Shown here: piece after piece, positions 1-41,569 of the stretch
How the letters are laid out: every line of letters begins with the position of its first letter
Numbering within the stretch: position 1 is the first letter of the stretch
Assembly (NCBI GenBank): GCA_013154005.1
Contig: JAADDK010000029.1
Location: 1-41,569, forward strand
Length of the DNA: 41,569 bases
Direction of reading: 5' to 3'
DNA from: Methanobacteriota archaeon
GTDB lineage: Archaea; Thermoplasmatota; Thermoplasmata; Thermoplasmatales; Aciduliprofundaceae
Translations under genes and position numbers: made by a program
Notes under the pieces: model-generated
Database searches by the model: none
What the model saw: only the letters and a program-made list of their open reading frames with translations
What the model was told of the DNA's origin: nothing

Positions 1-699
1 TTTGCAGATATGGCCGCATATGCAGGCAGACAGTATGGCTGGGAGACCAGCGGAATATCTGGATTCGGATTCATTAATCCAACAATATACCAGCTGGGAT
101 ACGACTACTACGTAAACGGGCAGTATTCCTCAGCACCTCCATTCTACGATATAACCCAGGTATATCCGTACTCATACCCTGCTGCACCAAAGGTTGGTTA
201 CGACATGCCCACAGGCTGGGGCGTAATTAATGCATGGAACTTCATACACGACATAGGATTCAGAATAACCGCGGTGAACTATACTGTGACCGTTGCGCCG
301 GGTGGCACCGGAGATTACTACCTGAAAGTATGGTATCCGTATGGCTGGTCCACAACAGTGGGCAACTTTGAGGTGCACAGTCTTCCCACAGGAGCAACTG
401 CCACATTTAACACCACGTCCGTAAATGCGGGAGCATGGGAAAATAATACCACCGCACCATCAAACCTGGAACTTTCAATAACCGTACCCACCACACTGGC
501 AGCGGGTACATACGTGATATATGTTACCGGAAATACGTACAACGCCACAACGGGCCAGTACGGAAATCTCACATACAACATAACATTGACCCTTGTGGTA
601 AGCAGTGCGGTTCCAGAGTTTCATTCACCGGCAGTGATAGTTTCAGGGATACTGATAATCACACTGATTGCAATAGATAGAAGAAAAAGAAAACTCTAA
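1..699 (+). CDS. Sedolisin-type (S53) secreted protease, C-terminal part (5' end outside window)
   Basis: The reading frame is open from base 1, so only the last 232 residues are present and the catalytic Glu/Asp/Ser centre is not visible. The visible part aligns end to end with the C-terminus of the complete sedolisin at 11249-13720. Shared blocks include AAYAGR, PTIY.LG, the Asp-Ile-Thr and GWGVI.AWNFIHDIG segments that in S53 enzymes form the calcium site, and a roughly 110-residue Ig-like beta domain. It ends with VPEF, a hydrophobic helix and RRKRK, a tail that should hold the protein at the cell surface. S53 enzymes are endopeptidases active at acid pH, so a role in extracellular peptide use is inferred. 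It is a paralogue, not a copy: identity is clear but far from complete. Confidence 0.88.
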   Translation, partial: FADMAAYAGRQYGWETSGISGFGFINPTIYQLGYDYYVNGQYSSAPPFYDITQVYPYSYPAAPKVGYDMPTGWGVINAWNFIHDIGFRITAVNYTVTVAPGGTGDYYLKVWYPYGWSTTVGNFEVHSLPTGATATFNTTSVNAGAWENNTTAPSNLELSITVPTTLAAGTYVIYVTGNTYNATTGQYGNLTYNITLTLVVSSAVPEFHSPAVIVSGILIITLIAIDRRKRKL

Positions 700-700
700 A

Positions 701-707
701 TTTTTTT
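701..707 (+). terminator. T-run terminator after the sedolisin gene
   Basis: Seven consecutive T residues start two bases after the TAA stop. Archaeal RNA polymerase commonly terminates at such T-runs without a hairpin. No gene is visible in 700-808 apart from this. Confidence 0.5.
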
Positions 708-808
708 AATTCTCTCCCATATTCTTTTAGCCCGCTCATCCATAATTTCATTTAAAAGTATGGAAAAAAGCTCTTCGGTGGACCTGATCTCTTTCTTTCT
801 CCGAAACA

Positions 809-1156
809 TCACTGCACACCCTTCATTGGTATTATGCACAGGAATTTTAGCTCTTCATCTCCGTTATTGCGGTACCAGTGCGGCACATCGGGCGGTATGT
901 ACAGAAAATTGCCCTCGCGAACCTCCACTTCCTCCTCGCCTGCACCAATCACACCTTTACCGCTCAAAATGAATATTTCATGCTCCCACGGGTGCGCGTG
1001 CTTTGCAATCTTTGCACCGGGTTTCAGCGTAAAAAGCCGCATTGCGTAGTTCTTGGCACCCTGCTCTTTTGACACAAGCCACTGAATATACGTACCGTGA
1101 GTGCCCTCCATCTTCACCTCGATTTTTTCCACCTCATCTACGTGTCCCACATACAT
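809..1156 (-). CDS. Small cupin-domain protein
   Basis: A 115-residue single-domain cupin. Both conserved motifs are present: HAHPWEHEIFILSGKG (two His and the Glu of motif 1) and GNFLYIPPDVPHWYRN (Gly, Pro and His of motif 2), so a mononuclear metal site of the usual 3-His/1-Glu type is expected. The N-terminal ~35 residues form the first beta strands. Single-domain cupins of this size include isomerases, dioxygenases and sugar- or ligand-binding proteins, and the sequence does not decide between them. It is transcribed alone, convergent to the upstream sedolisin and divergent from the beta-helix gene. Confidence 0.85.
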   Translation of the reverse strand: MYVGHVDEVEKIEVKMEGTHGTYIQWLVSKEQGAKNYAMRLFTLKPGAKIAKHAHPWEHEIFILSGKGVIGAGEEEVEVREGNFLYIPPDVPHWYRNNGDEELKFLCIIPMKGVQ

Positions 1157-1231
1157 TTAGCTCACCGTGTCAATTAACGCATGCGAGGTATAAAAGTTTT
1201 GCTTAATCGATTAATGATTTTTACAAAAGCA

Positions 1232-1270
1232 TTAAATATGATAATTTAAATTACATGTATGTATAGGAGG
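1232..1270 (+). promoter_or_regulatory. Promoter and ribosome binding site of the beta-helix gene
   Basis: TTAAATA at 1232-1238 is a TATA-like box that would start transcription near 1261. AGGAGG at 1265-1270 lies seven bases before the ATG at 1278. This is one of the few genes here with a full AGGAGG. Confidence 0.5.
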
Positions 1271-1277
1271 TTAAAAA

Positions 1278-2708
1278 ATGATGGGGAGATGCAATATTGG
1301 CGTGTTGCTCCTTGCAATGCTCCTTATTTTTTCGGCCATGGGGGCGTTCGCGTCGGGAGCGGAGTGGAAAAACACAGCAACGAGAGGTTACACATCTCAC
1401 AGTGTGATAAGAATAAATGGAGACTCTGAATTTACCGCTGCAAACGGTGTAGTGAGCGGCTCGGGTACCGCCAGTGATCCGTATGTGATTTCCGGGTGGA
1501 TAATTGATGCGGGTACCAATGGTGCTGGAATTTTTATAGGCAATACCACCGCGTACTTTGTGGTGCAAAATAATTATGTGTATAACAGCACGAGAATATC
1601 ACTGCCGTATCAGGCAGGAGCAAGCATTATCGTGTACAATGCCACCCACGGCATGGTGCGGTACAATGAGGTGTATGCCAGCGATTATGGCATATTCATC
1701 TACCAAAACTCTCGCTACATAGACGTGGAATACAACAACGTGACGGGAAGCACATATTTCGGAGTATGGATATCTTTCTCGAACAATATCAATGTGACAT
1801 TCAACAACGCCAGCGATAACAGAGGAAGCACCTCCACCGCGGGCATCGACGTTTACGGGTCTTATAATGTGAGCGTTGAGTACAACACCTGCATTAACAA
1901 CACTTACGGAATTTACATGGGAGGTCCGAGCCATGACAACACTCTCAAATTCAACAACTGCTCATTTAACGGGAATTACGGAATATACATGTCCGGCTCG
2001 TCAACGAGCGTCGCAAACAATAATACTTTGATTTACGGAAACGATATTTACGGCAATCAGTACGGTATAAGACTGGCGTATTCGGAAAATGTGAGCATAC
2101 GCAGAAACATTGTCTCAGGGAACCTGTACGAGGGTATATACCTGTATTCTGGATCTTCGTACAACACCATATGGGAAAATACCGTTCTCCACAATGACCG
2201 AAACGGTGTCTATCTGTACGCGTATTCAACCACCACCCCGAGCGACCACAACATAGTGATGTGGAACAACATATCCGAGAATGCGGGAGCAGGGCTATAT
2301 GTATATACTTCCTCATACAACAGCATACACAACAATATGTTTTACAACAACACGGGATATGGCGTGGAACTCATCTCCGGAGCAAATTACAATGTTATTT
2401 ACGAGAATTCCTTCTACTTCAATCACGGCTCAAACGATACATACAATTCCTCGAATGTGCAGGCTTATGATGCCGGCACCGGAAATCAGTGGAACATATC
2501 CTACGAGGGCAATTACTGGCACGACTGGACCACGCCCGACGCAAACGGAGACGGCATAGTGGATAACCCGTATGCAATAGACGGCACGGCAAACTCCGAA
2601 GATAAGCTTCCGCTTGTGCACCGCACCGCAGTGCCGGAGCTCTCACCCGCCATCGTGCTTATTGCCATATTAGCGGGCATGCTCGTGCTGTGGAGAAGAA
2701 ACCACTAA
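1278..2708 (+). CDS. Secreted NosD-like right-handed beta-helix protein with C-terminal anchor
   Basis: 476 residues. A signal peptide is visible at 1-27 (hydrophobic VLLLAMLLIFSAMGAFA). From about residue 70 to 400 there are short repeated strands rich in Asn, Tyr and Gly (for example NNTLIYGN, YNSIHNN), the PbH1 pattern of pectate-lyase/NosD beta-helices. The end of the helix carries GNYWHDW followed by DANGDGIVD, an EF-hand-like calcium loop usual for this archaeal family. The tail is VPEL, a hydrophobic helix and RRN, as in the sedolisins. A surface carbohydrate-binding or S-layer-associated role is plausible, but no enzymatic activity can be assigned. The start is fixed by AGGAGG. Its last 39 bases overlap the end of truA on the other strand. 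Confidence 0.85.
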   Translation: MMGRCNIGVLLLAMLLIFSAMGAFASGAEWKNTATRGYTSHSVIRINGDSEFTAANGVVSGSGTASDPYVISGWIIDAGTNGAGIFIGNTTAYFVVQNNYVYNSTRISLPYQAGASIIVYNATHGMVRYNEVYASDYGIFIYQNSRYIDVEYNNVTGSTYFGVWISFSNNINVTFNNASDNRGSTSTAGIDVYGSYNVSVEYNTCINNTYGIYMGGPSHDNTLKFNNCSFNGNYGIYMSGSSTSVANNNTLIYGNDIYGNQYGIRLAYSENVSIRRNIVSGNLYEGIYLYSGSSYNTIWENTVLHNDRNGVYLYAYSTTTPSDHNIVMWNNISENAGAGLYVYTSSYNSIHNNMFYNNTGYGVELISGANYNVIYENSFYFNHGSNDTYNSSNVQAYDAGTGNQWNISYEGNYWHDWTTPDANGDGIVDNPYAIDGTANSEDKLPLVHRTAVPELSPAIVLIAILAGMLVLWRRNH

Positions 2709-3449
2709 ACCTCTCCATTTTTTTTGCAATGCATAAAGATAATAATACACCAGATTCTCCGAAAACCTATTGAACGCTTTTTCGGGCAATCCTTTCCAGC
2801 GCATAGGGATAAAAGAGAAATCGTACTGCACGTCCATGAGAATGAGCGGCTCCGGTGGCGCGAGCCCGAAATTCCTTCGCTCGTTGAAAATCTCCTCATC
2901 AAATCTATGGCCTGAGGCGTAGGCGGTAATGGCGGCCACGATTCTTCGTATGAGGTTCCAGAGATAGTACCGTGCACGAAAATCTATAACGAAAAAATCA
3001 CAGTGTCTGCTTATTTCGATGCTATCAATTCTCAGCACCGTGTTTTCGCGCGCACGGGTGAAATTCCTGAAATCGTGCTCGCCCAGAAATATCGCAGCGG
3101 CTTCTTGCAGCTCCGAAATTGAGTATCCAAAATCGGGAAGATGGTAGCGGTACCATCTTTGCCTCGCAAATCGAGGATTTGTATCTTCATCACTGTACCC
3201 GTGAAAGAAAATATGGCGAAGGTTGGAGTTCAAAATTCCGATAACCTTATCCGGCGATGCATCTGTGGCGAGGTAAATGACATTGCCGAGCGCGCTCACT
3301 CCGCGGTCAGTGCGCGATGCGCTTTTTATTTCGCCAGCAATTTTGTACTCTCTCAAAACTCGCAGTATCTCTCCTTCAACCGTGGGCACACCGGGCTGGC
3401 GCTGGTACCCGTAAAATCTGGTGCCGTCGTAGGCGAATTTCAGAAGCAC
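2670..3449 (-). CDS. truA: tRNA pseudouridine synthase A
   Basis: 259 residues. TruA converts uridines 38-40 of the tRNA anticodon arm to pseudouridine. The family signature is clear: LKFAYDGTRFYGYQRQP at the N-terminus and SRTDRGVSALGN around residue 45-56, in which Asp48 is the catalytic nucleophile. GEHDFRNFTR and RYYLWNLIRRIV are the later conserved motifs. The start is GTG, one base after the TAG of the upstream RAM gene, so the two are almost certainly translated from one message. The C-terminal ~13 codons overlap the beta-helix gene tail to tail, and the last residues (SSPQHEHAR) are not family-like, suggesting stop-codon drift into the neighbour. Confidence 0.95.
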   Translation of the reverse strand: MLLKFAYDGTRFYGYQRQPGVPTVEGEILRVLREYKIAGEIKSASRTDRGVSALGNVIYLATDASPDKVIGILNSNLRHIFFHGYSDEDTNPRFARQRWYRYHLPDFGYSISELQEAAAIFLGEHDFRNFTRARENTVLRIDSIEISRHCDFFVIDFRARYYLWNLIRRIVAAITAYASGHRFDEEIFNERRNFGLAPPEPLILMDVQYDFSFIPMRWKGLPEKAFNRFSENLVYYYLYALQKKWRGLVVSSPQHEHAR

Positions 3450-3450
3450 A

Positions 3451-3693
3451 CTACGCCTCCAGATTCACAACCGTGAGCGTTTTTGTAGCCACTATGCCCG
3501 GTATTTTGCGGAGTTGCAGGACTATCCGTGGTATCTCCGTGGGCGAACCGGCAGATATCTTCGCAAGAATGTCATATTCACCATTCACCCCGTACGCTTC
3601 CACCACACCTTCATGAGCGACTACCTTACGGTAAACGTCTTCCACCCCATCTTTTTTACATTTAATCAGAACGTAACCCAGACCGGAACTCAT
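3451..3693 (-). CDS. Stand-alone Lrp/AsnC-type ligand-binding (RAM) domain protein
   Basis: 80 residues that match only the C-terminal RAM (ACT-like) half of Lrp/AsnC regulators: GYVLIKC, VVEAYGVNGEYDILAKI and the closing IPGIVATKTLTVVN. There is no helix-turn-helix. Such stand-alone domains form dimers or octamers and bind amino acids or small effectors, and may co-assemble with full-length Lrp proteins. AAGGTG lies seven bases before the ATG. It is followed after one base by truA, implying co-expression. A functional tie to tRNA modification is not evident. Confidence 0.85.
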   Translation of the reverse strand: MSSGLGYVLIKCKKDGVEDVYRKVVAHEGVVEAYGVNGEYDILAKISAGSPTEIPRIVLQLRKIPGIVATKTLTVVNLEA

Positions 3694-3770
3694 TATTCAT
3701 CACCTTCCCGGGATACTGATAATCGTTAAATCATATAAAATTAACTATCTCCATGCATCAATTATGCTCA

Positions 3771-4544
3771 TCACCACCCCAGCACCGTGGCCTTTATTTG
3801 CTCTCCGTACTCACCCGTGCGGTAAAGCTCCCAGTGCTCAAAATCATAATCACGCAAAACGAGCTCCACATCCTCATGCTCAACATCTCCGCTCACGAGC
3901 ACCGCGCGGTTCGTGCCAAATAACCACGGTGAGTCCAGCGCGTCTTCGATGGCAAGGCGAATGCGCTCTTTGCCGACCCCGAACCCCACGCCAACGCCAA
4001 CTCGCCCGACAGGCATGTAATTGCGCGGAATAAGCATTCGCTCAAAATCCTGAACAAGATGCCGGAGCACGATGGGGTGTATGTTCATGGCATCATTTAT
4101 CGCCAGATTGGGATAGTAGTCCGCAATCTTCGCATTGGACATGGGAATTACCGCGCTATAATTTTTAAGCATTCTCTCCAGCGCATCCCTAGACCTCTGC
4201 ACCCTTGACGGCGATTCTCCGGAAAACGGCTCTGTGAACATACCGATAACCGTTCTGCGCGATGAAAACGCGCGTCCCACCAGCTCGGCCACGCCCGTGC
4301 CCACCACCCCGCCGAGACCGGCAATCACAAGAATCACCTCTGAATCTATCGCCTCGACCCAAGGGAAAACCTCCACCAGCATTCTGGCGCTGAGATTGGG
4401 CACCATGGCTAACTTATTGGGATTTACCACTATATCCGCTCCGGCACGGTCTATGCTCACGAATTTGCTGCGGCTGAACTGAGCCACAAACCTGCCAAAA
4501 CGCACGCCTGCGCCGCCACAGCCCAGAATCACGCTGGAATACAC
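3771..4544 (-). CDS. Short divergent FtsZ/tubulin-superfamily GTPase
   Basis: 257 residues against about 350-390 for FtsZ. The N-terminus has GCGGAGVRFG (residues 8-17), like the first glycine loop of FtsZ. The tubulin signature appears as IAGLGGVVGTGVAELV (residues 74-89; FtsZ has GGGTGTG). There follows a MFTEPF strand and a long RVQRSRDALERML helix ending in VIPMSNAKI, which parallels FtsZ. A second, smaller domain follows (GVGVGFG, then AIEDALDSPWLFG), similar in plan to the FtsZ C-terminal domain. I cannot find the NxDxxD T7 loop that triggers GTP hydrolysis in the next subunit. It may therefore bind nucleotide without forming ordinary hydrolysing filaments. The start is GTG, with a TATA-like CTTTAAA centred 26 bp upstream. 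Membership in the superfamily is likely; the function is unknown. Confidence 0.72.
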   Translation of the reverse strand: MYSSVILGCGGAGVRFGRFVAQFSRSKFVSIDRAGADIVVNPNKLAMVPNLSARMLVEVFPWVEAIDSEVILVIAGLGGVVGTGVAELVGRAFSSRRTVIGMFTEPFSGESPSRVQRSRDALERMLKNYSAVIPMSNAKIADYYPNLAINDAMNIHPIVLRHLVQDFERMLIPRNYMPVGRVGVGVGFGVGKERIRLAIEDALDSPWLFGTNRAVLVSGDVEHEDVELVLRDYDFEHWELYRTGEYGEQIKATVLGW

Positions 4545-4619
4545 GCCCGATTATGTTTTTCACACAATTTAAAGTTTTCTGAGTGAAACATTTTTACCTG
4601 TGCACGCATATTGGAAATT

Positions 4620-5840
4620 ATGATTAAAAAAGCAGTGCTCATAATATTGGACGGCGTGGGAGACCGTCCGGCAAATGAGCTGGAGGGAAAAACGCCGCTG
4701 CAGTACGCAAACACGCCCAACCTGGATAAAATTGCAAAGAAAAGCACCACCGGATTGATGGACCCCATTGCCCCCGGCATAAGAGCGGGAAGCGATACCT
4801 CGCACATGAACATTTTAGGCTATGACCCGTACAAGCATTATTCCGGGCGTGGACCCTTCGAAGCCGCGGGCCTGGATATGGAGCTTGAGCCGGGGGATAT
4901 CGCGTTCAGATGCAACTTCGCCACAGTGGACGAGAATATGGTTGTGAAAGACCGCAGAGCTGGAAGAATAAAAGAGGGCACGCACGAGCTTGCATCCGCG
5001 CTGAACGGAATGCAGATAGAGGACGTGCAGATTTTCGTAAAAGAGGGGGTGGAGCATCGTGCCGCGCTGGTGCTTCGTGGTCCCGGGCTGAGCCCGCACG
5101 TGAGCGATGCAGACCCGCACGAAACGGGCAAAAAGGTGCAGGAAGTGGTGGCTCTGGAGCCGGGAGCAGAGAAGACCGCAAGGATACTCAACGAATTTGT
5201 GAGAAGGTCCTACGATATACTCAGCACCCATGAAATAAACAGAGAAAGAGAAGCGCAAGGTAAACTGCCCGCGAATATACTGCTTCCGCGGGGTGCGGGC
5301 ATGGCGCCGCATCTGAAAAAATTTGAAGCGCTTCACGAGATGCGCGGTGCGTGCGTGGTGGGCACTCCTTTAATTCGCGGGATATGCAAGATGGCGGGCA
5401 TTACACCCATCGACGTGCCCGGAGCCACCGGCGGCTACGATACGGATATGATGGCGAAGATGCGGGCAGTGTTAGACGCCCTGCAGGAATTCGATTTTGT
5501 GCTGGTGAACATAAAGGCACCGGATATTGCAGGGCACGATTCCCGGCCGCGCAAGAAGGTGGAGGTGATAGAGAGAATAGACCGGGCTGTGGGATATCTC
5601 TTTGAACATCTACCCGACGATGTGGTTGTGGTGATAACCGCTGATCATTCAACACCCTGCAGCGTGGGAGACCACAGCGGAGACCCTGTGCCCGTCATGC
5701 TATACGCACCTGATGCACGCGCAGATGAGGGCGGCTTCGACGAAATTTCTGCGGCCCGGGGCGCGCTGCGCATACGCGGCTCTGACCTGATGAATATCAT
5801 AAAGAATGCGAGCAATCGCGCCCATAAGTTCGGCGCGTAA
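4620..5840 (+). CDS. apgM: Cofactor-independent (2,3-BPG-independent) archaeal phosphoglycerate mutase
   Basis: Interconverts 3- and 2-phosphoglycerate in glycolysis and gluconeogenesis. It belongs to the archaeal branch of the alkaline phosphatase superfamily. Visible motifs are LDGVGDRP near the N-terminus (metal-binding Asp), AGSDTSHMNILGYDP (catalytic Ser region), DIAGHD and ITADHSTPC.VGDHSGDP (second metal set). At 406 residues it has the normal length. I prefer the ATG at 4620 (MIKKAVLIILDG) over an in-frame TTG at 4611, because family members start directly at this strand. It diverges from the FtsZ-like gene across a 75-base gap, and a weak T-rich TATA-like stretch lies about 27 bp before the ATG. 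Confidence 0.95.
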   Translation: MIKKAVLIILDGVGDRPANELEGKTPLQYANTPNLDKIAKKSTTGLMDPIAPGIRAGSDTSHMNILGYDPYKHYSGRGPFEAAGLDMELEPGDIAFRCNFATVDENMVVKDRRAGRIKEGTHELASALNGMQIEDVQIFVKEGVEHRAALVLRGPGLSPHVSDADPHETGKKVQEVVALEPGAEKTARILNEFVRRSYDILSTHEINREREAQGKLPANILLPRGAGMAPHLKKFEALHEMRGACVVGTPLIRGICKMAGITPIDVPGATGGYDTDMMAKMRAVLDALQEFDFVLVNIKAPDIAGHDSRPRKKVEVIERIDRAVGYLFEHLPDDVVVVITADHSTPCSVGDHSGDPVPVMLYAPDARADEGGFDEISAARGALRIRGSDLMNIIKNASNRAHKFGA

Positions 5841-5880
5841 TTTTTCTACATTTATTAAAATACCCGGAGCAAGACGAATA

Positions 5881-5889
5881 AATTTAAAT
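5881..5889 (+). promoter_or_regulatory. TATA-like box of the KaiC-like operon
   Basis: AATTTAAAT is centred 27 bp before the ATG at 5912, which predicts a leaderless transcript for the first gene of the four-gene operon. Confidence 0.45.
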
Positions 5890-5911
5890 CAATAATTGAT
5901 ATATGTGAACA

Positions 5912-6733
5912 ATGAGAATCCCAACCTCGGTGGCAGCATTTGATACCATTGTGAAGGGGGGCATACCTTCTGGCTCCGTAATAATACTGGCGGGCGAGCC
6001 CGGCTCCGGATACCGCGAGTTTTCGTTTACCTCTGCGGCAAAGCTGGCCATGGCGCGCAACAGCGAAGAGTTTCGCCGCATTATGATTGAAGAGGCGGAG
6101 GATATTTACATTCCAAAGGGCACTGCGTACATATCGTTTTCGCGCAGTGAGAAAGAAGTGATGCGCTCTGTGGACCTGTCATTCAATCCTGACCTGGCAA
6201 AGGCGTTTCGCGATAATCTGGTGTTTAAAGATTTCTCTGTTGAGTTTTTCAAGCACAGCATTGTGCCGCCCAAATGGGTGGTGAGCAGCAGCATCAGCGA
6301 ATACATGAAAAAGAAGGGAGACCTGCTCAAAGAGTTTGTGAGTTTTATGGACGCGCATTCGAACGAGCGGGTTGTCATCGTTGACTCGCTCACCGACCTG
6401 CTCACCAGTCCCCGAATAAACACCACGGACCTGATTGACGTGATTCGCGGGCTGCGCAGAAAAGCCAAAGAATGGGATACTGTGATATACCTGCTTCTCA
6501 CTCTCGGCGTGCTCGAACCCCGTGAGGAGAGCATTCTGTTCGATTCCGTGGACGGAGTTATGGTGTTCCAGTGGCACACTTCCACCCGGTACTCAAAGCG
6601 ATACCGATACATGTACGTGCTCAAGTTTGTGGGACTGATGGCGAATTTAGAAGAAGAACGCATTGCGCGGTTTAACACAACCTTAAATAAGAGAAACGGT
6701 TTTGTCGTGGTGAACACGGAGAAGATTGGGTGA
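5912..6733 (+). CDS. KaiC/RecA-like protein with a degenerate Walker A (probable inactive ATPase)
   Basis: 273 residues with the layout of the archaeal KaiC-like family. It opens with IPTSVAAFDTIVKGGIPSGS, then a hydrophobic strand, then the P-loop position, which reads GEPGSGYREF (residues 28-37). Tyr34 replaces the invariant lysine and Arg35 the Thr/Ser, so normal ATP hydrolysis is unlikely. The Walker B strand RVVIVDSLTDLL is kept. It is first in an operon; its TGA overlaps a GTG inside the Shine-Dalgarno of the next gene, which encodes an intact KaiC-like ATPase. A pseudo-ATPase partner role in a hetero-oligomer is my inference. Family members are variously linked to signalling and motility (ArlH), but no archaellum gene is nearby. 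Confidence 0.78.
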   Translation: MRIPTSVAAFDTIVKGGIPSGSVIILAGEPGSGYREFSFTSAAKLAMARNSEEFRRIMIEEAEDIYIPKGTAYISFSRSEKEVMRSVDLSFNPDLAKAFRDNLVFKDFSVEFFKHSIVPPKWVVSSSISEYMKKKGDLLKEFVSFMDAHSNERVVIVDSLTDLLTSPRINTTDLIDVIRGLRRKAKEWDTVIYLLLTLGVLEPREESILFDSVDGVMVFQWHTSTRYSKRYRYMYVLKFVGLMANLEEERIARFNTTLNKRNGFVVVNTEKIG

Positions 6734-6738
6734 TTAAA

Positions 6739-7422
6739 ATGAGGGTTAGCACGGGCATTGAAGGACTGGACGATATGATTGATGGTGGATTCCCGGAAGG
6801 GCACAGTGTGGCTGTTATTGGCTCATTCGGCACGGGAAAGACCACCTTCGCTATGCAGTTTATATGGGAGGGTTTGCAGCGCGGCGAAAAATGCATATTT
6901 TTGAGTTTAGAAGAAGATGAAGATAGCATCGTGGAGACGGCGCGCACGTTCGGCTGGGATTTTGAAAGTTATTTAGATGAAAAGCTGCTTATCATCAAAC
7001 TTGAACCTGAGGACGCGGGTACAAGCATAAAACGCCTTGAGGGCGAGATTCCGGAGATGATTCGCGAGTTTGAAGCAAAGCGCATCGCCATCGACTCGGT
7101 GAGCCTCATTACCATGATGTTTCGCACCGAAGAAGACCGGAGAAAATACCTGTTCACGCTGAGCAAGAGCATAAAAGAAAGCGGTGCCACCGCACTTTAC
7201 ACTGCTGAGATAGACCCTCACAATCCCCAGGGCAGCAGAGACGGGCTCGTGGAATACGTGGTGGACGGTGTAATACTTCTCACCCTTGTAGAGTACAACA
7301 ATGCCATGCGCCCCATTCTGCGCGTGCTGAAAATGCGACGCACTCGCCATTCAAGAGAAGTCAAACCATACGAAATAACCGAACACGGGCTTGTGGTGAT
7401 GTCTGAATCGGCCATGCTGTGA
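6739..7422 (+). CDS. KaiC-like RecA-superfamily ATPase
   Basis: 228 residues, one RecA-type domain. It has MRVSTGIEGLDDMIDGGFPEG, the standard opening of KaiC-like proteins. Walker A is GSFGTGKTTF (Lys34, Thr35), FLSLEEDED is the catalytic-carboxylate strand, and RIAIDSVSLI is the Walker B strand. It has a single domain, unlike the double-domain KaiC clock protein. GGTGAT six bases before the ATG at 6739 decides this start over the in-frame GTG at 6730 that lies within that same site. It is translationally coupled to the degenerate paralogue upstream and followed by two small genes at short spacing. A regulatory ATPase rather than a repair enzyme is likely; the partner and signal are unknown. 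Confidence 0.88.
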   Translation: MRVSTGIEGLDDMIDGGFPEGHSVAVIGSFGTGKTTFAMQFIWEGLQRGEKCIFLSLEEDEDSIVETARTFGWDFESYLDEKLLIIKLEPEDAGTSIKRLEGEIPEMIREFEAKRIAIDSVSLITMMFRTEEDRRKYLFTLSKSIKESGATALYTAEIDPHNPQGSRDGLVEYVVDGVILLTLVEYNNAMRPILRVLKMRRTRHSREVKPYEITEHGLVVMSESAML

Positions 7423-7431
7423 GGTGCTGAT

Positions 7432-7770
7432 ATGGAAAAAATGAGTGAGGAGGAGATACGGGAAGTTGCGGCAAAGTATTTCGGGTTTGGCCCCGCAATA
7501 AAAAAGGACAGCGTGGAGATAGAACTCATAGACCCCGAAGATACGGGTGAGACTGTGAGAATCAAGTGGGAAGAACACATAGGTGCGCTCTCGGGTGTGG
7601 CCCGCGTCTCGGACCGGGATATAATGCACGAGCTTGGGCTGGAATGCGGCGATGCAAATAAAGAAAGGGCAGTGAGAGTTATGAAAAGTGTTGCGCACCG
7701 GAGCAAAGCGTATCTGGTGCGCGTGAACGGCACGAGATATCTTCTCATCAATCCAAGATACAGAAGGTGA
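7432..7770 (+). CDS. Conserved-looking small protein of the KaiC-like operon, possible winged helix
   Basis: 112 residues, unrecognised. The N-terminal 60 residues are acidic (MEKMSEEEIREVAAKYFG) and include strands around VEIELID and VRIKWEEH. The C-terminal half (DRDIMHELG, ERAVRVMKSVAHRS, YLVRVNGTRYLLIN) could fold as helix-helix-wing, but no helix-turn-helix can be claimed. GGTG lies five bases before the ATG, nine bases after the KaiC-like stop. Its place between a KaiC-like ATPase and a zinc-finger protein suggests a shared complex or pathway. Confidence 0.65.
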   Translation: MEKMSEEEIREVAAKYFGFGPAIKKDSVEIELIDPEDTGETVRIKWEEHIGALSGVARVSDRDIMHELGLECGDANKERAVRVMKSVAHRSKAYLVRVNGTRYLLINPRYRR

Positions 7771-7774
7771 GTAA

Positions 7775-8038
7775 ATGGACGGCATGTTCAAAAATCTCAT
7801 AGAGAGCATGAAAATGGAGGCGTATGTGGAAGCGAAGATTGAAGATATGCACGTATGTGCTCTGTGCGGCAGAATCGGTTACAAAGAATTACCCATGCGC
7901 AAAATTGGAGAGAAATGGATTTGCATTGATTGCCTCAGAGAATTAAAAGAGGCGCTCGACTCTCTCGAAGAATGGGAGCAGGAAATTACCTTACAGAGAG
8001 AGCTCCGAAAAGATATAGAAAAGGGAATTAATCGGTGA
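7775..8038 (+). CDS. Small zinc-binding protein (two CxxC), last gene of the KaiC-like operon
   Basis: 87 residues. Cys28, Cys31, Cys50 and Cys53 (CALCG and CIDC, 18 residues apart) form a treble-clef or zinc-ribbon type site. It is flanked by helices, and the C-terminal ~30 residues form an amphipathic acidic helix. AAGGTG precedes the ATG by five bases, and the gene follows its neighbour after four bases. The family is not recognised. The last 11 bases overlap the end of the convergent gene. Confidence 0.7.
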   Translation: MDGMFKNLIESMKMEAYVEAKIEDMHVCALCGRIGYKELPMRKIGEKWICIDCLRELKEALDSLEEWEQEITLQRELRKDIEKGINR

Positions 8039-8633
8039 AGGTTTTGCCCTTCACGAAATTCTTTTTCACGTATTCTGTGATTATGTTTCTGTCTCCTTTC
8101 AGGTGCGACTCATACCAGACGGGGATAATTTTCAGTAGAATTTCCCGTATCTTGTCGAGACTTGCCTTCTTTACAAACTCATCGTAAAGTATATACTGGC
8201 TGTAAATTCTCTTCCAGCCGGAGTATTTATCGTATTTCTCACCCTCGGAGAACTCGAAAATCATCTGCAGCTTCTCGCCATCTTCGGTATTATAGTACAG
8301 TATTTTCAGTGAGTCGCCGACCCTGCTGGAATCACGGGTTATGTCTATCAAGCTGATTTCCCAAACCCGTGCAAAGTCAAAGTCCTTCTTCACCACCCAT
8401 TTGTCAGGATACTCCACAAAATGAGAAACCCACTTGTCGTGCGAAGGAATCATTTTAAAATGCACGTTGATTTTGTTGAATTGAATCCATATTCTCCAGA
8501 AATCCTCAATGAGATTTCTGTTCAACTCTATTTTCTTTTCGCTCTCTGTGGAAATGTCCTTTATCACTTCCTCCTTCTTCTTCTCAAGCTCGCTTTCTAA
8601 TTTTTCAAACCAATTATCTTTTGTTGCAGCCAT
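8028..8633 (-). CDS. Unrecognised soluble protein
   Basis: 201 residues, rich in Lys, Glu, Trp and aromatic residues, with no signal peptide or membrane helix. The first 45 residues are a charged helix (LESELEKKKEEVIKDI). The rest alternates strands and helices (WVVKKDFDFARVWEISLIDI, KLQMIFEFSEGEKY) and ends in a helical EYVKKNFVKG. I see no catalytic motif. It has its own promoter: a TATA-like stretch lies about 35 bp before the ATG. Gene reality is supported by length, codon pattern and dense packing. Confidence 0.65.
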   Translation of the reverse strand: MAATKDNWFEKLESELEKKKEEVIKDISTESEKKIELNRNLIEDFWRIWIQFNKINVHFKMIPSHDKWVSHFVEYPDKWVVKKDFDFARVWEISLIDITRDSSRVGDSLKILYYNTEDGEKLQMIFEFSEGEKYDKYSGWKRIYSQYILYDEFVKKASLDKIREILLKIIPVWYESHLKGDRNIITEYVKKNFVKGKTFTD

Positions 8634-8682
8634 GTTAATCCCTCATCGTAATGGGATTTTAAGCATATAAAATTATCGTTGC

Positions 8683-9933
8683 TTATGTTATGTAAAACAG
8701 AAGCACCGGCACGATAATTACAGCCATAAGATGCACGCGCATCACGCCGAGGCGGGGTGGCAGCATACCAATCAAAGTTGCCACTGCAACCACCGCCAGT
8801 CCAAGTGGCCCGGTGAGAAGAAGAACCATAATCAAAAGAGCAACCAAAATACCTCTCGATATCTGCCCGTATCTCATCCTGCCCATCGAGAGAATCCTAC
8901 CAAACATACGTGCTGCCATCAACGTTACTGGAAAAGAGTATGCTGCGGAGATAAAAGCCGCACCAAGAAGCAGAAAGAAAATATCTGATATATGTCCAGA
9001 CACGGGTGGAGGTAAAGTAATCATAGACCCTATAACTCCCACAGCCTCGCTTCTCGGATGGGCGATAATGAACAGCGCCGCGAGATTCAGCAGCGCGTTG
9101 GCAGTATTCACACTGCCCAATGCCACCACGTAATTCTCAGAATCCTCTTTGAAAAAAGCCCGAGATAGAACCGTTGCGATTCCAGAGCTCACACCGGGCA
9201 GAAATCCCACAAGCGAACCACACAAAGTGCCGAATAGTGATGATTTCAGATGCTCCTTTTTAACTGTTATCCTCTCAAGTTTTTGTTCAGGAATCTTGGA
9301 ATTCAGAGAGGAAAGAAGCACAGGAATGCCAAATAATCCCGTGAAAACTGGAAACAGAAGGGATGTCCCTATATTTACCGGTACAAAGTTGTAATTTTGA
9401 GGCATTCTCATAATTATCATTCCAAAAACACCCGCAACTAAAAACACATACCCCGCATATAACATCCTCTTAAGGGATTTCCGTGATTCCATATAAAACA
9501 TATAAAAAATCAGTGCAACCAAAATGAGGGGAACCACATACTGAAAGCTTGTGTAACTGATTACCGAAAAAAGCAAGAAATACGCCACCACAACAGGCAG
9601 AGAAAACAGCATAGATAGGGCTGAACCCACCGTTGAGAGATATATCCCTCGATACGCGCGTCCCTCCAGAAGAAACCTGTGCATGGGTAGAACGGATAAC
9701 GCGGTATCGCTTTCAGGAGCTCCAAGATAGGTTGACGGAATGAAGTCAAAAAAAGTATGAGCAACCATTGCACCAACAACAAGAGCAGATAAGCACATGG
9801 GATCCATGCCTGTGGAGTACAGATATACAGCCAGAATGGCAATATTATTTACATGTATTCCCGGAGTGAGTCCGGTGAATGTACCGAGCAAAGCCCCTGC
9901 CGTCGCAAACAATAGAAACAGAACGATATCCAC
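8683..9933 (-). CDS. TctA-like (tripartite tricarboxylate transporter, large permease) membrane protein
   Basis: 416 residues with about ten to twelve hydrophobic helices. The TctA/DUF112 hallmarks are present in both halves: GTFTGLTPGIHVNN near residue 17-30 and GSLVGFLPGVSSGIATVLSRAFF in the second half, the repeated G-x3-G-x2-PG loop of this family. In bacteria TctA works with TctB and a periplasmic TctC binding protein to import tricarboxylates; neither is encoded nearby. The archaeal form may act alone with an unknown substrate. The start is GTG, with T-rich TATA-like DNA 20-28 bp upstream, so probably leaderless. Confidence 0.83.
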   Translation of the reverse strand: MDIVLFLLFATAGALLGTFTGLTPGIHVNNIAILAVYLYSTGMDPMCLSALVVGAMVAHTFFDFIPSTYLGAPESDTALSVLPMHRFLLEGRAYRGIYLSTVGSALSMLFSLPVVVAYFLLFSVISYTSFQYVVPLILVALIFYMFYMESRKSLKRMLYAGYVFLVAGVFGMIIMRMPQNYNFVPVNIGTSLLFPVFTGLFGIPVLLSSLNSKIPEQKLERITVKKEHLKSSLFGTLCGSLVGFLPGVSSGIATVLSRAFFKEDSENYVVALGSVNTANALLNLAALFIIAHPRSEAVGVIGSMITLPPPVSGHISDIFFLLLGAAFISAAYSFPVTLMAARMFGRILSMGRMRYGQISRGILVALLIMVLLLTGPLGLAVVAVATLIGMLPPRLGVMRVHLMAVIIVPVLLFYIT

Positions 9934-9986
9934 TCTGGTGCATATTCAAACAGATAAAAAATTTTGTGTTGGAAAAAATAGAAGAT

Positions 9987-10256
9987 TTAGAGGTACTTAA
10001 TTTTTCCAGATGGCCTGAACGTGAACTTCTTCTTCTCAGGCACATGGATTATTGCCTTGGTTCTGGGATTTCTTGCCTTTCTTGCCTTCTGCACTCTGCG
10101 CTCGAAGATTCCAAAGCCGACGAGGTTTACCTTATTTCCCTTGTTTACCTCATCAACGACTTCCTCAACGAACGCCTTTATCACTGCTTTTGCCTGCTTC
10201 TGGCTCACACCAGCTTTTTTCGCCACATTTTTTGCTATTTCACTAATTCCTACCAT
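9987..10256 (-). CDS. HU-family DNA-binding protein (bacterial-type archaeal chromatin protein)
   Basis: 89 residues, typical HU length. It has the N-terminal two-helix part (AKKAGVSQKQAKAVIKAF), the saddle strand VNLVGFGIFERR, and the arm with RKARNPRTKAII.VPEKKKFTFRPSGKIK, in which the conserved Arg-Asn-Pro inserts between bases. Thermoplasmata lack eukaryote-like histones and use such a protein (HTa in Thermoplasma) to compact DNA. It is a single gene with a strong promoter and a GGGGTGA ribosome site seven bases before the ATG. Confidence 0.95.
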   Translation of the reverse strand: MVGISEIAKNVAKKAGVSQKQAKAVIKAFVEEVVDEVNKGNKVNLVGFGIFERRVQKARKARNPRTKAIIHVPEKKKFTFRPSGKIKYL

Positions 10257-10262
10257 TTCTTT

Positions 10263-10300
10263 TCACCCCAATTGGGTATGGGGATTGTAGTATATATATT
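10263..10300 (-). promoter_or_regulatory. Promoter and ribosome binding site of the HU gene
   Basis: On the minus strand AATATATATA (10291-10300) is a strong TATA-like box. It would place transcription start near 10269, giving a short leader that contains GGGGTGA (10263-10269). This is consistent with high expression of a chromatin protein. Confidence 0.55.
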
Positions 10301-10423
10301 TTTTTGTCCAAATTGCATGGAAACTGCGGTGAGGATTTATTTATAAAACTAACTCAAAATAATTCTTCTGGTATTTTTGCGCATTTGAGGAAATCATTTA
10401 AATAGTTTTCCACATGAACATCC

Positions 10424-10732
10424 GTGCGAAGAATAGAGAAAAAGAGACAGGCCAGAAAAATTGCCGGCGAAAGGATAGATATACTTTTTGCTCTTGCGGA
10501 AGAGATGGCAAAAAAAGGAGATTTCCATAAAGCAAACAGATATGCAGCACTTATTTTAAAAATTTCCAGAAAGTACAATATTAGACTGAACAGGGAAAGG
10601 AAAATGAGAATCTGCAAGAAATGTGGAGCATTTCTATATCCCGGAAAAACCGCAACAGTCCGCCTGAAACGAGGTAAACTGATAATAAAATGCCATAATT
10701 GTGGAAGCTATAAAAGATACCCTTTTCATTAA
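10424..10732 (+). CDS. rnp4: RNase P protein component 4 (Rpp21/Rpr2)
   Basis: 102 residues. This protein pairs with Rpp29 on the specificity domain of archaeal RNase P RNA and helps 5' maturation of tRNA. The N-terminal helices are basic (MRRIEKKRQARKIAGERI). The zinc ribbon is CKKCG (about residue 64) and CHNCG (about 89), and it ends in YKRYPFH. The start is GTG, since no in-frame ATG lies upstream; TTTAAATA sits about 20-27 bp before it, so the message may be nearly leaderless. Its TAA shares the palindrome TTAA with the stop of the convergent gene. Confidence 0.92.
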   Translation: MRRIEKKRQARKIAGERIDILFALAEEMAKKGDFHKANRYAALILKISRKYNIRLNRERKMRICKKCGAFLYPGKTATVRLKRGKLIIKCHNCGSYKRYPFH

Positions 10733-10956
10733 TCTCTGATTGTCTCTATCTGGAACAGGATATGGTAGCCCTTAAGCGTGGCGTGGATTTTATCGGCAAA
10801 CCATATGGCGTCTTCCACATCCGCACCATCGTCCCACTCATAAACCATATCATACGCTCCAGTTATGGGCTTAAATCCCAGAGACTGCAATCTTGCCACA
10901 ACCTCGCTTGGCTGGGCACCTTCGCTATTGAATGTCACTTTGAGGTAGGTTCTCAT
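10729..10956 (-). CDS. Small ferredoxin-fold-like protein, unknown
   Basis: 75 residues from the ATG at 10956, which lies six bases after AGGTG, the spacing used throughout this genome. Two in-frame alternatives lie just upstream. The pattern strand-helix-strand (TYLKVTF, PSEVVARLQSLG, AYDMVYEWDD) then helix and a closing strand (YHILFQIETIRD) suggests an ACT/ferredoxin-like fold of the kind found in small effector-binding proteins. That assignment is a structural guess. A TATA-like ATATATAT lies upstream around 10981-10990. Confidence 0.6.
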   Translation of the reverse strand: MRTYLKVTFNSEGAQPSEVVARLQSLGFKPITGAYDMVYEWDDGADVEDAIWFADKIHATLKGYHILFQIETIRD

Positions 10957-11248
10957 CATCAGCACCTAAATGCCTCACAGATATATATGTTTTTCCACAA
11001 TCCGCACCATCATACATCCAACAGATGCTGAGCGTTTGCGCATAATGAGCACATAAATTTAACATGCCAGCGATTTGTTTCCTCATACTCATGCAAACAA
11101 AACTCATCCAAAAACAAATTTATAATTTATGTTTCTTTTAAAATTAGACATTATTAAATTTTAATATTGAGAACCTCCCAGCAAAAAACGGCGAAAATAA
11201 GCGAATACCTTAAATATGGGTAAATCAATGTAATATGCAGTGGTAATT

Positions 11249-13720
11249 ATGTCGAAAGAAAATCGATTATGGGTGGGAAGATATAGTTCAGAGAACCTTG
11301 TAGGGAGAGAAAGCTTTATAAATGGCACAAACAAACCGTACAGAAACTTTACAAGGAAAAAAGGACCCAAGGGCAGAAAAGGGCTCGTGATTCTTCTGGT
11401 GATTGGCTTTATGATGGCCTCGCTGGTGGTAATCACATACAAATCGCCGGATATAGCCCCGAACGGATTCATTCTGGGCGAACCAGTACCATATGAAAAA
11501 AGTTATTCGCCCTCGCTAATTGCACATCACACGTTTCTGGGATATGCGAAGAGTTCACAGAAAATAGGGCTTGTTATAGGATTCAAGTGGAGAAATTCCA
11601 CAGAACTCAATGTAACTCTCAGAGCCATTAACAACCCTAACTCTCCAATGTACAGACATTATCTCACATGGGAGGAGTTTAAAAAGAAATACGCCCCCAG
11701 CAAGGAAGTATATGATGCAATGGTAAACTGGCTTAAAGAAAAGGGTGTGCATATAGAGCACACATGGCCTTTGAGAAACGCCATATCCATAGTGGACACT
11801 GCCGGAAACATAGAAAAAGCATTTGGAACGAAGATTGGTGTGTATGAGGGAGATGGTGTGCACACTCGCAAGTACTTCTACAGTATTACGCAGCCCCTTA
11901 ATATACCCTCCAACGTCATACCCTATATAAGCGGCATAAGCGGCACAAATAATGCACCTAAATATCATCTGAACTTCCATACAAACTCCACAGGCTCAAG
12001 ATTTGTATTTGCTTCAGACCTGCAAAAGATGTATCACATACTTCAACTTTACAATAACTCTGCCACCGCGGCACCCACGAGCTCTCCTATTTTTGCAAAA
12101 GGACTCAGAATAGCCACAGTGCTGTGGGAAGGAAACACTGGTGGATGGAGCGCTTCAGAATCGCCACCTTTTGATCCAGCAAATGTGGAGCATTACTGGC
12201 AACATGTGATACCAAAATGGGAACAAAACGAGGGTGGAATGCCCACGGTGTGGGGCTACGGAACTGAATCCGACTGTGTGGCACCGGGAGCGGACACAGA
12301 CGAAACAGGAGCAAACGTGGAAAATGAGCTTGATCTGGAAATGGTTGGAGTTATGGCTCCAGGGATAGATGTGGTGTGCGTTTACTCAGACTCCTCGCAG
12401 ACCAATTTCCCATCTGACAACTACAACTACATACTCAACTACCTTGCCCACAACTCAACTCTGGTGGCAGTGAGCAACTCCTGGGGCGGTGGAGACACCT
12501 CCGTAGATACCACAACCATGAGCGATGTGCAGGCGCTTAACGCGCTCGGTGTCACGGTGCTCGCTTCCAGCGGTGATGATGGCGACACAACCACTCCTAG
12601 CGAACCGTCCACTGCAGCCCTGGATAACTATGGATTCATAGCGGTAGGTGGCACCACACCAACCCCAAATGGAATAGATGATTCTTCCACCAGCCTGGAT
12701 ACTGACTATTATCAAACAATGGGTAACAACACAAATCTAACTGACCCCAGAAGCAATGAGGTTGTATGGTATGATTCAAGATACACCAACAGCAACGGGG
12801 ATCATTATGGAACGCAGAGCGGAGTAAGCTCCACATACTCAGAGCCTTCCTGGCAGTCAACATACATAGGCACATATAACGGAAGAGTCACCGCAGATAT
12901 ATCTGCAGATGGAAATGCAACAATAATCTATTACACATACTATGATTCCAACTCAGGTACGTTCAGTACAGGATGGTATGGCATCGCAGGAACATCGGTT
13001 GCGTGTCCCGTAACTGCAGGTATGTTAGGTGCCATGGCTGCCTATGCAGGAAGGATGTACGACGGCCAGGGAACTGTAACCAGCGACAACACCATCTACG
13101 GATTCGGATTCTTTGCGCCCACCATATACAAACTCGGACACGACTATTACTCAAACGGTTTGTACTCCTCATCCCCACCGTTCTTTGACGTTACTCAGGG
13201 AAGCACTGCGGGCGGTGGCTCCGCCGCCGTGGGCTGGGATCAGGTATCTGGATGGGGCGTAATAGATGCATGGAATTTCATCCACGACATCGGCCCGTAT
13301 ATGAGCGCGCAGGTTTCTAATATAACGGTTACCGCAGGAAATTCTGGCAGTTACACAATAAGCATCTGGTTCCCGTATGACTGGACCAGCGAGATGGGAC
13401 ACTTCCAGGTGCTGGGATTGCCCGCTGGAGCATCATTTACAACCAATGTTACTTCCGTGCACCCACCCGGAGGTGGAGTGGCATCCCTCGTGAACTTTAC
13501 CATTTCCACCTCCACAACCACCCCGGCAGGCACATATTCTCTAACAATTGTGGCATATACATACAACAGCACCTCAAATCAATGGGGTAACCTATCAGCA
13601 AGCACCGTGGTAACATTAGTAGTGACCTCCGCAGTTCCAGAGATCTCAACAAATGCGCTTCTGCCATTGCTAATCATAACCACGGGTTTGATTGCAGTGT
13701 GGAGAAGAAGAACCTTATAA
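11249..13720 (+). CDS. Sedolisin/kumamolisin-type serine-carboxyl protease (S53), membrane-anchored precursor
   Basis: About 823 residues. Order: a basic cytoplasmic head of ~45 residues, a hydrophobic signal anchor (LVILLVIGFMMASLVVI), a pro-kumamolisin activation domain (HYLTWEEFKKKYAPS to about residue 245), and the protease domain. The catalytic Glu and Asp lie in VENELDLE, the oxyanion Asp in ASSGDDGD, and the Ser in GTSVACP. The calcium segment is DVTQG...GWD..SGWG. An Ig-like beta domain and a VPEI-helix-RRR tail follow. It should cleave proteins outside the cell at low pH. ATG 11249 is preferred; a GTG nine bases upstream is in frame. TTAAATA (near 11210) is the likely TATA box. A paralogue lies at 1-699. 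The last six bases overlap the next gene. Confidence 0.93.
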   Translation: MSKENRLWVGRYSSENLVGRESFINGTNKPYRNFTRKKGPKGRKGLVILLVIGFMMASLVVITYKSPDIAPNGFILGEPVPYEKSYSPSLIAHHTFLGYAKSSQKIGLVIGFKWRNSTELNVTLRAINNPNSPMYRHYLTWEEFKKKYAPSKEVYDAMVNWLKEKGVHIEHTWPLRNAISIVDTAGNIEKAFGTKIGVYEGDGVHTRKYFYSITQPLNIPSNVIPYISGISGTNNAPKYHLNFHTNSTGSRFVFASDLQKMYHILQLYNNSATAAPTSSPIFAKGLRIATVLWEGNTGGWSASESPPFDPANVEHYWQHVIPKWEQNEGGMPTVWGYGTESDCVAPGADTDETGANVENELDLEMVGVMAPGIDVVCVYSDSSQTNFPSDNYNYILNYLAHNSTLVAVSNSWGGGDTSVDTTTMSDVQALNALGVTVLASSGDDGDTTTPSEPSTAALDNYGFIAVGGTTPTPNGIDDSSTSLDTDYYQTMGNNTNLTDPRSNEVVWYDSRYTNSNGDHYGTQSGVSSTYSEPSWQSTYIGTYNGRVTADISADGNATIIYYTYYDSNSGTFSTGWYGIAGTSVACPVTAGMLGAMAAYAGRMYDGQGTVTSDNTIYGFGFFAPTIYKLGHDYYSNGLYSSSPPFFDVTQGSTAGGGSAAVGWDQVSGWGVIDAWNFIHDIGPYMSAQVSNITVTAGNSGSYTISIWFPYDWTSEMGHFQVLGLPAGASFTTNVTSVHPPGGGVASLVNFTISTSTTTPAGTYSLTIVAYTYNSTSNQWGNLSASTVVTLVVTSAVPEISTNALLPLLIITTGLIAVWRRRTL

Positions 13721-14983
13721 TTTTTTAAACATTTTTTCCACTATTTTATATCCAATGATTATCATGATTATTATTCCGGCCAGAAATCCCCAGAAATATA
13801 GGCTGAGTGTCACATATCGTGAGAACAAAGGCGCCTCGTAGCCTATTGAAAAAGAAAGCGCTCCGCATATCACCAGAAGTCCAATATCTTCAAAGGTTTT
13901 TTCACCGGAGAGAGGGATATAAAAGAACACTATGCCCGCCGCTATAAACAACATATACATCAAAAAAATAGTTGTCCCCTGCGGTAAAAAACTCAATGCT
14001 CCAAAAATTGCCGCTGTAAAAAAGAAGCTTTTAAAATCCCGATATGTATTTTGTTTGTTATGGCTCAGAATATTCACTAAATCCATAGTCTCTCTCCTGT
14101 AATTTAAAATTCCAAATACAAAGAAAGAAGCCGAAAATACGCCCATTAATCCAAGGATTAGAACTATTAAATTCAATCTTCCGGGCACAAGCTCCCAGTT
14201 CAGAGTGTACTGAGAAACTCCAAATCCAATCAGATAAATCGCACTCATAGATACGGCCCTTGAAAGCAGGCGGGAGCCAAAAAACCATCTAATCTTTCCG
14301 CGATATTCAATAACACAGGATACAAAAATAAAAAGCCCAGCAAGGAAAAGGTATCTCAATATCAAAACCCAGTAATAAAAATTTGAATACCATATATCGT
14401 CTGCTCCTTCAGTAAACACTCTGAAAATAAGAGATGCCTCAGGAATGCTGATAAATATGACTGAAAGATAAAGCAAAAAAACCAGGACAGAAGAAACAAG
14501 GATTCGAAAGCTCCCGTTTTTCAATTTAATTTTATACGTTAAATAAATCCATATGCCACCGAACAGCAAGAGAAACTCTATCTGAAATCCATGACTCGGT
14601 ATCTCCACATATTTCTGGAAAAAGCTAAACGCAATGGTGGTCCAGTTGTTTAATGTGGGATAATCATAACCCACCGTACGGCCAAAAATATAATGATCCA
14701 CCAGAGGAGGTAGAAGAATAACAGGTGTAAATAATGCAAATCCCGCAAGAATTCTGTTTATTCTCTCCCGGGTCACTATTTTTATCACCAGAAGCACAAA
14801 AGAAAATATAAAAATAAAATAAAAAACTCCGTGAAAGTAGATTGCAGGATCAAGTTTATAATGATAAATGAGACTCTCACACCAGTGCCTTAATGCAGCC
14901 ACAAAAGTTATTTCAAGTAACCATACCCAGAGAGGCACTGGATGACTTTCAATTCTCTGAAGAAACTTAGAAATCACATTCAT
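13715..14983 (-). CDS. Unrecognised polytopic membrane protein
   Basis: 422 residues with roughly eleven hydrophobic helices spread along the whole chain. An early loop holds HPVPLWVWLLEI, a possibly functional re-entrant PPLVDHYIFGRTVGYDYP segment lies near residue 110, and short basic cytoplasmic loops follow the positive-inside rule. I see no binding-cassette, transporter or glycosyltransferase signature. A DUF63-like or prenyltransferase-like archaeal membrane protein is possible but unproven. TTTTATATC is centred about 28 bp before the ATG, so leaderless. It converges on the sedolisin gene with a six-base overlap. Confidence 0.72.
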   Translation of the reverse strand: MNVISKFLQRIESHPVPLWVWLLEITFVAALRHWCESLIYHYKLDPAIYFHGVFYFIFIFSFVLLVIKIVTRERINRILAGFALFTPVILLPPLVDHYIFGRTVGYDYPTLNNWTTIAFSFFQKYVEIPSHGFQIEFLLLFGGIWIYLTYKIKLKNGSFRILVSSVLVFLLYLSVIFISIPEASLIFRVFTEGADDIWYSNFYYWVLILRYLFLAGLFIFVSCVIEYRGKIRWFFGSRLLSRAVSMSAIYLIGFGVSQYTLNWELVPGRLNLIVLILGLMGVFSASFFVFGILNYRRETMDLVNILSHNKQNTYRDFKSFFFTAAIFGALSFLPQGTTIFLMYMLFIAAGIVFFYIPLSGEKTFEDIGLLVICGALSFSIGYEAPLFSRYVTLSLYFWGFLAGIIIMIIIGYKIVEKMFKKL

Positions 14984-15077
14984 TGGGTATATAATGGTAG
15001 ATTAAGATATAAAAGTTTCATATCTTCATCACACATTCAGCAAAAACATTTTAAAATAGAGCGCACTTCAAGAGCCC

Positions 15078-17321
15078 GTGAAAACGCTTATAATTGCCGA
15101 AAAACGTAATGCTGCACAGCGAATCGCAAAGATACTTTCAAACAACACCTCAAAATTTGTGAGGGTGGGGCGCGGTGGATATTTCAAATTTGAAAAAGAC
15201 GGCAACGAGTATTATGTGGTGCCACTTCGCGGGCATATTGTGGAGCTGGATTATGATGAAAAATTCAAAAGATGGGATATTGGCAATCTGATAGAATTGA
15301 TTAACGAAAACCCGAAAAAAATAAACAAAGAACGGGGCATAATCCGGATTCTCTGGGACGTGGGTAAAGATGTGGACGAAATCATAATCGCCACCGACTA
15401 TGACCGTGAGGGAGAACTTATTGGCGTGGAGGCGCTGAGCGTAATAGAGAAAAAATACGGCAAAAAGTACCGGGTGAAAAGGGCAAAATTCAGCGCGCTG
15501 ACAAAAGATGAGATAGAAAAAGCGTTTGCATCGCTTGTGGATATTAACTACAACCTCGCCAGCGCCGCCGAGGCGCGCCAGCACATAGACCTGGCATGGG
15601 GCGCCTCACTCACCCGATTCATCTCCATCGCTTCCGGGCGCAGAGGAAAAGAGTTCCTGTCCATGGGCCGGGTGCAGGGCCCGACACTGGCGCTCATTGT
15701 GGAAAGAGAAGAGAAAATCAACAACTTCAAGCCGAAAGATTACTGGGACATCGTTGCAAAACTGCAAAAACGCAAGGTTTTCGAAGCAATGCACATGAGC
15801 AACCCCATAGAGGAAAAAGAAAAGATGGAAAAAATAATGGCCGCCGTTGCCGATGCCGAAAAAGCGCAGGTCATAGAGTTCAAAAAAGAGAAAAAAGAGA
15901 TACCGCCACCAGCACCGTTCGACACCACGACGTTCCTGAGCGAAGCGACCAAGATGGGTTTTTCCGCCACCCGCGCCATGCGCATTGCCGAAGAGCTGTA
16001 CATGGGCGGTTATATTTCGTATCCGCGTACGGACAACACCGTATATCCCAGAAGCCTGAACATCAACGCAATTCTGAGCTCGCTGGAGAAAAGCAATTTC
16101 AAAGAAGACGTGCTGCGTCTTCGAGGCGAACGGCGCAGATACCCCATGCGCGGAAAGAAAGAGAGCAAAGACCACCCGCCAATAGTGCCGGTTCGCGGTG
16201 CAAAACTCAGCGGCGACAAGGGCAAAATATACGAACTCATAGTCAGAAGATTCTTAGCAACGCTGGCAAAGAACGCCGAGTACACGGCAATAACCGCGCA
16301 TTTCGATATAAAGGGTGAGAAATTCAAAAGTGCCGGGAAAAAACTTGAGTACGAGGGCTGGTACCATTACTACACCTACTATCATTTTGAAGAGCGCGTG
16401 CTTCCAGAGCTGAGCGTGGGCGAAGAGGTAAAGGTGAAGGAAATACGTGCAGACGCAAAGAAGACCCAGCCCCCGAAACGCTACACTCAATCCTCGCTTA
16501 TCCGCGAGATGGAGCGTCTGAATCTCGGCACCAAGAGCACCCGCGCGGACATCATTCAGAAACTCTACGATAGGGGCTACGTCACTGGCAATCCGATAAA
16601 ACCCACCGAGATGGGCATAAATTTGATTAACGAACTGAAAAAGCACGATGTGGACGTCATCAAACCCACCATGACCGCAAAGCTGGAGGAGGACATGGAC
16701 CGCATAGAGAAGGGCGAGAAAAAGATGGATGACGTAATCGACGAATCAAAAGAGATGCTGGTCAGCATAATAAAGAATCTTCAGGAGCATCGCAGAGATT
16801 TCGGCAACTCCATGAAGGATTCCATGCGCACGGTGGTTGGTGAATGCGACGGACACAAGTTAGTGTACAACGCGGGCAAGAAATACGTGGAATGCGAGGG
16901 CACGGACACCCGCTTCTATCTGCCGAGAACCGGCAAGATTGAGTTCACGGATAAAAAATGCCCAGTATGCGGACTGCCGCTGATAAAAATAATACGCAGA
17001 GGCCAGAGCCCGGAGCTGAGATGCCTCAACCCAAAATGCGAGTACAACAAGAAAAAAGATTTTGTGGGCAAGTGCCCGGAATGCGGCGGAGAACTCATAA
17101 TAAGGCAATCCCGCAACGGCAAAAGATTCCTGGGGTGCTCCAACTATCCAAAATGCAAGGTCACGTATCCGCTTCCGCAGCGAGGCGTGGTTATACCCAC
17201 GGGTGAGACGTGCCCGTACTGCGGAGCACCGCTCATAATCATAAGAAAGAAAGGACGCAAGGACTGGAAGCTCTGTCCGAACATGCAATGCGAGTACAAC
17301 AAAAAATCTTCTGAAAGTTAA
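15078..17321 (+). CDS. topA: DNA topoisomerase I (type IA) with three C-terminal zinc fingers
   Basis: 747 residues. It relaxes negatively supercoiled DNA through a 5'-phosphotyrosine intermediate. The Toprim domain is at 1-150 (TLIIAEKRNAAQRI and the TDYDREGE metal site). The core carries GGYISYPRTDN with the catalytic Tyr315 and later SLIREMERLNLGTKSTRA. Three four-Cys zinc fingers close the protein: CPVCG...CLNPKC, CPECG...CSNYPKC and CPYCG...CPNMQC. The start is GTG, with TTTTAAAAT centred 27 bp upstream, so leaderless. It is not fused to a helicase, so this is not reverse gyrase. Confidence 0.96.
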   Translation: MKTLIIAEKRNAAQRIAKILSNNTSKFVRVGRGGYFKFEKDGNEYYVVPLRGHIVELDYDEKFKRWDIGNLIELINENPKKINKERGIIRILWDVGKDVDEIIIATDYDREGELIGVEALSVIEKKYGKKYRVKRAKFSALTKDEIEKAFASLVDINYNLASAAEARQHIDLAWGASLTRFISIASGRRGKEFLSMGRVQGPTLALIVEREEKINNFKPKDYWDIVAKLQKRKVFEAMHMSNPIEEKEKMEKIMAAVADAEKAQVIEFKKEKKEIPPPAPFDTTTFLSEATKMGFSATRAMRIAEELYMGGYISYPRTDNTVYPRSLNINAILSSLEKSNFKEDVLRLRGERRRYPMRGKKESKDHPPIVPVRGAKLSGDKGKIYELIVRRFLATLAKNAEYTAITAHFDIKGEKFKSAGKKLEYEGWYHYYTYYHFEERVLPELSVGEEVKVKEIRADAKKTQPPKRYTQSSLIREMERLNLGTKSTRADIIQKLYDRGYVTGNPIKPTEMGINLINELKKHDVDVIKPTMTAKLEEDMDRIEKGEKKMDDVIDESKEMLVSIIKNLQEHRRDFGNSMKDSMRTVVGECDGHKLVYNAGKKYVECEGTDTRFYLPRTGKIEFTDKKCPVCGLPLIKIIRRGQSPELRCLNPKCEYNKKKDFVGKCPECGGELIIRQSRNGKRFLGCSNYPKCKVTYPLPQRGVVIPTGETCPYCGAPLIIIRKKGRKDWKLCPNMQCEYNKKSSES

Positions 17322-17422
17322 TTTTAGTTTTTTAAAATTTATTTTACCAACTTCCGTACCATCTTTGCTAACAGTTCTGCTCAAAAAAATTAATTTATTA
17401 CACAAGGATATGAAGGAGAATT

Positions 17423-19282
17423 ATGAACATGAAAGATGTGGTTGACGGATATGTTATGAAGAAGGACTGGAGAGTGAGGGAGAACAGCAACACGAATTAT
17501 TCTTTCTCCGGGCTGATGCTTCACGCTGCGGGCGAGGTTATAAAAGAGTACACGCTGAAAAACGTGTACACGCCGGAAATTGCAGAAGCGCACAGGAAGG
17601 GATATTTCCATATACATGACCTCTCGTTTGGAATAATACCGTACTGCGCCGGGTGGTATCTCAAGGACCTGCTTATGCGGGGGTTTGGAGGTGTGTCCGG
17701 AAAAATAAACGCACGGCCTCCGAAGCATCTGGACACTGCGGTGGCTCAGATTATCAATTTTCTCGGCACCATGCAGATGGAGTTTGCGGGCGCGCAGGCG
17801 TTCAGCAGTGTGGATACTTACCTCGCTCCCTTCATACGGACAGACCGCTTAACATACAGGCAGGTTAAGCAGAACATGCAGCGCCTGATTTACGGGCTGA
17901 ACATACCCTCCCGCTGGGGCTCACAGACACCCTTCACCAACTTCACATTTGACCTGGTGACTCCAGAGGACCTGGGCAAGGAGCATGCCATTGTGGGGGG
18001 CAGAGAGCTGGAAAGCACCTACGGTGAGTATCAGGAAGAGATGGATATGCTCAACCGCGCGTTTATGGAAATAATGATGGAGGGCGATGCAAACGGACGC
18101 ATATTCACATTTCCCATACCCACATACAACTTACTTCCGGAGTTTGACTGGGACTCTCCGCTGTCAGATACTCTGTTCGAGATGACGGCGAGGTACGGGA
18201 TACCCTATTTCCAGAACTATGTGGGCAGCGACCTAGACCCGCGAAGTATTCGGGCCATGTGCTGTCGGCTTCAGCTGGACGTGAAAGAGCTCCGTTCTCG
18301 CGGAAACGGTTTGTTTGGCTCGGGCGAGCTGACCGGCTCAATCGGCGTGGTCACCATAAATCTGAACAGGCTCGGATACGAGGCAAAAGACGAGGACGAG
18401 TTTTTTGAGAAACTGCTGCATTATATGAACCTTGCAAAGGAAAGCCTGGAAACAAAAAGAAGAGTCGTTGTGGAAAACCTGCGCAGAGGGCTTCTGCCGT
18501 ACACAAAAGTGTATCTGGGACATTTCAACAATCACTTCTCGACCATAGGCGTGATAGGCATGCACGAAGCGCTGATGAACCTGTTTGGAGTGGGCATCTA
18601 CGACGAAGAGGGGCTGAAATTCGCAATAAAGGTGCTCAAATACATGAGGAGAGTTCTGAAAGTTTATCAGGAAGAAACCGGAAACCTGTACAATTTAGAA
18701 GCAACACCGGCGGAGGGTGCATCTTATCGCCTCGCGCGGCTGGACCGGGAGATATATCCGGACATCTATGTATCGGGAGAGGATAAGCCGTATCTCACCA
18801 ACTCAACGTGGCTTCCTGCCGAGTACAAGATAAGTATAATCGAGGCTCTGGCGCATCAGGAAGTGCTGCAAACCCTCTACACAGGAGGCACTGTATTTCA
18901 CACGTATTTAGGAGAGAAAATCAGCGCGGAGAGCGCAAAAGCGCTGGCAAGAAAAATTGCAAGCAATACCAAGATACCGTACTTTACCATCACGCCAACG
19001 TTCTCAGTATGCCCGGAGCACGGATACCTGCCCGGTGAGCAGTGGACCTGTCCCTACTGCGGGAGAAAGACCGAGGTATATTCCCGGGTGGTCGGCTATT
19101 TCAGGCCCGTGGAAGCATGGAACGACGGTAAGCGGGAAGAGTTCAGAATGCGTCTTAATTTCAATTTAAATGCCATGGAATCTCGATGGAAAGTGTACAG
19201 GGATATTGCAAATTCCGTGCCCGAGCCTCAACTTAACCTACACACGAAGAAAGAGAAAAAAGTGAGTTTTGTGGTGGTGTGA
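17423..19282 (+). CDS. nrdD: Anaerobic ribonucleoside-triphosphate reductase (class III), catalytic subunit
   Basis: 619 residues. It reduces ribonucleoside triphosphates to deoxy forms under anoxic conditions using a glycyl radical. Visible motifs: YFHIHDLSF, the active-site region RAMCCRLQLD, a four-Cys zinc site CPEHG...CPYCG near residue 532-553, and the radical loop RVVGYFRPVEAWNDGK, with Gly558 as the radical residue. There is no N-terminal ATP-cone, so dATP activity control of the usual kind is absent. It starts at ATG after GGAGAA. nrdG follows after one base. This indicates an obligate or facultative anaerobe. Confidence 0.96.
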   Translation: MNMKDVVDGYVMKKDWRVRENSNTNYSFSGLMLHAAGEVIKEYTLKNVYTPEIAEAHRKGYFHIHDLSFGIIPYCAGWYLKDLLMRGFGGVSGKINARPPKHLDTAVAQIINFLGTMQMEFAGAQAFSSVDTYLAPFIRTDRLTYRQVKQNMQRLIYGLNIPSRWGSQTPFTNFTFDLVTPEDLGKEHAIVGGRELESTYGEYQEEMDMLNRAFMEIMMEGDANGRIFTFPIPTYNLLPEFDWDSPLSDTLFEMTARYGIPYFQNYVGSDLDPRSIRAMCCRLQLDVKELRSRGNGLFGSGELTGSIGVVTINLNRLGYEAKDEDEFFEKLLHYMNLAKESLETKRRVVVENLRRGLLPYTKVYLGHFNNHFSTIGVIGMHEALMNLFGVGIYDEEGLKFAIKVLKYMRRVLKVYQEETGNLYNLEATPAEGASYRLARLDREIYPDIYVSGEDKPYLTNSTWLPAEYKISIIEALAHQEVLQTLYTGGTVFHTYLGEKISAESAKALARKIASNTKIPYFTITPTFSVCPEHGYLPGEQWTCPYCGRKTEVYSRVVGYFRPVEAWNDGKREEFRMRLNFNLNAMESRWKVYRDIANSVPEPQLNLHTKKEKKVSFVVV

Positions 19283-19283
19283 T

Positions 19284-19967
19284 ATGCTCATAGCGGGATT
19301 CATTCCGGAATCGTTCGTGGACTGGCGCGGGAAAATTGTGGCCACTGTATTCACCCACGGCTGCAATTTCAGGTGCCCGTTCTGTCATAACCACGCGCTC
19401 GTGGTGGGCAAGCCTGCAAAAATATACAGCAGTGAAGAAATAATAACCAAAATCAAAGAGTTGGAAGGTTGGATAGACGGTGTTTGCATTACGGGAGGGG
19501 AGCCCACCGTTCACCGGGACATTGTGAAATTCATAGAAAAAGTGAGCAAATTTATGCCCGTTAAGCTGGATACGAACGGAAGCAATCCGGAAACTCTTGC
19601 CGCGATACTCCCGCTGGTGGATTACGTGGCCATGGATATAAAGGCGCCGCCCTCGAGATACACCGAGATTGCCGGAGTGCCCGTGAATACGCGCAACATC
19701 GAAAAAAGCATAAAAATAATAAAGGAGCAGGCGAAAGATTACGAGTTCCGAACAACGTTTGTGCCAACGCTATCAAGAGAGGATATACGTGAGATTGCAA
19801 GGTGGATTGCACCTGCAAGAAGATACGTTATACAGCAATTCTCCACCGGAGGCGGCACACTGGACAGTACGTTCCAATCTCTGAGCCCACACGCGCCCGC
19901 CACACTAAACAGTGCATGCGCAATAGCATCGAGAAACGTGGAAGAGTGCATCGTTGCGAACCTGTAA
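19284..19967 (+). CDS. nrdG: Anaerobic ribonucleotide reductase activating protein (radical SAM)
   Basis: 227 residues. It uses S-adenosylmethionine and a [4Fe-4S] cluster to put the glycyl radical on NrdD. The cluster motif is CNFRCPFC near residue 29, followed by TGGEPT and LDTNGS, standard radical-SAM elements. The ATG at 19284 comes one base after the nrdD stop and is preceded by GGTGGTG within the nrdD end, so translation is coupled. A TTG further upstream in frame is not needed. The length and the WRGK opening resemble the archaeal/pyruvate-formate-lyase-activase-like NrdG type. Confidence 0.94.
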   Translation: MLIAGFIPESFVDWRGKIVATVFTHGCNFRCPFCHNHALVVGKPAKIYSSEEIITKIKELEGWIDGVCITGGEPTVHRDIVKFIEKVSKFMPVKLDTNGSNPETLAAILPLVDYVAMDIKAPPSRYTEIAGVPVNTRNIEKSIKIIKEQAKDYEFRTTFVPTLSREDIREIARWIAPARRYVIQQFSTGGGTLDSTFQSLSPHAPATLNSACAIASRNVEECIVANL

Positions 19968-20008
19968 TTCCGAAAACTATTTTTAGGGTGTTTTTCTTCA
20001 CACATTAA

Positions 20009-20872
20009 ATGAAAGATGAAACCTTTGCTCAGCTTAACATGTTTTTCATATTCATAGTGGCCAATCTTTTAGCGCTGATTCTGGTGCCGGTGTATTACTC
20101 AATGTATCATAACTCTCTCGGAGAAGAGGGAAATAACCCGTGGGTAGCAGTTTATTATATCCTCTACATAATCGGCGTTACCGCGGTGATTCTCTACATT
20201 GCAAAGCTCAAAAAAATAGGCATTCTAAAAGCCATATTCTATTTTGCAGTGGCATGGACCATGCTATTTGCTCTCATGCCCATTCTGTATTTCATAGGCA
20301 TACCATATCCGGGTCTAATCTCCCTGGCAATTTCCGTTATTCTCACAGCAATCTTAATCAAGAATCCGGAATGGTACATGATGAACATTGTGGGTATACT
20401 TATGGCGGTGGGCATATCCCTTATTCTCGGCCTGTCGCTGGGCATGGTGCCAATCATACTTCTGCTCTCCATACTGGCAATATACGATGCCATATCCGTT
20501 TACAAAACAAAGCATATGGTCTCCCTCGCAGACAACGTGATTCAGTACAATCTTCCCGCCCTGTTCGTGGTGCCTTCAAAATCGGATTTCTCGTACAAAA
20601 AGGTCAAGGGCATAAAGAAGGCAAAGGGCAAGAAAAAGGAGCGGGAAGCATACTACATGGGGTTTGGAGATGTGATGATTCCGGGCATACTCATAATAAG
20701 CGCCGCCACCAATTTTGGCCTTATGGCCGGAGTTACAACCCTGATTGGCGCGGTGCTCGCAATGATTTTGCTCACCGCGATGGTTAATTCGGGAAATCCC
20801 CAGCCGGGATTGCCGTATCTGAACGGTGGCGCTCTCGCTGGATTGCTTTTCTTCTTAGTTTTCTTTGGATAA
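20009..20872 (+). CDS. Presenilin/signal-peptide-peptidase homologue (archaeal PSH intramembrane aspartyl protease)
   Basis: 287 residues with nine likely membrane helices. The three GxGD-protease signatures are intact: Tyr159-Asp160 (AIYDAISVYK), Gly-Phe-Gly-Asp ending at Asp221 (YMGFGDVMIPG), and the PAL-type motif PGLPYLN at 266-272. The spacing and length are close to the archaeal presenilin homologue studied from Methanoculleus. A basic cytoplasmic loop (KKVKGIKKAKGKKKE) separates helices 6 and 7, where eukaryotic presenilins are auto-cleaved. It should cut transmembrane segments of other proteins; the substrates are unknown. A TATA-like TATTTTTA lies 26 bp before the ATG. Convergent overlap of 18 bases with the next gene. 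Confidence 0.93.
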   Translation: MKDETFAQLNMFFIFIVANLLALILVPVYYSMYHNSLGEEGNNPWVAVYYILYIIGVTAVILYIAKLKKIGILKAIFYFAVAWTMLFALMPILYFIGIPYPGLISLAISVILTAILIKNPEWYMMNIVGILMAVGISLILGLSLGMVPIILLLSILAIYDAISVYKTKHMVSLADNVIQYNLPALFVVPSKSDFSYKKVKGIKKAKGKKKEREAYYMGFGDVMIPGILIISAATNFGLMAGVTTLIGAVLAMILLTAMVNSGNPQPGLPYLNGGALAGLLFFLVFFG

Positions 20873-21781
20873 TTCTCTGTTTATTTCGTCCATTTTTTCG
20901 AGCACTTTCACGTAGTTGCCCTCATCACGATACACTTTGAGCTCGCGAATAAGACGCATAACGTTGCGCGACGCGGATTTGCCTTTATACGTCTCCTGCA
21001 ACAGTTTGTCTTTGACCACCTTCAAAAACGCGGTCATTGTGGACTCTATATCGTCTTTTATTGGGGTGAGTGCCTCGTCGAGTACATTCACCGCATCCCC
21101 GTATTTCTTGCTATCGGCAATGTCCTTTGCGGTGTCCACCACACCCAGCGCCTTGTCCACCGGAATCTCAAACTTCTTGGCAATATCGATTGCATGCTCC
21201 ACACCCTCCAGCTTTTCAAGATACGCTTTCATCTCTTTGGAAATCTTCGAGGCCTTCTCTTTCATCTCGTTCATGGCGGTGAGAAAATCGTCAATTTCCC
21301 ACTCTTCAAGATAGCCTTCCGCCTTGCTGTAAAGCTCTCGAACATCACTGTTCATACCCATAACAAGCTCGTACTTCTCCAGCTCTTTTTTGAAGTGATC
21401 CACCAGAGCGTTCATCACAGAAAGATACGCTCTCTGCAACGGCGCATATCCCGCCTCAAAATTCTTCATGCCCGCATGCTTTTTAGCCTGAGCTATATCT
21501 TCCTTTATGCCAGGCACGCTCACACCCTCGCTGGACGCAAGCTTGACCATGGGCTTGAGCTTACCGATGAGCGTTTCAAGAAGCATTTTATAATCCACCT
21601 TCTCGTCGAAAACCGCATAGCAATACGGGCAAAACTGCGCATCCTCAGAAACTGTATGATGGCATATAGGACATTCATAAAGTTCCTCCGAAGGTAAAAT
21701 TTCCTCTTCCCCTTCCTCTTCCACCTTTTTATCCTCGCTCAGTATCTCGCGAATTATTTCATCAATGTTCTCTTCCGCCAT
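20855..21781 (-). CDS. Zinc-ribbon protein with long helical domain
   Basis: 308 residues. An acidic N-terminus (1-36) is followed by a zinc ribbon CPICHHTVSEDAQFCPYC (Cys37, 40, 51, 54). The remaining ~250 residues are almost entirely charged amphipathic helices (VDKALGVVDTAKDIADS, YLEEWEIDDFLTAMNEM) with a repeating pattern reminiscent of TPR-like or helical-bundle scaffolds. No enzyme motif is seen. AGGTGG precedes the ATG and TTATATAATG lies further upstream. It sits between the presenilin gene and the FHA-kinase-PP2C operon but has its own promoter. A scaffold or adaptor role is only a guess. Confidence 0.72.
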   Translation of the reverse strand: MAEENIDEIIREILSEDKKVEEEGEEEILPSEELYECPICHHTVSEDAQFCPYCYAVFDEKVDYKMLLETLIGKLKPMVKLASSEGVSVPGIKEDIAQAKKHAGMKNFEAGYAPLQRAYLSVMNALVDHFKKELEKYELVMGMNSDVRELYSKAEGYLEEWEIDDFLTAMNEMKEKASKISKEMKAYLEKLEGVEHAIDIAKKFEIPVDKALGVVDTAKDIADSKKYGDAVNVLDEALTPIKDDIESTMTAFLKVVKDKLLQETYKGKSASRNVMRLIRELKVYRDEGNYVKVLEKMDEINRELSKEN

Positions 21782-21846
21782 AAATAACCACCTGCAAGAA
21801 CAAAATGGTTTTTAACATTATATAATTTGCGTTTTTCCCCTGGGGG

Positions 21847-22335
21847 AGGATGACAACATAGATAAATAAAATAGAACGGGCATCTCTCCGCAAGATACAC
21901 TTAAATGATTGAGAAAATGGTCGCTCAGTTAAGAGGAATCATCCATAAAATTGGGAGTTATAATCTCCGAGAAAGAGAAAATAAGTTAATGAATAATTAG
22001 ATTATTGTATCAGAACGCAAGAAAGTTGTTTGACATAAAGAAAAAAAGAGAGTGAAAATTGTCAAATAGATAAGATAAAAATAAAATTGAGGTTAGAAAG
22101 TATTACTTATAGGATGCAATAGTAAAAATCCGCATAAATAAACTGAAAGGGATGTGGAAACACATAACCTTTTGAAAAAGAAACTCTATTGAACAGTGGT
22201 TTGTGACTCTAAAACATAGAATTAAAAGATTTTACCGTCTCTGACTCCCTAATTCTTCTATTCTCTTTATCCCTCCGTCTCCACATTTGTTTCTATATAC
22301 TATATTTTATTGGCCTGTGCTTAACTTGTCACCCT
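21847..22335 (+). mobile_element. Decayed insertion sequence (DDE transposase relic, IS6/IS240-like)
   Basis: The 690-base gap between genes holds the broken remains of a transposase. One frame from ATG 21905 reads MIEKMVAQLRGIIHKIG and runs into a stop at residue 32. A second frame near 22115-22230 reads AIVKIRINKLKGMWKHITF, a stop in place of a Gly codon, then KRNSIEQWFVTLKHRIKRFYR; the Glu in SIEQWF matches the third catalytic residue of DDE transposases of this type. A frameshift follows, then FVSIYYILL. The ends carry AGGATGACAA (21847-21856) and TTGTCACCCT (22326-22335), inverted repeats that match at nine of ten bases. At 489 bp it is shorter than an intact element, so internal sequence is lost. 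No target duplication is visible. The family name is tentative. Confidence 0.65.
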
Positions 22336-22426
22336 AGAAGCGCCCACCGAATGAAACATAGATATTCGATAAGGCAAGTGTGAGAGCGAGCGCGGTGCAT
22401 AAGAAAATATCAGCGAAAAATCGTAA

Positions 22427-22465
22427 TTTTTTTATACGCTTAACTCAATCCCGTGTCAAGAGGTG
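22427..22465 (+). promoter_or_regulatory. Promoter and ribosome site of the FHA-kinase-PP2C operon
   Basis: TTTTTTTATAC (22427-22437) is the likely TATA box, giving a start near 22459. AAGAGGTG (22458-22465) lies six bases before the ATG at 22472. The leader would be only about 13 bases. The promoter lies just outside the insertion-sequence relic. Confidence 0.5.
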
Positions 22466-22471
22466 TTAATT

Positions 22472-24115
22472 ATGGGGGATCTTGAAAAGGTGGTGAAAAA
22501 GTACCTTGGCGACGAAGAAGTAATTTTTGTGGGCGATGTAGCGGTGGATGGAGTTAAAATAGCAAAAGACAAGGCAAGCTCAGCTCTCTTTGTAAACGAG
22601 ATTGATGATATGAAAATAGAGCTTCTCGATGAAGGGGGAAAGATTCTAATCGTCGTGCCCAATCGTGACTGGTATGTGGCACATCCCACCGGCAAAGACT
22701 GGAGGATAGAAGGTGGGCAATATGTGCTCAGAGAATGGAATTTTGATTATGCTTCTGGAAAACTTACAGAGCGCACCATAACAGTGGGTGTGGAAGAGAA
22801 AGTACTCACATACCGAGCATACTCACCCAGTGAGCTGAGAGACAAGATGAAGTCTCTGAATCTGAAAGTTATTGCGATTTTCAGTGATGTGGATTCTGAG
22901 AAATACTCACCGGATTCTCCGGTGATATACGGATTTGCGGAAAAAGTGCCCGCGGAAGAAGCCCCTGCTCCCCAGGAAGAGGTGGCCTTAGAAGACATCA
23001 CCCCCGAAGAACTGAAGGGTGAGAACCTGGAGCCCATTGAAGAGGAAGAAACCCCACGACCAAAGCAGAGAAAAGCTGCTGCGGCAGGCACGGCAGCCGC
23101 AAAAACAGGCGCCAAGAAAAAGAAGCGTGCAAGGAGAGAAACAGAAGAAACTCCCGGCGTATACGGACTGCGCCTTAAGTGGATTGATAGCAACAAAAAA
23201 GAGCATGAAATCGAGATTGAGCATGATATAATTATTGGTCGTGGGCGTGGCGACGTGCTCACCATATCCAACAAGCATGGCAAGAAGAAGTACACCCCCA
23301 TGATGGTATTTGACACAAATAAGAAGATCTCAAGAAAGCATCTTGAGATAGTTCAGAAAGATGGAAAATGGTATATAAGGGATCTGGGCAGCACAAATGG
23401 CACCGCACTGAACGGTACGTATCTGGCCGGATGGAAAAAACCCTCTGGTGGAAACAGGTATCCCAGCGAGATGGTCAAGCTTAGAGACGGTGATATAATA
23501 ACTCTGGCCAATGCAATAACCATACAGGCCAATGTTTATCTAAAAGAGCCAGCAGAAGCACCCCTGGAGGAAGAGGAAAAAGAAGAGGAGGTTTTCGTGG
23601 ATGAAGAATTTGGCTCCGAGCCAGAACCTGAGATACCTGTGGCCAAGCAGGCCGCGGCCGGGGCAGTTACCGCATCAAAGGCTCCAGTGCAAGAAAAAGA
23701 AGAGGAGTTTCCAGATATCCCGCTGGAAGAGCCAAAGAAAGGCCCCACAGCGCCTCCGTGTCTGCTCAAATGGGTAGATGGCAATTTACGCCCGCATGAG
23801 GTGGAGATCACAGATGATGTATACATTGGAAAGAGAAAGGATAACAACGTGGTGTATCTCAAAACCATGGACGAGAAAATAACAATACCACTGGGCATAA
23901 TAGATCTGGAAGATGAAATCTCCGAGAAGCATCTGGAGATTCACAGTGAAAACGGCAAGTGGTATATACGCGACCTCGGCAGCGATCGTGGCACGATAGT
24001 CCGCGGTGATTACCTCCCCGGCTGGAGAAGAGGCAAGCCCAGCGAGTATGTAGAGCTTAAGGATGATGACGAGATACTAATTGGAAAATATCTCATCACC
24101 GTGAAATTGCAGTGA
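22472..24115 (+). CDS. Double FHA-domain protein
   Basis: 547 residues. The N-terminal ~150 residues are a domain I do not recognise (DLEKVVKKYLGDEEVIFVGD). A Lys/Ala/Pro/Glu-rich linker follows, then FHA domain 1 (about 230-350) with IGRGRGD, ISRKHLEI and DLGSTNGTALNG, an acidic linker, and FHA domain 2 (about 428-547) with IGKRKDNN, SEKHLEI and DLGSDRGT. FHA domains bind phosphothreonine. Domain 1 keeps the Arg, Ser-His and Asn residues needed; in domain 2 the Asn of the STNG motif is replaced (SDRG), so binding may be weaker or altered. The ATG at 22472 is set by GAGGTG. It is followed after six bases by a Ser/Thr kinase and then a PP2C phosphatase, so it is likely the reader or substrate of that pair. 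Confidence 0.9.
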   Translation: MGDLEKVVKKYLGDEEVIFVGDVAVDGVKIAKDKASSALFVNEIDDMKIELLDEGGKILIVVPNRDWYVAHPTGKDWRIEGGQYVLREWNFDYASGKLTERTITVGVEEKVLTYRAYSPSELRDKMKSLNLKVIAIFSDVDSEKYSPDSPVIYGFAEKVPAEEAPAPQEEVALEDITPEELKGENLEPIEEEETPRPKQRKAAAAGTAAAKTGAKKKKRARRETEETPGVYGLRLKWIDSNKKEHEIEIEHDIIIGRGRGDVLTISNKHGKKKYTPMMVFDTNKKISRKHLEIVQKDGKWYIRDLGSTNGTALNGTYLAGWKKPSGGNRYPSEMVKLRDGDIITLANAITIQANVYLKEPAEAPLEEEEKEEEVFVDEEFGSEPEPEIPVAKQAAAGAVTASKAPVQEKEEEFPDIPLEEPKKGPTAPPCLLKWVDGNLRPHEVEITDDVYIGKRKDNNVVYLKTMDEKITIPLGIIDLEDEISEKHLEIHSENGKWYIRDLGSDRGTIVRGDYLPGWRRGKPSEYVELKDDDEILIGKYLITVKLQ

Positions 24116-24121
24116 TCGAAT

Positions 24122-25528
24122 ATGCTAGAATTAACCCGAAAAATAGCCCAAACAAAGATGAGTGAGGTCTGGGAGGGAAAAATATACGGCATACGTGTGG
24201 CTGTAAAAAAGCCGGTGGAACAGGTAGATATGCTGAAAATACTTCGATTTATCAAGGAGGCAAAATACTGGAAAGAAATCAGCGACTTGGGCATAGACGG
24301 TGTTGCAAGAGTAATCGAGATTGACGAAAACGAGCCATGGTTCGCAACTGAATTTATTGAGGGAGACACGCTGGACCAGCATCTGAGAAATTCAGACATA
24401 CGCGAGATAATGTTCCGGCTTCTGGAAGTGCTGAGAATAATAGGCATTGTGCACAAGCACGGATATTATCATTTTGACCTCAAGCCAAGTAATATAATAA
24501 TCGATAACTTTGGAGATCTTGAAATAATCGACTGGGGTCTGGCAGCACGCATATTCAGAAAAATGGCAGATGAAAAGTACACGTTCATAGGCACTCCATC
24601 GTATGCGCCCCCGGAGCTCTGGGACCCTGAAGTGTACGGCAAACCCGATGAAAAGAGTGATGTGTACGAAATCGGGGCAACATTTTACCGTGTGATAACA
24701 AAGCAGGTACCTTTCACGCGAAAAAGCGAAGTTCTGGAAGGAAAGGTAAGACCATTTCCCAAGAGCGTACCAAAAGGTGTGAAACGCATTATTCTTAAAG
24801 CCATAAATCCAGACAGAGAGAAGAGATATAAAAACACAGATGAGATGTATAAGGACGTAGAAGCATGGCTTCAGCGTGAAAAGATACTCTGGCGCGGGAT
24901 TTATAAAATCCGATTTAAAAACACTCTTCAGATAACATACAATAAGGGTATAAGCTTTGTGGCAGACCCGGAAAAAAGCGACAAATCAAAGAAAATAACT
25001 ATGAGTTTTGGAAGGTTTGGAGAGCAGAATAGATTAAAAAATATGATTGCCACCATCAAAGGCGATAAAATAAAGGCGCATCGCGATATGGTGTTTGTGG
25101 ACTACGGAATAAAAAAGCGCCTTGTGGCGGGTGCTTCTGCAAAATTATATCATGGCACAAGAATTCAGTATAAAAGAGAGAATTTAGGACATCTGGATTT
25201 TGGAATAAGAAACGTAATATACGTCGATTTTCACGGTGAAGACCCGTCTGTTGCCAGAAAATACTTTGATTTTCTGGCATATTTGAAGGAGCATTCCATA
25301 CCTTACGGATTTAAAAGAGGAAAAGAGAGACTAAACATCGTGGCTCATCGCGTTCTTATAAAAGGAGAAACTCCAAAATTTGGATTGGAGGCGATAGCCC
25401 GCCTGGAAAATATAAGAATTCACCTTCGTCTTGTGGAAAAGCCCCTGCCCGACAGGGACATGCTTGTGGACTCCGCCGATGTGGAGCCTGCAACTTTATA
25501 TAGAGAAATACTGGGGTGTGAAAGATGA
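24122..25528 (+). CDS. Eukaryote-like Ser/Thr protein kinase with unusual C-terminal domain
   Basis: 468 residues. The kinase domain is at 1-258: Lys29 in VAVKK (ATP anchor), YHFDLKPSN with catalytic Asp119 (HFD instead of HRD), IIDWGLA with metal Asp137 (DWG instead of DFG), the APPE motif as YAPPELWD and SDVYEIGA of helix F. The glycine-rich loop is missing: KIAQTKMSEVWEG has none of the usual glycines except the last. The active-site residues suggest a working kinase. Lack of the HRD Arg implies it does not need activation-loop phosphorylation. Residues 260-468 form a separate unrecognised alpha/beta domain (WRGIYKIRFKN, HLDFGIRNVIYVDFHGED). No membrane helix is present. It overlaps the PP2C gene by ATGA. 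Confidence 0.9.
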   Translation: MLELTRKIAQTKMSEVWEGKIYGIRVAVKKPVEQVDMLKILRFIKEAKYWKEISDLGIDGVARVIEIDENEPWFATEFIEGDTLDQHLRNSDIREIMFRLLEVLRIIGIVHKHGYYHFDLKPSNIIIDNFGDLEIIDWGLAARIFRKMADEKYTFIGTPSYAPPELWDPEVYGKPDEKSDVYEIGATFYRVITKQVPFTRKSEVLEGKVRPFPKSVPKGVKRIILKAINPDREKRYKNTDEMYKDVEAWLQREKILWRGIYKIRFKNTLQITYNKGISFVADPEKSDKSKKITMSFGRFGEQNRLKNMIATIKGDKIKAHRDMVFVDYGIKKRLVAGASAKLYHGTRIQYKRENLGHLDFGIRNVIYVDFHGEDPSVARKYFDFLAYLKEHSIPYGFKRGKERLNIVAHRVLIKGETPKFGLEAIARLENIRIHLRLVEKPLPDRDMLVDSADVEPATLYREILGCER

Positions 25529-26259
25529 TAAAAACGTTCGGAATAAGCGACGTGGGAATGAAACGAAAAAATAACGAAGATGCCTATTTGATAGAGAGGG
25601 TTGATATTTACGAAAACGGCAAAAAGAGAATTTTTTACGTGCTGGTAGTGGCAGACGGCATGGGAGGGCATGCAGCGGGTGAGGTGGCAAGCGGAATGGT
25701 GGTTGAGCGCTTCACCGCCGCACCATTGACGTATCTTGCAGGAAAGCTTGACGGCATAAAGAAAATCATCGAGTTTGTAAACAGAAAAGTGTATGAGAAA
25801 TCAAAGAAGATGGATAAAAAGATGGGCACCACGCTGGTGGCAGCAATTCTCGAAGGACATCGTGGATTCATATTCAATGTGGGGGATAGCAGAGCGTATC
25901 TGTTTCGCAACGATAAACTAACCCGCATAACTCATGACCACTCAGTGATTCAGGAAATGCTGGACAAAAATGTCATCACGGAAGAGGAAGCAAGGACTCA
26001 TCCACAGCGTCACGTCATAACCATGGCTGTTGGCACCAAAGAAAAGGTAGAACCAGATATGTATCCGCTGAAATTTCAATCGGGAGATGTGCTTTTAATG
26101 TGCAGTGACGGAGTGCATGATATGTTAACCGATGAGGAAATAGAAAAAATAATGATTAAAAACAAAGGAAATCTTGCAAATATGGGAAAAGCAATTATTA
26201 AAGGAGCAAACGACCATGGAGGCAAGGATAATATCACTGTTGTTCTTGCCGAACTGTAA
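25525..26259 (+). CDS. PP2C-type Ser/Thr protein phosphatase
   Basis: 244 residues, the compact PPM/PP2C catalytic domain. Motifs run in order: DVGMKRKNNEDAY, VVADGMGGHAAGEVAS (metal Asp and Gly), MGTTLVAAI, NVGDSRAYLFR, THDHS, MCSDGVHDML and GKDNITVVLAEL, which include the metal-binding Asp residues. It dephosphorylates Ser/Thr and is expected to oppose the kinase encoded immediately upstream, with which it is coupled by an ATGA overlap. The arrangement resembles bacterial Stp/PrkC and type VI secretion PppA/PpkA/Fha modules, but no secretion genes are nearby. Confidence 0.95.
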   Translation: MIKTFGISDVGMKRKNNEDAYLIERVDIYENGKKRIFYVLVVADGMGGHAAGEVASGMVVERFTAAPLTYLAGKLDGIKKIIEFVNRKVYEKSKKMDKKMGTTLVAAILEGHRGFIFNVGDSRAYLFRNDKLTRITHDHSVIQEMLDKNVITEEEARTHPQRHVITMAVGTKEKVEPDMYPLKFQSGDVLLMCSDGVHDMLTDEEIEKIMIKNKGNLANMGKAIIKGANDHGGKDNITVVLAEL

Positions 26260-26292
26260 AACTTTTTTATACAATTTCTCACATGACTGCCA

Positions 26293-26874
26293 GTGATTCT
26301 CAGATGCAATGAGGACTCTGTTCGCGTTATCGCCAGGCACGCAAAAAATGAGCCGGTGGTCATACCCACAGACACGCTTTACGGGCTCGCCATGAGCGTG
26401 TACGGCCCCATCGAAAAAATTTATAAATTGAAAAATCGAGAGCTGGAAAAAAAGATTCCCATCGGCGTTGCAAGCATCGAAATGATGCGGGAGATTGCAT
26501 ACGTGGAGCCCGTATCCGAAAAACTTGTGCAGGCGTTCATGCCCGGCCCGCTTACCCTGGTGCTCAAAAGCAAAATTCCCGAAATCACCGGGCCCACCGT
26601 GGGCGTGCGCATACCGGACCACTTTGTTCCTCTGCGTTTGATGTCCCTCATCGGACCCATCACCATGACCAGCGCTAACATATCCGGGGAAGCGCCACCG
26701 GACACCATCGAGAAAACTATGAACGTGAATGTGAAATACAGGATAGACTGCGGCAAACTGCCCGGCACCGCGTCCACCGTGGTGAGCATGATTGATGGGG
26801 TTAAGTTAATAAGAGCCGGGGCAATATCCTTTTCGGCAATCCTAAAAGTTATGGGTGAGAAGAATGGACCTTAA
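26293..26874 (+). CDS. sua5: Threonylcarbamoyl-AMP synthase (Sua5/YrdC family)
   Basis: 193 residues, the YrdC domain alone, without the C-terminal Sua5 extension. It makes threonylcarbamoyl-AMP from threonine, bicarbonate and ATP for the tRNA t6A37 modification. Visible: VVIPTDTLYGLA, KIYKLKNRELEKKIP (the Lys/Arg binding residues), FMPGPLTLVLKS, GVRIPDH, TSANISGEAP and ASTVVSMIDG. The start is GTG, because the ATG at 26283 is in another frame and soon stops. TTTTTTATAC is centred about 25 bp upstream, indicating a leaderless message. It overlaps map by 11 bases. Confidence 0.94.
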   Translation: MILRCNEDSVRVIARHAKNEPVVIPTDTLYGLAMSVYGPIEKIYKLKNRELEKKIPIGVASIEMMREIAYVEPVSEKLVQAFMPGPLTLVLKSKIPEITGPTVGVRIPDHFVPLRLMSLIGPITMTSANISGEAPPDTIEKTMNVNVKYRIDCGKLPGTASTVVSMIDGVKLIRAGAISFSAILKVMGEKNGP

Positions 26875-27727
26875 AAAATACTTGGAGGCGGGAAAAATCG
26901 GCAAAGAGGCGAGAGAATACGGAAAAGAACTCATTAAGGAGGGGGCATCGTACTACGATGTGGCAAACAAAGTTGAAAAATACATACTGGACGCGGGGGC
27001 AAAGCCCGCGTTTCCCGTAAACCTATCACCCAACAACATAGCGGCGCATTATTCACCCATAAAAGGAGACGGCATGTATTTCAGGCGCGGTGATTTAATA
27101 AAACTCGACCTTGGCGCGCATATTGACGGCTACATATCCGACACCGCCGTGACCGTGGAGGTGGGCACGAGAAACTGGGAAGAGTTGATAGAAGCGTCAA
27201 GCGAAGCGCTGAAAAGCGCAATAAAAATTCTCAGACCCGGCATAGAAATCAGGGAAATCGGAGCGGCAATCGAGGAAGAAATCACAATTCGCGGGTTTCG
27301 CCCAATATACAATCTGACGGGGCACGGCCTTGCCCGCTATGACCTGCACCACGAGATAAGCATACCGAACTACGACGACGGCACGCGCACGGTGCTGCGT
27401 CCGGGCATGGCTTTCGCAATAGAGCCCTTTGCCACAACAGGCAGGGGAAAAGTAAGAAACGGAAAGGGCGGAAACATATACATACTAACCGAGTATCGCC
27501 ATCTCGATGGGTTTTTCTCGGAAATATTTGAAAAATACCGCACTCTGCCTTTTGCCGCACGATGGTGCGAACATCACGAAGATTACTTAGAGCGCCTGAA
27601 AGAGGGCACTAAAAAGGGCGTGGTGCATCATTTTGCAATACTGCAAGAGCGGAAAAAGGCGATGGTGGCACAAACTGAGCACACATTTGTAATGACCGAT
27701 GAGGGTGCCATAGTAACCACGCAGTAG
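26864..27727 (+). CDS. map: Methionine aminopeptidase, type II
   Basis: 287 residues. It removes the initiator methionine from new proteins. The five metal ligands are visible: Asp in IKLDLGAHIDGYISDT (two Asp), His in GHGLARYDLHHEIS, Glu in FAIEPFATTGRG and Glu near the end in TDEGAIVTT. The insert between the His and Glu motifs is the type II mark, and the N-terminus has no extension, as usual in archaea. The ATG at 26864 is preceded by GGTGA at six bases; a GTG nine bases upstream in frame is part of that site. It begins inside the end of sua5. Confidence 0.96.
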   Translation: MDLKKYLEAGKIGKEAREYGKELIKEGASYYDVANKVEKYILDAGAKPAFPVNLSPNNIAAHYSPIKGDGMYFRRGDLIKLDLGAHIDGYISDTAVTVEVGTRNWEELIEASSEALKSAIKILRPGIEIREIGAAIEEEITIRGFRPIYNLTGHGLARYDLHHEISIPNYDDGTRTVLRPGMAFAIEPFATTGRGKVRNGKGGNIYILTEYRHLDGFFSEIFEKYRTLPFAARWCEHHEDYLERLKEGTKKGVVHHFAILQERKKAMVAQTEHTFVMTDEGAIVTTQ

Positions 27728-27762
27728 CGATAATTCAATATACCACAACACAATCCATTTCT

Positions 27763-29073
27763 GTGTATCTGGGCATAGATGATACGGACTCCCGCGACGG
27801 TATGTGCACCACCTACGTTGGACTGCATGCGATACTAAAACTTCAGGAACTGGGCTACGACGTAATCGGATATCCGCGACTGGTGCGCCTTAACCCGAAC
27901 GTACCGTGGAAGACCCGCGGCAACGGAAGCGTAATAGTGAGATTCGGCGCGGGAACGGGCAAAAAATTGTTTATTGGAGAATACAGAGGAACCAGGTTAT
28001 ATGCATATACCCGTGAAAAAAAACGGCAGATAGATTCAAAAGAGCTTGTTGAGTATCTTGCGCGCAATCTTGAAAAATTCTTTATGTTAGATGAGAAAAA
28101 CACCAATCCCGGTGTGGTAATAAGTGCCAAAAAATTTCCAGAAAAGCTTTACTGGAGAGGGGTCCGAGAATTGCTCACCGTGGAGGAGGTTGAACGAATA
28201 ATCGCAGAATCCGGAGCATCGTATAAAAAATACAAACTGGGACGCGGAATAATTGGCGCAAGCTGCGGCATAGCATGGCGCGATCGCAGGCGAACTTACG
28301 AGTTGCTTGCATACACGGACTCAGATACCCGGAGCGTGGACCCCGCCACGGTGAAAGAAATAGACCGCATACCTTCAATATTCGACAGCTACGACCCGGA
28401 AAATGATTACATAGCAATTATGCCAAACTCTCGCACACCTGTACTGTTCGGAATTCGCGGATTGAACCCACAGGAGCTGATTCGTGCAAAATCCATGCTC
28501 CGCACCTCGCCGTATCACTCGTATCTCATTTACGAGACGAACCAGGGCACAGATGACCATCTTGTTAGAAAAAATATTTCGGAAATTGAAGACTACAATA
28601 GCGTTATAGTTAAAGGCACAGTGTCTAAAAATCCGAGACGAATAGAGGGTGGGCACGTGATCTTTGAAATATCCGACCGCACAGGCACCATCTCGTGCGC
28701 CGCGTACGAACCCACGAAGGGATTCAGAAACACAATAGCCCGTCTGCGGGTTGGTGATGTGGTCGAAGTGTACGGTGGCGTGAGAAAAGAGCCGCGCACC
28801 ATCAACATCGAAAAGATACGCATAATATCCGCACCGCCGTACAGGGAGAAAATATCCAACCCCACATGCCCCAACTGCGGAAGAAAAATGGAGAGCATGG
28901 GCGCAGGCAAAGGGTACCGGTGTAGAAAATGCGGATACAAAGTGGGCGAAGAAGCGGCAGAGTATCGGGTGGTGGAGCGGGAGCTGGAAGGATTCTATGA
29001 AGTGCCCACCATCGCGCGCAGGCACCTTGCCATGCCTCTGAAAATTATGAAAAATATGAGAAATGTTTTTTAA
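27763..29073 (+). CDS. tiaS: tRNA(Ile2) 2-agmatinylcytidine synthetase
   Basis: 436 residues. TiaS attaches agmatine to C34 of the AUA-reading tRNA(Ile), an archaea-only modification that prevents misreading of AUG. The N-terminus is YLGIDDTDSRDGMCTTY, with the DDTDS metal/ATP site. There follow WKTRGNGSV and the TCKD-like region ending near residue 190, then an OB-fold nucleic-acid domain (VIVKGTVSKNPRRIEGG to RVGDVVEVYGG). A zinc ribbon CPNCG...CRKCG lies at the C-terminus. The start is GTG, with a TATA-like AATTCAATATA about 27 bp upstream. Confidence 0.96.
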   Translation: MYLGIDDTDSRDGMCTTYVGLHAILKLQELGYDVIGYPRLVRLNPNVPWKTRGNGSVIVRFGAGTGKKLFIGEYRGTRLYAYTREKKRQIDSKELVEYLARNLEKFFMLDEKNTNPGVVISAKKFPEKLYWRGVRELLTVEEVERIIAESGASYKKYKLGRGIIGASCGIAWRDRRRTYELLAYTDSDTRSVDPATVKEIDRIPSIFDSYDPENDYIAIMPNSRTPVLFGIRGLNPQELIRAKSMLRTSPYHSYLIYETNQGTDDHLVRKNISEIEDYNSVIVKGTVSKNPRRIEGGHVIFEISDRTGTISCAAYEPTKGFRNTIARLRVGDVVEVYGGVRKEPRTINIEKIRIISAPPYREKISNPTCPNCGRKMESMGAGKGYRCRKCGYKVGEEAAEYRVVERELEGFYEVPTIARRHLAMPLKIMKNMRNVF

Positions 29074-29093
29074 AGCGAAACATATAATCACAT

Positions 29094-30749
29094 ATGAAAC
29101 TACCACGCGGCAAACTGGAAAAGACGGTTTTTGGCGGTGCCGGTTTTGAAGATATCATAAAGAATCTTGAAAACTCAAAATTTACCGGGTTCATAAAGAT
29201 TGTGCGATACGAAAGAAGTTATGCGATAGCGCAGATTGTTTACGAAAATGGTGTGCCCGTACTGGCCTCTTATGAAAATGAGGTCTCCGAGGTGGGCGAT
29301 GATGCGCTGCCCCATGCAGTAAAGCTGGGCAGAGACGAAGATGCAGTAATCGAGATTCATTCATACTCATACAGCTCATCAACCATCGACATGAACTTTA
29401 TAATTGACAGCTATGCCGAGCACCACACCACCGTGCAGAGCCTGCGCGTGTTTCTCAGCAAACCCACGAGCTTTGAGGATATGAACATAGGCCTCGAACT
29501 TCCAGATTTGAACTTTGATTCTTTTGAAAAAGAGTCCCGAGAGGACACTAAGATACGATACGAAGAATACAGCACCGAGCTGGTGGAGAAAATTGCGCAG
29601 ATTCGGGAAAGGGAGCGTATTTTGAAAGAGCGCGAGCGTGAGCTTCTGGACCGTGAGCGCGAAGTGGCTGAAGAGCGTGCAAAAGTGCACAGAGAGCGCG
29701 AAAAGCTTGAAACTCTGCGCGCGCAAATATCCTCCAAAGCAGAATCGCTGAAAAAAATGAAAGAAGAGCTTGAATCAAAATACAGGGAGATAGAAGACGC
29801 ATACGCCAAAATAAGAGCCAAGGAGCGCAGCATATCCAGAAAAGTTATAGAACTTCGAGAAAGAGAGCAACGGGTGGAAGAGAGAGAGCGTGCAGTGGAA
29901 GAGCTTCAGAGAAAACTCGCAATGGAAAAGGAAGAGCTCAACAAATTGAGAGAGCGCCTTGAAGAGCAGAAACGCTGGATTAACACCCAGATGCGAGAGA
30001 TTAAAGATGCCGAACGCAAAAACGAAGAGCTGGCAGAGCAACTGAAGATACGGGCAGAAGAGCTGAAGAAGAAGGAAGAGAACGTGGAGGTCATGAAAAG
30101 TGAGCTTGAGCGGGAGCGCGCGGAGCTGGAAAAACTGAGAAAACAGATAGAATCGGAGAAAAGCCAGATTGAGGCAAAAATGGAAGAGTTGAAATCAAGA
30201 GAAAAGGAGATTTCTGCGAGAGAGCGCAAATCTCAGGAAGTGATTGAAACGCTCAAAAACATGGAGAAAGAGCTACGTGCGAGAGAGCGCAAACTGGAAA
30301 AGAAGGAAAATGAAATCAAAACAAAGATGCAGGAGCTAAATGAGCTTTCCCAGAGTCTCAGCAAAAAAGAAGAAGAGTTGAAAGAAAAAGAGAGAGCTCT
30401 GGAAAACATGCAAAAAGAGTACAACAGGCAGAGAGACAAACTCGAAAAAGAAGCGATTGCGCTTAAAAAGAAAGAAGTGGAAGTGGAGACGAAAATTTAC
30501 GATATGCAGACTATGGAAAAAGAGCTGGAAAAAAGAGAAAACAGGATTAAGCAGAGAGAAGAGGAACTGGCTCGAAAAGAGGAAGAGCTGGAAAAACTCA
30601 AAAAGAAGCTGTCTGTGAAGGAAGAGCTGCTAATCAAAAAGGAGCAGGAAATCGCGGCAAAAGAGAAAGAGTTAGAAGCGAAAAAGAAAGAGGCAGAAGA
30701 GAAGATAAAGAAGCTTGAAGAAATCAAAGAGAGCTTAAAGGTCCTGTGA
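29094..30749 (+). CDS. Large coiled-coil protein with N-terminal globular domain
   Basis: 551 residues. The first ~125 form a globular alpha/beta domain beginning LPRGKLEKTVFGGAGFED, with FTGFIKIVRYERSYAIAQIVYENG. This resembles archaeal DUF2226-like or DUF4388-like small domains found at the front of signalling or structural proteins. I offer that as a possibility only. From about 165 to 548 the chain is an uninterrupted heptad-rich coil of Glu, Lys, Arg and Leu (REREKLETLRAQI, ELKKKEENVEVMK), long enough for a rod of roughly 55 nm. No hinge domain, ATPase head or membrane segment is present, so it is not SMC or Rad50. TTTTTTAAAG lies ~26 bp before the ATG. Its end overlaps pus10 by 15 bases. 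Confidence 0.85.
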   Translation: MKLPRGKLEKTVFGGAGFEDIIKNLENSKFTGFIKIVRYERSYAIAQIVYENGVPVLASYENEVSEVGDDALPHAVKLGRDEDAVIEIHSYSYSSSTIDMNFIIDSYAEHHTTVQSLRVFLSKPTSFEDMNIGLELPDLNFDSFEKESREDTKIRYEEYSTELVEKIAQIRERERILKERERELLDREREVAEERAKVHREREKLETLRAQISSKAESLKKMKEELESKYREIEDAYAKIRAKERSISRKVIELREREQRVEERERAVEELQRKLAMEKEELNKLRERLEEQKRWINTQMREIKDAERKNEELAEQLKIRAEELKKKEENVEVMKSELERERAELEKLRKQIESEKSQIEAKMEELKSREKEISARERKSQEVIETLKNMEKELRARERKLEKKENEIKTKMQELNELSQSLSKKEEELKEKERALENMQKEYNRQRDKLEKEAIALKKKEVEVETKIYDMQTMEKELEKRENRIKQREEELARKEEELEKLKKKLSVKEELLIKKEQEIAAKEKELEAKKKEAEEKIKKLEEIKESLKVL

Positions 30750-31910
30750 GGTGTCCAGCACCTCCACGACGTCCAGATACACCACCTTTACCTCTTTTCC
30801 GGTTATCTCTGCCAGAGAGGGTTTTGTGCGTCCATTATCACCGTGCATGAGCTCTTTGATATAGGTGCCGCTCTCAGCCAGCACCTCGATGACCCATGCA
30901 TCATCTTCTTTGCCCACCAGAGATATGTCATAAACCTCTCTGACGCGAACCTTATCGGCACGTCTATGCGCAACACGGGTGGGCGTTCTCTGGCGTATCT
31001 TGCCCCGGAGGTTTTGTATTGCGTCCTTTAACTCCTCCTCGGCCAGCTCCACCTGCACAGCAATCCGATATCTTTTTCTAACCTTTGCCGTCTTCACGCG
31101 CCGCACCTCGCTCCGGGAAGAGTATCTCAGCCCAAGAACCTGAACCTTATCTCCCACCGTGGAATTTATGCGCTCTTCAATCTCTTTCAGATTGATTTTT
31201 CTGCGACGCGGTCTCGATATTTCCAGCACGAACGGCCTGCCGTTACCCAGCATTCGCACGTCTATATCCTCCCGGCCCATGCCGTGCAGGGCGTGAGCCG
31301 TGCCTCCCGTGAGCTCCATTATGGGCCCGGCAATAAGCTCTTCCACACTCTCTTTGTACTTGCCCGATGGCCATTTTGTCTGCGGCAATTCCCGGGACAG
31401 CTTGCGGTATCTTCCGTATATGAACAGGGGCTTGATTTCCAGCTGCACATCGTCGTACTCCGTATCAATGATTATGGCAAGATCAGGATTGGAAAGGTCC
31501 ACCTCCTTGCCCAGAGCATCGCTGAGCGCCTTGCCCAGCTCGCGATTGAACTCTCTGCTTATGCTCTCCCCGCAGCCCTCTGCACAGTGCGATTCCTGAA
31601 TATTCTTCTCCGCTTCCACAATGTCCCGCGGAAACCTGCTTCCCACAAGAAACGTGTCAAATTCGTAATCTTCCACCACCTTTTTAATGTACTGCACATA
31701 GTCAGGAATACGCTCAAAAATATTGCCGCAAAGTGCACATTCTTCCGGCTCCAGCTCCTCCACCGATTCGTTGTGCTGCATGGCAAACAGCACGCGCAGG
31801 GCCCGGCCCCGCTCCTTGTTCGTGAGTCCGTGGCCCCGCATACCGTAAATTCTGCCAAGACAGTGATCGCAGAGCTTTAAATCCTCTCGATTAACCAGTA
31901 TATCCTGCAT
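30735..31910 (-). CDS. pus10: tRNA pseudouridine synthase Pus10
   Basis: 391 residues. It makes pseudouridine 54 and 55 in the tRNA T-loop in archaea. The N-terminal part holds CDHCLGR and CALCG (zinc site) and a THUMP-like region. The catalytic region is GREDIDVRMLGNGRPFVLEI, with the nucleophilic Asp in the EDIDVR segment. The C-terminus keeps the ESGTYIKELMHGDNGRTKPSL motif. The ATG at 31910 is chosen, although an in-frame TTG lies 18 bases upstream: a TATA box lies 25 bp before the ATG, giving a leaderless message. That box is shared with the divergent membrane-protein gene. Confidence 0.95.
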   Translation of the reverse strand: MQDILVNREDLKLCDHCLGRIYGMRGHGLTNKERGRALRVLFAMQHNESVEELEPEECALCGNIFERIPDYVQYIKKVVEDYEFDTFLVGSRFPRDIVEAEKNIQESHCAEGCGESISREFNRELGKALSDALGKEVDLSNPDLAIIIDTEYDDVQLEIKPLFIYGRYRKLSRELPQTKWPSGKYKESVEELIAGPIMELTGGTAHALHGMGREDIDVRMLGNGRPFVLEISRPRRRKINLKEIEERINSTVGDKVQVLGLRYSSRSEVRRVKTAKVRKRYRIAVQVELAEEELKDAIQNLRGKIRQRTPTRVAHRRADKVRVREVYDISLVGKEDDAWVIEVLAESGTYIKELMHGDNGRTKPSLAEITGKEVKVVYLDVVEVLDTSQDL

Positions 31911-31931
31911 ACTGCCACATTGACACAACCG

Positions 31932-31938
31932 TTATATA
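31932..31938. promoter_or_regulatory. Single TATA box apparently serving two divergent leaderless genes
   Basis: TTATATA reads as TATATAA on the other strand. Its centre is 27 bp from the plus-strand ATG at 31962 and 25 bp from the minus-strand ATG at 31910. The only intergenic DNA is the 51 bases between the two starts, and no second TATA-like box is evident. Confidence 0.55.
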
Positions 31939-31961
31939 CTTTTTTCACAATACTTTCGAGA

Positions 31962-32348
31962 ATGGAAAATTCTATGGAAAGTGATGAACTTCAAGATGAT
32001 GAGCCGAATGAATATTACGACGCTCCAAAAAATAGCGAGGTGCAGAGCCCTCCAAAACCCACACTCATAATCATCGGGCTCTCGATAACACACATCGGGG
32101 TCGCCATGCTCGTTTATTCGGTGTATATCGGCAATTCTCCCCTGCTATTCACCGTGGGAAGTTTCGCGTATCCCGCTGGCGCAATCGTACTTTTCGCAGC
32201 ACTGATAAAATACTCAAAATATCTGCAGGCGCCAATGCGCACCATAACCATCGTGGCAGGTGTGCTGATTCTGGCATGGGGCATTGTGGGACTGGTTCCA
32301 GTGGCTCACCAAATAATGAATCTCATACTCTTGCAATTATCTTTATAA
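31962..32348 (+). CDS. Small membrane protein with acidic cytoplasmic head
   Basis: 128 residues from the ATG at 31962. The first ~30 are very acidic (MESDELQDDEPNEYY). They are followed by three hydrophobic segments at about 33-56 (TLIIIGLSITHIGVAMLVYS), 60-83 and 93-125. No known family is recognised. The start is supported by the TATA box 27 bp upstream; an ATG 42 bases further up lies in frame, but on the far side of that box. The last 26 bases overlap the end of ychF. Confidence 0.7.
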   Translation: MENSMESDELQDDEPNEYYDAPKNSEVQSPPKPTLIIIGLSITHIGVAMLVYSVYIGNSPLLFTVGSFAYPAGAIVLFAALIKYSKYLQAPMRTITIVAGVLILAWGIVGLVPVAHQIMNLILLQLSL

Positions 32349-33525
32349 CATCGCCATCTTTAAGCTCGTAATCGTGGCCCAGTATTCTTTTTGAGCGCCC
32401 GTCCACAGCCCTTATGAAATTCTCGCCCAAGTCGGTGTGAACCTTGTACGCCAGCTCCAGAGCGGTGGAGCCGCGTGGCATGAGAAATACATCGGGAAGC
32501 ACGTTGCCGTTCTTATCCGTCCATTTATTCTCGTCTTCCACCGGATACACGGCTATCATATCCAGAAGCTCGAACACCGCATGCTCCAGAACTCTCTGCA
32601 CTCCCGTACCTCCGTTCTCCCGCATAAATTCGGCAATTCTATCCAGCGCCATCATTTGGTTTTTCGTGAGTGCTCCGGGCTTCAGCACTTTAAATTCCAC
32701 ATCACCCGGCCGATACTCAACCAGCCCGGCCTTCGCCGCGCGCCTTAGAGCAAGCTCGTAATCTGCGCTTATCGGCACGATATTATAACCCTGCTCCGCG
32801 CCGCGAGACACCACCCGGCGCACTTCATCATAGGGTATCGCATCTGCCTTGTTTCCGGCAATCACCATGGGCTTGGCCAGCTCCCGCACCTTCCGCGAAA
32901 ATGCGAGTATGTCGTCCTCGCCCCATTTTGTGGGCCGCGGGTCAAGACCTAACACGTGCATCGCTTCTTTGATTTCCCGCTCCTTGATATTCAACCCGGA
33001 TAGTCGCTCGGCCAGCACTTCCCACACTTTCTTTTTCTCACCCTCGATTTTGCGGGCAAGGCGCACCCAGCCATTGGAAATTATGCCCGCAATCCAGCGC
33101 GCAATCTCGTCGTCCAGAAATTTTATGTCGTTGAGTGGGTCGTAGTTTCCAGAGCCCACCGGATTGCCCTCCGCATCCGTCGCTCCAGATATGTCGATTA
33201 TATGAATCAGCGCGTCGGCATGGCGCAAGTCGTCCAGAAATTTGTTTCCGAGGCCTCGGCCCTCGTACGCGCCGGGCACCAGCCCCGCCACATCGATGAG
33301 CTCCACGGGTATGTACCGAGTGCCCTCGAGGCACAGTGATTTTTTCGGCGCGCACGCCTTTCCAAGCTCGGTGTGCGGGCAGGGCTTGCGCACGTACCCC
33401 ACTCCACGATTCGCATCTATCGTGGTAAACGGGTAATTTGCAATCTCCGCACTGCTCATGGTCACTGCGGTGAAGAACGTGCTCTTTCCCACGTTGGGCT
33501 TGCCAACCACACCTATCTCTACCAT
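32323..33525 (-). CDS. ychF: Obg/YchF-family GTP/ATP-binding protein
   Basis: 400 residues. It is a translation-associated P-loop NTPase of the Obg/HflX superfamily, archaeal YchF/OLA1-like branch. G1 is GKPNVGKST, the G2 region is [12 protein letters not shown]3 is DVAGLVPGA and G4 is NKAD. A helical insert is present (about 170-300) and a C-terminal TGS domain ends in [21 protein letters not shown]. The ATG at 33525 gives the family-typical [13 protein letters not shown] start and overlaps the stop of the UPF0179 gene by seven bases. It is the last gene of the egsA-UPF0179-ychF operon. The precise nucleotide used cannot be told from sequence. Confidence 0.94.
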
Positions 33526-33944
33526 GTTACCAGCACTTTGTAAAACTCTTTGTTTCCGCATTTAACCTTGCCTTCAATCTTCACGATTTTTATCTTGGTG
33601 CCGTCTCTGAGCCCGATGGGCCTGCACAGCGTGGGGTCATCGCATTCTCCGTGGCAATTCATTCTGTGATACTCAATAACCTCGCCCTCGACCACCGTTT
33701 TAACGTCCAGAAGCAAAGGCACGGGTATCTCCTCGACTTCCACCGTGACAACTTTTCCGCCCTCATGCACCTTGCACTCGTGCTCTTTGTCGCGAACCTT
33801 CACCACGCGATACCATTTGCCTTCGTCAAGATTGAAGCACACATTTTTCAGCTTGCAAGCACGACATTCCATCAGCGGCCCTACGTACTGAAATTCCAGA
33901 CCTTCTTTAGCCAGTTCTTTTCCCACCAGAGTTATTATCGCCAT
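33519..33944 (-). CDS. UPF0179 family protein
   Basis: 141 residues, an archaea-specific family of unknown function. Typical features are ITLVGKELAKEGLEFQYVGP at the N-terminus, the cysteine cluster CRACKLKNVC, and a later Cys set (NCHGECDDPTLC), suggesting a bound metal or iron-sulfur centre. The ATG at 33944 is set by GGGAGGTG six bases upstream, which itself includes the TGA of egsA. An in-frame GTG within that site is not the start. Co-transcribed with egsA and ychF. Confidence 0.88.
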   Translation of the reverse strand: MAIITLVGKELAKEGLEFQYVGPLMECRACKLKNVCFNLDEGKWYRVVKVRDKEHECKVHEGGKVVTVEVEEIPVPLLLDVKTVVEGEVIEYHRMNCHGECDDPTLCRPIGLRDGTKIKIVKIEGKVKCGNKEFYKVLVTW

Positions 33945-33949
33945 ATTTT

Positions 33950-35005
33950 TCACCTCCCAATCACACCAGTTACTTTTGCCAGTTTCTCGGCTGCATCTTT
34001 ACTAAGCCCCTTGTCCCCCAGTATCGTGTATCTCTTTCGCATCTTATGAGCGTGAGTCAGCGCCCAGATTATATCCTCTTCCTCCACGCCCAGCTCCCGC
34101 GCGGTGATGGGCGCCCCAATCATACGCAGCACATCACGTATTCCCTTCCAGTCCCCTCCGTGCAGATAGAGCATCATTATCGTGCCCACACCCACCATCT
34201 CTCCGTGCAGCGCCTTGCCGGGCACGCGCTTCTCGAGTGCGTGGGCGAACAGATGCTCGGAGCCGCTTGCAGGACGTGAAGAATTTGCAATGCTCATGGC
34301 CATGCCGGACACGACTATGGATTTTACGATAATCCACGCGCTATCCTCCAGATTCGGCTTGATGGACTGCGCGTTATCGATTAGCGCCTCTGCCGCGTAT
34401 TTTGCAAGACCATAGGCAGTGGTGCTGAAATCTTCGTTCCGCAATTTATATGCCAGCTCCCAGTCCTTGAGCGCGGTGACGTTGCCAATCACGTCCGCGG
34501 CACCCGCCGCCAGATAGCGATAAGGAGATTGCATTATTATCTCGGTATCCGCCACGATGCCCATGGGCTCCTGCGCCTCCATGGACATGCTCGTACCATT
34601 ATTTCTTATGGTGGCCCGCGGACTCGCTATACCATCATGGCTGGCATTTGTGGGCACGCTTATGAAAGGTATGCCCAGATCAAACGACGCTTTCTTTGCA
34701 AGATCTATCTTGCTTCCGCCACCCACACCCACTATAAAATTATAACCCTTGCCCTTCTTCTTAACTTCGCTGAGATTCTTCTTATCGGCAACCCCAACCT
34801 TAATCACATCTACGGAATACTTCGCCTTGCGCAGAATCTTCACCACTTTTTCACCGGCTATGCCGTATGTAATGTTTCCAGTTACAACTAACACCTTTCC
34901 ACTCCACCCAAACCTCTTACACATCTCCCCAAGCCGGTCTATAACGCCGTGCCCCGCATAAATCTCCCGGGGCATCTGCATCCACTTCGCCTTCTCAAAC
35001 TCCAT
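33950..35005 (-). CDS. egsA: sn-Glycerol-1-phosphate dehydrogenase
   Basis: 351 residues. It reduces dihydroxyacetone phosphate to sn-glycerol-1-phosphate, the backbone of archaeal ether lipids. The fold belongs to the iron/zinc dehydroquinate-synthase-like family. Visible: IVGVGGGSKIDLAKKASF (nucleotide binding), SVPTNASHDGIASP, the zinc ligands Asp in AGAADVIGN, His in GSEHLFAHAL and His in ALHGEMVGVG. The length is normal. A TATA-like TTTAATATG lies about 29 bp before the ATG. It heads an operon with UPF0179 and ychF. Confidence 0.96.
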   Translation of the reverse strand: MEFEKAKWMQMPREIYAGHGVIDRLGEMCKRFGWSGKVLVVTGNITYGIAGEKVVKILRKAKYSVDVIKVGVADKKNLSEVKKKGKGYNFIVGVGGGSKIDLAKKASFDLGIPFISVPTNASHDGIASPRATIRNNGTSMSMEAQEPMGIVADTEIIMQSPYRYLAAGAADVIGNVTALKDWELAYKLRNEDFSTTAYGLAKYAAEALIDNAQSIKPNLEDSAWIIVKSIVVSGMAMSIANSSRPASGSEHLFAHALEKRVPGKALHGEMVGVGTIMMLYLHGGDWKGIRDVLRMIGAPITARELGVEEEDIIWALTHAHKMRKRYTILGDKGLSKDAAEKLAKVTGVIGR

Positions 35006-35178
35006 TTGCCATACCTAAACAGAATCTCCATATTAAAATTTCTGCCCGTCTGGCTTTAAAAATTTTTGCATTCTCCGACAAAAATCTTAAAAATGTCAAA
35101 CAAAATAACAAAAAACAGATGCCGAAAATATGGCAATTTTTTGAGAAAAACTTAAATACTGTCAGACATATATGAGAC

Positions 35179-36039
35179 ATGATGGCTGATAAAAGATTTG
35201 AGGCGTATGTGAGGCGCGAAATGGAGGGTTTTCGGGAGTATCTTGAAGGTGAGAAGAAAAGCGAGAATACCATCGCGGAGTACGTGCATTTTGCCTCGCA
35301 GATGCTCATGTTCACCGGCAAAAAGCCGAAAACCATAACTTCTGGAGATATGAGAAGATACAAAATTTATCTATCCACCAAGAAAAAATACTCGAAAAAC
35401 ACCATCTATCTTGCGCTCAAAGCCGTGACGGCGTATTTCAAGTACAGGAAGATTCCGCTGCCGGACGACCTCAAACCGCCCAAGAGACCGAAGCAGATGC
35501 CGAAATATCTCACCGAAGAGGAGGTAAGAAAGCTTTTAGACGCGGCGAAAGAGAACCCGCGCGATTATGCGATACTCTCCCTGCTAGCGTATTCCGGGCT
35601 GCGCGTCAGCGAGCTCTGCAACCTGAAATTTGAAGACGTGGAGCTGGGTGAGCGCGTGGTATACGTACGCTCCGGCAAGGGCGATAAAGACCGTATTGTG
35701 GTGATAAGCGACCCTGCGGCGGAAGCCATCGAGAATTATCTGCTGAGCCGGACGGACTCGCTGGAATACCTGTTCTCGTCGCAGAAAAGCGAGCATATCA
35801 CGCGGGTGCAGGTGTTTCGCATCGTAAAAAAATACGCGGAGCTGGCGGGCATAAAAAAGAACGTGACCCCGCACGTGCTGAGGCACACGCTCGCCACCAC
35901 CATGCTGCGCAGGGGCGTGGACATTCGATTTATCCAGCAGTTTCTGGGGCATAGCAGCGTGGCCACCACTCAGATTTACACGCATGTGGATGACGAGGCG
36001 CTCAAACGCGTTTACGATGAGGTGATGCAGGAGTACTGA
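35179..36039 (+). CDS. xerA: Tyrosine recombinase XerA
   Basis: 286 residues. Archaeal XerA resolves chromosome dimers at dif sites. The N-terminal SAM-like core-binding domain is at 1-105. The catalytic domain has Arg in SGLRVSEL, Lys near VRSGKGDKDR, HVLRHT (His, Arg), LGHSSVATTQIYTHV (His and nucleophilic Tyr), the full R-K-H-R-H-Y set. The size fits XerA rather than a phage or plasmid integrase, and no mobile element surrounds it. TTAAATA is centred ~25 bp before the ATG. The 170 bases upstream contain an imperfect dif-like inverted repeat near 35116-35143. Confidence 0.93.
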   Translation: MMADKRFEAYVRREMEGFREYLEGEKKSENTIAEYVHFASQMLMFTGKKPKTITSGDMRRYKIYLSTKKKYSKNTIYLALKAVTAYFKYRKIPLPDDLKPPKRPKQMPKYLTEEEVRKLLDAAKENPRDYAILSLLAYSGLRVSELCNLKFEDVELGERVVYVRSGKGDKDRIVVISDPAAEAIENYLLSRTDSLEYLFSSQKSEHITRVQVFRIVKKYAELAGIKKNVTPHVLRHTLATTMLRRGVDIRFIQQFLGHSSVATTQIYTHVDDEALKRVYDEVMQEY

Positions 36040-36041
36040 GC

Positions 36042-36692
36042 CTATTTTATCTCAATATGCTCCCCGGTCACCATGTAATGCACTTTCTCGGCGATTTTGC
36101 ATGCGTGGTCTCCACAGCGCTCCAAATACCGGGCAATGATGATATAGTGGATGCACTTTGTAATATTCTTAGCATCTTCCATCATGTACGTGATAGATTC
36201 ACGAAATATGGAATAATACAGCGCATCTATCTCGTCATCACGTTCTGCGAAGTTTTCCAGAGGTGCAAGCTCTTCGTTTTCAAATGCGGTTAGCGCATCA
36301 TCTATCATGCCCACAACCTTATCGGCCATATACGGTATCTCCACCAGCTTGGAAAGATGCGGCTCGTTCGCAAGCAGCACCGCTGTTTTTGCTATATCTT
36401 TTGCGTATCTGCCAATTCGGGTGAGATAGGTAATCATCTTCAGTGCCGCAGCAATGGTGCGCATGTCTCTGGACACGGGATGATACAGTGCAATCATTCT
36501 GAGCGCTTTTTCTTCTATCGCCTCGTCCATTCTGGCGATTTCGGTTTTTCTGTCCAGCACCGTCTCTGCAAGCTGCGTGTTCTGTGATTTAAGCGCTTCG
36601 ACCGCATCTTTGAGCATTGTCACCGCAAGCTTGCCCATGTCAAGCACGTCACTCTTCAATTCTTTTATTTTACCAACGAGTATTTCTCCCAT
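36042..36692 (-). CDS. phoU: Phosphate signalling protein PhoU
   Basis: 216 residues, two three-helix PhoU repeats with metal-binding motifs (RKTEIARMDEAIEEKAL and ERDDEIDALYYSIFRE) and the closing ARYLERCGDHACKIAE. PhoU couples the Pst transporter to regulation and limits phosphate uptake. ATG 36692 follows GGTGAT at six bases, so the in-frame GTG at 36701 is not the start. It is the last gene of the pstSCAB-phoU operon, ten bases after pstB. The stop lies two bases from that of xerA. Confidence 0.95.
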   Translation of the reverse strand: MGEILVGKIKELKSDVLDMGKLAVTMLKDAVEALKSQNTQLAETVLDRKTEIARMDEAIEEKALRMIALYHPVSRDMRTIAAALKMITYLTRIGRYAKDIAKTAVLLANEPHLSKLVEIPYMADKVVGMIDDALTAFENEELAPLENFAERDDEIDALYYSIFRESITYMMEDAKNITKCIHYIIIARYLERCGDHACKIAEKVHYMVTGEHIEIK

Positions 36693-36702
36693 TTTTATCA
36701 CC

Positions 36703-37467
36703 TTATGCTAGTATGCCGCGAACGTACCGGTCCGTCAGCTCGTGCTTCGGATTCTCGAATATACGCGCAGTGGGCCCGCTTTCCACCAGCTCGCCCAGAT
36801 ACAGAAAGCCCACGTAATCGCTTATTCGCGAAGCCTGCGCCGGCTCGTGCGTGACCAGCACTATCGTGTACTCTTTTTTCAGTTCCATAAGCAGGTTTTC
36901 TATGTTTTTCGTGCCCACCGGGTCTACATTGGCAGTGGGCTCGTCCAAAAGCAGCACTTTCGGTTTCATGGCCAGGACTCTTGCTATGACGAGCCTCTGT
37001 TTCTGCCCGCCACTCAGCGCAGACGGATAATCGTCGAGCCTATCTTCAACTTCGTCAAGTAGCGACGCTTTTTCAAGAGCCCATTTTATGCGAGAATCAA
37101 GTTCTTCCCGGCCCTGCACGATTTTATTAAGACGCAACCCAATCGCAATGTTCTCGTAAATGGTCAGATGCGGAAACGGGTTCGGGTACTGAAATACCAT
37201 GCCTATCTCACGGCGCACGCTCATCACGTCCACGTTTTCTCCGTAAATATTCTGCCCGAACAGCAACGCTTCACCGGACACACGGGCATCTTTGTTCAGG
37301 TCCAGAAGCCGGTTGAAAGACCTGAGCAGCGTGGATTTACCGCAGCCGCTGGGGCCCATCAACGCAAATACTATCTTTTCCGGAATCTTGAAATTCACAC
37401 CTTTTATCACTTCTTTTTTGCCATATGCTATCTTTAAATTTCGGGTTTCTATTGCATAATTGCTCAC
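36703..37467 (-). CDS. pstB: Phosphate ABC transporter ATPase
   Basis: 254 residues. Walker A is [14 protein letters not shown], the Q-loop is [12 protein letters not shown], the signature is [10 protein letters not shown], Walker B is [12 protein letters not shown] and the switch is LVTHEP. It powers phosphate import through PstCA. The GTG start overlaps the pstA stop (GTGA) and is preceded by GGAGGTGA at five bases. Confidence 0.97.
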
Positions 37468-38291
37468 ATTTTCACCTCCTTCAAACTCATTCGAATCGGC
37501 ACGAATACGCCTATAAATATCAGAAGAAGTACAAGAGCCGCACCCCAGGCTGTTGCATGGTCTGCGGGGCTCGGGCTCTGAATCAGCGTGTAAATGAGAA
37601 GCGGAATCGCACCCACCGGCGAGGTCACACCCTGCGGATAGGTCTCATACAGCCCGCCCGCCGTGAACAGCAACGGCGCAGTCTCGCCCGCAACCTTGGC
37701 AATGGCAATCAGCACGCCGGTCATTATTCCACGCTTTGCCATGGGCACCAGCACATGAAACACGGATTTGACGCGGCTCAGCCCCAGCGAAAACGACGCT
37801 TCGCGATATGTGGTGGGTATGTGGTGCATCGCCTCGGCCGTGTAAACTGCCACGTAGGGAATCATTATTATTGCAAGTGCAAAAGCACCGGCCAGCGCCG
37901 AGTACGTGCCCATAGGGATGACCATTATACTCATCACGAACACACCCACCAGAATTGTGGGAAATTCGAGCATTATCTGTAGCAGGCTTTTTACAAATCC
38001 GCCAAGCTTGCTCTCCGGATACTCGTACACAAAAAGCCCCACCAGAAACGCCACTGGCAATCCAATCAACGACGAAAGAAACGCAAGCATGAACGTACCG
38101 TACAGCGCCGGGCCGATGCCGCCCTGCGACAGCGTGCCCGTGAAAAACACCAGTCCCCGGGAGAGTATCGCCGGCAGGCCCATGATTACCACGGTGCAAA
38201 TTATATGAAACAGCGGAAATAGCGCTGCAAACGTGCCTGCAAGCACCAGCCCGACAAATATCTTATCTTTTATCTGCCTAAAACTTAACAT
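37464..38291 (-). CDS. pstA: Phosphate ABC transporter permease
   Basis: 275 residues with six membrane helices. The permease coupling loop contains [21 protein letters not shown], the EAA motif that docks on PstB. It starts at an ATG inside the end of pstC (14-base overlap), with GGAGGTGG just upstream within pstC. Confidence 0.96.
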
Positions 38292-39198
38292 TTTGTTTCC
38301 ACCTCCTGAGATAGAGCAGTCCGGCCATATTTATCGCCGTGCCTATGACGAACAGCGCCAGTCCCCCGGCAAACAGTGCGGAGGTCATGTGCTCGTAGAT
38401 GAACGCATTGCCAAATTGATTGGCTATAAGCGAAGAAATCGTGTAGCCCGGAGAAAACAGGCTGATACTCATATTGAACGTGTTACCTATCACGAGGCTC
38501 ACTGCCACTGTCTCACCTATTGCCCTGCCGAACGCAAGTAACAGCCCGGACACCATTGCCGGCCGTATCATTCCAGCCACTATCCTCGTAACCTCGTACC
38601 TACTCAAGCCAAGCGAGTAGGCTGCTTCTCGGTAAGTATGCGGTATGGAGGCATATGCCTCTCTTATAATCGCAGATGCGAACGGCGTCACCATTATCCC
38701 GAGCAGTACTCCTGCCGACAGATAACTGTAACCGGATACCGGAGGATAAGAAAACAGCGGGATAAATGACAGTGTGCTGTAAAGCGGCATCATAACCCAC
38801 TGCCGCAGAAACGGCACAAGCACGTAAGCGCCCCAGATTCCGTAAATAATCGTTGGCAACCCGGCCATCACGTCGGAAGTGACTATTACCGCATTTTTAA
38901 TACGGGGCGGCGCAAAATCGTTAACAAATATCGAATAAGAAAGCGCCAGAGGCAACGCTATAACCACAGCAATAATGGAAGTATATACACTGCCCCATAT
39001 GGCGGCGGCTATGCCGTAGTACTCTTCCGCGGGAATTTCACTTGCGTGCCAGATATTTGTGAGGTATATACCGCAGCCTTCCCACTGGAATATCGGTATG
39101 GACATATAAATATAAACAAACAGCATATACGCAAATAAAACAAACACAAATATTACTGCCGGAGCAGTCAGTATTTTGAAACTATCAACTTTTTTCAT
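38278..39198 (-). CDS. pstC: Phosphate ABC transporter permease
   Basis: 306 residues with six membrane helices. The EAA loop is EAYASIPHTYREAAYSLGLSRYE. The segment around DVMAGLPTIIYGIWGAYVL is typical of PstC. ATG 39198 follows GGGTGA at six bases; an in-frame GTG within that site is not the start. It lies 17 bases after pstS. Confidence 0.96.
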   Translation of the reverse strand: MKKVDSFKILTAPAVIFVFVLFAYMLFVYIYMSIPIFQWEGCGIYLTNIWHASEIPAEEYYGIAAAIWGSVYTSIIAVVIALPLALSYSIFVNDFAPPRIKNAVIVTSDVMAGLPTIIYGIWGAYVLVPFLRQWVMMPLYSTLSFIPLFSYPPVSGYSYLSAGVLLGIMVTPFASAIIREAYASIPHTYREAAYSLGLSRYEVTRIVAGMIRPAMVSGLLLAFGRAIGETVAVSLVIGNTFNMSISLFSPGYTISSLIANQFGNAFIYEHMTSALFAGGLALFVIGTAINMAGLLYLRRWKQNVKF

Positions 39199-39215
39199 TT
39201 TGCTCACCCTGTAAT

Positions 39216-40310
39216 TTAAGAATGGATGCTATCCACCGCACTCAACCCTATTTTCGCAACGCTCTCCGGCAACCCCACGTAGCCCGGTGCGAGATTGTTG
39301 TCTTTCTGCCCGTCCGTAAGCACCCATTTCAAAAACGCTTTTATTGCCCGGGCGTCTTCCGCCGTGTAATGCCTGTCGTTTATGTTTTCCCAGATAAGTA
39401 TATGAGTAAATGCCACGATGGGATAAGTAGTGTTACCCTTTCCGTCCAGCAACTGCGTGAGGTTTTCTTTATATCCTTCACCCGGCTGAGGGATATTGGC
39501 CGCCACCGCAGATACCGCCGCTTTTATGGATGCGGTCGAGGGAAGCACATAACGCCCGTCTCTGTTTTCAAGCGCCACCACGGTTAAGTTCTCTTCCATT
39601 GCGAAAGACAGTTCGGTATAGCAGATACTGTACTCCGTTTGCTGAAGCGCCGCCACCACGCCCGGATTGCCTTTTGCTCCGATTCCGCGACCCATTGAAT
39701 CGACGGGCCAGCTTACCGTCTTTCCGGCACCCACCTTTTCGGCCCATGTGGCGTTGATTATACTGAGATACGTGGTGAATATGTCCGTGGTTCCACTGGC
39801 ATCACTTCGGTGGATAACCACTATTTTCTTGTGGGGCAGGGACACACCCGGATTTGTGCTCTGAATCGCTTTGTTATCCCAGTAAGCCACCGTACCCATA
39901 AATATACCTGCAAGCGCATCTCTGCTCAGATTCAGAGTTTTGATTCCCGGCAGATTATAGGAAACCACCACAGCCCCGACAATCTCCGGAAACTGCAGGG
40001 GCTTATCCCCCGTTTTGAGAAATGCGTCCCATGTGCTCTTCTTCACTGGCGGATCCGTTCTGCCAATATCTGTTAAGCCTTCCAAAAACGTCTCCTGCCC
40101 ATATCCTGAGCCGCCACCATTATACTCAATTTTCACACCGGGATGCGTTTTCTGATACTCTGAAATCCATGTCTGCATCTGATACTGAGGAAATGTAGCT
40201 CCTGTGGTACGAATTATAATTACATTTCCAGTACGTGGATAAAATACAATCACTCCGGCTGCAACAAGCAACAGCACAACCAGAACCATTCTTACCCGTT
40301 TCCCGTTCAT
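39216..40310 (-). CDS. pstS: Phosphate-binding protein of the Pst transporter
   Basis: 364 residues. An N-terminal hydrophobic anchor (MVLVVLLLVAAGVIVF) holds it outside the membrane; no lipobox cysteine is seen. The phosphate contacts are recognisable: TTGATFPQYQ, GGGSGYGQE, DIGRTDPP and HRSDASGTTDIF. It captures phosphate for PstCAB. ATG 40310 is placed by GGTGA six bases upstream. It is the first gene of the operon, reading away from a regulator gene across a promoter region with repeats. Confidence 0.95.
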   Translation of the reverse strand: MNGKRVRMVLVVLLLVAAGVIVFYPRTGNVIIIRTTGATFPQYQMQTWISEYQKTHPGVKIEYNGGGSGYGQETFLEGLTDIGRTDPPVKKSTWDAFLKTGDKPLQFPEIVGAVVVSYNLPGIKTLNLSRDALAGIFMGTVAYWDNKAIQSTNPGVSLPHKKIVVIHRSDASGTTDIFTTYLSIINATWAEKVGAGKTVSWPVDSMGRGIGAKGNPGVVAALQQTEYSICYTELSFAMEENLTVVALENRDGRYVLPSTASIKAAVSAVAANIPQPGEGYKENLTQLLDGKGNTTYPIVAFTHILIWENINDRHYTAEDARAIKAFLKWVLTDGQKDNNLAPGYVGLPESVAKIGLSAVDSIHS

Positions 40311-40337
40311 ACTTTTCACCATGTGCTCATCCACACA

Positions 40338-40420
40338 GTAAATATAGAGTTTATCGACATAAAATATAGCTAACTATAAAAACTACATATAGCTATATAG
40401 ATTACACAAAAGATTTATAT
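40338..40420. promoter_or_regulatory. Divergent pst promoter region with phased ATATAG repeats
   Basis: ATATAG starts at 40342, 40364 and 40387, spaced 22 and 23 bases, about two helical turns. The last is part of the perfect palindrome ATATAGCTATAT (40387-40398), and the second reads ATATAGCTA. A TATA box for the plus-strand gene (TTTATAT, 40413-40419) and T/A-rich boxes for pstS lie among them. The repeats are good candidates for operators of the adjacent AbrB-PhoU protein. Confidence 0.5.
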
Positions 40421-40449
40421 TTTTGTTTTCCATAACTCATTTGATAAAT

Positions 40450-41445
40450 ATGGAACTGCGAAAAGTGCAGGTAACCGGTGGTTCAAGCTATATAATATCG
40501 TTGCCGAAAGCATGGGTAAAAAAGATGGGGATAGAGAAAAATGATTCTGTGGAGGTGCATGTGCAGAACGATGATTCTTTACTCATTATTCCAGCAGGTG
40601 GAAAAAAAGAAAATGAGAACAGGGTAAAAATATTCAGGGCTGATGAGATGGTGGACGAGAACTTTCTTATGCGATGTTTAATTGGAGCATATGTATCTGG
40701 ATACAGAGAAATAAAAATAATTTCATCTGAACCAGTAGAATCATGGGTCAGAGATACTGTCACCCAGTTTTCAAGATTGGTTATTGGCCAGGAAATTATA
40801 GAGGAGACGGCAAACACCATTGTAATGCGCGATATCCTCGACCCGGCCGAGTTACCGTTTGAGAAGATTCTGAGAAGAATGCACATCATCGTCAGAAGCA
40901 TGTACGAAGATTCCATTAAAATCTTAGATTCAAAAAATCAATTGCTGGTTAAAGAGGTAATTCGCAGAGATTCGGAAGTGGACAGGTTGCACTGGCTAAT
41001 TGCAAGAGAGCAGAGCATAATGTTCTCAGACCCTGGCATTGCCCAGAAGGTTAATCTGGGTTCTGAAAGATGCATTGATTATTTTCAAATTAGCAAAATC
41101 ATAGAGAGAATTGGAGATCACACAGCAAGAATAGCCAGAAATTCCGGAGAAATAATAAACACAATAGATAAACAGACTATCAAACTGATTAAAGAGGCTG
41201 CAAAATTTGCTCTTAATATATTTGATATGAGCATTGATGCATATCGCAAAAAAGATATCTTTATGGCAGAAAGAATACTGGAAAAAGTATCTACCCTAAA
41301 AGAACAGTGCGAATCCATAAACTCAAACGCACTTGAATACGGCACGGGCACGGCCATTGCACTGGGATACATCGCGGAGAGCATTCGCAGAACTGGCGAA
41401 TATTCCGCAGACCTGTGCGAATACGTTATAGACTATTTCATTTGA
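40450..41445 (+). CDS. Phosphate uptake regulator with AbrB/SpoVT DNA-binding and PhoU domains
   Basis: 331 residues. Residues 1-50 are a SpoVT/AbrB swapped-hairpin domain (RKVQVTGGSSYIISLPKAWVKKMG, DSVEVHVQNDDSLLIIP). The rest holds two PhoU-like helical repeats (RRDSEVDRLHWLIARE, IIERIGDHTARIARN). This archaeal protein type is thought to sense phosphate status and control pst genes. It diverges from pstS. ATG 40450 gives the family-typical MELRKVQVTGG; a TATA box is centred 34 bp upstream. In-frame TTG codons further up are less likely. Confidence 0.92.
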   Translation: MELRKVQVTGGSSYIISLPKAWVKKMGIEKNDSVEVHVQNDDSLLIIPAGGKKENENRVKIFRADEMVDENFLMRCLIGAYVSGYREIKIISSEPVESWVRDTVTQFSRLVIGQEIIEETANTIVMRDILDPAELPFEKILRRMHIIVRSMYEDSIKILDSKNQLLVKEVIRRDSEVDRLHWLIAREQSIMFSDPGIAQKVNLGSERCIDYFQISKIIERIGDHTARIARNSGEIINTIDKQTIKLIKEAAKFALNIFDMSIDAYRKKDIFMAERILEKVSTLKEQCESINSNALEYGTGTAIALGYIAESIRRTGEYSADLCEYVIDYFI

Positions 41446-41447
41446 GA

Positions 41448-41569
41448 TTACAGCCGATACGGCACATCCTCTTCGCCGTATAAATAATAGTCCAACATTA
41501 CCCTGCCATATTCATCTCTCTTACCCTTGTATTTTTTGAGTGTTTCAAGGTCAAATGTCGCCTCATAAT
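41448..41569 (-). CDS. C-terminal end of an unknown protein (5' end outside window)
   Basis: On the minus strand 39 codons are open up to the window edge and end in TAA at 41448-41450. They read YEATFDLETLKKYKGKRDEY and finish with GEEDVPYRL. The fragment is too short to name a family. The stop lies two bases from the stop of the AbrB-PhoU gene, the same tight convergent packing as elsewhere in the window. Confidence 0.6.
   Translation of the reverse strand, partial: YEATFDLETLKKYKGKRDEYGRVMLDYYLYGEEDVPYRL

Follow-up and report, generated by a model that had tools for sequence, protein, structure and literature searches.

What does a protein of the FtsZ fold do when it lacks the loop with which FtsZ triggers hydrolysis in its neighbour? 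The question is raised by a short gene in a 41,569-nucleotide stretch of archaeal DNA, analysed here in full (the window). The GTPase site of FtsZ and tubulin needs the T7 loop of the next subunit, and a clade that lacks loops T3 and T7 but retains the nucleotide pocket amounts to a natural separation-of-function experiment, which would show what the fold does without driving its own turnover. The assignment of the host to Thermoplasmata, made in a preliminary description of the locus, is borne out by its relatives, which belong to the DHVE2/Aciduliprofundum group. The gene in question is the following:

3771..4544, minus strand: compact FtsZ-like protein of 257 amino acids; GTG start, uninterrupted frame, stop codon included

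The preliminary description had given this interval and length correctly and omitted the strand; the plus strand of the same interval carries several stops. In a Pfam search, the window protein matched PF00091 with 40.2 bits against a cut-off of 33, which makes the open reading frame more than a chance one. PF00091 was matched by all 15 aligned orthologues too. The reading frame is real and encodes a genuine tubulin-superfamily protein. Conversely, the NCBIfam ftsZ equivalog TIGR00065 scored 42.2 bits, its cut-off being 295, and the 257 residues compare with 330-383 in the FtsZ paralogues of the order.

An AlphaFold2 model built from 14 sequences (mean pLDDT 93.1, pTM 0.90) presents the elements in the order S1-H1-S2-(short region)-S4-H4-S5-H5-S6-H6-H7-S7-H9-S8-H10-S9-S10, named by analogy with FtsZ. 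FtsZ structures make up all of the best 50 matches listed by Foldseek against the PDB, with a TM-score over the query mostly between 0.70 and 0.82 and an outlier of 0.56 for the domain-swapped 1w5f, and profile-profile comparison with the FtsZ paralogues of the order aligned 254 columns at a probability of 99.7. The C-terminal domain stays folded in the model, which ends shortly after its last strand (250-256, chain end at 257); the protein thus has no C-terminal tail for SepF or other membrane anchors. The predicted fold is that of tubulin and FtsZ, as had been surmised: the model, Foldseek and PF00091 agree, and neither a different fold nor a better match to another Rossmann family was found by AlphaFold2 or Foldseek.

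Residue equivalences were taken from an alignment of the window's GTDB family (family f1, 15 orthologues) with 18 FtsZ paralogues and Escherichia coli FtsZ, so that positions rest on alignment and not on recall. The losses fall at these sites:

4365..4409, minus strand: place of FtsZ loop T3 and helix H2 (residues 46-60); GAG motif absent, poorly conserved (entropy 1.9)
4002..4031, minus strand: deletion site of loop T7 and helix H8 (residues 172-181), between H7 (155-171) and S7 (183-189)

The column of E. coli G71, in T3, is a gap in all 33 class-wide compact sequences (see below) and in all 15 of family f1. The reported lack of a T7 NxDxxD motif holds, since neither NxDxxD nor NxD occurs anywhere in the 257 residues, and a T7 hidden elsewhere in the protein is rejected on the same ground. 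Both hhalign and MAFFT place a gap at the T7 site, and H7 passes directly into S7 in the model, helix H8 being gone in family f1 as a whole; part of H10 is deleted across the family. The loss is therefore wider than the T7 loss first described, extending to T3, H8 and the C-terminal tail, and the absence of T3, T7 and the tail, together with the unreached TIGR00065 cut-off, upholds the statement that this is no canonical FtsZ. The sole NxDxx[DE] match in the family, NVDRED in L010, lies after strand S8 near H10, the wrong position for T7. The motif is present in 17 of the 18 full-length FtsZ paralogues; in the compact clade N207 and one aspartate are lost, the aspartate that remains in most of the proteins being D209 or D212, with ambiguous placement. 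In FtsZ, T7 enters the pocket of the neighbouring subunit and triggers hydrolysis (PMC8456036, PMC12583498). Judged from the aligned sequences, neither element of the composite GTPase site, T3 or T7, is present, and the window protein very probably neither hydrolyses nucleotide efficiently nor triggers hydrolysis in a partner. Because both are absent, a remodelling GTPase is now the least likely of the functions initially suggested.

By contrast, much of the pocket is kept:

4506..4523, minus strand: T1 glycine loop GCGGAG (residues 8-13), which binds phosphate; the same in all 15 orthologues (entropy 0.0)
4293..4319, minus strand: modified T4 tubulin signature GLGGVVGTG (residues 76-84); FtsZ G107 and T108 replaced by V V
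4203..4217, minus strand: E110 and R114, ribose side of the pocket, equivalent to E. coli FtsZ E138 and R142; unchanged throughout family f1 and the 33 class-wide compact sequences
4134..4136, minus strand: N137, T6 base contact, equivalent to E. coli FtsZ N165; invariant in family f1 and the compact sequences

Both the glycine loop and the modified signature had already been recognised in the preliminary description, and both are confirmed here. Within family f1, T1, P106, F107, E110, R114 and N137 show no exception, mean entropy being 0.0 for T1, for P106/F107/E110/R114 and for N137 against 1.32 over all positions. T4 is retained in modified form among the 15 orthologues without being invariant: where FtsZ has GGGTG[ST]G the family has GLGGxxG(T/S), and V, L or I mostly take the place of the threonine equivalent to E. 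coli T108. F182, N186 and D187 of FtsZ are not retained either. The replaced threonine and these three losses mean that affinity and base specificity may differ, and binding in family f1 may be weak or not guanine-specific; still, the conserved residues suggest that the window protein probably binds a nucleotide. Compared with canonical FtsZ (TIGR00065, PF00091 + PF12327), the protein thus shares the fold, T1, the tubulin signature region, the equivalents of E138, R142 and N165 and the glycine-rich S7-H9 segment, but lacks the T3 GAG, the T7 NxDxxD, H8 and the C-terminal tail and has a shortened H10.

Fourteen other genomes of the GTDB family carry orthologues at 39-48% identity, with one further partial copy, and searching named records separately gave 13 loci, which belong to DHVE2-group, Aciduliprofundum and Thermoplasmata metagenome-assembled genomes; one orthologue lies in a single-contig genome (G011, 1,486,778 bases). 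A short protein without T7 and H8 might be a decaying or truncated ftsZ gene (a pseudogene, a frameshift or an assembly artefact), but this is extremely unlikely given the same architecture in 15 genomes, a dN/dS of 0.05-0.12 in the close orthologue pairs measured, the confident fold and the same T7-less state across many families. Conservation in 15 orthologues and selection rule that explanation out, and the substitution ratios point to a maintained gene under strong, long-term purifying selection.

The compact gene is present as a single copy per genome, beside several FtsZ paralogues; the window's own genome carries five full-length FtsZ copies with T7 intact. Among the tubulin-superfamily genes of this genome are two divergent full-length FtsZ paralogues of 346 and 343 amino acids (L004:1438-2475 and L005:1426-2454), with T7 present and T3 altered, which form a branch of their own among FtsZs together with L035. 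A second short paralogue of 245 amino acids (L006:1318-2052, minus strand; G000:C122) consists of just the GTPase domain: the chain stops past the H7 region, and T7 and the C-terminal domain are missing. Thirteen of the 18 family genomes have an orthologue of it, and the search of the other relatives found none.

The window protein is no one-off, a point missed in the preliminary description: it belongs to a clade of T7-less paralogues found across the class. A class-wide profile search, from which 40 loci were fetched, identified compact proteins of 266-311 amino acids in many Thermoplasmata families, and the clade of short FtsZ paralogues spans about a dozen families of the class, the window protein's family being its most reduced branch. 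In the class and phylum searches species were drawn from GTDB and scoring was limited to 6-9 candidates per genome. In the phylum search with the compact profile, the 42 best-scoring genomes (222 bits and above) were read as compact; below this lay longer FtsZ frames together with rare compact members (for example, G257:C7), and the sampled other classes of the phylum yielded FtsZ-like matches only. T7 was absent from every compact sequence checked. A maximum-likelihood tree (IQ-TREE) placed all 50 compact-type sequences on one side and all 19 FtsZs, including that of E. coli, on the other, the separating branch having a support of 100/99 and being recovered in all 200 bootstrap trees. Long branches (families f4, f9 and f1) make the branching order inside the clade untrustworthy. 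The clade also has a diagnostic motif:

3924..3932, minus strand: SPW motif (residues 205-207)

SPW occurs in 52 of the 54 class-wide compact sequences examined (one exception is a 219-amino-acid frame) and 15 of 15 in family f1, but in none of 18 full-length FtsZ paralogues and none of six controls, the sampled FtsZs having SPL, NPL, FPF and similar triplets. Twenty further loci comprised 14 compact proteins without T7, 13 of them with SPW, and six FtsZs with T7, none with SPW. The window protein fits the clade by the supported branch, the lack of T7 and its SPW. One other candidate, G020:C13 (258 amino acids), proved to be a canonical FtsZ truncated where its contig ends.

Genomes with a compact member have 4-9 tubulin-superfamily matches among the candidates scored, as opposed to 1-2 in most genomes without one. 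Pfam and NCBIfam recognise the compact proteins as generic Tubulin/FtsZ only, under the ftsZ equivalog cut-off, and PF00091-based counts of archaeal FtsZ accordingly include proteins unable to act as FtsZ. We found no description of the Thermoplasmata compact clade in the open-access literature searched, and an earlier account may exist elsewhere. A 2023 survey of the FtsZ/tubulin family covers FtsZ1/2, CetZ, artubulins and Tubulin_2 (PMC9871819), and a text search of it did not find the group; Makarova and Koonin had pointed to some archaeal FtsZ paralogues that are without functional motifs and whose roles are obscure (PMC2875224).

Other non-canonical FtsZ-like proteins are known to stand beside FtsZ, namely FtsZl1 (Tubulin_2, PF13809) and FtsZl2 (PMC2875224). 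In FtsZl1 the T6-H7 region is not identifiable and there is no similarity to known C-terminal domains; it has coiled-coil and helical extensions and lies in vWA/GTPase operons, and FtsZl2 keeps T7 and has a C-terminal region of about 300 amino acids (PMC2875224). The window protein, unlike FtsZl1, has a clear T6-H7, an FtsZ-type C-terminal domain at its end and no extensions. Neither it nor its aligned orthologues match PF13809 at E ≤ 1, and no vWA gene stands among the annotated neighbours in the window, so that membership in FtsZl1/Tubulin_2 is rejected. Haloarchaeal CetZ and TubZ share the tubulin-superfamily GTPase domain. A profile search of PDB sequences returned FtsZ at an E-value of 2e-19 as opposed to 0.003 and 0.04 for 4b45 and 4b46, which we take to be CetZ structures; this argues against a CetZ identity. 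No TubZ-labelled entry was matched in that search, and the absence of any match in 50,697 phage records or IMG/VR contigs led us to reject a TubZ identity or a phage TubZ-like origin. Profile searches thus favour FtsZ over the CetZ, TubZ and Tubulin_2 families.

The neighbours of the gene in the window are as follows:

3451..3693, minus strand: Lrp/AsnC ligand-binding domain protein of 80 amino acids (PF01037), downstream; keeps its place after the FtsZ-like gene in six loci of the genus
2670..3449, minus strand: TruA-type tRNA pseudouridine synthase (PF01416), downstream; adjoins the AsnC gene in five loci
4611..5840, plus strand: archaeal-type phosphoglycerate mutase (PF10143 + PF01676), divergent upstream; adjacency not conserved in relatives

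In Aciduliprofundum-like genera the gene instead lies between genes that read as a TrmI-like methyltransferase and an epimerase-like protein. As the AsnC/TruA context is confined to one genus and the TrmI-like/epimerase-like one to others, the family f1 neighbourhood gave no lead to a functional linkage. Across lineages the neighbours are housekeeping genes that differ from one lineage to the next, and in none of the loci examined was ftsZ or sepF recognised beside the compact gene. Another layout is seen in many Thermoplasmata, where herA or mre11-rad50 and the compact gene point away from each other and dphB/trm5-like genes often converge on the latter (loci with the herA/mre11-rad50 arrangement include L085, L087, L091, L095, L096, L098, L099, L100, L108 and L110). 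A role in DNA-end processing or translation rather than division could be read from this layout, with herA, mre11 or rad50 on the opposite strand within three genes 5' at 15 of the 39 compact loci, spread over several families, and, for families f1 and f9, from the proximity of tRNA-modification or NMD3 genes. We consider such a role very unlikely: the herA/mre11 layout is absent from the window's family and from family f4, divergent neighbours need not cooperate, and housekeeping blocks often persist passively.

Family f4 departs from the rest of the clade in the pocket itself. Its orthologues were detected in three genomes, two at profile E-values of about 1e-27 before inclusion and the third via the class-wide search:

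L071:7907-8704 (minus strand), L072:3241-3993 (minus strand) and L081:3262-4071 (plus strand): family f4 orthologues; glycine loop and tubulin signature lost, other fold motifs kept

Specifically, T1 GCGGAG has become VIGDPA in two of the three and T4 is lost; the SPW region is retained, as is the H5 region in two, and the neighbourhood (DUF6015, the FtsZ-like gene and a universal stress protein) is conserved. If orthology holds, the loss of T1 and T4 means that nucleotide binding is dispensable there, and the function of the gene would outlast it.

How might such a protein act? We tentatively propose that it is a non-hydrolysing, nucleotide-binding FtsZ paralogue that probably caps or otherwise modulates full-length FtsZ. 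As a reduced paralogue without T3, which contacts the gamma-phosphate, and T7, which enters the neighbour's pocket, it would act, less surely, on the full-length FtsZ paralogues of the same genome. With its nucleotide (top) face kept, it could bind beneath an FtsZ subunit, against that subunit's T7/C-terminal face, and with its T7 (bottom) face removed it could not be extended on its other side; the docked protein would be a cap or length regulator of FtsZ filaments. The proposal is motivated by this geometry, by co-occurrence with multi-FtsZ genomes and by the precedents of MciZ and ARC3. ARC3, a protein of plant chloroplasts, carries an FtsZ-like domain and provides a precedent for regulation by an FtsZ-related protein, with no claim of homology; unlike the window protein, it is eukaryotic with a MORN-containing C-terminus. 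ARC3 inhibits FtsZ filament assembly (PMC5471200). MciZ of Bacillus subtilis, a 40-amino-acid peptide with no homology to the window protein, would be similar in its capping action: it binds H10 and strand S9 of FtsZ and caps filaments by occluding contacts of the C-terminal domain (PMC8456036). Against the proposal stand the lack of ftsZ adjacency in the loci examined, the lineage-specific housekeeping neighbours, family f4 without T1 and T4, and the altered pocket residues of family f1.

In a different model the protein works by itself as a nucleotide sensor or switch: a domain of the FtsZ fold, monomeric or dimeric, would bind GTP, GDP or another nucleotide and signal to an unrelated partner, with no role in FtsZ filaments. 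A conserved pocket from which both polymer-activation elements are gone, the lack of linkage to ftsZ genes and the missing tail for membrane anchors are all consistent with it, but family f4 dropped the nucleotide motifs yet kept the gene, and the compact clade occurs mainly in FtsZ-paralogue-rich genomes; we regard a sensor as rather unlikely. Stable or mixed filaments, formed through a rebuilt bottom interface without T7-triggered turnover, appear less probable still. Conservation is high in the S7-H9-SPW region (entropy 0.64), which lies at the bottom of the protein, the C-terminal domain is folded in the model and T7-mutant FtsZs keep the FtsZ fold in solved structures (PDB 3wgk, 3wgl and 1w5f, among the Foldseek matches), but family f1 lacks H8 and part of H10, the helices that form the longitudinal contact.

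Extended to the whole class, the capping proposal becomes somewhat less likely: the compact proteins would be FtsZ-fold pseudo-GTPases in which nucleotide binding was permanently split from filament turnover, and would serve an archaeal cytoskeleton of several FtsZs as its dedicated capping or regulatory subunit, with one lineage turned nucleotide-independent. The clade offers a testable candidate regulator of archaeal division in a class with up to nine tubulin-superfamily genes per genome.

Other genes of the window deserve mention. Tandem KaiC-like genes lie at 5912-7422 (plus strand), the first matching PF06745 with no more than its first 33 residues, the second along the full domain. A long putative secreted protein at 11240-13720 (plus strand) resembles, on reading its sequence, a sedolisin-type peptidase, and a fragment of a relative of it occupies the start of the window at 10-699 (plus strand). 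Bacterial HU-type DNA-binding proteins are known in Thermoplasmata, and an 89-amino-acid protein at 9987-10256 (minus strand) looks, by eye, like one of them.

Follow-up and report, generated by a model that had tools for sequence, protein, structure and literature searches.

GarA, OdhI, and FhaB of Actinobacteria are small single-FHA proteins, and in GarA and OdhI the regulatory threonine lies N-terminal to the FHA domain. Sets that combine a Hanks-type kinase, a PP2C phosphatase, and an FHA protein are known from bacteria, as in PpkA–PppA–Fha of type VI secretion and PknA/PknB–PstP–FhaA/FhaB of mycobacteria. Some of the names of such bacterial sets appear in passages of PMC6213207. What is understood in detail about archaeal Ser/Thr signaling comes essentially from the Sulfolobales, whose Arn system consists of the FHA protein ArnA, the vWA protein ArnB, the kinases ArnC and ArnD, and the phosphatase PP2A. 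Sections of a 2019 paper (PMC6509490) describe FHA proteins as absent from most archaeal genomes then analyzed, with only two studied, and report an FHA protein of Sulfolobus tokodaii that is phosphorylated by an archaeal kinase. Binding between ArnA and ArnB is strengthened by phosphorylation, according to a portion of PMC10470591.

The window analyzed here, a stretch of 41,569 nucleotides, comes from an archaeon of deep-sea vents. Three genes form a compact operon in it (positions 22472–26259), with all ORFs called on one strand, in the order FHA protein (547 aa), Hanks-type kinase (468 aa), and PP2C phosphatase (244 aa). Six nucleotides separate the FHA stop from the kinase start, and the kinase stop and PP2C start share an overlapping ATGA; the original prediction of a writer, an eraser, and a reader in one self-contained unit was accurate in each of these details. 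The trio resembles the bacterial sets in that a kinase, a PP2C of the Stp1/PstP kind, and an FHA protein are encoded together, and in the PknB-like fold of its kinase. It differs in its archaeal host, in the lack of PASTA repeats in its kinase, and in its FHA protein, which has gained a half-methyltransferase domain and whose second FHA domain is degenerate. It also differs in its surroundings: as had been claimed, none of the 15 other window genes that were scanned has to do with type VI secretion or the cell wall. Like the Arn system, the locus has an archaeal FHA protein alongside a Ser/Thr kinase and a phosphatase, but the phosphatase is a PP2C here and of the PPP type there. The model of the second FHA domain (FHA2) matches the ArnA FHA structure 5a8i (Z 11.2). 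The zinc ribbon, an Arn trait, had no match in the FHA protein, and ArnB_C (PF18677), which was matched in Sulfolobus acidocaldarius as a control, had zero matches in the archaeon's own genome (93.6% complete) and in seven other members of its genus. We regard the trio as an unusual version of a signaling module known mainly from bacteria, in which the adaptor carries a leftover half-methyltransferase fold; the literature we searched contained no description of an FHA/kinase/PP2C operon of this make-up.

A TATA-box-like promoter element of archaeal type (TTTTTATA; 22429–22436, + strand) lies ∼36 nt 5′ of the FHA ATG, and a ribosome-binding-like GAGGTG (22460–22465, + strand) lies 6 nt before it. 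Both signals recur, with TTTTATA upstream of the FHA gene in all seven genomes with an available 5′ end and GAGGTG at the gene start in seven of seven. Another TATA-like element (26264–26271, + strand) is found just past the PP2C stop, preceding a Sua5-like gene (26293–26874) downstream from PP2C, and is the likely boundary of the unit on that side. Flanked by the two TATA-like boxes, the trio looks like a transcription unit of its own. An Rfam search of the window gave no match, and a sigma-70-type promoter scan was set aside as not meaningful for an archaeon.

Conservation in relatives had been proposed as a check on the prediction, and the trio passed it: the three genes are syntenic in all eight genomes of the DHVE2-group genus and in one further genome of the family (G010). 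The other nine of the 10 remaining family genomes lack the trio, which makes it dispensable in close relatives. Wherever they were found, the kinase, PP2C, and FHA genes occurred together. The kinase/PP2C ATGA overlap was kept in nine of nine genomes, as was an FHA–kinase gap of 5–7 nt, and dN/dS between the closely related G002 and G007 was low outside the first linker of the FHA protein (0.02–0.11; PP2C 0.022, kinase 0.082, FHA1 part 0.022), which argues that the arrangement is more than chance. Linker 1 was the fastest-changing part in this pair (0.354), and between G003 and G004 a higher value (0.239) was obtained for the FHA protein's C-terminal portion. The clades G002+G007 and G003+G004 recurred in the trees of both the kinase and PP2C; an FHA tree built from six rows was compatible with them. 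The trio stably adjoins Sua5 in eight of eight genus genomes. We rejected a functional tie to the Sua5-like and MetAP2 genes as the reason for the operon, since these pair up without the trio: they were together in all five trio-free family genomes examined (G009, G011, G012, G013, and G015) and in G010, where the trio is at another site.

The FHA protein (22472–24115, + strand) is composed of a half-methyltransferase domain, linker 1, FHA1, linker 2, and FHA2. Its N-terminal domain (aa 1–160; 22472–22951, + strand) went unnoticed as a half-methyltransferase in the earlier reading of the sequence. It has a cut-down class I SAM-methyltransferase fold, with 3d2l as its best PDB match (Z 13.4, rmsd 2.7, 159 aligned residues, model range 1–159) and CypM (7wzg) as a second structural match (Z 13.1). 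A profile of the domain matched intact methyltransferases with E as low as 4e-12. Hhalign against a methyltransferase profile gave a probability of 98.8% (E 1.2e-16, 110 columns), the methyltransferases compared having themselves been picked by the domain profile (26 translated, two omitted by length, 24 aligned). This local alignment spans just the C-terminal 110 columns; the Pfam methyltransferase domain of intact relatives, at about aa 45–143, has no counterpart in it. The domain shares its fold and C-terminal half with class I enzymes such as 3d2l and CypM, but ∼65 residues with the SAM-binding region are absent and it is fused to FHA domains. The class I fold is present, the SAM-binding half with glycine-rich motif I is missing, and the strand 1 glycine motif is not conserved across the family. 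The kinship rests on the structure-model match and the profile comparisons: Pfam, with an E limit of 1, gave no methyltransferase match to the FHA protein, and searches with the domain gave no significant match in the PDB by sequence (single or profile) or in plasmids. In viral fold libraries, the FHA protein matched methyltransferase-containing capping enzymes. Because the SAM-binding half is absent, the domain is most likely a pseudo-enzyme, and its dN/dS of 0.113 (G002/G007) indicates purifying selection. It appears to be a clear-cut example of an enzyme fold being recycled for signaling.

Pfam PF00498 matched the FHA protein over two stretches (E 5.8e-26; 91.2 bits against a cut-off of 20.7), and this was the sole FHA-domain protein found in the genome. 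FHA1 (aa 229–360; 23156–23551, + strand) has canonical GRGRGD, SRKH, and STNGT motifs; GRG(R/K)GD, SRxH, and STNGT were present in all seven covering rows and in the FHA1 half on a second G007 contig. We take the phosphothreonine-binding residues to be the Arg of GR, the Ser and His of SxxH, and the Asn of NG. Asn, Ser, and Arg are given as FHA binding residues in a section of PMC6509490. FHA2 (aa 429–547; 23756–24112, + strand) has the FHA fold with GK for GR and DRG for the TNG of FHA1. R, K, or T occupies the position of its binding asparagine in eight of eight covering rows, GK stands for GR throughout the genus, and Ser is changed to Glu in G010. FHA2 is thus probably not a classical phosphothreonine binder, judging from its residues, and the double-FHA reader that had been proposed comes down to one domain, FHA1, with the full residue set. 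The model of the whole protein (pTM 0.34) does not give the arrangement of its domains.

Linker 1 (aa 161–228; 22952–23155, + strand) is acidic, then Ala-rich and basic (net charge −13 in its first half and +9 in its second), with pLDDT mostly under 50; linker 2 (aa 361–428; 23552–23755, + strand) is acidic (net charge −15) and differs in length among relatives. Both linkers had been described as acidic and Ser/Thr/Lys-containing; an acidic character fits linker 2 and the first half of linker 1 but not the basic second half, and Ser/Thr are few in both linkers. The suggestion that they are kinase substrates is weakened by a count of just 10 Ser/Thr in 136 residues; a single one is conserved, T177 of linker 1 (codon 23000–23002, + strand), in the motif LEDITPE. 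T177 is present in six of the seven rows compared, with Ala in G005; rows G006c and G007c do not span linker 1, and row G003c, whose translation was out of frame and contained stops, was left out.

The kinase (24122–25528, + strand; Pkinase E 1.1e-26) models as a PknB fold (Z 23.8, rmsd 2.4, 222 aligned residues). K29, E46, D119, K121, N124, and D137 are invariant in nine of nine rows; we take K29 to be the VAIK lysine, E46 the alpha-C Glu, D119 the HxD Asp, N124 the Asn, and D137 the DxG Asp. The kinase accordingly has the catalytic residues of the Hanks type and lacks the Gly-rich loop, with GxGxxG absent from the alignment of the kinase (RKIAQTKMSEVWEG) and its relatives. It is non-RD, with HFD in place of HRD (HFD or HLD across the alignment) and a DWG motif, and its activation segment (139–174) was poorly modeled (pLDDT under 50). 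The C-terminal region (aa 255–468, 214 aa; 24884–25525, + strand; well-modeled part ∼308–465) has no family match and was found only with the trio in the genomes searched. With E ≤ 0.05 as the limit, 13 of 389 genomes of the phylum gave a match to it, four strongly and in its own genus, and nine at E 0.002 or worse. A sequence-profile search of the PDB gave zero matches and no relative was found in viral contigs, while a fold search with the whole kinase model was filled by kinase domains and barely sampled this region. In viral fold libraries the kinase matched kinases. The C-terminal region, the absent Gly-rich loop, and the non-RD catalytic loop had all been passed over in the earlier reading.

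The phosphatase (25525–26259, + strand) is a PP2C (PPM) of the Stp1/IreP type (PP2C_2 E 7.1e-14), scoring 250.3 bits with NCBIfam NF033484 (Stp1/IreP-type PP2C) against a cut-off of 230, and was the one PP2C match in the genome. D44, G45, D195, D235, and N236 are invariant in 11 of 11 rows; we take D44, G45, D195, and D235 to be the metal-binding residues.

Gene calls and alignments establish that one predicted operon with a promoter-like element encodes a kinase and a PP2C with invariant catalytic and metal-binding sets, together with an FHA protein whose FHA1 retains the phosphothreonine-binding set of a classical FHA domain. That the genes lie side by side is not in itself proof of interplay among their products. 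We nevertheless favor, as reasonably probable, a self-contained cytosolic module for writing, reading, and erasing threonine phosphorylation in which the FHA protein would serve as scaffold. The S. tokodaii kinase and FHA protein and the ArnA–ArnB pair noted above offer archaeal precedents. The kinase, under control of its C-terminal region, would phosphorylate partner proteins on threonine and may also modify the FHA protein, where T177 is the best candidate. FHA1 would dock the phosphorylated sites, the FHA protein may assemble complexes through the degenerate FHA2 and the gutted methyltransferase-fold domain as protein-binding surfaces, and PP2C would reset the system. The organism probably has no other circuit of this kind, since the FHA protein and the PP2C of the trio were the only such matches in the genome. 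With writer, eraser, and reader in one operon and no other FHA protein found in the lineage, three proteins could suffice to reconstitute the entire circuit.

A narrower role for the FHA protein is suggested by T177. As in GarA, OdhI, and FhaB, a flexible stretch bearing a conserved threonine lies ahead of an FHA domain, on the same side as the regulatory threonine of GarA and OdhI, and FhaB and OdhI models were among the NCBIfam matches, with scores below the equivalog cut-offs (FhaB 64.3 vs. 125 bits; OdhI 38 vs. 200). The FHA protein could then be the main kinase substrate, with phosphorylated T177 folding back to close FHA1 and releasing a partner until PP2C reopens it. We consider such a switch doubtful: linker 1 changes fastest, ∼50 variable residues lie between T177 and FHA1, and T177 is replaced in G005, which, like the absence of the trio from most of the family, also counts against the module reading. 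The missing Gly-rich loop, the non-RD motif, and the poorly modeled activation segment count against the module as well, and would fit a pseudokinase in an operon that is really a phosphatase and scaffold pair serving another kinase. The six invariant residues make this very unlikely, and among three Pkinase matches in the genome only one besides the trio kinase exceeded the cut-off (on C113).

It is improbable that the N-terminal domain retains a methyltransferase job, either binding SAM/SAH or completing or inhibiting a separate methyltransferase, so that the operon would couple phosphorylation to methylation. Clear kinship in fold and sequence with class I enzymes and purifying selection are consistent with such a job, but the counterpart of the Pfam methyltransferase region is missing, the glycine motif is not conserved, and no methyltransferase gene was found among the neighbors scanned. 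Patchy presence in the family resembles accessory systems, and the kinase matched PADLOC single-kinase defense models (PD-T4-6, 114 bits), with a weak PP2C match to one candidate PADLOC model; the trio might on these grounds serve in anti-phage defense or stress, with the kinase as an effector that PP2C restrains and that is set off through the FHA protein. This we judge highly improbable, as the best PADLOC kinase matches, taken here without PADLOC cut-offs, span little beyond the generic kinase domain, the FHA protein had no PADLOC match, the module is stable beside Sua5 throughout the genus, and neither the FHA protein nor the kinase C terminus had a relative among the viral contigs.

Returning to the write/read/erase module, a bolder and speculative version, to which we give a small chance, would make a scaffold of the methyltransferase gutted of its SAM-binding half and the duplicated FHA pair: the kinase would mark T177, FHA1 would read this mark in cis or trans, and an effector would be recruited or blocked by the exposed methyltransferase-fold domain. 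A pseudo-enzyme scaffold as a dedicated phospho-switch would, if true, be a signaling architecture not described in the literature searched.

FHA, kinase, and PP2C genes also adjoin in other clusters of the Thermoplasmatota type. Those of G048, G052, G055, and G059 have a kinase of 851–879 aa and, in the three where the FHA protein was scanned (G048, G055, and G059), a zinc ribbon on it, that of G420 has a different gene order from the trio, and a second locus of G010 encodes a 1565-aa vWA-FHA protein; at the thresholds used, none had the half-methyltransferase domain or the C terminus of the trio kinase. FHA and PP2C are rare in the sampled phylum yet mostly clustered, on one contig within 4 kb in eight of the 10 genomes having both, a pattern suggesting that circuits of this type were put together more than once.

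The FHA protein (22472–24115), kinase (24122–25528), and PP2C phosphatase (25525–26259) genes follow one another on the forward strand by ORF reading, and Pfam and NCBIfam confirmed all three gene families. The 6-nt FHA–kinase spacing and the ATGA overlap of kinase and phosphatase described in the original prediction both match the sequence. This layout recurs in relatives; the overlap was retained in nine of nine genomes, and the FHA–kinase gap was 5–7 nt in all nine. Upstream of the FHA ATG lie a TATA-like TTTTTATA (22429–22436) and GAGGTG (22460–22465), and TTTTATA plus GAGGTG marked the FHA gene start in seven out of seven genomes with a readable 5′ end. A second TATA-like TTTTTATA (26264–26271) directly after the PP2C stop, ahead of the Sua5-like gene, suggests that the trio probably forms its own transcription unit, with some read-through into the Sua5-like gene also conceivable. 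Several members of the genus likewise have an AT-rich element after PP2C, which is less clear in compared genome G001.

We examined conservation in the window genome plus 60 relatives. Kinase and PP2C both matched strongly, in adjacent genes, in nine genomes: all eight of the window archaeon's genus, and G010, from another genus of the family. In the named collection, all eight related loci came from DHVE2 group archaeon MAGs. The FHA gene was complete in the window genome, G001, G002, G004, G005, and G010, truncated at a contig end in both G003 and G006, and spread across two contigs in G007. No FHA-protein match was found in the remaining nine family genomes, some of which are just 75%–87% complete. 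Kinase, PP2C, and FHA trees were compatible with common inheritance, with the window copy's position poorly resolved. Because the G010 trio has neighbors different from those of the genus members, and Sua5 and MetAP2 adjoin each other without the trio in trio-free family genomes, the module appears to relocate or disappear as one unit, not tied to Sua5/MetAP2. Among other neighbors, a 551-aa, probably coiled-coil protein (29094–30749, +; N-terminal part without family assignment) is conserved downstream in genus members. Divergently upstream, across a spacer of ∼680 nt, lies a protein of 308 aa that begins with a zinc-ribbon-like segment (20855–21781, −); it was not found among trio neighbors in the other genus members' stretches.

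The FHA protein model (mean pLDDT 70.3, pTM 0.34) was usable for single domains and not for interdomain arrangement. In fold searches with this model, residues 1–160 resembled class I methyltransferases (3d2l, Z 13.4, rmsd 2.7; 7wzg, Z 13.1, rmsd 2.5; 159 aligned each), with matched chain ranges of ∼224 residues, of which ∼65 are skipped. A profile search with this region through 250 genomes of the class gave matches at E ≤ 0.05 in 36, own-genus genomes among them. The other proteins matched were mostly ∼245–280 aa long, with the match at positions ∼51–161 (best E 4.1e-12); all four scanned were methyltransferases, with the Pfam domain at ∼45–143. Since the local profile alignment covered only the C-terminal half (110 columns, probability 98.8%, E 1.2e-16) and the fold match skips ∼65 residues, the domain lacks the SAM-binding half of the methyltransferase fold. 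It remains under purifying selection (dN/dS 0.113 for the pair G002/G007; for comparison, linker 1 0.354 and MetAP2 0.054).

FHA1 kept its GRGRGD, SRKH, and STNGT motifs, the same or almost the same in all covering rows. In FHA2, GR has become GK in the genus, Asn is R, K, or T in eight of eight rows, and G010 has Glu for Ser; the FHA2 model keeps the FHA fold (best 6hc1, Z 13.1; ArnA of the Sulfolobales, 5a8i, Z 11.2). The two linkers hold 10 Ser/Thr in a total of 136 residues; of these Ser/Thr, only T177 is common to relatives (T in six out of seven, A in G005). Linker 1 has charges of −13 in its first half and +9 in its second, and linker 2 a charge of −15.

Catalytic residues K29, E46, D119, K121, N124, and D137 were invariant in nine of nine kinases, and the fold is PknB-like (1o6y, Z 23.8, rmsd 2.4, 222 aligned). 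The Gly-rich loop is absent and HRD is replaced by HFD in the window kinase and HLD in relatives, from which we infer that something other than activation-loop phosphorylation may be the on-switch. Residues 255–468 had no Pfam family match and no PDB sequence match. Across 389 phylum genomes drawn, strong matches occurred only in the draw's four own-genus genomes; nine further genomes matched at E 0.002–0.05, which we took as chance. This region is under purifying selection (dN/dS 0.069 and 0.058 in two genome pairs) and might serve in docking or sensing. The phosphatase exceeded the NCBIfam Stp1/IreP cut-off, and D44, G45, D195, D235, and N236 were invariant among 11 of 11 aligned copies.

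In the whole window genome (1.64 Mb, 93.6% complete) we found no FHA domains beyond the two of the trio's FHA protein, only one PP2C match, and no ArnB_C. Three Pkinase matches were detected: the trio kinase, a weak one on contig C5, and a 552-aa frame on C113 (over cut-off), which we take to be probably a Kae1–Bud32 fusion.

Kinase/PP2C/FHA gene sets are known from bacteria (PMC6213207). The window trio differs in its archaeal lineage, in the fusion of a half-methyltransferase with two FHA domains (one canonical, one degenerate), and in the lineage-specific C terminus of its kinase. The sequence data directly show the gene set, its motifs, joint occurrence, selection, and fold kinship. For the trio's putative activity, substrate, signal, and scaffold role, the closest bench precedent is phosphorylation-dependent FHA–vWA pairing in Sulfolobales (PMC10470591; PMC6509490). 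No description of the window operon was found in the literature searched, most subscription journals being outside its scope.

In one draw of 292 phylum genomes, FHA (E ≤ 1e-5) was present in 21, PP2C_2 in 24, and both in 10, compared with ∼1.7 expected under independence (21 × 24/292). The two genes lay ≤4 kb apart on the same contig in eight of these 10 (G000, G002, G004, G048, G052, G055, G059, G420; not G311 or G428), with a kinase gene alongside in all eight, three of which belong to one genus and are not independent. FHA proteins and kinases of clusters outside the window genus differ from those of the window trio. G420 (contig 257, L155) has the order FHA–PP2C–kinase. G010 carries a second phospho-module (contig 84, L089), in which a 1565-aa vWA protein with C-terminal FHA adjoins genes for PP2C, a kinase of 466 aa, and an Ig-like protein. 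Arn-like operons were observed in two genomes of the window archaeon's order (L160:5621–8348, G022; L161:5165–10115, G242), comprising an FHA protein, a phosphatase of the Metallophos family, and a vWA protein that ends in ArnB_C (E ∼1e-28); in G242 the FHA protein has a zinc ribbon and a 787-aa kinase follows the set.

The window also encodes a presenilin-family intramembrane protease, PSH (20009–20872, +; 248.9 bits vs. cut-off 125), and a short divergent tubulin/FtsZ-family protein of 257 aa (3771–4544, −; PF00091 E 5.8e-10, over cut-off). At 40423–41445 (+), a MazE-antitoxin-like N terminus is joined to a PhoU domain; a domain scan identified an ABC ATPase nearby, and the adjoining genes presumably represent a phosphate-transport set.
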